48,644 bases of DNA from Desulfobacteraceae bacterium (lineage in GTDB: Bacteria; Desulfobacterota; DSM-4660; Desulfatiglandales; Desulfatiglandaceae). Numbering within the stretch: position 1 is the stretch's first letter; each line of letters opens with the position of its first letter. Positions 1 through 48,644 of the stretch are shown in pieces. The stretch lies in NCBI GenBank assembly GCA_003599015.1, contig QZIK01000127.1, forward strand, positions 1 through 48,644, written 5' to 3'. A program made the position numbers and the translations under genes. Below the pieces are notes generated by a model, which saw only the letters and a program-made list of their open reading frames with translations, did no database searches and was not told where the DNA came from.

Positions 1-3000
1 GAATAACCGCTTGATACAATACCTTTAACTTCAGGGTCCAGCTCCAGGATTTTCTTTATGGCCTCCTTACCTCCCATTCCTCCAGGAATAGTAAGGTCCA
101 TAATAACAGCATCAAAAGGAATTTCTTTCTCCATGGCTTCCCTGTATAGCCTGATTGCTTCTTCACCGTTTTTGCAGACACACACATCATAACCCGTACA
201 GGTGAGTGCTTCAGAAGCTACATCCAGAATTATTTCTTCATCATCCATAATTAAAATTTTCCCTTTTATCTCTTCAGTTCCTTCTTCCTCTTCTTTTTTT
301 ACAAATACCTCTTTCTCACTGACGGGAAGATATATGGAAAAAACTGTACCTCTATTTAAAGCAGAATTTACTCTGATATATCCGCCATGTTGCTTTATTA
401 TGGAATAAACTGTTGCAAGACCGAGACCGCTGGCTTTTTCTTTAGTGGTGAAATAAGGATCGAATATTTTAGGGATATCTTTTTCTGCTATGCCTATTCC
501 CCGGTCCTCCAGAGTTATTTTAATATATTTATTTTCAGTGAGAGGCAGATTATCTTCAGGAGTGATTTCCACGTTACAGGCAGAAACTTTTAATATGCCA
601 CCTTCCGGCATAGCCTGATAAGCATTGATAACCATGTTATTTATGGCCTGGTAGAACTGTCCCTCATCAATTTCCACAGGCCAGAGATCATGAGGTACGA
701 AAAACTCACTTTTAACATTGGAACCTCTAAGAGCAAAATCTGTCGTATCTTTCAGTATATTCTCAATATATACAGTTTTTTTAACCGGCACTCCCCCTCT
801 GGAGAAGGTAAGTAACTGTTTTGTCAAACTTTTAGCCCTGTAACAGGCTTTTTCAGCTTCCATGAGTCTTTTGCATGATTTATCCCGAGGCTTTATGAAT
901 TGCCTTGCCAGAGAAACATTTGCAAGTATGCTGGTGAGGAGATTATTAAAATCATGGGCAATCCCTCCGGCAAGAACACCAAGAGATTCAAGATGCTGTG
1001 CTTTCATACGTTCCATTTCCAGTGTTCTTTTCTCTGTCATATCACGGAATACCAGAATAAAGCCCATTATATTATTATCTTTATCCCGAATGGGGGACAC
1101 AGTATCTGCAATAATTCTCTCCCGTCCGTTTTTACTTATAAGGATTTTATATTCTCCGAACTCTACTGTTTCTCTTGATTTTATAGCTTTATCCAGAGAA
1201 TCTTCACACTCTTTTCCGGATTTTTCCCTCATAACTCTAAAAATATCACTGAGAGGTTTCCCCTCTGCGTCATCCCTGCTCCATCCGGTTAACAATTCTG
1301 CCACATTATTTATAAGGGTTATCTTTTTTTCTATATCTGTAGCAATTACTCCGTCTCCTATGGAGCGAAGTGTTACAGCAAGAAGTTCTTTTTCAGATGC
1401 CAGGGCTCTTTCAGCTTCCTTGAGGACAGTAATGTCATGGAAATTCTCAATTATAAGTTCTCTATCCGTTACAGGGAGTCTTCTCACACTCTTCAGAACC
1501 GGGACTTTGTAGCCGTTTCTTGCCTTGACCGCTGTTTCATCATTTGTAAGGAATTCTTTCCCCATATCGAAAATAGGACACTTATGAGGTCCTTTCGGAC
1601 AGATAATCCCGCATTTCTCTCCTACAAGCTCCTCCCTTCTGTAACCGGTAATTTTACAGAGCAGATCATTTACATCCTGAATTATATAATCCCTGCTGAC
1701 AACAAAACTTCCTCCGGGGAGACTTCCATATAAAGTGCGCCATTTCACTTCACTTTCCGTCAAAGCTTTCTCTGCCTGTTTACGTTCTGTAATATCTTCA
1801 ACAAAACCTTCAAAGTAAAGTTCTTTACCGGAGCAATCTCTCACAAGCCTTATATGCAATTCACCTGTAAAAATACTGCCGTCTTTACGGCGGTAATAAT
1901 TTTCAAATTTACACATTTCCGGATGTTTTCTCGTATATTTGATAATCTCTTCCCGTCTAGCCGGATCAAGGTAAATGGTATTTCCTATATTTTTTACGGA
2001 TTCTATCACATCTTCAGGAGAGGAATAACCGAAAATATCAGCATAGGCCGGGTTGACCATTATAATTTCTTCATCCGGTGAATATTGAAATATACCAAGT
2101 GAAGAATTTTCCAGAAGACTGTAAAACCTTGCTTCCCTTTCTTTTAATATTTTAATCTCAGAAAGGGCAATTAAAGTGGATTCCTCAGCCTTTTTTCTTT
2201 CGGTAATATCGCGATTGCTTCCCCTCCTGCCCTTAAATATTCCCTGTTCGTCAAAGACCGGCCTGCATCCATGCGCAATCCATCGGAATGATCCGTCGGG
2301 ACGGATAATACGGAATTCAAACTCGCCGCTCAGGTCCTTGTCTTCGATACCGGCAACATGTCCCTGAAAAGAAGGTTGATCTTCGGGATGAACAATTCTG
2401 AAAAAAAGATCCGGGTCGGACATGAATTCCTCTACGCCGTGAGATGTAATGTCTTTACATGATGGAGAAACATATATAAATTTCCCGTCAGACCCCCTCC
2501 ACCATTCCCAGTCATAGGTATAGTCTGCCACGATACGGTATTTCATCTCCGATTCACGAACCGCCGCCTCGGCTTTTTTTCGTGCCGTTATATCATGCAG
2601 GATTTCAAGCCTTGCCGTGGTCCCATCAACATTAAGTACAGGAGTGTCAAAGATCTCATAGGTCTTGCCTGTTTTTTTGGAATACCATTCATACTGATTA
2701 CTCTTCCCGTAAAAAATTTCTCCATTTTTACACCATGGGCATTGCTCATTTCTCCCCTCCAGATATTCATAACATCTCCTGCCGACAGCAGATCCGAATT
2801 CTTTCTCAAGCGCCGGATTGGCATATTCGATAAGGCCCTGCTGATTCGCCATGTAAACACCGTCTGCCATACTGTCAAGAATGGATCTTAACTTGATTTT
2901 TTCAAGCTCCAGGCTTTCTTCTGCACGCCTGCGTTCCAGTATTTGCCTGGTCAATTTCTCACAGGCCTTGACCAGATGAGCTGTCCGTTCCTCAACCCTC

Positions 3001-4196
3001 TGCTCCAGTACGTCATGGGCTTTTTTCAGGGCCTCCTCGGCCTTTTTGCGTTCCGTGATATCAATTCCGATCCCAATAACGAACTCGATGACTCCGGAAT
3101 GGCCAGGCAGGGCTGTGTTGGCCCATCTGATCATACGCCTGTTTCCGTCTTTGGCGACCCAATGGTTCTCGTTATCATATGGAAAGTTGCCGAGCCTCAA
3201 TTGTTCGAATACTTTTTTTACTGGCTCAACCTCCTCAGGGATCAAGAAGAGGTCCCAAAAGAACCTTCCTCTGACCTCTCCAAACGAATAGCCTGTGAGT
3301 TGTTCACATGCCCTGTTGAAGCGAACAATTCTTCCTTCCCGATCCAATACGATCACGAGAGCTCCTGCGGTTGACAATACCGCTGCTATAAAATCACGCT
3401 CTCTGCGCAGGGCCTCTTCACTCTCTTTGAGATTTCTGAAGAGCACGGCAAAAGGCTTGGCCATACCCAACTCAATTATTGCCTTGTATATACAGTAAAA
3501 GGCGAGAACCTTCAGGAAGTGACCTATAAGATTGAAAAAACCATAAACATCCGCATACATGGTGAAACACCATTCCGAGGCAATCGTCAAGGAAATGGAT
3601 ACCACCAGCAGTCTGAAAACCGTAGGGTCCAGTTGATCTCTTTTCTTCAGCAGCAAAGCAATTGAGGCAATAAGAATACCTGCAATCACATATTCGCTTA
3701 CTTTTTTAAAGGTAGTCAGCCCCTGCCCGGGCACAAAACAGGCAGGGAATATATCCCAGTAAAACACTGCCCCGACAATAAAAGAGCTTGCCAGAAAGTA
3801 GGCAGCAACAACATATCTTAGGCTCAGGCGCTTACCTAGAAAAAGAGGAGCTACAAGGAGCGATATACTTTGCAGATAACGAACCCCAATCCATAACTGC
3901 GTGGGCAGGTTCTCATCATATCCAGTAAATACTCCCATCCCCTTATAGGAAAGTGAATGAACAAGATCGAGTCCTCCAATAAAAAGATAGGCAACCCCAA
4001 GGAACAAAAGATAGTTATTATCCAGAGACCTCCGGACATTCCATATGAGCATGAATATAGCCACGCCCACAGCAGAACTGAACACCTCTGCCAGGGTGTG
4101 AAAAAGGAGATAACTAAACAGGGTCGTCAGATAAAGCCCGCCAAGAACAACTGCCCATACAAGGCCGAAAGCAACCGCTCTTTTATTGAGTTTCAT
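1..4196 (-). CDS. MASE3 / six-PAS hybrid sensor histidine kinase (C-terminus cut by window edge)
   Basis: The frame is open without a stop from the ATG at 4196 to base 1, about 1398 residues, so the 3' end lies outside the window. Order: a MASE3-like membrane sensor with about seven hydrophobic helices (1-225); PAS1 (about 265-385); a coiled linker; PAS2 with a CPWC motif (435-540); PAS3 (545-670); PAS4 (695-810); PAS5 with three spaced Cys (815-920); PAS6 (925-1045); a HisKA domain with GIAHDFNNLL (phospho-acceptor His about 1081); an ATPase domain with DRGIGI and SGLGLATV; then a receiver domain with acidic MDDEE and phospho-Asp about 1367 in VIMDLTIPG. The ribosome site AGGGG lies 8 nt before the ATG. 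The family autophosphorylates His and passes phosphate to the receiver Asp; the signal is unknown. It lies 49 bp behind the nitrilase gene, so co-transcription is possible. Base composition changes near 2190. Confidence 0.93.
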   Translation of the reverse strand, partial: MKLNKRAVAFGLVWAVVLGGLYLTTLFSYLLFHTLAEVFSSAVGVAIFMLIWNVRRSLDNNYLLFLGVAYLFIGGLDLVHSLSYKGMGVFTGYDENLPTQLWIGVRYLQSISLLVAPLFLGKRLSLRYVVAAYFLASSFIVGAVFYWDIFPACFVPGQGLTTFKKVSEYVIAGILIASIALLLKKRDQLDPTVFRLLVVSISLTIASEWCFTMYADVYGFFNLIGHFLKVLAFYCIYKAIIELGMAKPFAVLFRNLKESEEALRRERDFIAAVLSTAGALVIVLDREGRIVRFNRACEQLTGYSFGEVRGRFFWDLFLIPEEVEPVKKVFEQLRLGNFPYDNENHWVAKDGNRRMIRWANTALPGHSGVIEFVIGIGIDITERKKAEEALKKAHDVLEQRVEERTAHLVKACEKLTRQILERRRAEESLELEKIKLRSILDSMADGVYMANQQGLIEYANPALEKEFGSAVGRRCYEYLEGRNEQCPWCKNGEIFYGKSNQYEWYSKKTGKTYEIFDTPVLNVDGTTARLEILHDITARKKAEAAVRESEMKYRIVADYTYDWEWWRGSDGKFIYVSPSCKDITSHGVEEFMSDPDLFFRIVHPEDQPSFQGHVAGIEDKDLSGEFEFRIIRPDGSFRWIAHGCRPVFDEQGIFKGRRGSNRDITERKKAEESTLIALSEIKILKEREARFYSLLENSSLGIFQYSPDEEIIMVNPAYADIFGYSSPEDVIESVKNIGNTIYLDPARREEIIKYTRKHPEMCKFENYYRRKDGSIFTGELHIRLVRDCSGKELYFEGFVEDITERKQAEKALTESEVKWRTLYGSLPGGSFVVSRDYIIQDVNDLLCKITGYRREELVGEKCGIICPKGPHKCPIFDMGKEFLTNDETAVKARNGYKVPVLKSVRRLPVTDRELIIENFHDITVLKEAERALASEKELLAVTLRSIGDGVIATDIEKKITLINNVAELLTGWSRDDAEGKPLSDIFRVMREKSGKECEDSLDKAIKSRETVEFGEYKILISKNGRERIIADTVSPIRDKDNNIMGFILVFRDMTEKRTLEMERMKAQHLESLGVLAGGIAHDFNNLLTSILANVSLARQFIKPRDKSCKRLMEAEKACYRAKSLTKQLLTFSRGGVPVKKTVYIENILKDTTDFALRGSNVKSEFFVPHDLWPVEIDEGQFYQAINNMVINAYQAMPEGGILKVSACNVEITPEDNLPLTENKYIKITLEDRGIGIAEKDIPKIFDPYFTTKEKASGLGLATVYSIIKQHGGYIRVNSALNRGTVFSIYLPVSEKEVFVKKEEEEGTEEIKGKILIMDDEEIILDVASEALTCTGYDVCVCKNGEEAIRLYREAMEKEIPFDAVIMDLTIPGGMGGKEAIKKILELDPEVKGIVSSGY

Positions 4197-4228
4197 AAAC
4201 GTGCCCCTGTTGTTTGACACTGCTCATT

Positions 4229-4240
4229 GACATTAATGTC
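4229..4240. promoter_or_regulatory. 12-bp perfect palindrome before the kinase gene
   Basis: GACATTAATGTC reads the same on both strands. It sits in the 49-bp gap between the nitrilase stop and the kinase start, about 32 bp before the kinase ATG. It could be an operator, but palindromes of this length are expected several times by chance in a window this size. Confidence 0.25.
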
Positions 4241-4245
4241 TTTAT

Positions 4246-5190
4246 TTAAACGGTCATGACCGCAGGCATGGGCGCCTCATTGACGGTAAGCTTGAACACA
4301 TCAGGCCGGCTGTAGTGACCGGCTGCGTCAAAGTCAAACTTGCCCCGGCCAATATCATCCAGATCAAGGTTTGCGGTCAGGATGGTTTCACCCTCGAAAT
4401 AGGGTCCTGCAAGCACAGCACCCAGGGGATTGATAATAGCGCTTCCACCCCTCATAAGCACCGCCTCCGGGGAGTCACCCAGAGAGACTCTGACGGTTTC
4501 AGGAAAATCCTTCCTCCTGAGAAACTGGCAGGCAGTCAGGACAAAACATCGGCCCTCAAGAGCTATGTGCCTCATTGAGGAAATCCACGTCTCCCTGTCA
4601 TCTGCCGTCGGCGCGCAATAAATGGCGACATTCTTGGCATACATGGCCATCCTTAGCATGGGCATATAGTTTTCCCAGCATATCACAGAGCCTATCCTGC
4701 CATAGGGGCTTTCAACCACAGTAAGGGTGGAGCCGTCTCCGAATCCCCAGATCATGCGCTCCATGGCAGTGGGCATAAGCTTTCTGTGCTTTCCCAGAAA
4801 ACGGCCATCAGGACCGAAAAAGAGCACCGTGCAATAACAGGTTCCGAGCTCTCTTTCAATGACGCCTATAATCACATGAACGCCATAGTCCGCAGCCGCC
4901 TCAGAAAGACGCTGAGTCTGCGGTCCCGGCACCTCAATTGCCGCGTCGAGATAGATTCGGAATTCCTCGCGTCCTACGGGATCCCTTGCGCCCACAACAA
5001 GTCCGAAGTTAAGCCCCTTGGGATAACCGGGGATGAAGGCCTCCGGAAAAAGAATCACTCTCGCTCCTGTTCCCGCAGCCTCACCAATCAGCCTTATAGC
5101 TTTTTCAACGCAGGCATCAGTATCAAAAGGCACCGCACCTGCCTGAACCACAGCCGTCTTAACGGTTTTCTCCTTTAAGCCTTCCATCAT
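4246..5190 (-). CDS. Nitrilase-family carbon-nitrogen hydrolase
   Basis: Nitrilases hydrolyse nitriles, or related C-N bonds, to the acid and ammonia through a covalent thioester. The whole catalytic set is visible: Glu50 in FPEAFIPGYPKG, Lys137 in HRKLMPT and Cys171 in VICWENYMP. About 314 residues is normal for the family, and the FPEAF-PGYPKG and RMIWGFGDGSTL blocks match true nitrilases better than amidases or beta-ureidopropionases. The ribosome site GGAGG at 5196-5200 lies 5 nt before the ATG at 5190 and 8 nt before the ATG at 5187; an in-frame TTG at 5193 is less likely. It follows the flavoprotein gene by about 15 bp, so the two are probably one operon, perhaps with the kinase downstream. 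The physiological substrate cannot be read from the sequence. Confidence 0.88.
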   Translation of the reverse strand: MMEGLKEKTVKTAVVQAGAVPFDTDACVEKAIRLIGEAAGTGARVILFPEAFIPGYPKGLNFGLVVGARDPVGREEFRIYLDAAIEVPGPQTQRLSEAAADYGVHVIIGVIERELGTCYCTVLFFGPDGRFLGKHRKLMPTAMERMIWGFGDGSTLTVVESPYGRIGSVICWENYMPMLRMAMYAKNVAIYCAPTADDRETWISSMRHIALEGRCFVLTACQFLRRKDFPETVRVSLGDSPEAVLMRGGSAIINPLGAVLAGPYFEGETILTANLDLDDIGRGKFDFDAAGHYSRPDVFKLTVNEAPMPAVMTV

Positions 5191-5206
5191 CAACGCCTCC
5201 GGAAAA

Positions 5207-5794
5207 TTATCTATTTATCTTTGCGAGTCTTTTCCCCAGATCCTCAGCCTCTTTCATAAGTTCTTCATTGGAATTGATTTCCCCTGCATTCATGGCGCTC
5301 CCGTAAATCATGCCCACTATCTTTGCCCCCACATAATTGAAAGCATCCTGGAAGCATCTCAGGGCGTTAACGCAACCTGAGGCAAAGGGATCCTTGTCTC
5401 CATAGGCCATGACTATGGCTATTTTTTTACCCCTGAAAGCATCCTTTACATATGCAGTAAGGGCAAAACACCGGTCCATGAAGATCTTTGTCTGTGCAGA
5501 CATGTTGAACCAGTAAACAGGGCTTGTTATCACCCAAACATCGCTTTCGATCAATTTCTTGTATATTGCCTGCATGTCGTCATCAATGGCGCAACCGCGG
5601 CTGTCTTTTGCCTGGCAGGCATAACAGGACTGACAAGGCGATATGTCCATGTCGTGAAGAAAAACATAGTCCACCGTTGCTCCCTCTGAAGCCGCCCCGT
5701 TTCCCATCCGCTGCGCAAGAAGAGAGCTGTTGCCGTTTTTTCTAGGGCTTCCGCAAACAACAATTATTCTGGCATTTTTTTTATCAGTATCCAT
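5207..5794 (-). CDS. Flavodoxin-fold iron-sulfur flavoprotein (NADPH-dependent FMN reductase family)
   Basis: A 195-residue protein with the FMN-binding start IIVVCGSPRKNGNSS, the SPVYWFNMSAQTKIFMDR block of the flavodoxin-like reductases, and a compact cysteine set CQSCYACQAKDSRGC (C-X2-C-X2-C-X7-C, about residues 55-69). The same arrangement in Isf-type proteins of anaerobes binds a [4Fe-4S] cluster beside FMN, so a cytosolic electron-transfer or small-molecule reductase role is likely. The ribosome site AAAGGAG lies 8 nt before the ATG. It is the first gene of the minus-strand run that continues into the nitrilase. The electron donor and acceptor are not identifiable; a simple NAD(P)H:quinone reductase is the main alternative, but the cysteines favour the Fe-S type. 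Confidence 0.87.
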   Translation of the reverse strand: MDTDKKNARIIVVCGSPRKNGNSSLLAQRMGNGAASEGATVDYVFLHDMDISPCQSCYACQAKDSRGCAIDDDMQAIYKKLIESDVWVITSPVYWFNMSAQTKIFMDRCFALTAYVKDAFRGKKIAIVMAYGDKDPFASGCVNALRCFQDAFNYVGAKIVGMIYGSAMNAGEINSNEELMKEAEDLGKRLAKINR

Positions 5795-5945
5795 GGCAAA
5801 AACTCCTTTTGAATTAAAAAGTTATCTCAACATAATTTTCAGCCGGCAATCATATAGAATTTGAAGGCGTTTCAAAACACTCTGCAGCAGGGACTTTGAA
5901 GAGCCCAATATTGGATATACCCGCAAGGAAGGCTAGAAATGTTAA

Positions 5946-5962
5946 GGGGCCTTGCAGGCCCC
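5946..5962 (-). terminator. Strong stem-loop downstream of the CooT-family gene
   Basis: A 6-bp GC stem (GGGGCC / GGCCCC) closes a 5-nt loop. It starts about 20 bp after the stop of the CooT-family gene and is followed on the minus strand by a mixed AT-rich tail rather than a clean T run. It is a probable transcription terminator or 3' mRNA stabiliser for DUF3842-CooT. Confidence 0.6.
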
Positions 5963-5982
5963 TATGAAATCAATTCAGCTCC

Positions 5983-6171
5983 CTATTCTTCGAAAAGGAT
6001 CTTGTGGTTTACAAGATTCATGGATTTTATCTTTGCTTTTACTATCTTCTGATCGCCAAAGATACCCATAATCCTCCAGTTGCCTTCGCCTTCGGGCTCC
6101 ACCAGATCAACTGATTCCATTATTAGTTCCTCATTGCCATCCTTGACCATATAGGCGTTTGCCTCACACAT
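5983..6171 (-). CDS. CooT-family small nickel-binding protein
   Basis: A 62-residue protein starting MCEANAYM, the hallmark of the CooT/PF10133 family. CooT proteins are small beta-rich homodimers that bind nickel through the N-terminal MC residues, first described in carbon monoxide dehydrogenase maturation; most members, like this one, are not next to CODH genes, so the client is unknown. The ribosome site AAAGGAGG lies 9 nt before the ATG, inside the end of the DUF3842 gene. The start overlaps the DUF3842 stop by 8 bp, so translational coupling is likely. A hairpin at 5946-5962 ends the unit. Family assignment is firm; a nickel role here is an inference. Confidence 0.85.
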   Translation of the reverse strand: MCEANAYMVKDGNEELIMESVDLVEPEGEGNWRIMGIFGDQKIVKAKIKSMNLVNHKILFEE

Positions 6172-6598
6172 CTTCTATTACCTCCTTTATTTTTCCATGC
6201 ACCATGGACTGCACCAGATGAGGAAGCGGCTCCTTAACTATTCCCACTATCTCTACACGCTCCTGGGACAAAGGAATTAATATCTTGAATGCCTGACAGG
6301 ACATGACAGCTTCCGCCATCCGTGCTGTTACCTCACCCATCATTGAATTAGGCCATGTAATGCTTATTGGCCCCACTACACAGTCTGCTCCGAGTACCAT
6401 TCTGCACACTGAGTTTTCCCCGGAAGCAGCCCTGTTGGCTCCTGCCTTGAGCATCTGGGTCGAAGCTATGGCGTTTGTTCCCACGGCGGTAATCTCTATT
6501 GTTTCGCCAAAGGCATCCTTTAGATATTTAATGATGGTGGAGCCTATGCCGCCCCCCTGTCCGTCTATAACACAAATCTTTTTCAACGATCCAGCCAT
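6164..6598 (-). CDS. DUF3842 family protein
   Basis: A 144-residue protein with an N-terminal nucleotide-binding-like loop (ICVIDGQGGGIGSTI), then AVGTNAIAS and GADCVVGPISI, characteristic of DUF3842. The glycine-rich loop after the first beta strand suggests a Rossmann-like fold; no catalytic set is evident and no function is established. The family is repeatedly seen beside CooT-type genes in anaerobes, and here the two overlap by 8 bp, which supports a joint role, possibly in metal or one-carbon enzyme maturation. The ATG at 6598 is preceded by GGGAG at 8 nt. About 100 nt of leader with a hairpin and a mini-ORF lies upstream. Confidence 0.82.
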   Translation of the reverse strand: MAGSLKKICVIDGQGGGIGSTIIKYLKDAFGETIEITAVGTNAIASTQMLKAGANRAASGENSVCRMVLGADCVVGPISITWPNSMMGEVTARMAEAVMSCQAFKILIPLSQERVEIVGIVKEPLPHLVQSMVHGKIKEVIEDV

Positions 6599-6658
6599 AG
6601 AGCAACTCCCTCAATTCTCCCAGCAAAAAACTCTATTCAGCTCATTCTCTCCCCTGTT

Positions 6659-6674
6659 CCGGCAAAAGTGCCGG
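6659..6674 (-). promoter_or_regulatory. Leader hairpin before DUF3842
   Basis: Perfect 6-bp stem CCGGCA / TGCCGG around a 4-nt loop, about 60 nt before the DUF3842 ATG on its mRNA and downstream of the mini-ORF. There is no U tract, so it resembles an mRNA leader structure more than a terminator. Confidence 0.4.
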
Positions 6675-6696
6675 GGTTTACGGAGCGATCATAAAA

Positions 6697-6719
6697 TTAT
6701 TTTCTCATAATTCCTCCTT
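6697..6719 (-). promoter_or_regulatory. Candidate leader mini-ORF (Met-Arg-Lys-stop) with strong ribosome site
   Basis: On the minus strand AAGGAGG (6713-6719) is followed 4 nt later by ATG AGA AAA TAA (6708-6697). This is the strongest ribosome binding site in the gap, yet it serves only three codons, about 100 nt before DUF3842. It may be a leader-peptide control element, a ribosome stand-by site, or the remnant of a longer gene. Only the sequence pattern supports it. Confidence 0.3.
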
Positions 6720-6791
6720 CAATTCAAATACAATGGTTACCTCAAGGGTGACAGAGCCAGTAAAAAGCTGAAAAGAAGATCTTGGGGCATT

Positions 6792-6808
6792 ATAAACAAT
6801 TTGTTTAT
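6792..6808. promoter_or_regulatory. 17-bp palindrome, candidate operator
   Basis: ATAAACAA and TTGTTTAT form perfect 8-bp inverted halves around one T. The site lies between divergent genes, about 47 bp upstream of the -35 of the rightward promoter and about 75 bp upstream of the mini-ORF ribosome site. The symmetry and position fit a dimeric repressor or activator; I do not recognise the binding family. Confidence 0.4.
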
Positions 6809-6854
6809 TGCCTCTCCGGAAGTAAGGCTTCTATATCATGATGTATGTATTTGC

Positions 6855-6882
6855 TTGACTTCTAAAAGCCCTTGAATATAAA
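6855..6882 (+). promoter_or_regulatory. Sigma70-type promoter for the propeller protein gene
   Basis: TTGACT (6855-6860), a 16-bp spacer, then TATAAA (6877-6882). The predicted start near 6889 would give a leader of about 60 nt before the GTG at 6948. Confidence 0.55.
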
Positions 6883-6947
6883 CGAGCCATAATAGAATGG
6901 TTTCTTTTTAGCTATACTTCAAAATAAACCAGAAAGGACAATATATC

Positions 6948-9900
6948 GTGTCGCCCACACTCAAGCCTCGAAGCAATTTTTATTGGAAGCCAATAAGCTA
7001 TATATATTTTTTGAGTCTTTTTGTTTTCCTGGCTTTCTTTAGCGCAGGTGAAGCAATAGCAGCCTGCTGGGAGTGCTGGGGACCCGATTTGCCAGACCCA
7101 TGTAGAAATACTCTTTACAGTGTGGCGGTGGTGCAGGGATCGAATGGAAATGATCTCTGGGCCGTTGGGGCAAAAGGCACAATCCTTCGATGGAACGGCA
7201 CTACCTGGAGCAAGGTCGCTAGCCCCACGACTGAAATACTTCGCTCTGTAGCAATGGCAAACAGCAACCTCGGGTTTGCGGTTGGACACGGCGGATGGGT
7301 GCTTAAGTGGGACGGTACTTCCTGGGCCAAGTCGGATGCAAAGACCACCAACTGGTTTCGCACCGTCGGATTCGTCCCAGGCAGCAACGGAAGTAAGGCC
7401 TGGGCCGCGTGCGACTATGCGGGGGTCGGTTACTACATGAACTGGAACGGTTCGCAATGGGACATCAAGTTCGGAGGAAAAAACCAGATTTTTGGGACCA
7501 CCCTTTGGGGTCTTTCCATGATAGACGCAAACAACGGATGGGCAGTGGGGGAGGCATTGCACCAAGTCTCCGAAACCCAATTGCAGATGAAAGGGCAGAT
7601 AACGCGATGGAACGGCGCCAGCTGGAGTGGTACGGACTATCCAGTTGAAAAGGAAGGAAAACTTTACGGCATAGAAATGCTCTCAAATAACGAAGGCTGG
7701 CTTGTGGGAGAAAAAGGCATTATCGCGCGCTGGAATGGAACAACATGGAGTCAGTTGGCCGGCAGCCCCACTGAAAAGGATCTCAGGGCCGTTGACCTTC
7801 GCACGGCCAGCGACGGATGGGCCGTCGGAGAGGAGGGGACAATCCTCCGTTGGAACGGAACGGCATGGGCCTCGGTTGCCTCTCCAGTCTCCTATGACCT
7901 TTACGGAGTTGTTGCTATGTCAGCTACCGACGCCTGGGCGGTGGGTGAATTTGGAACAATCATCCGATGGGACGGAACAAAGTGGAATAAGTTATTTGCG
8001 CCGACAATCGGAAAACTTGAAGATATTTCCGTTGTTCCGGGGACAGACGGATCAGACATCTGGGCCTTGGGCGGCAGTAAACTGGTGCGTTGGAACGGAA
8101 GCGAGTGGCAGGCCGTTCAGGGTCCTCCTTCATCATCCTACTATGCCGTTGGTATGGTATCCCAGAATGACGGCTGGGCGCCTGGCCCAGGAGGCAGATT
8201 TTACCGTTGGAACGGCTCCTCCTGGACCTTGGCTGGCACATGGCAATCTGCTTACGAGATACAGATGCTTTCAGCCAATAACGGTTGGGCTGTAGGATGG
8301 AGCGGCAAGATCCAGCGATGGAACGGCACCGATTGGTCCTTAGTGACATCGCCGACTACTACAATGCTTCAGGCTATCTCCGCTGTGGGAACAAATGACA
8401 TATGGGCCGCAGGGTACAGCGGAACCGTAGTGCGCTACAACGGTACAGCCTGGTCCATTGTCAACACGCCCGATGCAACGGGATTGAATGATGTGAGCAT
8501 GGTCTCCGCAAGCGACGGCTGGGCAGTCGGATTTGTTTACTACGCAAACAGTCAATGCCAGGGGCCTTTCCTGCGCTGGAACGGAACATCCTGGACAAGG
8601 CCTGTATACAGCCAGGCATCAAAGACACTTTATGGTGTTTCTCTGGTCCAAACTCCCTCCGGGGCTACAGGCTGGGCAGTGGGAGACGGTGGCGAGGTCT
8701 ATCAGCTCAAAAACGGTGCCTGGACCGCAGGGTGCACTTACACTGCCAACAGTCTTTACGGTGTAGCATTGGTGTCCCGCTATGAGGCCTGGGCAGTGGG
8801 GGATGGAGGAGTCATCCTCCACTGGGTGGATCCCAGCCGCCCTGCAACAGTCCCGACTGTAAGCACCAATGTTATTTCCTCCATAGGTGACAAAAGTGCC
8901 ACAGGCGGCGGAAATGTTTCCTCCACCGGCGGAACCTCCGTCACAGCCCGAGGGGTGTGCTGGAAGACCTCCCAGAACCCAACAAAGGCAGATACCTGCA
9001 CAAGCAACGGGTCGGGTACCGGTGGCTTTTCAAGCACCATAAGCGGACTTGCTCCCTCAACCACGTATTATGTAAGGGCTTACGCCACAAACAGCGTTGG
9101 AACTGCCTACGGATCAAACAGATCCTTCACGACGGGAGCCGCCAACAGGGTTTACGTTGACACTGACGGGATATGCGGAAACCGTGTGCCGTGCTTTGAA
9201 ACCGTTGGATCTGGATTCGGACAGGCGGGTGAAGGCGCAAGCATAATGGTAATGCTGGGCAATTATCCTGAGTCCCTGGACATTGTGGTGGATAAGCAGG
9301 TGATCATCAATTTTGGATATGATTATGATTACGCTACGACTTCAGGCAGTTCTGTTCTGGGCAATATCATCCTGAAGGGAGGACCGGTTACCTTTTCCGG
9401 CCAATTGACCATCGGTGGTCCTGGAGTCGCAGCCTCACTGAATACAGAAACTTTTACCGCTGTGTCATCCCGGGAAACTTCAAAAATCCTTTGCTTATCC
9501 CCTGCTTCCAGTCCATCCGCCGCCTTCGGATTTAACACACCTGAGGGAGCCCTTTGGGAGCTTTTTGCCTTAAGAGGGCAGCTTCCGGCTGAGTCCACAA
9601 CAGTCAAAGATAATCCAGAACTCAAGTCCGCGCTTGAGGAGGTTGTCATTCACTTTTATCGCACCATTCTGGGTAGAGCCCCTGATAAGCAGACGCTGGA
9701 CCTCTGGGTAAACAGCTATCTTGGTTATTTTCTGGACCTGGATGTGGATATAAGCCTCGCTGCAGGACAGATGGGGCGCATGATGTTCAGGTCTCCCGAG
9801 TACGAAGGACGAAATCGAAGTGGTGCTGAGTTTATTACCGACTGCTATTCTGGATATCTTTTTCGTGAACCGAATCAGGAAGAGATTTCTGCTCATGCCA

Positions 9901-10355
9901 AGCTGGACATGGAGCATACTACGGCCCTGGTTTCAGGATCGGAGGAGTTTAAGGCTCTTCTGCATAACGGATTTCAAGGTTTTTGGGGAGATCCTCTGAA
10001 AAACCAAATCTCCCACATCTATCTGGGTCTCCTTGACCGTCTTGCCTGGGGAGACGAGCTTCACTACTGGACCGTGCGAATGGAAGACATCAAGGACAGG
10101 CGAGCAGGATCTCAAATGTTAGGGGAGGCGATTGTTGAGTCCGAGGAGTTTATATCACTTCACCCTCGCGCTTCAGAACAGGCCGAAAGTCTTTACCTTG
10201 CATACACGGGCAATTTTGTCTCGCGAGCTGAGGCAGGCTTTCTTGGCCTTGAAATCGAATCGGGACGTCTGACTATTGGAGAGTTGATTCGGTTTCTTTC
10301 AGGAACAGCTGAACTCAACGATCTGCGGTTCAATTATAAAAATCCTGTGCCTTGA
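6948..10355 (+). CDS. Secreted 14-blade beta-propeller / FN3-like / DUF4214-like protein
   Basis: A 1135-residue exported protein. The GTG start has AGAAAGGA 9 nt upstream. Residues 1-38 form a signal peptide ending about AIA-A. Residues about 45-630 hold 14 repeats of a WAVG-x-x-G-x-x-x-RWNG-x-x-W pattern, related to Ycf48/BNR-type propeller blades; 14 would fit two seven-bladed propellers. Residues about 632-735 resemble a fibronectin type III domain (LAPSTTYYVRAYATNSVG). About 735-885 is glycine and beta rich. The C-terminus (about 887-1130) has DUF4214-like helical repeats with the YRTILGRAPD motif seen in surface proteins. No sortase, PEP-CTERM or barrel anchor is visible. Likely role: cell-surface or extracellular binding or adhesion; ligand unknown. 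It stands alone, with its own promoter. Confidence 0.82.
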   Translation: MSPTLKPRSNFYWKPISYIYFLSLFVFLAFFSAGEAIAACWECWGPDLPDPCRNTLYSVAVVQGSNGNDLWAVGAKGTILRWNGTTWSKVASPTTEILRSVAMANSNLGFAVGHGGWVLKWDGTSWAKSDAKTTNWFRTVGFVPGSNGSKAWAACDYAGVGYYMNWNGSQWDIKFGGKNQIFGTTLWGLSMIDANNGWAVGEALHQVSETQLQMKGQITRWNGASWSGTDYPVEKEGKLYGIEMLSNNEGWLVGEKGIIARWNGTTWSQLAGSPTEKDLRAVDLRTASDGWAVGEEGTILRWNGTAWASVASPVSYDLYGVVAMSATDAWAVGEFGTIIRWDGTKWNKLFAPTIGKLEDISVVPGTDGSDIWALGGSKLVRWNGSEWQAVQGPPSSSYYAVGMVSQNDGWAPGPGGRFYRWNGSSWTLAGTWQSAYEIQMLSANNGWAVGWSGKIQRWNGTDWSLVTSPTTTMLQAISAVGTNDIWAAGYSGTVVRYNGTAWSIVNTPDATGLNDVSMVSASDGWAVGFVYYANSQCQGPFLRWNGTSWTRPVYSQASKTLYGVSLVQTPSGATGWAVGDGGEVYQLKNGAWTAGCTYTANSLYGVALVSRYEAWAVGDGGVILHWVDPSRPATVPTVSTNVISSIGDKSATGGGNVSSTGGTSVTARGVCWKTSQNPTKADTCTSNGSGTGGFSSTISGLAPSTTYYVRAYATNSVGTAYGSNRSFTTGAANRVYVDTDGICGNRVPCFETVGSGFGQAGEGASIMVMLGNYPESLDIVVDKQVIINFGYDYDYATTSGSSVLGNIILKGGPVTFSGQLTIGGPGVAASLNTETFTAVSSRETSKILCLSPASSPSAAFGFNTPEGALWELFALRGQLPAESTTVKDNPELKSALEEVVIHFYRTILGRAPDKQTLDLWVNSYLGYFLDLDVDISLAAGQMGRMMFRSPEYEGRNRSGAEFITDCYSGYLFREPNQEEISAHAKLDMEHTTALVSGSEEFKALLHNGFQGFWGDPLKNQISHIYLGLLDRLAWGDELHYWTVRMEDIKDRRAGSQMLGEAIVESEEFISLHPRASEQAESLYLAYTGNFVSRAEAGFLGLEIESGRLTIGELIRFLSGTAELNDLRFNYKNPVP

Positions 10356-10418
10356 CATGCCGCTCAAAAATGGGATTTTGATTTCACCTCGGCCTGTAAG
10401 GATATTTTCAGAAGCACA

Positions 10419-11294
10419 TTAAGCGCCTCCGCGCAACAGGGATTCTATAACGGAGCGCACTATGTTTTTCATGCTGACATTGCCGAAACAGAGCCACTTA
10501 ATCTTGAGGTCTTCCTTAAGATGCAGATCCTTCATTATCCCGGATTCATCCATTCCTCGTATTGCAAGGTCTGCAACCTTTCCATAAAGGTCCTCAAGGT
10601 ATTGCAGTTTTTGGGCAATAAACTTCTTCCCGTCTACCGGCCTCGGGTGATGGGAGCAGAAGAGTGCATCAAAATCCAGGGACATTACCTTTTTAAGCGA
10701 ATTAATCTGGTCCAGAATTTTTTCATCGGCCCTGAAGTATTTTATCTGGCTCGACAGATAAAGATCGCCGGAAAACAGCCATCCCTTTTCCTCAAACAGA
10801 TATGCCGTATGATCCTTTGAATGCCCGGGGGTGTAAACTGGAACAATACGCAGTCCATTTTCTTCAAATGCGCCTGGAGGCAGTGTCTTTATTTCCACAG
10901 GTGTCGCCGCACCCCACATGAGATGCTGGTATGGAAAGATCTTGTACGGACGGGAAAGTTTTTCCGCAGTGCGGCGTTCCCCGTAAATGGGGATCTTGAA
11001 TTTCGCTTTTATTTCCGCGGCGTTTCCACTGTGGTCCTCGTGGTAGTGCGTTAAAAGAACGGACTTTATATTCTCCCTCTCCACCATCTCGAGCACCTGG
11101 GGGCGCATGTGGGCCAAGGCCGTGTCTATCAAAACCGGCCCTATCCTGTAGCAGATGGCAGTCATCATGGGGCGGCCCACAGGCGACCACCCGAATTCCC
11201 ATCCAACCACCTCTCCAAAGTTGTGCCTCTTGATAATCTTCAAAAAGATTCCATTCCTTCCAAATACCCTTCTGTTGGCTCTGGACATTAACAT
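10419..11294 (-). CDS. Metallo-beta-lactamase-fold hydrolase
   Basis: A 291-residue protein with the di-metal motif THYHEDHSGN (H-x-H-x-D-H), a second His in VYTPGHSKDHTAY, the metal-bridging Asp in GWLFSGDLYLS, and a late His in FCSHHPRPV. These are the metal ligands of the MBL superfamily. The layout resembles glyoxalase II-like and general MBL-fold hydrolases; there is no evidence for antibiotic hydrolysis. No good ribosome site precedes the ATG at 11294; the ATG six bases in is equally possible. It converges on the propeller gene with a 63-bp gap that contains only a weak AT-rich inverted repeat. Substrate unknown. Confidence 0.83.
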   Translation of the reverse strand: MLMSRANRRVFGRNGIFLKIIKRHNFGEVVGWEFGWSPVGRPMMTAICYRIGPVLIDTALAHMRPQVLEMVERENIKSVLLTHYHEDHSGNAAEIKAKFKIPIYGERRTAEKLSRPYKIFPYQHLMWGAATPVEIKTLPPGAFEENGLRIVPVYTPGHSKDHTAYLFEEKGWLFSGDLYLSSQIKYFRADEKILDQINSLKKVMSLDFDALFCSHHPRPVDGKKFIAQKLQYLEDLYGKVADLAIRGMDESGIMKDLHLKEDLKIKWLCFGNVSMKNIVRSVIESLLRGGA

Positions 11295-11434
11295 AACTAA
11301 TGCTGGCGTTCTCTTAAAATGTCAAGATTGGGATTCCCCGGCAAGGATGCTTCAATTTTATAGCCGTTTGTAGATGTTCGTCGCAAAAAATTAACCTGAG
11401 ATTCAAAGCACATGAAGATGGAACTGCTAGATTC

Positions 11435-11463
11435 TTGACACATCTGGCTAAAGCTCGTATGGT
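11435..11463 (+). promoter_or_regulatory. Sigma70-type promoter for the FMN-dependent dehydrogenase
   Basis: TTGACA (11435-11440), a 17-bp spacer, then TATGGT (11458-11463), about 49 bp before the ATG at 11512. It lies in a 217-bp gap between divergent genes where nothing else stands out. Confidence 0.55.
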
Positions 11464-11511
11464 CAGAAACCTATCTTTTGACCCGGGCAGCAGCCCATAA
11501 ATGGAGCACAC

Positions 11512-12561
11512 ATGAAACTTAAAGATGTCAGACAGCAGGCAAGACAGCGATTCAATAATGTTTGCAGGGTATGCCGGGAATGTAACGGTGTTGCCTGCGC
11601 CGGTGAATTTCCCGGCATGGGAGGTATCGGCAGCGGCAGATCATTTATGAACAACTACAAGGCCCTTGCCAATCTGCGGTTGAAGATGAGGGTGATACAT
11701 GAAGTTCATGAACCGGACACTTCCTTGACCCTGTGGGGAAAAAAATTGACCATGCCCATCCTTGGCGCGGCGGTTGCAGGAGCCAGAACGAACTTTCAGG
11801 GGATTCTTACCGAGGAAGAGCTTACCTGCTCCTTCATAATGGGTGCAATCCAGGCCGGAACAGTTGCCATGACAGGCGACGGACCTGATTCCGTCCAATA
11901 TGCCGCAGGGTTGAAAGCTATCCGTGACGCCGGCGGCCAGGGCATACCCATAAGCAAACCCAGGGATCAGTCAAGTCTGATCCAGAATCTCAAAGAGGCT
12001 GAAAAAGCAGGATGTTTTGCAGCGGGGACAGATGTTGACGCAGCCGGTATTCTTCCCATGAGGGCCGCAGGGCACCCGGTTGGACCCAAAAGCGTCAATG
12101 AGTTGCGTGAACTGGTTAAGAGCGTTCACATGCCGCTGGTGCTCAAAGGAATCATGTGCGTAGAGGACGCATTAAGCGCCGCCGAAGCAGGAGCCGCAGG
12201 CATAGTTGTTTCAAACCACGGGGGTCGGGTGCTGGATGACGCTCCGGGAACAGCGGAGGTTCTTCCTGAAATCGCCCGGGCCGTGGGAAAGGACATCATA
12301 GTCCTCGCCGACGGAGGAGTTCGCAGGGGTGTGGACGTGCTCAAGATGCTGGCCCTGGGGGCCCACGCGGTTCTTATAGGCCGCCCCCTTGCCATAGGGG
12401 CAGTCGGCGCGGGCGCTGAAGGGGTAAGGCTGACCCTGGAGCATTTGCATAACGAACTTAAGGTCGCGATGATCTTTACGGGATGCGCCAATCTTATGGA
12501 AATAGGTCCCGGGGCATTATGGGGAAACGGAACAGGTACCCCAATGAATTCACACAGGTAA
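11512..12561 (+). CDS. FMN-dependent 2-hydroxy acid dehydrogenase/oxidase with N-terminal Cys cluster
   Basis: A 349-residue TIM-barrel flavoenzyme of the glycolate/lactate oxidase family. FMN-site and catalytic motifs: PLVLKGI (about 205), VVSNHGGRVLDD with the catalytic His, VLADGGVRRG and AVLIGRP. The enzymes oxidise L-2-hydroxy acids to 2-oxo acids; in anaerobes the acceptor is presumably not oxygen. The N-terminus carries Cys18, 21, 24 and 29 (C-X2-C-X2-C-X4-C), followed by the GEFPGMGG block that is usual in the anaerobe subgroup; a metal or Fe-S site is possible. The ribosome site GGAG is 6-7 nt from the ATG, and its own promoter lies at 11435-11463. Some relatives are annotated as isopentenyl-diphosphate isomerase type 2, but SNHGGR favours the hydroxy-acid group. 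Confidence 0.85.
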   Translation: MKLKDVRQQARQRFNNVCRVCRECNGVACAGEFPGMGGIGSGRSFMNNYKALANLRLKMRVIHEVHEPDTSLTLWGKKLTMPILGAAVAGARTNFQGILTEEELTCSFIMGAIQAGTVAMTGDGPDSVQYAAGLKAIRDAGGQGIPISKPRDQSSLIQNLKEAEKAGCFAAGTDVDAAGILPMRAAGHPVGPKSVNELRELVKSVHMPLVLKGIMCVEDALSAAEAGAAGIVVSNHGGRVLDDAPGTAEVLPEIARAVGKDIIVLADGGVRRGVDVLKMLALGAHAVLIGRPLAIGAVGAGAEGVRLTLEHLHNELKVAMIFTGCANLMEIGPGALWGNGTGTPMNSHR

Positions 12562-12608
12562 ATATATGCCGGCGAAGCCTGATCTCATCCAGAAATTCGC
12601 TTTAATAT

Positions 12609-13556
12609 CTACTTTGGCCATAAGTAATATAGATAGGCAAAATAAAAAAGTATTAAAACAATACCCTCTATTCTTCTGAGGGTTAATCCGGTCCACATTA
12701 GCGGCAGCAACAGTATTGAGAAACCTACCATCACAGCCAAGTCAAAATAGCTGATTCCCTTTGCACTGCTTGGTGATGCAAGAGAAGATATTCCAAGGAT
12801 ACCAAGCACGTTAAATATATTGGAACCCACTACGTTCCCTATGGCTATGTCCGGCTGCCGCTTTATGGCAGCTACGACCGAGGTTGCAAGCTCCGGCATG
12901 CTTGTGCCGGCTGCTACGATGGTTAGTCCTATAACTGCCTCGCTCACCCTGAAATGCCTTGCTATGAGGATGCAGTTATCCACAAGTATGCCGGAGCCGA
13001 CTACCAGCAGTGCAAGACCGCCAATAATCCATATAAGATCATAAATAAGCTTCCCTGACTTTAAAGGAACCCCTTCCGAAAACTCCTTGAACATTTCATG
13101 TTCAACATCACGGCGGGCAAGGAATATGTTCAACCAAGCGTAGCCTATTATTCCGGCGAAGAGAAAAAATCCTTCGATTCTCCCAATGACCCCATTAAAC
13201 ATTAAAAGAGGAATGATGGCCGAGGCTAATATCATGAGCGGTCCATCAATCTTGATGATTTGAAGTTTAACCGGAACAGGACAAATTATGGATGTTATTC
13301 CAAGAATAACCCCTATATTAAGAATATTGGATCCTATAACATTTCCAACTGCAATATCGCCTTGCCCAGACAAATTTGCCTTAAGGCTAACGACAAGTTC
13401 GGGGGAGCTTGTACCAAACGCCACCACCGTAAGGCCGATCATAAGCGGAGTAAGACCGATCCTTAACGCGATGGATGCACTTCCCCGCACCAGGCCTTCA
13501 GCTCCCAGTGCCAGCAGAAAAAGGGCTGCTATTATTAAAAATGATGGTATTACCAA
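12609..13556 (-). CDS. CaCA-family calcium/sodium antiporter (YrbG type)
   Basis: A 315-residue inner-membrane protein with two inverted repeats, each carrying the cation-binding alpha motif: AFGTSSPELVVS in the N half and AAGTSMPELATS in the C half, each followed by a GNVIGSNI or GNVVGSNI block. About ten transmembrane helices with an Ile/Leu-rich profile fit the family. It exchanges Ca2+ for Na+ or H+ across the membrane. The start is TTG at 13556, chosen because GGAAGG lies 6 nt upstream and the protein then begins directly at the first membrane helix, as in relatives. It converges with the FMN dehydrogenase gene (47-bp gap, no clear terminator). Confidence 0.9.
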   Translation of the reverse strand: MVIPSFLIIAALFLLALGAEGLVRGSASIALRIGLTPLMIGLTVVAFGTSSPELVVSLKANLSGQGDIAVGNVIGSNILNIGVILGITSIICPVPVKLQIIKIDGPLMILASAIIPLLMFNGVIGRIEGFFLFAGIIGYAWLNIFLARRDVEHEMFKEFSEGVPLKSGKLIYDLIWIIGGLALLVVGSGILVDNCILIARHFRVSEAVIGLTIVAAGTSMPELATSVVAAIKRQPDIAIGNVVGSNIFNVLGILGISSLASPSSAKGISYFDLAVMVGFSILLLPLMWTGLTLRRIEGIVLILFYFAYLYYLWPK

Positions 13557-13621
13557 ATCAAACCTTCCTTATCTTTCCTTGTTTGGCATCATTCCATGAA
13601 AAGCTCTTTACAGGGTGCCTT

Positions 13622-13753
13622 TCAATCTGTGAAAAATAAGTCTCCATCCAGGCATACACGGTGCTCGGGGACCTCTTCGGCAAAGTATCTCCTGTAATCC
13701 TCCTCACAAGCCTCCCTGATAAGATAGGTCTTCCCCTCTTTGGTCTGAACCAT
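13622..13753 (-). CDS. Possible 43-residue acidic small protein
   Basis: An ATG-to-TGA frame encoding 43 residues with a protein-like composition: KTYLIREACEEDYRRYF then AEEVPEHRVCLDGDLFFTD. I do not recognise the family. An in-frame TGA lies 9 bases upstream of the ATG, so it is not the tail of a longer open frame. No clear ribosome site is present. It lies 65 bp before the antiporter start on the same strand. It could be a real small gene, a decayed fragment, or chance. An overlapping 73-residue frame on the same strand (13558-13779) is Arg/Ser rich and looks like its shadow. Confidence 0.3.
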   Translation of the reverse strand: MVQTKEGKTYLIREACEEDYRRYFAEEVPEHRVCLDGDLFFTD

Positions 13754-13952
13754 CTGGAATCATCCGCCCAGGAAACCATTATGGTAGTAATTGTCTCAAT
13801 GAAAAGGGCCGGATGTCAGAGAGTGCCCGAATGCTTCGTGAAGCAGCTTTTTGTTTTAATAACAGAAGGAAACATTATGGTCAATGGGACGGGAACATGC
13901 TTTTCCCGAAAGCGGAAGCGTGTTAATCTTTATTTATTGGAGATAGTCACAG
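13754..13952 (+). promoter_or_regulatory. uvrA upstream region with two stem-loops
   Basis: Together with the small frame before it, this makes about 396 bp without a firm gene. On the plus strand TGCTT/AAGCA (13832-13845) forms a short hairpin followed by a T-rich run (13848-13857), like an intrinsic terminator or attenuator. CGGGAA/TTCCCG (13890-13908) forms a second hairpin 45 bp before the uvrA ATG. I found no convincing SOS box or -35/-10 pair. Confidence 0.35.
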
Positions 13953-16900
13953 ATGAAAACAAAGGACAAAAATAGGGCCATCGTAATAAAAGGAGCAAGG
14001 GAACACAATCTCAAGGGCCTTGACCTGGATATACCTCTTAACAGGATCACAGTGATCACCGGCGTAAGCGGCTCGGGAAAATCCTCCCTTGCCTTTGACA
14101 CACTTTACGCAGAAGGGCAGCGCCGTTATGTGGAAACATTTTCCCCTTACGCCAGGCAGTTCCTGGAGCGCATGGACCGCCCAAAGGCCGATCGCATTGA
14201 AGGCATCCCTCCCGGCATAGCCATAGACCGAAAAGACCCGGTTAGAACCTCACGTTCAACCGTGGGGACCATGACTGAGATAACCGATTATGTAAAACTT
14301 CTCTTTGCCACCGCTGGAAGGCTCCATTGCGGGAGATGCGGAAAAGAGGTAATGCCGGAAGGCCCTGATGACGTGTGGAGGGCGATTGCGGCCCACGAAG
14401 GCGATGGAGAGGAACTGTTAATAACCTTTCCCTTTACCCTTGAAGAAGGAAAAATTTCTCAAAGTCTCCTTAGCCTTGCGCAGCAGGGATTCACCCGTCA
14501 TCTCAAGGACTGGAGACTCGAGATGCTGGATGAAATTGAAGGCCGGAAGGAACGGGGCAAAACTATTAACGTTGTCATGGACAGGCTCCCCAAAGGAGAT
14601 CGGGATCGAAAGCGGATTATGGATTCCATAGAGCAGGCATTCCTCCATGGTAAAGGAAGAATGGATCTGTGGATGAAACCGGATTATAAGCGCTCCTTCA
14701 GCAGCAGGATGGAATGCCCGAACTGCATGATAGCCTACTACCCGCCGTCACCCAACCTTTTCTCCTTCAACAGCCCCATTGGTGCATGCCCTTCGTGCCG
14801 CGGTTTTGGAAGGATAATTGACGTTGATCTTGATCTGGTAATTCCGAACAGATCCCTCTCCCTTGAACAGGGAGCCATAAAGCCTTGGGGCGGCAGGCAG
14901 GACAAAAGGATGGAATACGGGGATCTTTTGGAGTTCTGCAGGAAGGAGGGAATACCACTTTCCGTTCCATATGAAACCCTCACCGATAACCAGCGACGCC
15001 GCATCGAGGAAGGAACAAGCACCTATTACGGCATAAGGGGTTTTTTCCGCTGGCTTGAAACCAAAACCTACAAGATGCATGTGCGCGTCTATCTTTCAAG
15101 GTACAGAAGCTATGCTGAGTGCCCTGGGTGCGGGGGAACCCGCTTCAAGGATGAAGCCCTTCTATACCGTATAGGAGGGCTCACCATAGCACAGTTATAC
15201 GGGATGAACGTAAAGAAGGCCCGGGAATTCATAAACAGTTTGGATTTTAAAGAGACAAATGAGGCGTTGCGTCTGATTACTCTTGAGATAGAAAACCGGC
15301 TTCGCTTTCTGGATGATGTCGGACTTGGGTATCTTACCCTTGACCGTCAGTCCAGAACGCTTTCAGGCGGAGAGGTCGCAAGGGTCGCAATGGCGGCGGC
15401 CCTTGGATCATCCATGGTTGACAGCCTTTATGTGCTTGACGAGCCGAGCATCGGACTTCATCCAAGGGACACAGACCGACTGACAGGCATTCTGAGGGGC
15501 ATCAGGGACCTTCCCAATACGGTCGTGGCGGTGGAACATGATCCCTTCATAATCGCCGGAGCAGACCATGTCGTGGACCTCGGCCCGGGCGCTGGGACCG
15601 CAGGGGGTCAATTGATGTATCAGGGTCATCCCTCGCAGATGACTGATTCTTTGACCGGTGGGTATCTGAAGGGCCGCTTGAAGATCCCCGTCCCTGAAAA
15701 CAGAAAAAGCCCTCAGCCCGGCAGGTGGCTTATCGTAAAAGGCGCATCAGAAAACAACCTCAAGTCCGTGGAAATAAGAATACCAATAGGGCTTTTTGTG
15801 TGTATCACAGGTGTCTCGGGATCAGGAAAATCAACCCTCGCCGAGGAAATCCTTTACAAGGCCATAAAACGGGCAAAGGGAGATAACCAGGGAAAGCCCG
15901 GGGCATACGGTTCAATGGAGGGGCTTGAATTTCTGGAAGACGCCTGCATGGTGGACCAGCGCCCAATCGGAAGAACCCCAAGGGCCAATCTTCTAACATA
16001 CACCGGAGCCATGACCCATATACGGACAGTCCTGGCAGGAACGCCCGATGCCAGGGCTAACGGTATAAGTGTCTCGGATTTTTCCTTCAACAGCGGGACC
16101 GGAAGATGCCCGGTCTGCAAGGGAGAGGGATTTCAGACGCTTGAGATGCAGTTTTTATCGGATGTGAGCATTGCGTGTCCTGAGTGCAACGGCACTCGAT
16201 TCCAGAAACACATCCTGGAGGTTACCTTCCAAGGAAAAAACATTCAAGACATACTGTCCATGACCGTGGATGAGGCTGTGCAATTCTTTGCAGACAAACC
16301 CCCTGTCATTAAATGTCTTACAGGGGTACAGGCAGTGGGACTCGGTTATATTACACTGGGTCAGCCTCTGAGCACCCTTTCCAGCGGCGAGGCCCAGAGG
16401 CTCAAGCTGTCCAGACACCTGGTGGAAAAAAAAGGAGGTCGCAGGCTTTTCATCTTTGATGAACCGACGACCGGCCTGCATCTGGAAGACACCGCAAAAC
16501 TCCTCAGCGCCCTTTTTGCCCTTCGTGACAAAGGAAACACCGTTCTTGTAATAGAGCACAACATGGAGGTGGTCAAGACCTCGGACTGGGTCGTTGATCT
16601 TGGTCCGGAGGGAGGAGAGGCTGGAGGCGAGGTGGTTGCCTGGGGTCCGCCACAGGAGGCTGCGCTTTCCGATCGGTCTTTAACAGCGCCGTTTCTAAGA
16701 AACGCTTTGGAAGGAAAAGAATGGGTTATGCCCCATGGCTCTTTAAAACCCGCAAGGGTATGTGAGGATGCCGAAGGGGGCTGGAGCCGACCAGATGAGA
16801 TTGCAATAAACGGGGCCAGGGAGCACAATCTCAAGAATCTGACCCTTTCCATACCCAGAAAACAACTCGTTGTTATAACAGGAGTTTCCGGATCGGGAAA

Positions 16901-19256
16901 GTCAAGCCTAGCGTTTGATATACTTTTTGCGGAGGGCCAGCGCCGCTACCTGGAGACCCTTGCTCCATACGTTCGCCAGTATATGAGGATTCTTCAAAGA
17001 CCTGACGTGGACTCTGTATCCGGAATTCCTCCCACGGTTGCCATAGAACAGAGGATAAGCCATGCAAGCAGGCGTTCAACGGTTGGTACCCTTACGGAGA
17101 TATATCATTTCCTGCGGCTTTTTTTCAGCAAACTGGGCACCCCTCATTGCCCGAAATGCGGACGCAGTCTTGAGGCGGGAGACAGGGACGCTATCATTTC
17201 TATGATATTAGAACGTCATGGAAAAGAAGATGCACTGATTCTCGTTCCCAAGCTTGCAGGCAGAAAGGGTTTTCAAAAAAAATTGATCATGGATGCACTG
17301 AAAAAAAACATAACAGAGGCCAGGATTGACGGAAAAATCATTTCCCTTGAAAAAGGCATGGCCCTTTCCCGACACGCTGAACACACTATAGACCTGATAA
17401 TGGGAAGGCTCGCATCAACCGATCCTAAGGGTCTCCTTGAAATGTCCCTGCAGGAGGGAGAAGGGACTGTGCTGGTAATGAGAGATGAAAGATCCGATGA
17501 GATTTACAGCATTACCGGAACTTGCCCGCAGTGCGGGATAGGTGTGCCTGAACCTGACCCGCGGCTCTTTTCCTTTAACACCTCCAGGGGGGCATGCCAT
17601 GAGTGCAAAGGAACGGGGACGGTGGGCGAGGAGTACGACAGGACCTGCCCAAGTTGCAATGGAAGCCGACTGAAGAAAGAGGCCATGGCCGTTACCGTAT
17701 CGGGAATGAGCATCTGGGACATGGTTAGTATCCCAGCCGTGGATCTGCTAGCATCCTTGCGCAGGCTGCTCCTGAGCAGGCAGGCAGAATCCATAGCTGC
17801 TCCTTTGATAGCAGAAATAGCGGTACGATTGTCCCTGATGGAGAAGCTAGGAATATCCTACCTTGAACTCAGCCGAAGCGGTGATACCCTATCGGGAGGA
17901 GAGGCTCAGAGAGTAAGGCTTTCAGCACAGCTCGGATCGAATCTCACAGGCGCATGCTATGTGCTGGATGAGCCTACAATAGGGCTACATCCCAGGGACG
18001 GCAAGGCCCTTATTTCCGCACTTGAGGAACTGAGGGACAGGGGAAACTCAGTTGTGGTGGTTGAACACGATGAAGAAACCATCCGAAGAGCAGACCATAT
18101 AATAGATATAGGTCCAGGAGCTGGAGCGTCGGGTGGAAGGCTTGTGGGAAGCGGTAATCCTTACAGGATAGCGGCCATAAGCGAATCCGTCACAGGCCGT
18201 TATCTTGATGGAAAACCTCGAGTTATAACCTCCCGCCTCAGACCTTACAGGGAAGCAAGTCAAATCTTTGTCCATGGGGCATCTCTACACAATTTGAAGA
18301 ATATTGACGCGGCCTTTCCCCTTGGATGTCTGATATGTGTAACAGGTGTTTCCGGCTCAGGTAAAAGTACCCTTTTAAAGGACGTGCTCTACCGGGGGAT
18401 TGCATCATGTCTTGCCGGTAATCCACAAGAGCCTTCAGGCTGCAGGGCCTTAGAGGGATGGAGCGATCTGAAACGCATCGTAGAGGTTGACCACAGTCCC
18501 ATAGGACGCACCACCCGCTCTGTGCCCTCTTCATACGTGGGATTCCTCTCGCGGGTGAGAGAGCTTTTTTCCATGGTACCGGAATCGAGGTCCAGAGGAT
18601 ACAAACCTGGGCGTTTTTCTTTTAATGTTTCCGACGGAAGGTGCGAGGCATGTAAGGGACATGGAAGCGTAAAGGTTTCCATGGGCTTTCTTCCTGATGT
18701 ATATGTGAACTGCGAAACCTGTAACGGTAAGAGGTTCAATCCCGATACCCTTGCGATCAAGTACAGGGGGAAAAACATCTCGGAGATCATGGAGATGACG
18801 TTTGAGCAGTGCGCGGCCTTTTTCGCTTCTGTCCCCGAGATAAGAAGGGCAGCCGACTTTGTTTCGTCAATAGGGCTTGGTTACCTTCGCCTGGGACAAC
18901 CAAGTCCAACGCTTTCGGGAGGAGAGGCACAGAGGATTAAGCTTGCCGAGGAGCTTTCACGAAAAACCACCGGCCATACATTTTATATATTAGATGAACC
19001 AACCACCGGTCTTCACATGTCCGATGTGGAACGTCTCATCTCCGTTTTGCAGGACCTGGTGGAAAGGGGAAACACAGTAGCCGTAATAGAGCACAACATG
19101 GCGATCATAAAGGAAGCCGACTACATAATTGACTTGGGCCCGGAAGGGGGGAAAGGCGGAGGGAGGATCACGGCTGCGGGATCACCCATTGAGCTGGTAA
19201 AAACAGAAGGGCAATCCCACACGGCAAGATTCCTTAAGACCTACCTTGGAACATAG
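13953..19256 (+). CDS. uvrA: Tandem (double-length) UvrA excinuclease subunit
   Basis: One unbroken frame of 1767 residues, nearly twice the usual 940 or so. Four ABC modules are seen, each with a GVSGSGKS Walker A (about residues 37, 620, 977 and 1464) and a DEP(S/T)(I/T)GLH Walker B. Copy 1 (1 to about 920) and copy 2 (about 940-1767) each show the UvrA start KGAREHNL/NGAREHNL, the RRYVETFSPYARQF or RRYLETLAPYVRQY block and CX2C zinc pairs (CPNC...CPSC near 255 in copy 1; CPQC...CHEC in copy 2). UvrA scans DNA for bulky damage and loads UvrB. Copy 2 keeps canonical LSGGEAQR signatures; copy 1 has LSGGEVAR and LSSGEAQR. GGAG lies about 10 nt before the ATG. No uvrB or uvrC is nearby. The fusion may act as an intramolecular dimer. 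Confidence 0.95.
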   Translation: MKTKDKNRAIVIKGAREHNLKGLDLDIPLNRITVITGVSGSGKSSLAFDTLYAEGQRRYVETFSPYARQFLERMDRPKADRIEGIPPGIAIDRKDPVRTSRSTVGTMTEITDYVKLLFATAGRLHCGRCGKEVMPEGPDDVWRAIAAHEGDGEELLITFPFTLEEGKISQSLLSLAQQGFTRHLKDWRLEMLDEIEGRKERGKTINVVMDRLPKGDRDRKRIMDSIEQAFLHGKGRMDLWMKPDYKRSFSSRMECPNCMIAYYPPSPNLFSFNSPIGACPSCRGFGRIIDVDLDLVIPNRSLSLEQGAIKPWGGRQDKRMEYGDLLEFCRKEGIPLSVPYETLTDNQRRRIEEGTSTYYGIRGFFRWLETKTYKMHVRVYLSRYRSYAECPGCGGTRFKDEALLYRIGGLTIAQLYGMNVKKAREFINSLDFKETNEALRLITLEIENRLRFLDDVGLGYLTLDRQSRTLSGGEVARVAMAAALGSSMVDSLYVLDEPSIGLHPRDTDRLTGILRGIRDLPNTVVAVEHDPFIIAGADHVVDLGPGAGTAGGQLMYQGHPSQMTDSLTGGYLKGRLKIPVPENRKSPQPGRWLIVKGASENNLKSVEIRIPIGLFVCITGVSGSGKSTLAEEILYKAIKRAKGDNQGKPGAYGSMEGLEFLEDACMVDQRPIGRTPRANLLTYTGAMTHIRTVLAGTPDARANGISVSDFSFNSGTGRCPVCKGEGFQTLEMQFLSDVSIACPECNGTRFQKHILEVTFQGKNIQDILSMTVDEAVQFFADKPPVIKCLTGVQAVGLGYITLGQPLSTLSSGEAQRLKLSRHLVEKKGGRRLFIFDEPTTGLHLEDTAKLLSALFALRDKGNTVLVIEHNMEVVKTSDWVVDLGPEGGEAGGEVVAWGPPQEAALSDRSLTAPFLRNALEGKEWVMPHGSLKPARVCEDAEGGWSRPDEIAINGAREHNLKNLTLSIPRKQLVVITGVSGSGKSSLAFDILFAEGQRRYLETLAPYVRQYMRILQRPDVDSVSGIPPTVAIEQRISHASRRSTVGTLTEIYHFLRLFFSKLGTPHCPKCGRSLEAGDRDAIISMILERHGKEDALILVPKLAGRKGFQKKLIMDALKKNITEARIDGKIISLEKGMALSRHAEHTIDLIMGRLASTDPKGLLEMSLQEGEGTVLVMRDERSDEIYSITGTCPQCGIGVPEPDPRLFSFNTSRGACHECKGTGTVGEEYDRTCPSCNGSRLKKEAMAVTVSGMSIWDMVSIPAVDLLASLRRLLLSRQAESIAAPLIAEIAVRLSLMEKLGISYLELSRSGDTLSGGEAQRVRLSAQLGSNLTGACYVLDEPTIGLHPRDGKALISALEELRDRGNSVVVVEHDEETIRRADHIIDIGPGAGASGGRLVGSGNPYRIAAISESVTGRYLDGKPRVITSRLRPYREASQIFVHGASLHNLKNIDAAFPLGCLICVTGVSGSGKSTLLKDVLYRGIASCLAGNPQEPSGCRALEGWSDLKRIVEVDHSPIGRTTRSVPSSYVGFLSRVRELFSMVPESRSRGYKPGRFSFNVSDGRCEACKGHGSVKVSMGFLPDVYVNCETCNGKRFNPDTLAIKYRGKNISEIMEMTFEQCAAFFASVPEIRRAADFVSSIGLGYLRLGQPSPTLSGGEAQRIKLAEELSRKTTGHTFYILDEPTTGLHMSDVERLISVLQDLVERGNTVAVIEHNMAIIKEADYIIDLGPEGGKGGGRITAAGSPIELVKTEGQSHTARFLKTYLGT

Positions 19257-19374
19257 AGGGTCTTGTAAGGGCTTCAATAATTAAGACGGTTCTTTATTGC
19301 CTATGTCTCGCTTAATAGCTAATATGTTTTTTAATGTTAGGGCAGGCATTCATAAAGCTAATGACGGTTAGGTT

Positions 19375-20388
19375 ATGGATACAGAATTTCATTATTGGGT
19401 GACAGGCATAATAGCAAAGGCGGCCGGCTTTTCAAATGATGAAGCTTTTACCATTGCCTGCAGCTCTGAGTATGTGGATGAAAACGACATATCCTATAGC
19501 ATTTGTGATCGGCGAAGTGAAAGGATTTACAGGAATTTTATCAGTCAAACAGTCAATATTTTTAAACCCAAAAGCAATCTGCTCAGGATCTATCCAATCT
19601 TCCACTTTGTGCCCGGTGATCCCTTTGCAGAAAGCGCAAGGAGAAGGGACGGAAAGATGCACCTTCTCAACACGACTCCCAATGGAGAAAGTGCTCTTGA
19701 AATGCTTTACCGGGCTTTTGCGGCCCCTGAAAGAACAAGGCTCTATCGAATCGGCATAGCCACACATGCCTATGCCGATACATGGGCGCATCAAAATTTC
19801 GTTGGATGGCACGATTCCTTCAACCACATGGACCTTGACCTCAAACCCAACATAGGCCATGCGGACGCCGGACATCATCCGGACTGGATGGCACACCTTT
19901 GGTGTGACAACAGGCTGGTGGAAAAGGATGTGGACAACCGTTCAAGATTTCTTTCAGCCGCCAATCATATATTTCAACACTATTGTCGATATCTTGGATC
20001 ACAGGACAGGCAATTCCGCCCAGAAGAATGGGGAGAAGTCCGGAAACTGATGGAATCCGTAAACGATCCTTCTTTCACAGGAAACAAAAACCGGCATAAT
20101 GAGGAACGAATAAAAAAATACAGAGACTTTGCTCCATGGCTCCCTGAATTCGATGAAAGGGTCTGGTTTTCTGACGCAGTCGATACGTTAGTTTACGGAC
20201 TTCCCGACAGTCACCATGACCTTGTTCCAACGATATTCAAGGACCGCTATTTCTGGAAAGAAGATGTGGTAAAAGAAGAAACACCATGGTATCTCTTTCA
20301 GGAAGCTGTGAAGGCCCACGAAAGATATGCAGTCAAGCTTCTGTCCCCGCTTTTCCTAAACATGGGATTCGATCTTGCGCGGATATAA
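19375..20388 (+). CDS. DUF6765-type histidine-rich protein
   Basis: A 337-residue protein without a signal peptide. The N-terminus FHYWVTGIIAKAAGF and the following SSEYVDEND match the DUF6765 pattern as I remember it. The centre is rich in His and Asp: THAYADTWAHQNFVGWHD, then HMDLD and GHADAGHHPDWMAHLW. This spacing within a predicted all-helical protein recalls zinc-dependent phospholipase C/P1-nuclease-like folds, so a metal-dependent hydrolase is possible, but that is an inference. The start is the ATG at 19375; the 118-bp gap after uvrA has no clear terminator or promoter. It precedes the rhomboid gene on the same strand by 89 bp. Confidence 0.6.
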   Translation: MDTEFHYWVTGIIAKAAGFSNDEAFTIACSSEYVDENDISYSICDRRSERIYRNFISQTVNIFKPKSNLLRIYPIFHFVPGDPFAESARRRDGKMHLLNTTPNGESALEMLYRAFAAPERTRLYRIGIATHAYADTWAHQNFVGWHDSFNHMDLDLKPNIGHADAGHHPDWMAHLWCDNRLVEKDVDNRSRFLSAANHIFQHYCRYLGSQDRQFRPEEWGEVRKLMESVNDPSFTGNKNRHNEERIKKYRDFAPWLPEFDERVWFSDAVDTLVYGLPDSHHDLVPTIFKDRYFWKEDVVKEETPWYLFQEAVKAHERYAVKLLSPLFLNMGFDLARI

Positions 20389-20477
20389 ATATGCCCAATG
20401 TTTATTGCCATTTTTGGAGCAACAATTTTTCAGCAGTCAAGGAGTGTTAACGGCAGTGAAAATAAGGAAAAAAACCA

Positions 20478-21326
20478 ATGAATGAATCCAGGCGGAGGTC
20501 CATTTTATGCCCGGGATGCAGAAGGCTTATCTCAGGGGATGAGCAGGTCTGCCCGTACTGCGGGATTTCACGGCCAGGCTCTGGTATAACATCTTTTATT
20601 TGGGCAGGGATGAATGCCTGGAAGCAAGGAGCCATTAAGCTTATTATTGGAGCAAATATTGTTTTATTTGTTATTTCAATCCTCATTGGAATAAAAGGGA
20701 CCTCTTTTTCCATACAGCCCTTTTCTTTTCTTGCTCCAGGAAACAAGGTCCTCATCCTTCTTGGAGCCACAGGCGTCTTTCCAATTGACTCCCTGCACAG
20801 GTGGTGGACACTCGTTTCAGCCAACTACCTGCATGGAGGCCTCCTTCATCTGGTATTCAACATGCTGGCATTTTCACAGTTGGGAACTCTTGCAACCAGG
20901 GAATACGGAACCTCAAGGATGTTTGTCATTTATACCGCAGGCGGCGCAGCAGGATTTCTGATCTCTTATGTGGCGGGAGTAAGTCTTACCATAGGGGCTT
21001 CCGCGGCCATCTGCTCACTTATTGGTTCCATGCTTTATTACGGCAGGAGCAGGGGAGGAGTTTATGGCGATCTGGTCTACAGACGCATTGGAGGCTGGGC
21101 GGTGGGTATCTTTCTGTTCGGTCTGCTCGTCCCGGGTATCAATAACTGGGGACATGGCGGAGGACTTGCAGCCGGGATAGGGCTTGGATATGTTCTGGGC
21201 TATGAAGAAAAGAGGAGAGAATCGCATCTTCACCGGACGCTTGGAGGCATCTGTGCCGTGCTGACCATGGCGGTCCTTTTTTGGGCATCAGGCTCCACCA
21301 TCTATTATCTGGTTTCAGGAATATGA
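20478..21326 (+). CDS. Rhomboid-family intramembrane serine protease with zinc ribbon
   Basis: A 282-residue membrane protein. The N-terminus has a zinc ribbon (Cys11, 14, 25, 28). About six or seven transmembrane helices follow, with the rhomboid marks WWTLVSANYLHGGLLHLVFN (the His in the HGG loop region), nucleophile Ser175 in TIGASAAICS and catalytic His226 in NNWGHGGGLAAG. Rhomboids cut transmembrane substrates within the bilayer. The usual GxSG appears here as GASA, a tolerated variant. The ribosome site AAGGA lies about 9 nt before the ATG. It is followed closely by darP (10-bp gap). The substrate is unknown; the zinc ribbon may serve for recruitment. Confidence 0.9.
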   Translation: MNESRRRSILCPGCRRLISGDEQVCPYCGISRPGSGITSFIWAGMNAWKQGAIKLIIGANIVLFVISILIGIKGTSFSIQPFSFLAPGNKVLILLGATGVFPIDSLHRWWTLVSANYLHGGLLHLVFNMLAFSQLGTLATREYGTSRMFVIYTAGGAAGFLISYVAGVSLTIGASAAICSLIGSMLYYGRSRGGVYGDLVYRRIGGWAVGIFLFGLLVPGINNWGHGGGLAAGIGLGYVLGYEEKRRESHLHRTLGGICAVLTMAVLFWASGSTIYYLVSGI

Positions 21327-21336
21327 AGGCGAACAT

Positions 21337-21714
21337 ATGAGGCGAAGGGGAATGAGGAAAGGACCAAGGAAAAGGCCTTTCCCAAAAGAAGATATTTCTC
21401 CCCCAAAGGAGAAAAGCAGGTCCCAGCTCAAACGCGAGATGACAGCCCTTCAAAAGATCGGCGAAGAGCTGGCGGTGCTTTCTCCGCAACTGATTCCCTA
21501 TGTGGAGCTTCCCGAGGAAATACTTGAAGCCGTTGTCTCGGCAAGATCCCTGAAGCCCTGTGAAGCGCGCCGGAGGCAGCTTCAGTACATAGGAGTCCTC
21601 ATGAGAAGGATAGCTCCCGGGGACATGGAAGAACTGGAGAAGCGGTTAAGGCGCATCCAAAAGACCGGACGCAGACCTAGCCCTTTACCCTCTGATGGTT
21701 CTTCCTCGGCCTGA
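21337..21714 (+). CDS. darP: DarP/YjgA (DUF615) ribosome-associated protein, short form
   Basis: A 125-residue basic protein. The block KSRSQLKREMTALQKIGEEL followed by LPEEILEAVVSARSL is the core of the DUF615/YjgA family, whose E. coli member associates with the late 50S subunit. The E. coli protein is about 183 residues, so this copy lacks part of the C-terminal helical region or belongs to a shorter subgroup. It follows the rhomboid gene by 10 bp. Its 3' end overlaps the 3' end of the opposing pgsA gene by 38 bp. No catalytic function is expected. Family call is good; function by homology only. Confidence 0.75.
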   Translation: MRRRGMRKGPRKRPFPKEDISPPKEKSRSQLKREMTALQKIGEELAVLSPQLIPYVELPEEILEAVVSARSLKPCEARRRQLQYIGVLMRRIAPGDMEELEKRLRRIQKTGRRPSPLPSDGSSSA

Positions 21715-22405
21715 TAATGGGAATGGGACCTTTGAAGACACGGTAGTTTGTGAACAGATATCTCAGAAGCGAAAGAATGGTAATAAAGGTGGTAAGCAGC
21801 ATCAGATAATAGGGAAGAAAAGAAGACAGGGAAAAAAGAATCCCTCCCCCTTCCCCCTGCAAAAAGGCCTTGAGATTTCCAAGGGCTACATCCCATCTGG
21901 TTGTTCCATAGGAAAGACCCTCATTATATTGAAGGTTTATGAGAGATCTCTCCTTGACGGTTATTACCATGAAGCTCATTAAGATTACAATAATACTGAA
22001 CATCTGAAATGCGGTTTTGAGCTTTGCAAGACGGGATGTTCGCAGTACACTCCCCTGGTACCGTGAAAGATGACGCAGCATGGTTATCAATATATCTCTG
22101 GCAAGGATGCACAGTACCGTCCAAAGAGGTATCTGCTCGGAGAGGAATATAAAGGTAATAAAGGCCCCAAGCACCAGCAGCTTATCGGCCAGGGGATCCA
22201 AAAATCTTCCCAGATCCGTCTCCTGCTTGAGACGACGGGCCAGATAGCCGTCTATGAGATCGCTGAGCGAAGCCATGGTAAAAATAATAAATGCCGCGAC
22301 TCTGCTTGCCTGGGAGGGCTGAAAGATAAGATACACGAATAAAGGAAGGAGCAGGACCCTTACCGCCGTGATCACGTTTGGGATGTTAAGGCTTTCTTCT
22401 CTCAC
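21677..22405 (-). CDS. pgsA: CDP-diacylglycerol-glycerol-3-phosphate 3-phosphatidyltransferase
   Basis: A 242-residue inner-membrane enzyme of phospholipid synthesis, making phosphatidylglycerol phosphate from CDP-diacylglycerol and glycerol-3-phosphate. The CDP-alcohol transferase signature D-G-x2-A-R-x8-G-x3-D-x3-D is complete (DGYLARR, then DLGRFLDPLADK). The N-terminus NIPNVITAVRVLLLPLFVYL is typical of PgsA. It is about 50 residues longer than E. coli PgsA; the additional segment is a loop and helix pair after the core, ending in a basic tail. The start is GTG at 22405; AAGGAGG lies upstream at a rather long 14-nt spacing. It converges on darP with overlap. Confidence 0.87.
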   Translation of the reverse strand: MREESLNIPNVITAVRVLLLPLFVYLIFQPSQASRVAAFIIFTMASLSDLIDGYLARRLKQETDLGRFLDPLADKLLVLGAFITFIFLSEQIPLWTVLCILARDILITMLRHLSRYQGSVLRTSRLAKLKTAFQMFSIIVILMSFMVITVKERSLINLQYNEGLSYGTTRWDVALGNLKAFLQGEGGGILFSLSSFLPYYLMLLTTFITILSLLRYLFTNYRVFKGPIPIIRPRKNHQRVKG

Positions 22406-22551
22406 AGACCTGGTGACAACCTCCTTGCTTCCTTAGGCCCTTTTCTCAAGCGATTTGATCGTAAAACACATTTCCTGAAAGCAACATTGAAAGAAAATTA
22501 ATGTTAAATTCATTGCAATGCAAAGAAAAACTTCCGGAGGCAGTAAACAGA

Positions 22552-24708
22552 ATGAGGCAAAATTTCACAGCCACCTGCTCCCCTGGCCTTGAATCCCTGC
22601 TTGCTCGGGAGCTCCAGGGACTCGGGGCCGAAGAAGTTAGCTGGGAAGCCGGCGCCGTTAAATTCCAAGGAGACATTGAGACTGCTTACAGGGCATGTCT
22701 ATGGTCACGGTTTTCAAGCAGAATTTTACTCACCCTCGCGCGTTTTGAGGCGCCCGACGAAGGGAGCCTTTACGATGGAGCAAGGCAAGTTCCCTGGAAT
22801 CTTCACATAAGCCCAAGCGGGACCATGGCGGTGGAGACCGTCTCCAGGAAAACCCCTCCTTACCCTGCCCATTTTGCAACCCTTAAGGTTAAGGACGCTG
22901 TGGTGGATCATATAAGGGACTGCCATGGGATAAGGCCTTCTGTCCGTACTGAACGGCCTGACGTCCGTGTCCATCTTTTTCTGGATGGATTCAGTGCCGA
23001 TATCTCCCTTGACCTTTCCGGAGAAGGACTACACAGAAGAGGTTACAGAAGCCGGTCAGGGAGAGCGCCCTTAAAGGAATCACTCGCCGCGGCTGTTTTG
23101 AGGTTCTCAGGGTGGCCCGACCGGCCGGGCCAGGGAGGAACCCTGCTTGATCCCATGTGCGGATCAGGCACCTTTCTCATAGAAGCGGCACTGATGGCTA
23201 TGGATTCACCCCCCGGTCTGGGAAGGGATTACTTCGGTTTTTTAGGATGGCTCGGCCATGATCCCAATCTGTGGTCAAGCATGCTTAAAGATGCAGAAGA
23301 AAGAAGACAGGCAGCAAAAAAAGGGGTAATCCCGACCATTGTGGGATATGACGCCAGCAAACAGGCAGTAAAGGAGGCCAGGGAAAACATAGCGAGAGCA
23401 GGGATGGAGAACGTTGTGTTTGTTGAACAAAGAGAACTCGCACACATAAGGCCGCCTTTCATCCCCTCCGGAGTGGCTGGAAGGGAGGGTTTGCTGGTCG
23501 TAAACCCGCCCTATGGTGAGCGGCTTGGCAGCCAGCTTACGGCAAAGTTCCTTTATCGCTGCCTTGAGAGAAAACTAAGGGAGGAATTCTCAGGATGGAA
23601 GACGGGAGTACTATCCCTTCGTTCAGGCATAGCGTTTGATCCTAATATGGAGTCTTTAAGTCGGGTTAAGCTTTATAACGGTACTCTTCCGTGCGAACTC
23701 AGGGTGCTGAGGGTACCCGCAAGCCATGCGAAGCCCCAAAATACCCCGTTGAGAGTTTCTAAGGCAGATTCATCTTTTCAGACATCCTTTTCCAATCGCC
23801 TGAGAAAGAACATCAAATCCATACAGCAGTGGGCGGAAAAGGAGTCTTTGGAATGTTACAGGATATATGACGCCGATATACCTGAATACAATGTTGCCGT
23901 GGACGTATACGGACAAGATGTGAGGCTTAAGGAATACGCCCGGCCCCATTCAGTGGATCCTTCAAAGGCGACCCGGAGACTTGAGCATTGCGTTGAAGCG
24001 GTAGTCGAGGTTTTAGGTATAAAACGCCAAAGGCTTCATCTGATCGCCTGGGGAGATGATGGAAAAAAGAAAAGGTGCTCCAATATTGGATGGGTTAAGT
24101 CCTTAAGGGAGGCAAGGGAAAAGGATATGTTCTTTCTTGTTGATCTTGAGGCATATCATGAATGCGGTCTGCCTTTCGGGCAGAGGGTTATAAGGAAGTT
24201 TTTAAGAGATCAGGCAGGAGGGGCCAGTTTCCTGAACCTTTTTTGCCGCTCAGGGGCCGCAACCGTATGTGCGGCAATGGGTGGATGTGCCGGAAGCGTC
24301 TCCGTTGACCCACTCACAATCAACGTGGAATGGAGCCTCTGCAATCTGGCTCTCAACGGGTTCAGCCCGGAAGTACACAGGGTCGTGGCCGCCCGGTGCA
24401 CGGACTGGCTGAAGACTCAGAAAGCAAGATTCGACCTTATCTTCCTTGATATGCCTAATCCATTCCGCAACAGACAGATCGAGCCTGTGGCCTTATTAAA
24501 TGCGGCCGTATCAATACTTTCAGAGGGAGGGAAGCTCATATGTTACACGGGGACAAGGATCGCCGGCTTCACTCCAGGGAACATCAAGGCGCCTTACTTA
24601 CAGGAGATATCAGAGGCAATTTTCCCCCGGGACCTTTGCCGCAGCTCGGGAGACCACAGATGTTGGCTTATTTCGCGGGAGCCTCTTCCGGCTTTTGAAA
24701 GACCCTGA
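22552..24708 (+). CDS. rlmL: RlmKL bifunctional 23S rRNA (guanine) methyltransferase
   Basis: About 718 residues. In E. coli the RlmL half makes m2G2445 and the RlmK half m7G2069 of 23S rRNA. Seen here: a THUMP RNA-binding region (about 40-155), the RlmL domain with DPMCGSGTFL (about 200) and NPPYGERLG (about 318), then the RlmK domain with FLNLFCRSGAATV and DMPNPF (about 633). The ATG at 22552 was chosen over an in-frame ATG at 22501 because GGAGG (22536-22540) lies 11 nt upstream and the protein then begins MRQNFTATCSPGLE, like relatives. The K domain has DMP where DPP is usual, and a Cys-Arg pair in motif I, so it may have drifted. pgsA diverges upstream. Confidence 0.9.
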   Translation: MRQNFTATCSPGLESLLARELQGLGAEEVSWEAGAVKFQGDIETAYRACLWSRFSSRILLTLARFEAPDEGSLYDGARQVPWNLHISPSGTMAVETVSRKTPPYPAHFATLKVKDAVVDHIRDCHGIRPSVRTERPDVRVHLFLDGFSADISLDLSGEGLHRRGYRSRSGRAPLKESLAAAVLRFSGWPDRPGQGGTLLDPMCGSGTFLIEAALMAMDSPPGLGRDYFGFLGWLGHDPNLWSSMLKDAEERRQAAKKGVIPTIVGYDASKQAVKEARENIARAGMENVVFVEQRELAHIRPPFIPSGVAGREGLLVVNPPYGERLGSQLTAKFLYRCLERKLREEFSGWKTGVLSLRSGIAFDPNMESLSRVKLYNGTLPCELRVLRVPASHAKPQNTPLRVSKADSSFQTSFSNRLRKNIKSIQQWAEKESLECYRIYDADIPEYNVAVDVYGQDVRLKEYARPHSVDPSKATRRLEHCVEAVVEVLGIKRQRLHLIAWGDDGKKKRCSNIGWVKSLREAREKDMFFLVDLEAYHECGLPFGQRVIRKFLRDQAGGASFLNLFCRSGAATVCAAMGGCAGSVSVDPLTINVEWSLCNLALNGFSPEVHRVVAARCTDWLKTQKARFDLIFLDMPNPFRNRQIEPVALLNAAVSILSEGGKLICYTGTRIAGFTPGNIKAPYLQEISEAIFPRDLCRSSGDHRCWLISREPLPAFERP

Positions 24709-24710
24709 TC

Positions 24711-25415
24711 TTACAGTCTACCCCCCGCCTCAATGTTGCCTTGTTTCATGAGTCGGCTTGAATCTTCAATTCCTTCTCTCCTTTTGAGGAAATAAACCGC
24801 CAAATAGGTAAGCGGTGTGGCGGCAATTTCGTACAAGCACTTAACAAGCCATTGGGTGACGGCAGTAATTAGCAGGCCCACAGTAGGGATAGTTCCGGCA
24901 AAGGCAATTGTAATAAAAATGAAGGAATCTATCCCCTGACCTACCAGGGTTGATCCGACAGTGCGAGTCCACAGCCATCTTCCACCTGTAGCAAGCTTCA
25001 TTCTTGCCATTACATATGCATTGGCAAGCTCTCCTGCAAGGTATGCAAAAAAAGATGCCACAAGAAGACGAGGTGTAAAAAAAAGGATTCTTTCATAGGC
25101 AGCCTGGCCGTCCCAGAACTGGGCGGGAGGAAGCAAGCCGCCTGCCCATATTGCGGCCACCATTATGATGTTGCAGAGAAATCCAAGCCATATGACCCTC
25201 CGGGCATGTCCATAGCCGTAGATCTCTGTAAGGACATCTCCTGCTATATAACTTATTGGGAAGACAATTATTCCGGCAGGCAATATTATTGCCCCAAATG
25301 AAACAAGTTTAACGGAAATGATATTTGCTGTCAGAAGCGCTGTCAGAAAAAAAACGGTAATGGAGACAAACCAGATGGAGTATCCATTTGAAATACCGCC
25401 TGCAGATTTATCCAT
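24711..25415 (-). CDS. yhhQ: YhhQ-family queuosine precursor transporter
   Basis: A 234-residue membrane protein with about six helices. The TANIISVKLVSFGAIILPAG start, FPISYIAGDVLTEIYGYGHA and the VASFFAYLAGELAN and STLVGQGIDSFIFITIAF blocks match YhhQ/Vut_1 proteins, which import queuosine precursors (preQ0/preQ1) for tRNA modification. AAGGAG lies 8 nt before the ATG. It follows the DUF4301 gene by 12 bp on the same strand, so the two probably share a transcript. No queuosine synthesis gene is nearby, which would suit a salvage role; that part is inference. It ends 2 bp from the stop of rlmL. Confidence 0.87.
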   Translation of the reverse strand: MDKSAGGISNGYSIWFVSITVFFLTALLTANIISVKLVSFGAIILPAGIIVFPISYIAGDVLTEIYGYGHARRVIWLGFLCNIIMVAAIWAGGLLPPAQFWDGQAAYERILFFTPRLLVASFFAYLAGELANAYVMARMKLATGGRWLWTRTVGSTLVGQGIDSFIFITIAFAGTIPTVGLLITAVTQWLVKCLYEIAATPLTYLAVYFLKRREGIEDSSRLMKQGNIEAGGRL

Positions 25416-25427
25416 ATTCGGAGCTCC

Positions 25428-27026
25428 TTAACCAGGTCTATTTATTGTCTTATGACCACTTTTGTGGGCGGGCCTTAACAGGTCGGTTACGGTCTTGACG
25501 GGATTGAATGTATCGGGGGGCACCTCCAAGAACAAGGTTATCCACCATGCCATTGCTCCATTCCAGAGGCCTGGAAGTTCAAGGGCCTTGAGATCTCTTC
25601 CATTGTGAGATTTTCTGGATATGAAAACCGCTTTCGGGTCCCTGTATTCTCTAAGGTCAAACTTCTCCCCTCGAAAGTTTCTGAGGCTGCATACAAGATC
25701 AACAGGGTTGAAGTGTGTCGAGGCGGCAAGAATTTCTCTTTGCTCCCGGTTATCTAAATTAATCTGTGCCTTTTCCACGATCTGAAGCCGTGTGGCTCCT
25801 GAATCGTCCTTTACCCAGAAAGGTCCCCCGCCCGGTTCTCCCTGGTTCTTGACCATTCCGCACACCCTGATGGGTCTGTTCAGCATGCCTTTTAGCCTGA
25901 AAGCCCTTTCATGGCTTGAAAGATTGCGGGAACTCAAGGGTATGGGAAGATTGAGAACTCCCCCCGCAAAAGATTCAGCATCCGAAAGCAGATCCTCCTC
26001 TGGATTATTCACTGAGAGGGCATTGAGAAACATGAAGACCCTGTCTCTTATATAAAGAAGGTACCCGCCCAGGATCTTTTTCCATTTCACTATCTCTTGC
26101 CTGCACTGATCCGGGACCACATTGTCTATGTTTGTAATAAAAACCACGTCGCAATCCATTTCATTTAAGTTGTCAAGCAGCGCTCCATGCCCGCCAGGCC
26201 TAAAAAGAAGGCTTCCATCGTCAAGCCGGAAAGGCACATTGTCCAGTTCAACAGCTATGGTGTCTGTAGAACTTCGTTGGACAGAAAAATCCAAATAATA
26301 AGTGACCTTAAGCCTATGCTCATAATTGGCCCTTACCTTTTGAAACAAGGCATTGAATCGCTCAAAATGCTCGGGTGAAACAGTCATTGCCAGATAACAG
26401 CGCCCCGCCGGGTCCGCTAAATAATGGGAGGCTTCAACAAGATGCTCCTCGAAGGATGTCCTTGCCCCTTCGGGATAATAATGAAAGGCAAGAAGCCCCT
26501 TTGGGAGCTCTGCATAATTAAGGCCTTCAGGGGAGAGTAGGGCATTGACAATACCATTGAACCGTCCCTTTTCCAAAAGTATTTCAATGTCCAGCCCCTG
26601 GGAATGCAAAACAGCCGAAAGATCTTTGTAGAATGCAAAATCCCTTATCCCATCAATGAAGGCAAGGAGATCCGCTGCGCCTTCCCTCTTAGCCTTGACC
26701 CCGGCAAGAACAAGATCCCTGGTTATGTCTCTGCCTGCCGACCTTTCGGAAAGCAGGGCCTTAAACATCCTTGTGGCTGCACCCGATGCAGGCACAAATT
26801 TTCCCCTTGAAATGGAATCTCCTTCTCTTTCATAGAGCTGTAAGAATTGAATCTTGGAACTTTCTTCCAGACATATGATTCCGTCCCCTGCAGTACAGGG
26901 ACGAACAAGCCTTACAGCAGGAGGAGTTCCAGAGAAGAAATCAATCTGCTCTTCCACCTGCCCGAGGCTAAGCCCATGCAGCTTGATCTGTTCCAAATCC
27001 TTCTCAGTAAAAAACCCAAGACTCAT
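25428..27026 (-). CDS. DUF4301 family protein with nucleotidyltransferase-like motifs
   Basis: About 532 residues from the ATG at 27026, chosen because GGGAG lies 9 nt upstream and the protein then starts MSLGFFTEKDLEQIKLHG, like DUF4301 members; an in-frame ATG at 27212 would add 62 residues but has no ribosome site. No established function. Motifs in order: VPASGAATRMFKALL, which resembles the G-x-G-T-R-M-x-K loop of sugar nucleotidyltransferases; PGGHGALLDNLNEMDCD; and VFITNIDNVVPD, which resembles the uridine-binding and metal-binding segments of UDP-sugar pyrophosphorylases. The C-terminal third (LNRPIRVCGMVKNQGEPGGG onward) is family specific. A GT-A-like nucleotidyltransferase is an inference. 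It is followed by yhhQ. Confidence 0.78.
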   Translation of the reverse strand: MSLGFFTEKDLEQIKLHGLSLGQVEEQIDFFSGTPPAVRLVRPCTAGDGIICLEESSKIQFLQLYEREGDSISRGKFVPASGAATRMFKALLSERSAGRDITRDLVLAGVKAKREGAADLLAFIDGIRDFAFYKDLSAVLHSQGLDIEILLEKGRFNGIVNALLSPEGLNYAELPKGLLAFHYYPEGARTSFEEHLVEASHYLADPAGRCYLAMTVSPEHFERFNALFQKVRANYEHRLKVTYYLDFSVQRSSTDTIAVELDNVPFRLDDGSLLFRPGGHGALLDNLNEMDCDVVFITNIDNVVPDQCRQEIVKWKKILGGYLLYIRDRVFMFLNALSVNNPEEDLLSDAESFAGGVLNLPIPLSSRNLSSHERAFRLKGMLNRPIRVCGMVKNQGEPGGGPFWVKDDSGATRLQIVEKAQINLDNREQREILAASTHFNPVDLVCSLRNFRGEKFDLREYRDPKAVFISRKSHNGRDLKALELPGLWNGAMAWWITLFLEVPPDTFNPVKTVTDLLRPAHKSGHKTINRPG

Positions 27027-27343
27027 TCTCGTATTCTCCCGAAAGTTTATTTCCCTAAGTAAAATATCATTGGAGTCCCTTTCTGTATAGTTGATAATAT
27101 CAATGAGGCGCTGAGCAAACCGGAACCTCATCCATAATTGCATGAGCATTGATGCCGTGTTTACTGGAAATATAGCAAGATCCGCCTTAAATTCAGTAAC
27201 CGGAGCAGGCATGAATGGAAACCGGGCCCTTTTTTTTATAGAATTTCGAAAAAAACAATCTATAATATTAAGATAAGTTACATTAGATCCGTTTTTTTAC
27301 GGAATATCTCAGGATTGACAGATAAATTGGAGGTCGTTTCACT
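27027..27343. other. Gap between divergent DUF4301 and ftsH genes
   Basis: About 317 bp if DUF4301 starts at 27026. It holds the optional 62-codon upstream extension of DUF4301 (27027-27212), an AT-rich stretch with TATAAT at 27261-27266 that lacks a good -35, and a weak CCGT/ACGG hairpin with a six-T loop (27289-27302). I see no further gene. Confidence 0.45.
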
Positions 27344-29170
27344 TTGAGTCCATTTTATAAAAACCTTGCCTTGTGGCTGGTCATCAGTCTTATGATGGTC
27401 ATGCTTTTCCAGATATTCAAACAGCCCGGCAGGAGCAGCCCCCTTATTAATTACAGCGATTTTCTGGAGATGGTGCAGTCAGGCGGGGTGCTCCAGGTCA
27501 CCATCCAGGGGGATCAGATAACCGGTCTTTCAGGTGAGGGACAGTTTAAAACATTTGCGCCAAAAGATCCCGAACTCATTCAGCTTCTTCGCAGCAAGGG
27601 CGTTAAGATCGCCGTAAAACCGCAGGAGGATTCTTCCTGGTTCCAGGTTGTTCTTTCCTGGGTCCCCATGCTGCTCCTTATAGGAGTGTGGATCTTTTTT
27701 ATGAGGCAGATGCAGGTTGGAGGCGGAAAGGCCCTTTCCTTTGGAAAGAGCAAGGCCCGACTTATCTCAGAAAACCAGGAAAAGGTTACCTTCCAGGATG
27801 TGGCAGGAATCGAAGAAGCCAAGGGGGAACTTGAGGAGATTGTTGAATTCCTCCGAGATCCCAAGAAATTCACACGCCTCGGGGGGAGGATACCGAAAGG
27901 GGTTCTGCTGGTTGGCTCGCCCGGAACGGGAAAGACACTTTTGGCCAGGGCAATAGCCGGGGAGGCTGGGGTACCTTTTTTCAGCATCAGCGGATCCGAC
28001 TTTGTTGAGATGTTTGTAGGCGTCGGAGCTTCCAGGGTAAGGGACCTTTTTCTCCAGGGAAAAAAGCACGCGCCGTGCATCATATTTATTGATGAAATTG
28101 ACGCTGTTGGCCGCCACAGGGGCGCAGGTCTCGGAGGCGGACACGATGAGCGTGAACAGACACTCAACCAGCTCCTTGTGGAAATGGATGGCTTTGAATC
28201 CAATGAAGGAGTGATCCTCATCTCGGCAACCAACAGGCCTGATGTGCTTGACCCGGCCCTTTTAAGACCCGGACGATTTGATCGGCAGGTGGTTGTCCCT
28301 GTCCCTGATATCAAGGGTAGAGAGGGTATCTTGAAAGTCCATCTCAAGAAAAAACTGGTAGACGAAAATGTGGATATCTCAGTTCTGGCAAGAGGGACTC
28401 CGGGATTCACGGGCGCCGACATAGAAAACATGGTCAATGAAGCGGCACTGATGGCTGCCAAGCGAAACAAGGACAAGGTGGAGATGGTGGACTTTGAGGA
28501 TGCAAAGGACAAGGTCCTCATGGGTGCCGAACGAAAGAGCATGATCATAAGCGAAAAGGAGAAAAAGATCACCGCATACCACGAGGCGGGGCACACCCTG
28601 GTCACAAGACTGCTTCCCAATACTGATCCTATACACAAGGTTACAATTATTCCAAGGGGAAGAGCCCTGGGGCTTACACAGCAGCTTCCTATGGATGAAA
28701 AGCATACCTATCCCAAAGACTATCTCATAAGCAACATCACCATCCTCATGGCCGGAAGGGCAGCGGAAGAAATAGTGCTTGAGATGAAAACCACAGGCGC
28801 CGGCAACGACATCGAGAGGGCCACCGAAATTGCCCGGAGAATGGTCTGTGAATATGGAATGAGCGATACCATGGGACCCCTTACCTTTGGCAGAGGAGAT
28901 GAGCAGATATTTCTGGGAAGAGAAATAGCAAGGCACAGAGATTACAGCGAACTTACCGCCCAGCAGATAGATGCAGAGGTAAAGCAGATTGTAACAAGCG
29001 CCTATGAAAAGGCTGCAAGTCTGATAATGGAACACCTCTCACTACTGCATAAAATGGCCCAGGCGCTCCTGGATAAGGAGACCCTGGACAGTCGTGATAT
29101 TGATGAAATAGTGCCTTCATCTAAAAAGGATAAGGCACAAGGACTGTCGCCTTCCGCTGCCGAGTTGTAA
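27344..29170 (+). CDS. ftsH: ATP-dependent zinc metalloprotease FtsH
   Basis: A 608-residue membrane AAA+ protease that degrades misassembled membrane proteins and selected cytosolic regulators. Two transmembrane helices flank a short periplasmic domain (about 7-125). Walker A GSPGTGKT is at about 191, Walker B is [11 protein letters not shown], the second region of homology is [20 protein letters not shown], and the zinc site HEAGH is at about 412. The start is TTG at 27344, supported by GGAGG (27329-27333) at 10 nt. It is the first gene of a long rightward run that also carries an RpoH-type sigma factor; in E. coli FtsH degrades RpoH, so a functional tie is plausible. folP follows at 15 bp. 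Confidence 0.97.
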
Positions 29171-29185
29171 AGGGTAAAGTCAGCC

Positions 29186-30049
29186 ATGTCACATCCCTTC
29201 ACTTGGCGCGGTCGAAATCTCGACCTTGACCGCCGCACCCACGTCATGGGTGTCATCAATATCACACCTGACTCCTTCTCAGACGGAGGACTATATTTCT
29301 CCCATTCAAAGGCGATTGAACGCGGAATTCAAATGGCAGAGGAAGGCGTCGACATTATTGATGTAGGAGGAGAATCCACAAGGCCTTATTCCAGGCGTAT
29401 ACCCGTATCCGAGGAGATTGAAAGAGTCGTTCCGGTCATTGAGGCCCTGTCCCGGAAGGTACATGTTCCCATAAGCATTGATACCATCAAGGCAGATGTG
29501 GCAAGAGAAGCCCTGAGTGCAGGGGCATCCATCATCAATGATATAACTGCTCTCCGGTTTGATCCTCGAATGTCGGCCCTGGCAGCAGAGGCAGAGGTTC
29601 CGGTAGTTCTTATGCATATGAAAGGAACCCCCGAGGATATGCAGATGAACCCTGTCTATGAAGATGTGGTGACTGAAGTGCTTTTATTTCTCAGGGAAAG
29701 AACTGAGTATGCAGAGGCTTCCGGCATCAGAAGAAACCTCATCATCATTGATCCGGGCATAGGCTTCGGAAAGTCCTTCGATCATAACCTTACCTTGATA
29801 AGGAATCTCAAGGCCTTCACCAGTTTTGGAAATCCGGTCCTTCTTGGTACCTCCAACAAGGCATTCATAGGCCACATCCTTAAGAAAGGGCCAGGTGAAA
29901 GGTTGACGGGCACGATGGCCACGGTGGCCGCCGGGGTCATGAACGGTGCTAATATAGTCAGAGTTCATCACGTAAGAGAGGCTGTGGAAACCGTAAAAAT
30001 TATAGATGCAGTTTTGAGGGGCCTAGGTGAAGGACCCCGGGAGGGCTGA
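29186..30049 (+). CDS. folP: Dihydropteroate synthase
   Basis: A 287-residue TIM-barrel enzyme of folate synthesis that joins 4-aminobenzoate to 6-hydroxymethyl-dihydropterin diphosphate. Both signatures are present: MGVINITPDSFSDGG near the start and DVGGESTRP (pterin site), with a later HMKGTPEDMQ and DPGIGFGKS. The length is normal. It lies 15 bp after ftsH and 3 bp before coaX; the ftsH-folP order is widespread in bacteria. The ribosome site is weak (AAAGGG at about 11 nt), which suggests coupling with ftsH translation. Confidence 0.96.
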   Translation: MSHPFTWRGRNLDLDRRTHVMGVINITPDSFSDGGLYFSHSKAIERGIQMAEEGVDIIDVGGESTRPYSRRIPVSEEIERVVPVIEALSRKVHVPISIDTIKADVAREALSAGASIINDITALRFDPRMSALAAEAEVPVVLMHMKGTPEDMQMNPVYEDVVTEVLLFLRERTEYAEASGIRRNLIIIDPGIGFGKSFDHNLTLIRNLKAFTSFGNPVLLGTSNKAFIGHILKKGPGERLTGTMATVAAGVMNGANIVRVHHVREAVETVKIIDAVLRGLGEGPREG

Positions 30050-30052
30050 TAG

Positions 30053-30820
30053 ATGCTTCTGTGCATAGACATAGGGAATACCAATGTGGTGATGGGTGTT
30101 GCGGATGGCGACGTCGTTCTGAGGCACTGGAGAATCAGGACAGAGCGGGAGATAACAAAAGATGAGCTTGGGATTGTTGTTTCAAGTCTTTTTATTTCTT
30201 CTCGCATTAGCGAAGAAAATGTCACCGATGCTATTATCTCCTGTGTAGTGCCTCCTCTTCTCAATACCTTTGAAGAATTCTGCCGCACCAGATTCGGAAC
30301 AAAACCTCTCGTAGTAGGCCCCGGCACAAAGACGGGAATGCCTATACTCTATGATAACCCCAAAGAGGTGGGAGCCGACCGGATAGTAAATGCAGTGGCA
30401 GCTTATGAAAAGTACAGAGCTGCCCTTGTGGTGGTTGATTTCGGAACTGCAACGACCTTTGATTGCATATCAGGTGAAGGGGCCTATCTTGGTGGTGCGA
30501 TAGCGCCCGGAATACTTATCTCGGCTGAGGCCCTTTTTCAGAAGGCCTCGAAACTCCCCAGAGTGGAGATCTTTGCAAGACCAAAAAGCATCATTGCAAA
30601 AGATACCATATCAAGCATGAATGCAGGTATCATTTTTGGCTATGCAGGGCTTGTGGACGGAATCGTAAACAGAATAAAAAGGGAATCGGGAGAGCATTTC
30701 AAAGTTGTAGCCACAGGTGGCCTTGCCCCGGTAATATTTGATGTTTCGGAAACGATTGACCATATTGAGGAGCTCTTGACTCTCCAAGGACTGATGGTAA
30801 TATTTTCTCGCAACCGATAA
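30053..30820 (+). CDS. coaX: Type III pantothenate kinase
   Basis: A 255-residue ASKHA-fold kinase catalysing the first step of coenzyme A synthesis, phosphorylation of pantothenate. Motifs: phosphate loop LLCIDIGNTNVVMG at the N-terminus, GADRIVNAVAAY with the pantothenate-site region, and DFGTATTFDCIS, the second phosphate motif. The last segment AGLVDGIVNRIKRE and VATGGLAP also match CoaX. GGGAGG lies 8 nt before the ATG. It lies 3 bp after the folP stop, so both are in one transcript. Type III enzymes need a monovalent cation and are not feedback-inhibited by CoA, by family knowledge. Confidence 0.96.
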   Translation: MLLCIDIGNTNVVMGVADGDVVLRHWRIRTEREITKDELGIVVSSLFISSRISEENVTDAIISCVVPPLLNTFEEFCRTRFGTKPLVVGPGTKTGMPILYDNPKEVGADRIVNAVAAYEKYRAALVVVDFGTATTFDCISGEGAYLGGAIAPGILISAEALFQKASKLPRVEIFARPKSIIAKDTISSMNAGIIFGYAGLVDGIVNRIKRESGEHFKVVATGGLAPVIFDVSETIDHIEELLTLQGLMVIFSRNR

Positions 30821-30976
30821 ATATCCAGGCCTTGCGGCTTTCCCTACCCTTAAGGAAATAAGCCTAATGTCCATGCATGTACGTTCCGACCCTGCTCTGC
30901 CATGGGGCGGCGAAGCCTATTTCGGATCAGGGCAGGAAAAACCAATTGCTGCAAGCAAGAAACCAGGAGTAAATTT

Positions 30977-33900
30977 TTGTCTGTTACGTTGCACAAAAAC
31001 CCCTACAGGGCATCGCTGAAGGCTGCTCTTGAGTCAGGCAAAAGCCCAGTTCACTTAGTCGGACTAGCTCAGGAGGCTCAGGCATTTTTTCTGTCCGAAT
31101 TTCTCCTCTCCCACAGGAAACCCTCCCTTTTAATCCTGCCAGGAAGGAAGGAAGCAAACCTATTCCTGGAGGATCTGCGCTTTTTCATGGCCGAGCCTGA
31201 TACAGGCAGCGATGGCGGTAGAATTCATGAATTCCCGCCCTATGATATGTCTCCGCTTACAGGGCTCAGCCCTAACAGGGATGTGGTCAGAAAACGCCTC
31301 TGCGCGCTTTATGCATTAACAAATGAACAAGCTCCGGTGGTGGTGACCTGCCCGGAAGCCCTTTCTTACAGAATAATCCCCAAAGAGGTCTTTGCAAATT
31401 CCCTTGACTATATGGAAGTCGAGGAGGAAGTGGACCGTGAGCTTCTCATTACACGCCTTGAGCAGTCCGGTTATCAGAGGACTTCTCTTGTTGAGGAGGT
31501 AGGGGATTACGCGGTAAGAGGAGGGGTCGTGGACATTTTTTCCCCACTCTATGATCTGCCGTTAAGGTTGGAATTCTGGGATGAGCGCATAGAGTCAATA
31601 AGAAACTTTGACCCAATGAGCCAGAGATCCCTCCAACGTCTTAAAGATATTATCGTTATTCCAGCCAATGAGATAATCCAGGGAGAGGTCCAGATTACCA
31701 GGGCAAGATCCATGGGCAGACTTCCCATCAGGGCTGAAAACGAGGCGAGATTTCCCGGTCAGGAGGCATGGCTCAACCATTTTTATGATAGTCTTGGCAC
31801 CGTCTTCGATTACTTACCTGATGAATCACTGAATATCCTGTTTTCTCCTCACAGACTCAAGGGAACCTGTCACAGGATAGCAGAGAGGTTTTCTTCAGAT
31901 CTTGGGCGCTTCAGGGATCAGGCGGCGCAGCGGCGAACTCCTTTTCCCGAGACGGACGGTCTGTTGCTGACATACACAGAGTTGCTTGAAAAGTTAAGCA
32001 TAAATCAGGTCCTGGAAATAATGGAACTGGAACTGGCCCTGGGGGAAGAAAAACATCATGAAATAATAAAAATTCCATCAGTTTTCAGCAAGGATTTTGA
32101 TTTCGAGGTCCGCAGCCCCACCGGGATCAGGGTATCACTGGCGCCCCTTGCTCAGAGAATCGAGACATGGGTTACCCAGGGATGCAAGGTAGTTATTGTA
32201 ACAAGAACTGAGCAACAGGGCAAACGACTTCAGGAAATCCTTGACAACTATGGAGTTGAAACAAACAGCTTTGTTGAGGGTTGGGCAGATGTACCTGCCG
32301 GCGCTGGGCTTTCCATATGCGTCGGTAGGCTTTCCAGAGGTTTTATCTGGAAAGACTTAGGTCTATGCCTGGTCAGCGAAGACGAGATTTTCGGCCCCAA
32401 AAGCGGCAAGGCAAGATCGACAAGGGAATCCGCTCATGCGGCCATAACTTGGTCCAGTTTCAGCCAGCTCAAGACAGGGGATTTCATGGTACATGAGGAG
32501 CACGGCATAGGACGGTACGCAGGCCTTATTACCATGGAGATAGATCGCAAAATCAATGACTTCCTGTTGGTAGAGTATGCGGCAGGAGGCAAACTTTACA
32601 TACCTGCCGATCGCATAAGCGTGCTTCAGAAATATGCCGGTGCGGAGGAAAACGACCCCAAGCTTGATCAGCTCGGAGGCCGATCATGGAACGTGGCCAA
32701 ACAAAAGGCCCGCAGTTCGGTGAGAAAAATCGCCCAACAACTGGTTGAGGTTTACGCACTGCGCCAGCACAGGAAAGGATTTCAGTTCTCACCGCCTGAT
32801 TCCTACTTCAGGGAGTTTGAGGCGGCATTTGAACATGAAGAGACCTCCGATCAGATAAAAACCATAGAGGACGTACTCAGCGATATGATGGCTGAAAGGC
32901 CCATGGATCGTCTTGTTTGCGGAGATGTGGGATTCGGAAAAACCGAGGTTGCGGTTCGAAGCTCCTTCAAGGCCCTTGTAGACGGAAAGCAGGTTGCAAT
33001 TCTGGTCCCAACCACCGTGCTCGCAGAACAGCACTATGAGACATTTAGAAAAAGGATGGAACATTATTCTGTAAAGATAGGCGTCCTCAGCAGGTTCAAG
33101 TCAAGAAAAGAGCAGGCAGAGATCCTTGCGGGTCTAAGATCCGGAAATATCAATCTTGTAATAGGAACTCACCGCCTTTTGCAGAAGGACGTACAATTCA
33201 AGGATCTTGGCCTCGTAATCATTGACGAGGAGCAGAGGTTCGGAGTGAAACAGAAGGAGGCCCTCAAGAGATACAGGGCACTCGTTGATGTCCTTGCCAT
33301 GACTGCAACCCCTATTCCCAGAACATTCCAGATGTCTTTAATGGGCATCCGAGATCTTAGCATCATTGAGACACCCCCTGAAGACAGGCTTTCCATTGAG
33401 ACCTACCTTTCGCCATATGACGAGGCACTGGTTGAGAGAGCAATAAGATTTGAGATCGAAAGGGGTGGACAGGTCTTTTTCGTGCACAACAAGGTTCAAA
33501 ACATTGATCTTAAGGCACAGAGGCTCAAAAGTCTTATTCCATCCGCCCGCTTTGCGGTAGCCCATGGACAGATGAAGGAAGGGAACCTGGAAGAGACCAT
33601 GCTCAGGTTTCTTCGCAAAGAGATAGATGTGCTGGTGTGCACCACCATCATTGAGTCAGGCCTCGACATCCCCTCCGCCAATACGATCATCATCAACGAG
33701 GCTGACAGGTTCGGTCTTTCCCAGATTTATCAACTACGTGGAAGGGTGGGCAGATCCAAGGAAAAAGCCTATGCTTACCTTCTCATCTCAGAAGGGGTCC
33801 AGCTTACGAGGGACGCGGAAAAGCGGCTGAAGGCACTCATGGATTTTACTCGTCTCGGCGCTGGAGTTCATCTGGCGATGCATGACCTAAAGATCAGAGG

Positions 33901-34549
33901 CGGTGGAAATATTCTGGGATTTGCCCAGGCAGGCCACATTAACTCAGTGGGATATGAACTTTATCTCAAGCTGATCGAGCAGGCCGTCTTTGAACTCAAG
34001 GGGGAAGAATGGCACGAGGAAATTAATCCGGAGATATTGCTGCACATATCAGCTTATCTTCCAGAGGGATATGTGGCAGATACCGACATGAGGCTCAACC
34101 TTTACAGGAGGCTCTCTCTGGTTAAGGATGAAGGCGATCTTCACGCAATAGTGGATGAGATAAGGGACAGATTTGGCCCACCACCAATGCCTGTGTTAAA
34201 TCTTCTGCGGATAATGTCCATAAGGATCTGCCTTAAAAGGCTCGGAATAACAAAGCTTGAGGTGGCGACCGGAAGACTGAGGCTGACCATAAGGTCTTCA
34301 GGGAATTCCACCGGTGTTTTGCATGATCTGATACCCAAAGGGACTGATTCATCTTCTAAAGATATGCAACATAATGAATTAACGGCTGAAAGGATAATTC
34401 ATCTGGTCACGAAAGACCCAAAAAGATACAGGTTTCTCAAAGGCGATACCCTTGAGATTGCCGGCAGGGATTCCATATTCGAAAACGATCTCAATGAGGT
34501 CGAGAAGGCTGTAAGGGTACTGGAGAAAAATTCTTGCTTTTTCCTGTGA
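30977..34549 (+). CDS. mfd: Transcription-repair coupling factor Mfd
   Basis: About 1190 residues. Mfd removes RNA polymerase stalled at DNA lesions and recruits UvrA. Order: UvrB-like N-terminal modules (1-340), RNA polymerase-binding domain with FMVHEEHGIGRYAGL (about 502), superfamily 2 helicase with Walker A GDVGFGKTE (about 649) and Walker B IIDEEQRFG (about 748), ESGLDIPSANTIII and QLRGRVGRS, then the C-terminal domain. The start is TTG at 30977: AGGAG lies 7 nt upstream. The in-frame ATG at 30902 would add 25 residues with no ribosome site and an atypical sequence. The 156-bp gap after coaX has no clear promoter. The UvrA partner surface could involve either copy of the tandem UvrA at 13953. 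Confidence 0.95.
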   Translation: MSVTLHKNPYRASLKAALESGKSPVHLVGLAQEAQAFFLSEFLLSHRKPSLLILPGRKEANLFLEDLRFFMAEPDTGSDGGRIHEFPPYDMSPLTGLSPNRDVVRKRLCALYALTNEQAPVVVTCPEALSYRIIPKEVFANSLDYMEVEEEVDRELLITRLEQSGYQRTSLVEEVGDYAVRGGVVDIFSPLYDLPLRLEFWDERIESIRNFDPMSQRSLQRLKDIIVIPANEIIQGEVQITRARSMGRLPIRAENEARFPGQEAWLNHFYDSLGTVFDYLPDESLNILFSPHRLKGTCHRIAERFSSDLGRFRDQAAQRRTPFPETDGLLLTYTELLEKLSINQVLEIMELELALGEEKHHEIIKIPSVFSKDFDFEVRSPTGIRVSLAPLAQRIETWVTQGCKVVIVTRTEQQGKRLQEILDNYGVETNSFVEGWADVPAGAGLSICVGRLSRGFIWKDLGLCLVSEDEIFGPKSGKARSTRESAHAAITWSSFSQLKTGDFMVHEEHGIGRYAGLITMEIDRKINDFLLVEYAAGGKLYIPADRISVLQKYAGAEENDPKLDQLGGRSWNVAKQKARSSVRKIAQQLVEVYALRQHRKGFQFSPPDSYFREFEAAFEHEETSDQIKTIEDVLSDMMAERPMDRLVCGDVGFGKTEVAVRSSFKALVDGKQVAILVPTTVLAEQHYETFRKRMEHYSVKIGVLSRFKSRKEQAEILAGLRSGNINLVIGTHRLLQKDVQFKDLGLVIIDEEQRFGVKQKEALKRYRALVDVLAMTATPIPRTFQMSLMGIRDLSIIETPPEDRLSIETYLSPYDEALVERAIRFEIERGGQVFFVHNKVQNIDLKAQRLKSLIPSARFAVAHGQMKEGNLEETMLRFLRKEIDVLVCTTIIESGLDIPSANTIIINEADRFGLSQIYQLRGRVGRSKEKAYAYLLISEGVQLTRDAEKRLKALMDFTRLGAGVHLAMHDLKIRGGGNILGFAQAGHINSVGYELYLKLIEQAVFELKGEEWHEEINPEILLHISAYLPEGYVADTDMRLNLYRRLSLVKDEGDLHAIVDEIRDRFGPPPMPVLNLLRIMSIRICLKRLGITKLEVATGRLRLTIRSSGNSTGVLHDLIPKGTDSSSKDMQHNELTAERIIHLVTKDPKRYRFLKGDTLEIAGRDSIFENDLNEVEKAVRVLEKNSCFFL

Positions 34550-34602
34550 CCTTGTTACGGTTATTGGTTTAAACCTGAATTTCATGCACGGGGGTGTCTG
34601 CC

Positions 34603-35574
34603 ATGAAAAACATTTTCCCTCGATGGATAATAGCAACAATTCTGGTCTACTTTATTATAAATGGTACTGCCTGGCCGGAAATTTGTAACAGAATAGTTGC
34701 TTATGTCAACAATGATGTAATTACGCTTTATGAACTTGATAACAGGATGACTAAGCTAGCCGGAATGCAACTTGAAGAATTTAAAGCTAAAGACCCTCAA
34801 GGATATGCGGACGCAAGACGACAGGTGCTCAACCTTCTCATTGATGAAAAGATAGCCCAGGAAAGAATAAAGGAACTTGGGATTAACGTCACGGCCAGGG
34901 AGATTGATCAGGCCATAGAGAGGATAAAAGAAGACAATCGCTGGACCCAGGAAGACCTTTTCGAGAAATTGAAAAGCCAGAAATTGAGCTATGAGGAATA
35001 CAGGGAAGGAGTAAGGACCGAACTTGAGCGGATGAGACTCATAAACCACGAGGTTAAATCCAAAATAATAGTACGTGAGGAAGAGATAGCCGAGTATTAC
35101 AAGACCCACCAGGATGAATTCAACACGCCTGCAAAAGTTAGGCTTTCGGCCATTTTCCTGAAGGATAAGGCCAGCAGGACCCATGAAGATGCAAAATCAC
35201 TGAATGACAGTGCAAGAGAATTGGTCTCAAGACTCAAAGGCGGAGAAGACTTTGGCGAGCTCGCCAGAGTTTTTTCCCAGGGTCCGGGCGCTTCGCAGGG
35301 AGGGGACCTCGGCTTCTTTAACACCGCACAGCTTGACAAGGAACTTCAGGAACTTGTTACCCAACTGCCTGAAGGTGGGGTCAGCGATCCCATAGTCAGG
35401 GCCAGCGGCCTTCAGATAATTAAGGTTACAAAAAAAGAAAAGGGAGGAACAAAATCCCTGGAAGACGTAAGGAATGCGATTTTTAACCTCCTATATAAAG
35501 AAGAGGTAAACAAAAGGTACAATACCTGGTTGGGAGAACTCAGGAAAAAGGCTTACACGAAGATAATCTTCTAA
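34603..35574 (+). CDS. SurA-like periplasmic peptidylprolyl isomerase
   Basis: About 323 residues with an N-terminal signal (MKNIFPRWIIATILVYFIIN, cleavage probably after AWP or nearby). A SurA N-terminal chaperone domain follows (NRIVAYVNNDVITLYELD), then one parvulin domain (about 175-270: VRLSAIFLKD, DFGELARVFSQGPGASQGG, DLGFF, GLQIIKV). E. coli SurA has two parvulin domains; one is common outside the Gammaproteobacteria. Such proteins escort outer-membrane barrels through the periplasm. The ATG at 34603 was preferred to the GTG at 34594 because a G5 ribosome site lies 8 nt upstream. It follows mfd by 53 bp and precedes rodZ by 3 bp. Confidence 0.88.
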   Translation: MKNIFPRWIIATILVYFIINGTAWPEICNRIVAYVNNDVITLYELDNRMTKLAGMQLEEFKAKDPQGYADARRQVLNLLIDEKIAQERIKELGINVTAREIDQAIERIKEDNRWTQEDLFEKLKSQKLSYEEYREGVRTELERMRLINHEVKSKIIVREEEIAEYYKTHQDEFNTPAKVRLSAIFLKDKASRTHEDAKSLNDSARELVSRLKGGEDFGELARVFSQGPGASQGGDLGFFNTAQLDKELQELVTQLPEGGVSDPIVRASGLQIIKVTKKEKGGTKSLEDVRNAIFNLLYKEEVNKRYNTWLGELRKKAYTKIIF

Positions 35575-35577
35575 GGG

Positions 35578-36558
35578 TTGTTGCAGAAACACGGTCCGAT
35601 TGTCGAAGGCACATTGAAAGGCATGCACGAAGACGGCTGGGAAAAAAAATTCACCGAAAACGGTATAAGCCTTGGCGCTTATCTCCTTTCCGAGCGTCAA
35701 AAAAAAGGATACTCCCTTGCCAGGATTGCCCAAGAGACAAGAGTGCGTCTTGAGATCCTTGAGTCAATTGAGAAGGAAGCCTGGGAAAAACTCCCTCCTC
35801 CCGCATTTGTAAAGGGGTTCTTGATTTCCTATGCCCGGGCATTGGACCTTGAAGAAAAGCAGGTCCTTGATATGTACAGCATGGCCGGGCACTCCCCAAA
35901 GCCTCTCAAGCCCTTGGCAAGAACGACAAAAACCGGGAGGGGATTTTACCTTTTCGTTATACCTTTGCTTGTGGTCTTGGCAGGGGCGATGTATTTCCTG
36001 GGGAAAGATTTTTTCCCGGGGTCCGATAAATGGATGGAAAGATTTTTTCCCGGGGATGAGGAAACTGCAAGGTCCATAGATCCTCCGGAAGAAAAAAAAT
36101 CTTCCCCTTATGAGCCCAAACTCATTCAGGAATCCCTTTCCGAAGATCAGTACCAGCAAGATTTAAAGTATGAAATCCCCGGGCAAGAGATGATTTCCGA
36201 TCACAAGGAACCTCTTCAAGAGACGGAGGCGGACAATTCTCCTCCATCAGATTCTCTTAAAACTCCATCTGATGCAAAGGAGCAGACAAAAGAAGGGGAC
36301 CTTATACTTAAAGCCAAGGCTAGAAAGAGGACATGGCTGAGGATAATAGCCGACGGAGGGGAACCAAAGGAGTATATGCTCCCCCCCGGTAGTGAACGCC
36401 AGTTTAGTGCAAGAGAAAGGTTTGAACTTTTGATCGGGAATGCCGGAGGCATAGCTCTTGAATTAAACGAAGAAAAGATGGACAATCTTGGCGCGTTGGG
36501 AGAGGTGCTGAGAATAACGCTGCCCGATGACATGAAAAAGAGAGGTGAAACACATTAA
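35578..36558 (+). CDS. rodZ: RodZ-like cytoskeletal membrane protein
   Basis: 326 residues from a TTG at 35578; an ATG at 35623 is a possible shorter start and neither has a good ribosome site. The N-terminal part is a helix-turn-helix domain of the HTH_25 type (about 30-100: LGAYLLSERQKKGYSLARIA, PPPAFVKGFLISYARAL). One transmembrane helix follows at about 122-141, then an acidic, low-complexity linker (about 145-240) and a C-terminal beta domain of the RodZ_C/DUF4115 type (ILKAKARKRTWLRIIADG). RodZ ties MreB filaments to the membrane and helps set rod shape. No mreB is nearby. Its 3' end overlaps the tyrS start by 14 bp. Confidence 0.85.
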   Translation: MLQKHGPIVEGTLKGMHEDGWEKKFTENGISLGAYLLSERQKKGYSLARIAQETRVRLEILESIEKEAWEKLPPPAFVKGFLISYARALDLEEKQVLDMYSMAGHSPKPLKPLARTTKTGRGFYLFVIPLLVVLAGAMYFLGKDFFPGSDKWMERFFPGDEETARSIDPPEEKKSSPYEPKLIQESLSEDQYQQDLKYEIPGQEMISDHKEPLQETEADNSPPSDSLKTPSDAKEQTKEGDLILKAKARKRTWLRIIADGGEPKEYMLPPGSERQFSARERFELLIGNAGGIALELNEEKMDNLGALGEVLRITLPDDMKKRGETH

Positions 36559-37795
36559 GGTGGAAAACATCCTGGACATATTTGAGGCTAGGGGTTTAGT
36601 GGAACAGGTTACCGACCGAATCCTTTTGAAGGATCTCCTGGAGAGGCCAGTTACTTGTTATATAGGTTTTGATCCAACCGCGCGAAGTCTTCACGCTGGA
36701 AGTCTTCTTCCCATCATGTCCCTGATGCACATGCAGAGGGCCGGTCACAGGCCCATTGTTATTGTGGGAGGAGGAACCGCATTGGTAGGAGATCCCAGCG
36801 GCAAAACCGAGATGAGACCCATCATGACCAGGGAGCAGATCGATGAAAACGCAGAGGCAATTAAATCTCAGCTCTCCAGGTTCATTGATTTCTCCGATGG
36901 AAAAGCCCTGCTTGTCAATAACGCCGATTGGCTCACAGAGCTTCATTATATAGATTTTCTGAGGGATATCGGAAAGCATTTCAGCGTAAACCGTATGCTT
37001 GCAGCAGAAAGCTACAAGGCAAGGCTTGAAACAGGTTTAAATTTCATAGAATTCAACTACATGCTTCTTCAGGCCTATGATTTCTGGTATCTTTTCAGGC
37101 ATTATGGATGTCGCTTACAGATGGGCGGGAATGATCAGTGGGGAAACATCCTGGCAGGGGCGGATCTTGTCAGGCGAATGGACGGTGAAATAGTGCACGG
37201 GCTGACCCTCCCTCTTCTCACCACCTCATCGGGAGTAAAAATGGGTAAGACCCACAAGGGAGCCATCTGGCTTGACCCGGAATTGACGTCTCCTTATGAA
37301 TATTATCAATATTGGATAAATCAGGCGGATGAAGACATAGCCCGATTTATAGCTCTTTTCACATTCCTCCCCATGGATGAGGTAAAAAGGCTTGGAGCCC
37401 TTAAAGGGGCTGAACTTAACACCGCCAAAGAAATCCTTGCCTTTGAAACCACAAGCATCTGCCACGGAAAAGAGGAGGCAGAAAAGGCAAGGCAGTCATC
37501 CAGAGCGCTTTTTGGAACAGGTGATTCGGAATTTTTAGCAGTTGCTCCGACCTTCACCCTGGCAGCAGAGGTTCTTAATAAAAGTTTGGAGGCTTCTACC
37601 CTTTTCAATATGTGCGGCCTGTGCAAGTCCAAGGGGGAAGCCCGCAGGCTTATAGAACAGGGAGGAGCTTATATAAACGGGAAACAGGTTATAACAATTG
37701 ATCAAAAGGTTGGCTCAAACGCCCTTAATAAGGACGGCGCCATTCTTTTGAGGGCAGGCAAGAAACGATATATGCGCATTGTTCCTGAGCCGTGA
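36545..37795 (+). CDS. tyrS: Tyrosine-tRNA ligase
   Basis: A 416-residue class I synthetase that charges tRNA-Tyr. The HIGH-like motif appears as DPTARSLHAGS, the tyrosine-site segment as YMLLQAYDFWYLF, then GGNDQWGNI, and the KMSKS-like loop as VKMGKTHKGAIWLD, the form normal for E. coli-type TyrRS. The C-terminal S4 RNA-binding domain is present (MCGLCKSKGEARRLIEQGGAYING). The start is GTG at 36545, which overlaps rodZ by 14 bp; a GTG 15 bases further in is also possible. The 3' end overlaps the next gene by 4 bp (GTGA). Regulation by a T-box is not evident, as there is no leader. Confidence 0.96.
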   Translation: MKHIKVENILDIFEARGLVEQVTDRILLKDLLERPVTCYIGFDPTARSLHAGSLLPIMSLMHMQRAGHRPIVIVGGGTALVGDPSGKTEMRPIMTREQIDENAEAIKSQLSRFIDFSDGKALLVNNADWLTELHYIDFLRDIGKHFSVNRMLAAESYKARLETGLNFIEFNYMLLQAYDFWYLFRHYGCRLQMGGNDQWGNILAGADLVRRMDGEIVHGLTLPLLTTSSGVKMGKTHKGAIWLDPELTSPYEYYQYWINQADEDIARFIALFTFLPMDEVKRLGALKGAELNTAKEILAFETTSICHGKEEAEKARQSSRALFGTGDSEFLAVAPTFTLAAEVLNKSLEASTLFNMCGLCKSKGEARRLIEQGGAYINGKQVITIDQKVGSNALNKDGAILLRAGKKRYMRIVPEP

Positions 37796-38790
37796 GGCCT
37801 GTAAATACAATGGAAGAAAGTGAAGATATCATCCTTGATGAGGATGCCGAGATAGAAGAGGGTGACCTTGACTCAGTAGCCGGTGTGGAAATGGTTCCTG
37901 CCATACCTCTTGAAGAAAACAGGGCAGTCATCCCTTATGATCCACTCCAGATTTATTTGATGGAGATCAAAAGATACAAGCTCCTCACACGAGAGGAAGA
38001 GATGGAGCTTGCCATCAGGGCTGTCGAGCAGCAGGATGAAAAGGCCATCTATACCCTTGTTACCTCCAACCTGCGGCTTGTAGTAAAAATTGCCATGGAT
38101 TTTCACCGTTACTGGACCCAGAACCTCCTCGATCTTATACAGGAGGGCAACCTCGGTCTTATTCAGGCAGTAAGAAAGTTTGACCCATATCGCGGAATTA
38201 AGTTCTCCTATTATGCCTCCTTCTGGATCAAGGCCTACCTGCTCAAGTTCATAATGGATAACTGGAAACTGGTGAAGATAGGAACTACCCAGAGCCAGAG
38301 AAAGCTTTTCTTCAACCTGGCCAAAGAACGAGAAAGTCTTATATCAAAAGGGTTTGAGCCTGAGCCCAGACTTCTGGCAGAACGTCTGGACGTCAAGGAA
38401 GAGGAAGTGGTTGAGATGAGCCAGCGCCTTGGTGGGTGGGAGATCTCCCTCAGTTCTCCCCTCGGAGATGACTCAAAAGAAACATACGGTGCATTTCTGC
38501 CCGACCCTTCCACGAGCGTTGAGGAAGAGCTTTCCCAGGATGAAAGCCGCCGGCTTCTCAAGGAAAAATTAAAGGAATTTCGCAAAACCATGACCGGCAA
38601 GGAGGCAGACATCTTTGATAACCGGATCATGGCCGAAAAACCTCTTACACTAAGGGAGCTTGGAGAAAAGTACAATATCTCCAGGGAAAGGGTGCGCCAG
38701 CTCCAGGAGAAGATAGTTGACAACATAAGAAAATGGCTGGAACAGGAAATACCCAACTTTAAAGAACAATACACGGATATGCTGAAGTAG
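37792..38790 (+). CDS. rpoH: RpoH-type (sigma-32-like) RNA polymerase sigma factor
   Basis: A 332-residue sigma70-family factor. An acidic N-terminal tail (about 1-50) precedes region 1.2 (DPLQIYLMEIKRYKLLTREE), region 2 (TSNLRLVVKIA, DLIQEGNLGLIQAVRKFDP, SYYASFWIKAYLLKF) and region 4 with a helix-turn-helix (TLRELGEKYNISRERVRQL). The TTQSQRKLFFNL segment is the RpoH box, which distinguishes heat-shock sigma factors from housekeeping ones. Region 1.1 is absent. The start GTG overlaps the tyrS stop by 4 bp; an ATG at 37810 is the alternative. Its place in the same run as ftsH and a SurA-like gene fits a stress or proteostasis role. Confidence 0.85.
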   Translation: MRPVNTMEESEDIILDEDAEIEEGDLDSVAGVEMVPAIPLEENRAVIPYDPLQIYLMEIKRYKLLTREEEMELAIRAVEQQDEKAIYTLVTSNLRLVVKIAMDFHRYWTQNLLDLIQEGNLGLIQAVRKFDPYRGIKFSYYASFWIKAYLLKFIMDNWKLVKIGTTQSQRKLFFNLAKERESLISKGFEPEPRLLAERLDVKEEEVVEMSQRLGGWEISLSSPLGDDSKETYGAFLPDPSTSVEEELSQDESRRLLKEKLKEFRKTMTGKEADIFDNRIMAEKPLTLRELGEKYNISRERVRQLQEKIVDNIRKWLEQEIPNFKEQYTDMLK

Positions 38791-38793
38791 GCC

Positions 38794-38811
38794 GGGGACA
38801 TGTGGGTCCCC
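38794..38811 (+). terminator. GC stem-loop after the sigma factor gene
   Basis: Perfect 6-bp stem GGGGAC / GTCCCC around a 6-nt loop, beginning 3 bp after the sigma factor stop and about 30 bp before the TPR gene. No U tract follows, so it is more likely a partial terminator, attenuator or mRNA-processing structure. Confidence 0.4.
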
Positions 38812-38842
38812 AGGCTGCCTTAGTCCATGCCAATGGTGGAGT

Positions 38843-40627
38843 ATGTTTGATAAAATTAATTTAGTTCCCCCTCCTTCGGCCGTTAGCCGGCTGCTGAAGG
38901 TTATCTTTTTTTGTGGCATTTTCACTTCCCTTTCATGCGGGAACTTGTTTCACCAACCCGGGCAGGTCCCAGGCAGGGATCTGCAACAACCTGAGCAAAA
39001 GCTCTCTCAGATTTTGCCCCAGCGAACAAAAGATCCTTACGCACTTTTTCTCTACGCCTCACGCTCTGAGAATCAAGGCGATTATGACTCATCCATCAAA
39101 TTCCTTAAGCAGGCCATAGAGCTTGACCCCGGATCCGCTTACCTCAATGCCAAGATCGCTTACCTTCTCAAGGAAAAAAAGGAATTTCAGGAGGCCTTGA
39201 AGTACGCCGGCAACTGTATGGAACTCGAACCGGAGGAGGCGGAATACAGGGTATTAGCGGGAGATCTGAACGCACTGCTGGGGCAGGATGAACCTGCAAT
39301 AGAACAATATGAGCAGGCAGTGCGGCTTGCCAGGGAAAACCACAGGATCAGGCTTCTTTTGACAACACTTTTAATAAGAAAGGGCAGATTCCAGGATGCC
39401 CTGAAACACCTGGATAATATCCTGGAACAAAACCCCGATATGGTCATAGCGCATTACTACAGGGGCAGGGTAAACCTGGAGCTTAAAAGCATCCCTGAAG
39501 CAGAGAAATCCTTTCTGGCTGCCCTTAAGTTGAACGAAAAACTGGAACCAGCGCTTTTCGATCTTGGCACCTTATACCAGATGGCTGGCCGTCATGTGGA
39601 TGCCATAGAGACTTACGAAAAGCTTCTCCGTTTTCATCCTCAAAACCTCTCAGTGAGGGAAAGGCTTGTGAGTCTGTATCTTAAGGCAGGTTTAAAGGAA
39701 AAAGCTGAAAAGGAGATTAACGCAATCAAGGGTCTTTCCCAGCCTGGAGGGTTGGACAGACAGGCCCTTGGTTTGGTTTACCTGAAGCAGGGAAGACTCG
39801 ATGAATCAATCGAAGAGCTTCGCCTCATTGTTTCTGCATGGCCTAAAGACCAAAAGTCCCGATATTACCTAGCGATAGCTTACGAAGAAAAGGGAGATAA
39901 AGAGAAGGCCATAGAGAATTTCGCCCTTATTTCACCAGACTCTGATTATTTCACCAATGCAAGGATCCACATGGCCTATCTTCTCGAGTCCCTGAAGAGA
40001 TTGGATGAGGCCATAAAGGCAATCCGGGAAGGCATTGAGAAGATGAAGAACAAGGCTGAGCTCTATCTGGTCCTTGGATCACTTTATGAAGACAAAAAAG
40101 ATTATGTGAAGGCAAGGGAGGTTCTCCGAGATGGTCTGGCCCTCAACGGGAAAAATACGGACCTTATCTTTAGACTTGCTGTGGTGCTCGACAAGGACAA
40201 CGACAAAGAGGGATGCCTTAAGTACATGAAGAGCATCCTGGAAATAGAGCCTAGCCATGCCGAGGCGCTAAATTACATAGGCTACACATACGCCGAGCAG
40301 GGTATCAATCTTGATGAGGCAATGGAGCTTATAAAGCGGGCACTCAACATAAAACCCGAAAGCGGCCATATAATTGACAGCCTTGGCTGGGTTTATTATC
40401 AGAAAGGAATGTATGCCGAGGCGATAAAGCACCTTGAAAAGGCGGCAGGCCTTATGCCCGATGACCCAACCATCAATGAGCACCTTGGTGATGCCTACGC
40501 AAAGGCCAGACGCTACAAGGATTCATTGGACCGTTACAACAAGGCCCTTTCCCTCGGACCCTCCAACTCTGATATATTGAAGGGTAAGATTTCCGACATG
40601 GAACTGCGCCTGAAAAAAGGCAATTGA
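38843..40627 (+). CDS. TPR-repeat protein, probably exported or lipidated
   Basis: A 594-residue protein built almost wholly of tetratricopeptide repeats, roughly 12 to 14 from about residue 50 to the end; clear examples include ALFLYASRSENQGDYDSSIK, AHYYRGRVNLELKSIPEAEK and HLGDAYAKARRYKDSLDRYN. The N-terminus has a basic stretch and a hydrophobic segment ending SLSCGN, which resembles a signal peptide with an imperfect lipobox. TPR proteins are scaffolds; no enzymatic domain is seen. The start context is weak (GGAG sits only 1-2 nt before the ATG). Its stop overlaps the LolB-like gene start, and the pair recurs in related genomes as I recall, so an outer-membrane assembly role is plausible. 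Confidence 0.82.
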   Translation: MFDKINLVPPPSAVSRLLKVIFFCGIFTSLSCGNLFHQPGQVPGRDLQQPEQKLSQILPQRTKDPYALFLYASRSENQGDYDSSIKFLKQAIELDPGSAYLNAKIAYLLKEKKEFQEALKYAGNCMELEPEEAEYRVLAGDLNALLGQDEPAIEQYEQAVRLARENHRIRLLLTTLLIRKGRFQDALKHLDNILEQNPDMVIAHYYRGRVNLELKSIPEAEKSFLAALKLNEKLEPALFDLGTLYQMAGRHVDAIETYEKLLRFHPQNLSVRERLVSLYLKAGLKEKAEKEINAIKGLSQPGGLDRQALGLVYLKQGRLDESIEELRLIVSAWPKDQKSRYYLAIAYEEKGDKEKAIENFALISPDSDYFTNARIHMAYLLESLKRLDEAIKAIREGIEKMKNKAELYLVLGSLYEDKKDYVKAREVLRDGLALNGKNTDLIFRLAVVLDKDNDKEGCLKYMKSILEIEPSHAEALNYIGYTYAEQGINLDEAMELIKRALNIKPESGHIIDSLGWVYYQKGMYAEAIKHLEKAAGLMPDDPTINEHLGDAYAKARRYKDSLDRYNKALSLGPSNSDILKGKISDMELRLKKGN

Positions 40628-41457
40628 GTGTTGTGATCTCTCGAGCTTTCACCTGCAGCCTTTTCCTGCTGGCATTTTTTTTCTCCCTCCAGAGCTGTGC
40701 CCCTCTGATACCGGATACCTCAAAAAAACGATTAACAAGCGCAGAGAGGGATCAAGCCATGTCTTTACTGGCAAAGGAAGATCTCAAGGCTTCAACCTTC
40801 TTTGGAACAGGTCACTTGACAGTGGAGGGACCTGATTCCTATTCAAAGGCCCCTATTCTTCTGGTGGGAAGGAGACAGCCCCTGGCTTTAAGACTTGAAA
40901 TAACACATCCTTGGGGAAAGCCTTTGGCCCATATGGTGGTCAAGAAACAAGGCTTTATGCTTTTGGTCTTTCAGGAGGCTAAATGCTATGAAGGCGACGC
41001 TTCTGCAATGGCCGGTCAAGGTGCTCTTCCCATAAGCCTTTCACCCCATGAGCTGTGGGGGATTGCAAGGGGATTCCCCATGCTGGAGGGCTTCAGGCCG
41101 GTTGAATCAACCGGAATAAGCGAAATAAGGCTCCTGGAGGCGCATGAAAACTCAGAAAAGATACTAAAACTGGACGGCAACACACCCCGAAGCATTGTTT
41201 TCCCCGGAAGAGGTATTGAGATAAACTACGATGGTTTTACCCGCGGAGGGGGAATCTCCTTTGCACCCATAGTCCGGGTCTCAAGTGAAGCTGGCAAACA
41301 TACCGTCACCATTAAGCATGATCAGATGGAGTTTAACACGCCGATTTCCGAGGCCCTATTTCAACTTGACGTTCCCCAGGAATTTGAGAAGGTGAGAGTG
41401 ACCGGATTCAAGAATACACCCATGGCCCCCGCAAAAGACGATTCGGACAGGCTATAG
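40624..41457 (+). CDS. LolB/DUF4292-like outer-membrane lipoprotein
   Basis: A 277-residue predicted lipoprotein. The signal peptide ends in the lipobox SLQSC (Cys about 25). The mature part has the LolA/LolB-like pattern: FFGTGHLTVEG, PLALRLEITHPWGKPLAHMV and later strand-rich segments ending FQLDVPQEFEKV. LolB receives lipoproteins from LolA and inserts them in the outer membrane; the similarity here is fold-level, so the precise job is uncertain. The start is a TTG overlapping the TPR gene stop; the GTG three codons in is an alternative. It is followed by the molybdoenzyme gene after 27 bp, apparently in the same transcript. Confidence 0.7.
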   Translation: MSVVISRAFTCSLFLLAFFFSLQSCAPLIPDTSKKRLTSAERDQAMSLLAKEDLKASTFFGTGHLTVEGPDSYSKAPILLVGRRQPLALRLEITHPWGKPLAHMVVKKQGFMLLVFQEAKCYEGDASAMAGQGALPISLSPHELWGIARGFPMLEGFRPVESTGISEIRLLEAHENSEKILKLDGNTPRSIVFPGRGIEINYDGFTRGGGISFAPIVRVSSEAGKHTVTIKHDQMEFNTPISEALFQLDVPQEFEKVRVTGFKNTPMAPAKDDSDRL

Positions 41458-41484
41458 AAAAAGAGAGTTCAGCCGGAGAAAAAT

Positions 41485-43548
41485 ATGCAATGGAGAAAAA
41501 CGCACTGCGCCAGGATGGACCACGGAGGATGCGGATTAATCGTGGGCGTGGAGAAAAACAGGGTTGTGGCCATAAAGGCTGACCCGGAGGGTTTCCTCAA
41601 TAGGGGCTATATATGTCCTAAGGGGCTTCACTCCGCCGACAAACTTTATCATCCCAGACGCCTGAGAGTTCCCCTGATGCGAAAGGGAACCCGAGGGGAG
41701 GGGGTCTGGGAAGAAATTTCATGGCCAGCGGCTCTTGAGGCTATAAAAAACAGCCTTTTGGCAGTCAAGGAAAAACACGGAGCAAGAGCAGTTGCATTTT
41801 GTCAGGGAATGCCAAAAGGCATGGAGCATTTTGTGCTTATAAGGCTGGCCAATCTGTTCGGTTCTCCCAACGTGGTGGCAACCCAGGATGTCTGCCATGC
41901 ACCACGGGAAGTCACAGGCCTCCACACCTGCGGGTTTTATCCCGTTGTTGATTTTCACCAGCAGGCAAAAACGGTTGTACTATGGGGAAGCAATATAACC
42001 TCCACCAATGAAGAAGGTGAAATATCAGGCCTTTTGCTTGAGTCAATAAAAAAAGGTACAGAGATTATCCTGGTGGATCCTCGGAGTACTGCCCTGACAA
42101 ATAAGGCCCGCTGCTGGCTTCAGATCCGGCCTGGAACCGACTGCGCCCTTGCCCTGGGTCTTCTCAAGGTAATCATTGAAGAGGGTCTTTACGACGCTGC
42201 TTTTGTGGAAAAATGGACACACGGTTTTGAGGATCTGGCAAGATATATGGCACAGTTCACCGTGGAACATGCCTCCCAGATTACGGGAGTTGAAGCCAGA
42301 TTGATAAGGGATGCAGCCAGGACTTACGCCAGCTCCCGCCCTGCGGCCATACAGTGGGGAAACGCCATTGAACAGCACCCTTCTGTCTTTGACACGGCAA
42401 GGGCTCTCATCTGCCTTATGGCCATATGCGGAAACCTTGACATCCCGGGAGGAAACATATGGCCGGAGGAGCCGCCGGTGTTGGGGCTCGGAAAATTCGT
42501 AAGAGCGGATTGCCTTCCCACCAAGGCCAGAGACATGATTAATGCCCATCACGGAACTATTCCGCGGCTCATGACCGTCCCGCCTGCTTATTTCAGAAAG
42601 GCCGTACTCCACGGTATCCCATATCCTGTCAAGGCAGCCTATATGCAATGCACCAACCCCCTGATGACTTACGCCCAAAGCAACCTCACCCGTGATGCTA
42701 TCATGAGACTAGATTTCCTTGCCGTATCAGAAGTCTTCATGACACCGACGGCATCCCTGGCAGACATAGTGCTTCCTGCGGCCACCCATTTTGAATTCAA
42801 CGACATCGGCCATTATGGACTTGGTCATGGATATATTCTGGCTCGACCCAAACTTGTGGATCCACCTGATCATTGCCGGTCTGACATCAGGATCCTAAAC
42901 GAGCTTGGAAAGATTATGACCGACCCCAAAGACTGGTATGATGATCCTGACATGCTGCTGGAGGAGGTTTTGTATCCTGCCGGAATTAACTTTAGCCATT
43001 TTTCCGAAATCGGATTTCTTAAAGGCAAAGACAGACCCCAAAAATACCTTTTCTCAGGCTTCAAGACGCCCACCGGAAAGGTGGAACTGGCCCTAAGCTC
43101 CGCGGAGAAATATGGACTTCAGAGCCTTCCGCGGTTGCCCGACCTCCTGGAACTTGATCCCCGATTCCCCCTTATCCTCACCAGCGCAAAAAGCCCTGTC
43201 TATCTGCACTCTTCCTACCGCTGGGTAGAGTCTCTCAGAACGCGCGAACCTGAACCTGTAGTGGAGATTAACCCTGAGACGGCCGGCCCTCTTACTATAG
43301 CAGATGGCGATGATGTGTTGATTGAAACTAAGATGGGGATCATAACCCAAAAAGCCAGGATTACAGATCTAATAAGACCAGATGTCGTATGCGCCGCTTA
43401 CGGGTGGTGGTTCCCCGAAGGGAACCCGGTCGAACAATTCGACTGGTGCAGATCAAATTACAATATGCTCACTTCTGCTTCCGGAGAGGGAAAGGAATTC
43501 GGAACACCTTGTCTTAAGGGGATTCCGTGCAGCATAAGGAAGCTATGA
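41485..43548 (+). CDS. Molybdopterin (bis-MGD) oxidoreductase, catalytic subunit, orphan
   Basis: A 687-residue DMSO reductase-superfamily enzyme. The N-terminal cluster region has Cys8, Cys16 and Cys44 (HCARMDHGGCG; RGYICPKG), but Asp12 occupies the position where the second cysteine is expected. The likely Mo ligand is Cys137 in ATQDVCHAPREV. Cofactor motifs follow: WGSNITSTNEEGE, ILVDPRSTALTNKA, GNAIEQHPSVFDTARAL, YMQCTNPLMTYAQS, and the C-terminal cap with HSSYRWVESLR and AAYGWWFPEGNPVEQFDW. No twin-arginine signal is seen, so it is cytosolic. No electron-transfer (FeS) or membrane subunit gene is nearby. It resembles thiosulfate/polysulfide reductase or formate dehydrogenase-like alpha subunits; the substrate cannot be told. 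Confidence 0.87.
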   Translation: MQWRKTHCARMDHGGCGLIVGVEKNRVVAIKADPEGFLNRGYICPKGLHSADKLYHPRRLRVPLMRKGTRGEGVWEEISWPAALEAIKNSLLAVKEKHGARAVAFCQGMPKGMEHFVLIRLANLFGSPNVVATQDVCHAPREVTGLHTCGFYPVVDFHQQAKTVVLWGSNITSTNEEGEISGLLLESIKKGTEIILVDPRSTALTNKARCWLQIRPGTDCALALGLLKVIIEEGLYDAAFVEKWTHGFEDLARYMAQFTVEHASQITGVEARLIRDAARTYASSRPAAIQWGNAIEQHPSVFDTARALICLMAICGNLDIPGGNIWPEEPPVLGLGKFVRADCLPTKARDMINAHHGTIPRLMTVPPAYFRKAVLHGIPYPVKAAYMQCTNPLMTYAQSNLTRDAIMRLDFLAVSEVFMTPTASLADIVLPAATHFEFNDIGHYGLGHGYILARPKLVDPPDHCRSDIRILNELGKIMTDPKDWYDDPDMLLEEVLYPAGINFSHFSEIGFLKGKDRPQKYLFSGFKTPTGKVELALSSAEKYGLQSLPRLPDLLELDPRFPLILTSAKSPVYLHSSYRWVESLRTREPEPVVEINPETAGPLTIADGDDVLIETKMGIITQKARITDLIRPDVVCAAYGWWFPEGNPVEQFDWCRSNYNMLTSASGEGKEFGTPCLKGIPCSIRKL

Positions 43549-43593
43549 AAATACCATAAGTATCATCAGGAGAGTCAGGCCCGACAAAAAGAT

Positions 43594-44775
43594 ATGGACA
43601 CTTACTGTACTGAGAGATTTCAAGCCCAGAGGCGTCTTGCAAGGAAGATTGCTCCTTTCATGGAGGTAAACGAGATTGTTGAGACCATGAGAGCAGAGCT
43701 CAGGACCATCATCCCCCACGCAATGGAGGCCTGCGTTCTACTTCTTGATCCGGATGCAAAGCAATACACAAGACCTCTTCAATGTGCCCTGTATGACAGG
43801 CCCGTCAACTGCCTCATGTGCAAACGCAGCAGGCCGGCGGTTCAGAAGGCGGTAAAGCAAGGAAAGGCGGTTGTATTTCATGAGGGAAGCCCTGTCCTCA
43901 GGCACGACTCCTCAACAGTTGACATAGGGCCTGAAGCAGCCATGCCGGTCCTTTTGAACGGAGAGGTTGTTGCAGTTTTAAGCGTGGTCGCAGTGCCGGA
44001 AGGCCATTTTTCCCGCAGAGACTTTCTTTTTCTCAAGGATTTCTCCGAGGCCCTTTCAAATGTTATGGTCAACGCTCGAAAGCATTGGGAGACGACAAAA
44101 GAGAAGATCAGGATAAGTCAGATGCTTGCTCACCTTGCTCCTTTTGTACCACAGTCGGTGAGGACAATGGTGGAAACTAACCCCGAACTTTTATCCCAGG
44201 AAAAGCAGCCAAAGGATGTCAGCATACTTTTTCTGGATTTGGAAGGATACACTGCATTGAGCCAGAGCCACCCCGAGGTTGAGGTTAACCGGCTTGTGGA
44301 GAGACTTTTTTCTGGATTTGTGGACCCCATACAGCGCTCCAGGGGAGATATAAACGAAACATCGGGGGACGGACTGATGATCATCTTCAAGGAAGATGAC
44401 GCAAGAACCAATGCAATCAACTCGGTGAAAGCCGCATTTGAAATACATGAAAGGGCCGCGGAGTTGAATCCTGGACCTGCCAGCAGCCTTGAGCAGGTAA
44501 ACGTAAAGATGGGGATCAATTCAGGCCAGGCACTTTTGGGCATGACAAGATTTAAAGGATCTTTGGGAACACGTATGACTTACACAGCCAGCGGTCCAGT
44601 CACCAATATAGCAGCACGCCTTGCATCCTTCGCAAAAGGCGGAGAGATACTTATAGGAGAGGAGACCGTGAGGCTCATCCAGGGATTATGGCCCATCTAT
44701 GATAAAGGAGAGGCAAAGCTCAAAGGTATTGAAAACCCTGTCAGAGTGTTTTCCCTGACTGCACCTGTATCTTGA
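43594..44775 (+). CDS. GAF-domain class III nucleotide cyclase
   Basis: 393 residues: a GAF-like sensory domain (about 20-165), a short helical linker, then a class III cyclase domain (about 200-390). Metal-binding Asp215 (ILFLDLEGYT) and Asp259 (ETSGDGLMIIF) are present, as are the transition-state residues Asn338 and Arg342 (GPVTNIAARL). The purine-specifying positions appear as Glu255 and Thr331 rather than the Lys/Asp pair of adenylyl cyclases, so ATP versus GTP use is open. No transmembrane segment is present. It follows the molybdoenzyme by 45 bp. The GAF domain contains Cys residues (MCKRSRPAV region) that might sense redox or a ligand; that is speculation. No CRP-type gene is nearby. 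Confidence 0.87.
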   Translation: MDTYCTERFQAQRRLARKIAPFMEVNEIVETMRAELRTIIPHAMEACVLLLDPDAKQYTRPLQCALYDRPVNCLMCKRSRPAVQKAVKQGKAVVFHEGSPVLRHDSSTVDIGPEAAMPVLLNGEVVAVLSVVAVPEGHFSRRDFLFLKDFSEALSNVMVNARKHWETTKEKIRISQMLAHLAPFVPQSVRTMVETNPELLSQEKQPKDVSILFLDLEGYTALSQSHPEVEVNRLVERLFSGFVDPIQRSRGDINETSGDGLMIIFKEDDARTNAINSVKAAFEIHERAAELNPGPASSLEQVNVKMGINSGQALLGMTRFKGSLGTRMTYTASGPVTNIAARLASFAKGGEILIGEETVRLIQGLWPIYDKGEAKLKGIENPVRVFSLTAPVS

Positions 44776-44821
44776 AAAATATCCTCTTTCTTATCATTTT
44801 TCCCGTTTATAAATTTTTTCC

Positions 44822-44881
44822 TTGACCTGTGTCCCTATTTTAAATAAAAGGCTGAAGTTGGGCTAACTGCCCGGCGCGGGC
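44822..44881 (+). promoter_or_regulatory. Weak sigma70-type promoter and leader hairpin for the NlpC/P60 gene
   Basis: TTGACC (44822-44827), a 17-bp spacer, then TAAAAG (44845-44850). Downstream in the leader a GC hairpin GCCCG / CGGGC with a 3-nt loop lies at 44869-44881, about 50 nt before the ATG. The 155-bp gap holds nothing else clear. Confidence 0.4.
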
Positions 44882-44930
44882 GGACGTCTTCAATTTGCTC
44901 TGTTGCTGTTTATATAAAATGCTAAGGACC

Positions 44931-46214
44931 ATGCTGGTGAAGGAATTTTCCCAATCCAAATACCCGCAGATCGCTTTCCCCTTCCTGATGGCGCTTGTCT
45001 TGATTGCCGCGATTATCAGACCGCCCTGCGCCTTTGGAGGTGAACCTTCAAAAAACAAGTCGTCTTCCTTTTTTTATGAGGAAGATGTCCAGAAAACGCT
45101 CAAGAAATACCTGGGAGTTCCTTATCAAACCGGAGGATACAGCCGGGACGGGTTTGATTGTTCAGGCTTTGTAAGATACACTTTCAAAAGGATCTTCGGA
45201 GTGGATTTGCCCCACAACTCCAGAGAACAGAGTGCATTCTCAAGATTAAAAAATGTTAAGAGCGGAGAGTTAAGAACCGGAGATCTTCTTTTTTTCTCAT
45301 CGGGAATCAAGTCAAGGAACATAAGCCATGTTGGCATATATCTTTCGGAGGGAAGGTTCATCCACTCCCAGGGTAAAAAGGGGGTAATCATATCGGATCT
45401 TAACCATACCTACTGGAAACCCAGATTAAAACATTTAAAACGACTTTCCGGCATTGATATAAGACCACATCACAGGGACTCATCTTTTGCCTCGGTGTCA
45501 TGGGACTTTTCTCTTTCCGAAAGAAGCGACCTAAGTTTGGGGTTTTCATCCATCAGGGATACCAGAGGCAGGTCAAGCGAATCATCATACGGCACAGACG
45601 CTTCGTGGGCAAAGCAGATAAGTGATACATGGCACCCTACTTTTCAGTCATTATATATGAGTTATACCACTACTGTCGGAAAAAATGGGTGGGATCTCGG
45701 AATCAGTGCCTTCAGGGATGAGATCCCAACGAACGTCCCATGGCACCTTCATTCACTGGCGCCCCTCCCGGGCTTAAGCTACCCTGAGCCTTACGGTCAA
45801 ACCTTTTATCGTCACGGGGTCCGTTTTGGCGGCAACCTTGTAATGGATGACGGATTGGCCTTCAGGTCATCCCTGGGACTTCTTGAATACAGGAATCTGC
45901 CTGACCATGATGATGTGATAAGGCGTTCCTTTGACGTAGGGGTTGAGCTTGCATCAGAGGAAACCGGCTGGTCTATCCTGGCTGATTTCTTTTACTCGGA
46001 CAAAAAGCAACTTGCGGAAGATCTATTTGAAAAAAGCGAGAATAGTGTTTATGTCGATATGTCGCTTACCTTGCGTCGCCAGCTGACAGATCAGCTTGGA
46101 ATCTCCATAACTGGACAGCGCTCCCTCAACGATCTGGCGAACCTCGAGGACCCAGCAGGGTTCCCCGGGCAGGTGCAGAAATCACTTTTCTTCAAACTGG
46201 ATTTCAGATATTAA
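44931..46214 (+). CDS. NlpC/P60 peptidase fused to a predicted outer-membrane beta-barrel
   Basis: About 427 residues. The ATG at 44931 was chosen because AAGGA lies 4-5 nt upstream; upstream in-frame ATGs lack one. A signal peptide (about 1-40, ending near CAFGG) is followed by an NlpC/P60 domain (about 48-175) with catalytic Cys77 (GFDCSGFVRY), His133 (ISHVGIYL) and His145 (RFIHSQ), the normal triad positions for cutting peptidoglycan stem peptides. Residues about 185-427 alternate polar and aromatic/aliphatic residues with short turns (WDFSLSER, DLSLGFSSI, WDLGISAF) and the protein ends FFKLDFRY, like the C-terminal strand signal of outer-membrane barrels. A barrel-anchored periplasmic or surface peptidase is inferred. 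Confidence 0.8.
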   Translation: MLVKEFSQSKYPQIAFPFLMALVLIAAIIRPPCAFGGEPSKNKSSSFFYEEDVQKTLKKYLGVPYQTGGYSRDGFDCSGFVRYTFKRIFGVDLPHNSREQSAFSRLKNVKSGELRTGDLLFFSSGIKSRNISHVGIYLSEGRFIHSQGKKGVIISDLNHTYWKPRLKHLKRLSGIDIRPHHRDSSFASVSWDFSLSERSDLSLGFSSIRDTRGRSSESSYGTDASWAKQISDTWHPTFQSLYMSYTTTVGKNGWDLGISAFRDEIPTNVPWHLHSLAPLPGLSYPEPYGQTFYRHGVRFGGNLVMDDGLAFRSSLGLLEYRNLPDHDDVIRRSFDVGVELASEETGWSILADFFYSDKKQLAEDLFEKSENSVYVDMSLTLRRQLTDQLGISITGQRSLNDLANLEDPAGFPGQVQKSLFFKLDFRY

Positions 46215-46223
46215 TTTTTTTGC

Positions 46224-46241
46224 GTTTAAATTTTTTTAAAC
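46224..46241. repeat. AT-rich inverted repeat after the NlpC/P60 gene
   Basis: GTTTAAA and TTTAAAC form perfect 7-bp arms around TTTT, starting 10 bp after the stop codon. The arms are weak for a terminator because only one GC pair is present. The rest of the 214-bp gap is AT-rich with no gene that I can support. Confidence 0.3.
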
Positions 46242-46428
46242 AGACCCTTCATTCTTAAGAGCCCGTTGAAAATCAGGTAACACAAAAACTGAACATAAAT
46301 TCCTCGATGCAAGGGGATAAAAATCCTGATAAAATAGACTTAAATTGAATTACTTCTAAGAAAATACGAAAGCCATAATCGCCTTTGATAATTAAAGAAG
46401 GATTGATTTAAAAGAAGGCGTGCGCCTT

Positions 46429-46791
46429 ATGGAAAATAATGACTACGAAAATTGCGACCTGCCATCAGCTTTATGTATGGATGAAGGCGAACCTTGTGCG
46501 GTAACGATACCTATAGACGGAATCCTTGACCTTCACCAATTTGTGCCTTCCGATGTCCCCAACCTCCTTGAAGACTACCTGGAACTTTGTATTGAAAAGG
46601 GCATCTATCATGTAAGGGTGATACACGGCAAAGGAACCGGCGCATTGAGAAAAAGAGTCCACGCTCTTCTCGCAAGAGATCAAAGGGTTATTAGTTTTTC
46701 AACTGATCAGGGCCCGGGTGGCTGGGGGGCAACAAGTGTAGAGTTGCGACCGATTTCCGGGCAAAAGAAAGGAGTCCAAAAAGGTGGATAA
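46429..46791 (+). CDS. Smr-domain protein
   Basis: About 120 residues. The small MutS-related (Smr) domain is clear: the ILDLHQF start (the D-L-H motif), a helix, then VRVIHGKGTGALRKRV (the HGKG/T-G motif) and GGWGATSVEL at the end. Smr domains bind or nick nucleic acids; stand-alone copies act on branched DNA or on collided ribosomes in other bacteria, so the role here is open. The first 25 residues are acidic. The ATG at 46429 was chosen over the GTG at 46420 because AAGAAGG lies 10 nt upstream. It overlaps the next gene by 8 bp. Confidence 0.85.
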   Translation: MENNDYENCDLPSALCMDEGEPCAVTIPIDGILDLHQFVPSDVPNLLEDYLELCIEKGIYHVRVIHGKGTGALRKRVHALLARDQRVISFSTDQGPGGWGATSVELRPISGQKKGVQKGG

Positions 46792-47296
46792 GAGCCGTTA
46801 CAGCAATCCTTATTTGATTGGAGTATTTCTAGGTCTGGTCCTTCTATTTACCTATTACACCATGGGGAGAGGAGTGGGTTCATCTTCTTCATTCGCAAGG
46901 GTTGGCGTCGCGGCTGTAGCCGCCATGGCACCTGAGCATGCAGGGTCCAATACATTTATGTCTGCATTTATGCAGAAAGGGAGGCCTGTTCTCATGGAAT
47001 GGCTTATTTTTCTTAGCCTGGGGGCCGCACTGGGCGGGCTTTTTTCAGCCTTCGTCGGCAGAAGGCTAAAAGGTGAAATTGCCAGGGGTCCTGCTGTTGG
47101 AGTGAACGGCAGGCTTTGGCTGGCCCTTGCAGGAGGAATTCTGTCAGGTTTTGCGGCCAGGCTTGCCCGTGGATGCACAAGCGGCCAGGCGTTGACAGGC
47201 GCTCCTGAACTCGCTTTAGGAAGCTGGGTTTTCATGTTTTGCATCTTTGCAGGTGCTTACGGTGCTGCATACTTTTTCAGAAAGGAGTGGCTGTGA
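46784..47296 (+). CDS. YeeE/YedE-family sulfur transporter, first half
   Basis: A 170-residue membrane protein with about four helices, equal to half of a YeeE/YedE (TsuA-like) transporter. The signature RGCTSGQALTGAPELALGSW carries the conserved Cys131 that passes thiosulfate in characterised TsuA proteins. The start is GTG at 46784, with AAAGGAG at a 9-nt spacing and an 8-bp overlap with the Smr gene. The stop overlaps the next gene by one base, so both halves are translated together and probably form one transporter for a reduced sulfur species. The exact substrate (thiosulfate or other) is inferred from the family. Confidence 0.85.
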   Translation: MDKSRYSNPYLIGVFLGLVLLFTYYTMGRGVGSSSSFARVGVAAVAAMAPEHAGSNTFMSAFMQKGRPVLMEWLIFLSLGAALGGLFSAFVGRRLKGEIARGPAVGVNGRLWLALAGGILSGFAARLARGCTSGQALTGAPELALGSWVFMFCIFAGAYGAAYFFRKEWL

Positions 47297-48099
47297 TGGG
47301 ACCTCTGTACAAATACGGCTGGTTTGATTTTTCGTACAGTCTTCAACTTGCAGTTCTGATAGGTTTTTGTTTCGGGCTGCTTCTTGAAAGAGCCGGATTC
47401 GGAAATCCCCGCAAGCTGACTGCTATCTTTTACCTGAGGGATTTTGCTGTCCTCAAGGTAATGTTTACGGCAATTGTGGTGTGTATGCTGGGGCTGCTTT
47501 ATTTTTCGGTCCTTGGCTGGTTGGATCTCGAAAAGATCTACCTGTTGCCGACATTTATATGGCCGCAGATAGTTGGAGGTCTTGCCCTTGGGGTAGGTTT
47601 TATCATGGGTGGATACTGCCCAACAACCTCCGTTGTTGCCACGGTATCGGGCAAACTGGACGGCCTTGTATTTTTGGCCGGCATGGTTATCGGCTCCCTG
47701 ATTTTTGCAGAACTGTTTCCTTTGCTGGAAGGTTTTTATAACGCAGGGGCCATGGGAGCCATAAGGCTAAGCGATTTTTTCGGAATACAGAGCGGCATTG
47801 TTGCCTTTCTTGTATGTATAATGGCGGTGGGAGCATTCTGGCTTGTTGAGAGGGTGGAAAAAAGATTCGGGGATCCTGAAACCCTTCCTGAAGGGGGGTC
47901 AAAGTTTAAAACCATTGGAGCAATAGTGATTCTCATCCTTGGACTTGCTCTGGCTTTCCTGAATCCGGACGGCCCGGCATCCCCTGGACAGGAGTCGGTA
48001 AAGGGTGCCGATGCAAAAGCCACCACCCTGGATGCACCCAGGAGTCAGGCAGCTCCTGCGGCCGAAGGGTTCAAGATTGTTCACGATGAAGGTTGTTGA
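47296..48099 (+). CDS. YeeE/YedE-family sulfur transporter, second half
   Basis: 267 residues from the ATG at 47296; AAAGGAG lies 8 nt upstream. An in-frame upstream ATG at 47239 lies inside the preceding gene and lacks a site. About six helices; GFCFGLLLERAGFGNPRKLT and MGGYCPTTSVVATVSGKLDG with Cys108 are YeeE/YedE marks. A hydrophilic C-terminal tail of about 40 residues (rich in Ala, Lys and Pro) ends in VHDEGC, beyond the usual family end. It forms a pair with the preceding half transporter. The role is uptake of thiosulfate-like sulfur compounds or sulfur relay; no rhodanese or TusA gene is in the window. Confidence 0.85.
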   Translation: MGPLYKYGWFDFSYSLQLAVLIGFCFGLLLERAGFGNPRKLTAIFYLRDFAVLKVMFTAIVVCMLGLLYFSVLGWLDLEKIYLLPTFIWPQIVGGLALGVGFIMGGYCPTTSVVATVSGKLDGLVFLAGMVIGSLIFAELFPLLEGFYNAGAMGAIRLSDFFGIQSGIVAFLVCIMAVGAFWLVERVEKRFGDPETLPEGGSKFKTIGAIVILILGLALAFLNPDGPASPGQESVKGADAKATTLDAPRSQAAPAAEGFKIVHDEGC

Positions 48100-48119
48100 A
48101 CATTACGGGTAAAGGCAGC

Positions 48120-48644
48120 TCATTCCTCCAGGACCTTTGCAATCAAGGCCGCGTGGCGATGAGCCGCCCCGCTGTGGGAAATGACCGCCCGGCGGGCCGC
48201 CTCTCCCATTTTTTCAAGCTCCCTCGGGTGTTCAAGATACCAGATAATTTTCTCCCCAAGAATATCCGGTGAGGCTATCTGCATAGAACCGCCTTCCTTT
48301 TCAAGAATCTCCTTGGCTTCTGCAAAATCCTCCATTGAAGGCCCATAAAAAACAGGTTTTCCCCATGCGGCCGGTTCCATGGGATTCTGGCCTCCCATGG
48401 GGACCAGGCTGCCCCCGCAAAATGCGACGCTTGCAGCTGAATAGATATTGAAAAGCTCACCAAAGGTATCCACAATCACCACCGGTTTTGTCCTTTCCTC
48501 CTTTCCAGTTGAAATATCACTCCAAAGTTGATACTCCAGCTTATTATTGCGGATCATGGAAGCAATGGACTGTGTCCTGGTTATATGCCGAGGAGCAAGG
48601 ATCAGGATACAGGAGGGAATGCTCTCTCTTATCCTGAGATAACA
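48120..48644 (-). CDS. waaA: 3-deoxy-D-manno-octulosonic acid (Kdo) transferase, C-terminal part
   Basis: The frame is open from the right window edge to the TGA at 48120, 174 codons, so the N-terminal part lies outside. It shows LILAPRHITR, VVIVDTFGELFNIYSAASVA, FCGGSLVPMGGQNPMEPAAW and GKPVFYGPSMEDF, all typical of the C-terminal GT-B domain of WaaA/KdtA, which adds Kdo to lipid A precursor at the inner membrane. An internal ATG at 48557 is not the start, because upstream codons continue the family sequence. It faces the YeeE/YedE pair with a 20-bp gap. It shows that the host makes Kdo-bearing LPS. Confidence 0.93.
   Translation of the reverse strand, partial: CYLRIRESIPSCILILAPRHITRTQSIASMIRNNKLEYQLWSDISTGKEERTKPVVIVDTFGELFNIYSAASVAFCGGSLVPMGGQNPMEPAAWGKPVFYGPSMEDFAEAKEILEKEGGSMQIASPDILGEKIIWYLEHPRELEKMGEAARRAVISHSGAAHRHAALIAKVLEE

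Follow-up and report, generated by a model that had tools for sequence, protein, structure and literature searches.

To our knowledge, the enzymes that cut the cell wall in diderm bacteria are either soluble or attached, by a lipid anchor or to the inner membrane. Two other kinds of outer-membrane protein are also relevant here, as OmpA carries an N-terminal eight-stranded barrel followed by a C-terminal binding domain, and the type V autotransporters place the passenger first and a 12-stranded barrel last. Among the NlpC/P60 peptidases the closest described system is MepS (Spr), the murein DD-endopeptidase/LD-carboxypeptidase of E. coli, which carries its lipid on the first mature residue and which NlpI brings close to the outer membrane (PMC11211486). 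A precedent for joining an envelope enzyme to an outer-membrane barrel is provided by the YfiM-Griddle and YfiM-DUF2279 lipocone proteins, which are fused to such barrels (PMC12419801); these belong, however, to another enzyme superfamily, and that paper's two mentions of NlpC are unrelated to barrel fusion. We found no description of an NlpC-barrel fusion in the largely non-subscription literature searched.

The protein described here is encoded on the plus strand of a 48,644-nucleotide stretch of DNA (hereafter the window), which is contig C5 of a 3.0 Mb genome in 149 contigs that is 66% complete. Its parts are of known kinds and its domain architecture is new. We consider it probable that the protein is a MepS-like NlpC/P60 endopeptidase, that it is exported by Sec, and that a barrel of its own, with nine to eleven strands (ten being the likeliest number), anchors it in the outer membrane so that the peptidase lies in the periplasm. 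As in OmpA, an integral outer-membrane barrel would be combined with a part that meets peptidoglycan, but here the barrel comes last and the wall part is enzymatic; the C-terminal OmpA domain (PF00691) was absent from the window protein in a Pfam scan. The type V autotransporters share with it an N-terminal effector, a C-terminal barrel with a beta-signal and comparable structure matches, whereas fewer strands (ten main ones) are modelled in the window protein.

The gene occupies positions 44931..46214 (+), stop codon included, and encodes 427 residues in an uninterrupted frame that starts with an ATG at 44931 and whose stop codon ends at 46214; an alternative in-frame TTG lies upstream at 44895 and would lengthen the protein by 12 residues. 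A probable Sec signal peptide without a lipobox cysteine (residues 1-36, 44931..45038, boundary placed by eye) is followed by the NlpC/P60 catalytic domain (residues 62-169, 45114..45437), a poorly conserved linker (residues 170-198, 45438..45524) and the C-terminal beta-barrel domain (residues 199-427, 45525..46211), all on the plus strand. The same arrangement recurs in 24 distinct homologous fusion open reading frames from 22 genomes, and all 24 carry 219-259 residues after the peptidase when measured at a fixed offset from the cysteine. Because 24 distinct and intact fusions exist, chance, a frame artefact or mis-assembly is ruled out as the origin of the fusion.

The catalytic domain is identified clearly by PF00877 (E 3.2e-30, 104.6 bits against a family cut-off of 23), and an earlier note on this DNA was right to describe its triad as intact. 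The predicted catalytic residues Cys77 (DCSGF, 45159..45161 (+)) and His133 (HVGIY, 45327..45329 (+)) and the predicted third residue His145 (FIHS, 45363..45365 (+)) show no variation across the 11 sequences of the first alignment, and the corresponding motifs are present in 24/24 fusions. The closest solved chains to the domain, by sequence and by fold, are those of E. coli MepS/Spr (phmmer 3e-26; Foldseek 1.8e-9), suggesting a MepS-like peptidoglycan endopeptidase that probably cuts cell-wall cross-links. MepS also resembles the window protein in having an NlpC domain after its signal and in its expected location at the outer membrane; it differs in being a lipoprotein with nothing beyond the NlpC domain, while the window protein lacks a lipobox and continues for about 230 residues of barrel. 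Membership of MepS proper was rejected, as the window protein scores 102.2 bits against an NCBIfam equivalog cut-off of 186 and the lipobox cysteine is absent. No other PF00877 match was detected in the window's own genome (66% complete), and in a 97% complete genome (G032), as in some others, the barrel fusion is likewise the sole NlpC/P60 protein detected.

The predicted manner of anchoring separates the fusions from their known relatives. A lipobox scan of the window protein's signal peptide was negative, a lipoprotein identity being rejected on this ground, and the pattern was not matched in 23 of the 24 fusions, the exception (L088) being ambiguous. A second kind of NlpC protein occurs in these bacteria, mostly in frames of 260-310 residues that end at the NlpC domain, and in all 18 of these short proteins a cysteine closes the signal core (10 by the strict pattern, 8 by eye). 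We refer to them as SPOR-NlpC/P60 lipoproteins, a label that covers all 18 frames and rests on the one in which the SPOR domain was examined, L134, where it was identified by Pfam. They share the catalytic family and the host bacteria with the fusions, and several genomes contain both kinds, yet they have a cysteine after the signal core, are barrel-less and fall in a separate clade of the NlpC tree. The barrel thus appears to substitute for the lipid anchor used by known relatives.

One indication that the C-terminal region is a barrel comes from its last strand. The window protein ends in SLFFKLDFRY, and in the 22 of 24 fusions aligned (A4, with L105 and L130 outside) every member has hydrophobic residues at positions -1, -3, -5, -7 and -9 counted back from the C-terminal end, position -1 is always F or Y, and positions -4 and -10 are never hydrophobic, a beta-signal pattern that bears out the FKLDFRY strand signal proposed in the earlier note. 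The same note had described about 240 residues of barrel-like alternation. The length agrees, with 258 residues following the Pfam match and a modelled barrel spanning 229; the alternation holds for the family profile but not for the window sequence by itself. Over the ten modelled strands, the column-averaged profile scores 21.8 against 11.4 (sd 2.6) for shuffled profiles, and none of 2000 column shuffles within strands scored as high, whereas a crude single-sequence count gives the window protein seven alternating strands against 5.0 in its own shuffles (p 0.17) and reaches p < 0.05 in 8 of 22 members.

Comparison with known families points in the same direction. In a search of 395 genomes of the phylum, the tail-alignment profile also matched five TonB-dependent receptors (L106-L110, E 1.9e-6 to 6.8e-4), identified as receptors by Pfam, and the matched stretches fall inside the receptor barrel. 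Residues 170-427 of the window protein matched no Pfam family, and the only Pfam matches seen among family members were weak ones (E 0.0075 or higher, each in a single member out of 11), two of them to families of outer-membrane barrels and one to a putative phenol-degradation family. A search of solved chains with the barrel-alignment profile gave no match. Neither of the libraries used (Pfam and NCBIfam) has a family model for the C-terminal domain, which is a candidate new domain family.

Structure models built with AlphaFold2 from a three-sequence alignment support the fold of a membrane barrel. Both the full-length model and the barrel-only model are of low confidence (mean pLDDT 50.6 and 55.7, respectively), and both contain the same ten main strands in an up-and-down meander; a soluble beta-sandwich, the outcome that would have counted against the earlier proposal, did not appear. 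Foldseek ranked NlpC structures first and membrane barrels next for the full-length model, and for the barrel-only model all 50 matches listed were membrane barrels or complexes of one, with a best E of 0.013 and thus none below E 1e-3. VIA-align 2 likewise returned membrane barrels in 50 of the 50 matches listed for this low-confidence barrel-only model, at Z 9.5-12.2. No particular barrel family is to be read from these structure matches because the model is poor. Together with the receptor matches and the missing lipobox, the models and the matches listed support the earlier suggestion that the peptidase is tethered by a C-terminal outer-membrane barrel, into which membrane the domain would insert.

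The strand number bears directly on the side of the membrane that the peptidase would face. Nine up-and-down strands are common to the family. Models and profile together define s1 (residues 240-249, 45648..45677), s2 (254-264, 45690..45722), s3 (293-304, 45807..45842), which contains the invariant Gly296 of the alignment, s4 (309-322, 45855..45896), s5 (329-342, 45915..45956), s6 (347-360, 45969..46010), s7 (372-384, 46044..46082) and s8 (390-399, 46098..46127), and the last strand, s9 (418-427, 46182..46211), carries the beta-signal of 22/22 members. The first and weakest modelled strand, sB (residues 199-206, 45525..45548; all strands on the plus strand), is present in both models, yet it lacks alternation in the alignment (p 0.55). 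By eye, two short strands are possible ahead of s1-s9, and for the extra linker strands whose pattern was seen by eye the alternation was not above chance, as 65 and 143 of 500 shuffles scored as high. The barrel would have nine to eleven strands. Bacterial barrels have an even strand number as a rule, and in the outer membrane their C-terminal end is periplasmic. Ten strands are most likely on the basis of both models, the even-number rule and the location of peptidoglycan, and a ten-stranded barrel would have its two ends in the periplasm and the NlpC domain beside its substrate; with nine or eleven, the peptidase would be outside. The earlier note had allowed for either side, periplasm or surface; the peptidase most likely faces the periplasm, although the tenth strand is weakly supported.

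The leading alternative places the peptidase on the cell surface, through an odd strand number or an autotransporter-like export, with the walls of other cells or secreted peptides as its target. The passenger-first, barrel-last order of type V autotransporters, the presence of autotransporter barrels among the VIA-align 2 matches listed (Z about 10) and the fact that nine strands are firm and the two possible short ones ahead of them were seen by eye all speak for such an exposure. We nevertheless regard it as unlikely, since both models have ten main strands, Pfam scans of the window protein and of family members found no autotransporter beta-domain, the domain is shorter than a 12-stranded autotransporter barrel, and peptidoglycan is periplasmic.

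With the peptidase in the periplasm, the protein would be exported by Sec and its barrel would insert in the outer membrane. From the inner face of that membrane the NlpC domain would hang on the linker, where it could cut peptide cross-links on the face of the sacculus nearest to it. Such a role would parallel that of lipid-anchored MepS in E. coli, presumably in wall growth, with the barrel replacing the lipid anchor and adding five surface loops. In the family alignment, the turns s1-s2, s3-s4, s5-s6 and s7-s8 are almost invariable (median 4, 4, 4 and 5 residues), and the loops between them have medians of 32, 28, 6, 11 and 19 residues, so that several loops on one side of the barrel are long and variable in length. 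It is conceivable, if rather improbable, that these variable surface loops bind a ligand outside the cell and in this way control wall cutting at the inner face, with neither a lipoprotein nor an NlpI-type adaptor. If true, this would make the protein a distinct class of outer-membrane enzyme through which the cell surface exerts direct control over wall growth. Furthermore, if the enzyme is itself an outer-membrane barrel, assembly of outer-membrane proteins would be coupled to wall expansion in one chain, because the enzyme would reach its place only via the barrel-assembly route.

The long, length-variable loops could also be read as belonging to a barrel that is itself the working part, as a pore, receptor or adhesin, with the NlpC domain helping it through the peptidoglycan mesh or tying it there, much as a barrel and a wall-binding domain are combined in proteins of the OmpA type. 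However, every member retains an intact triad, and conservation of the NlpC domain is no lower than that of the barrel (59% versus 53% identity to the copy from the same genus), which leaves this arrangement somewhat less plausible still than surface exposure. Low model confidence and the lack of a Pfam family for the window's domain would also suit a soluble, beta-rich domain that binds wall or sugar, but this is very improbable given the perfect beta-signal, the uniform membrane barrels among the structure matches listed, the profile matches to TonB receptor barrels and the inclusion of two outer-membrane barrel families among the weak Pfam matches of members.

We assessed the distribution of the fusion using several queries. 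In a scan of genome contigs, 80 of 476 loci were kept, among which L002 and L003 were the other full-length matches and the rest matched only as far as the NlpC domain or just past it. A tail-only query matched 8 of the 85 genomes of the window's class, and an alignment of 11 tails matched 21 of the 395 genomes of the phylum, where reading of the frames identified 16 NlpC-tail fusions and five matches that were not. Matches were found in 10 of the 46 genomes of the window's family, and the fusions are spread over several families of the one phylum. Outside it, one profile was run against 892 genomes of three phyla, and no full-length match was found in 349 (the phylum of L017), 247 (that of L039) or 296 (that of L075) genomes. 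Thus the NlpC/P60-plus-barrel architecture, when looked for, was seen in these samples in one phylum only. Partial matches in 6, 1 and 21 genomes of the three phyla, respectively, lie mostly over the last part of the NlpC domain and run partly through stops; four matches, one in the phylum of L017 and three in that of L075, fall in the barrel part of frames of 677-973 residues. Among plasmid records, 746 had a match and none covered 80% of the query.

A single origin of the fusion is indicated by its NlpC domains, which group as one clade. In the NlpC-domain tree (near copies L105, L149 and L151 left out; 3 of the 16 chosen outgroup loci without sequence), 23 fusions and the barrel-less tandem paralogue L136 group together (support 99/96), separate from the SPOR type; loci L140, L146 and L154-L157 are outside all counts. 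Most simply, the fusion would have arisen once and then been retained. L136 adjoins the fusion L100 on one contig of genome G368, and its barrel was either lost or never gained. Tandem NlpC genes, one barrel-less and one barrel-bearing, are seen at L167 (5606-8477) in G368, both with long linkers rich in Lys and His before the peptidase. A different genome, G065, holds three barrel-fused NlpC copies (L086, L090 and L130).

The genomic surroundings offer a view of the envelope in which the protein would act. Within the window are genes for a SurA-type chaperone (34594-35574) and, in part, a Kdo transferase (48120-48644), together with a weak RodZ-like match (35578-36558). These genes suit a diderm with LPS, and the organism is thus likely to produce LPS and to process outer-membrane proteins. 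OmpA-domain proteins are encoded elsewhere in the genome, and Omp85/BamA was not found in this 66% complete assembly. The direct neighbours of the fusion gene, a GAF/cyclase gene and a Smr-domain gene, are not conserved in relatives. A conserved operon was considered and rejected, as 23 neighbourhoods (the window, L002, L003 and L160-L179) have no common partner and no conserved neighbourhood indicates a pathway; besides the fusion cluster, only five gene clusters reach three loci, among them an amino-acid permease and a beta-lactamase-fold protein beside L002, L003 and L170.

Several other genes of the window, all on the plus strand, merit description. A 277-residue lipoprotein-like frame (40624-41457), without a Pfam or NCBIfam match, resembles a LolB-type carrier by eye. 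A secreted-looking protein of 1135 residues (6948-10355), with no Pfam match, contains repeated 'GWAVG..G.I..WNG..W' units and apparently consists of a beta-propeller-like repeat with further domains after it. A gene of 1767 residues (13953-19256) has a full-length UvrA match, with the double-length UvrA model below cut-off, and apparently comprises two UvrA units in one chain. Finally, two adjacent sulphur-transport genes (46784-48099) correspond to the two halves of PF04143, in the manner of a split transporter.
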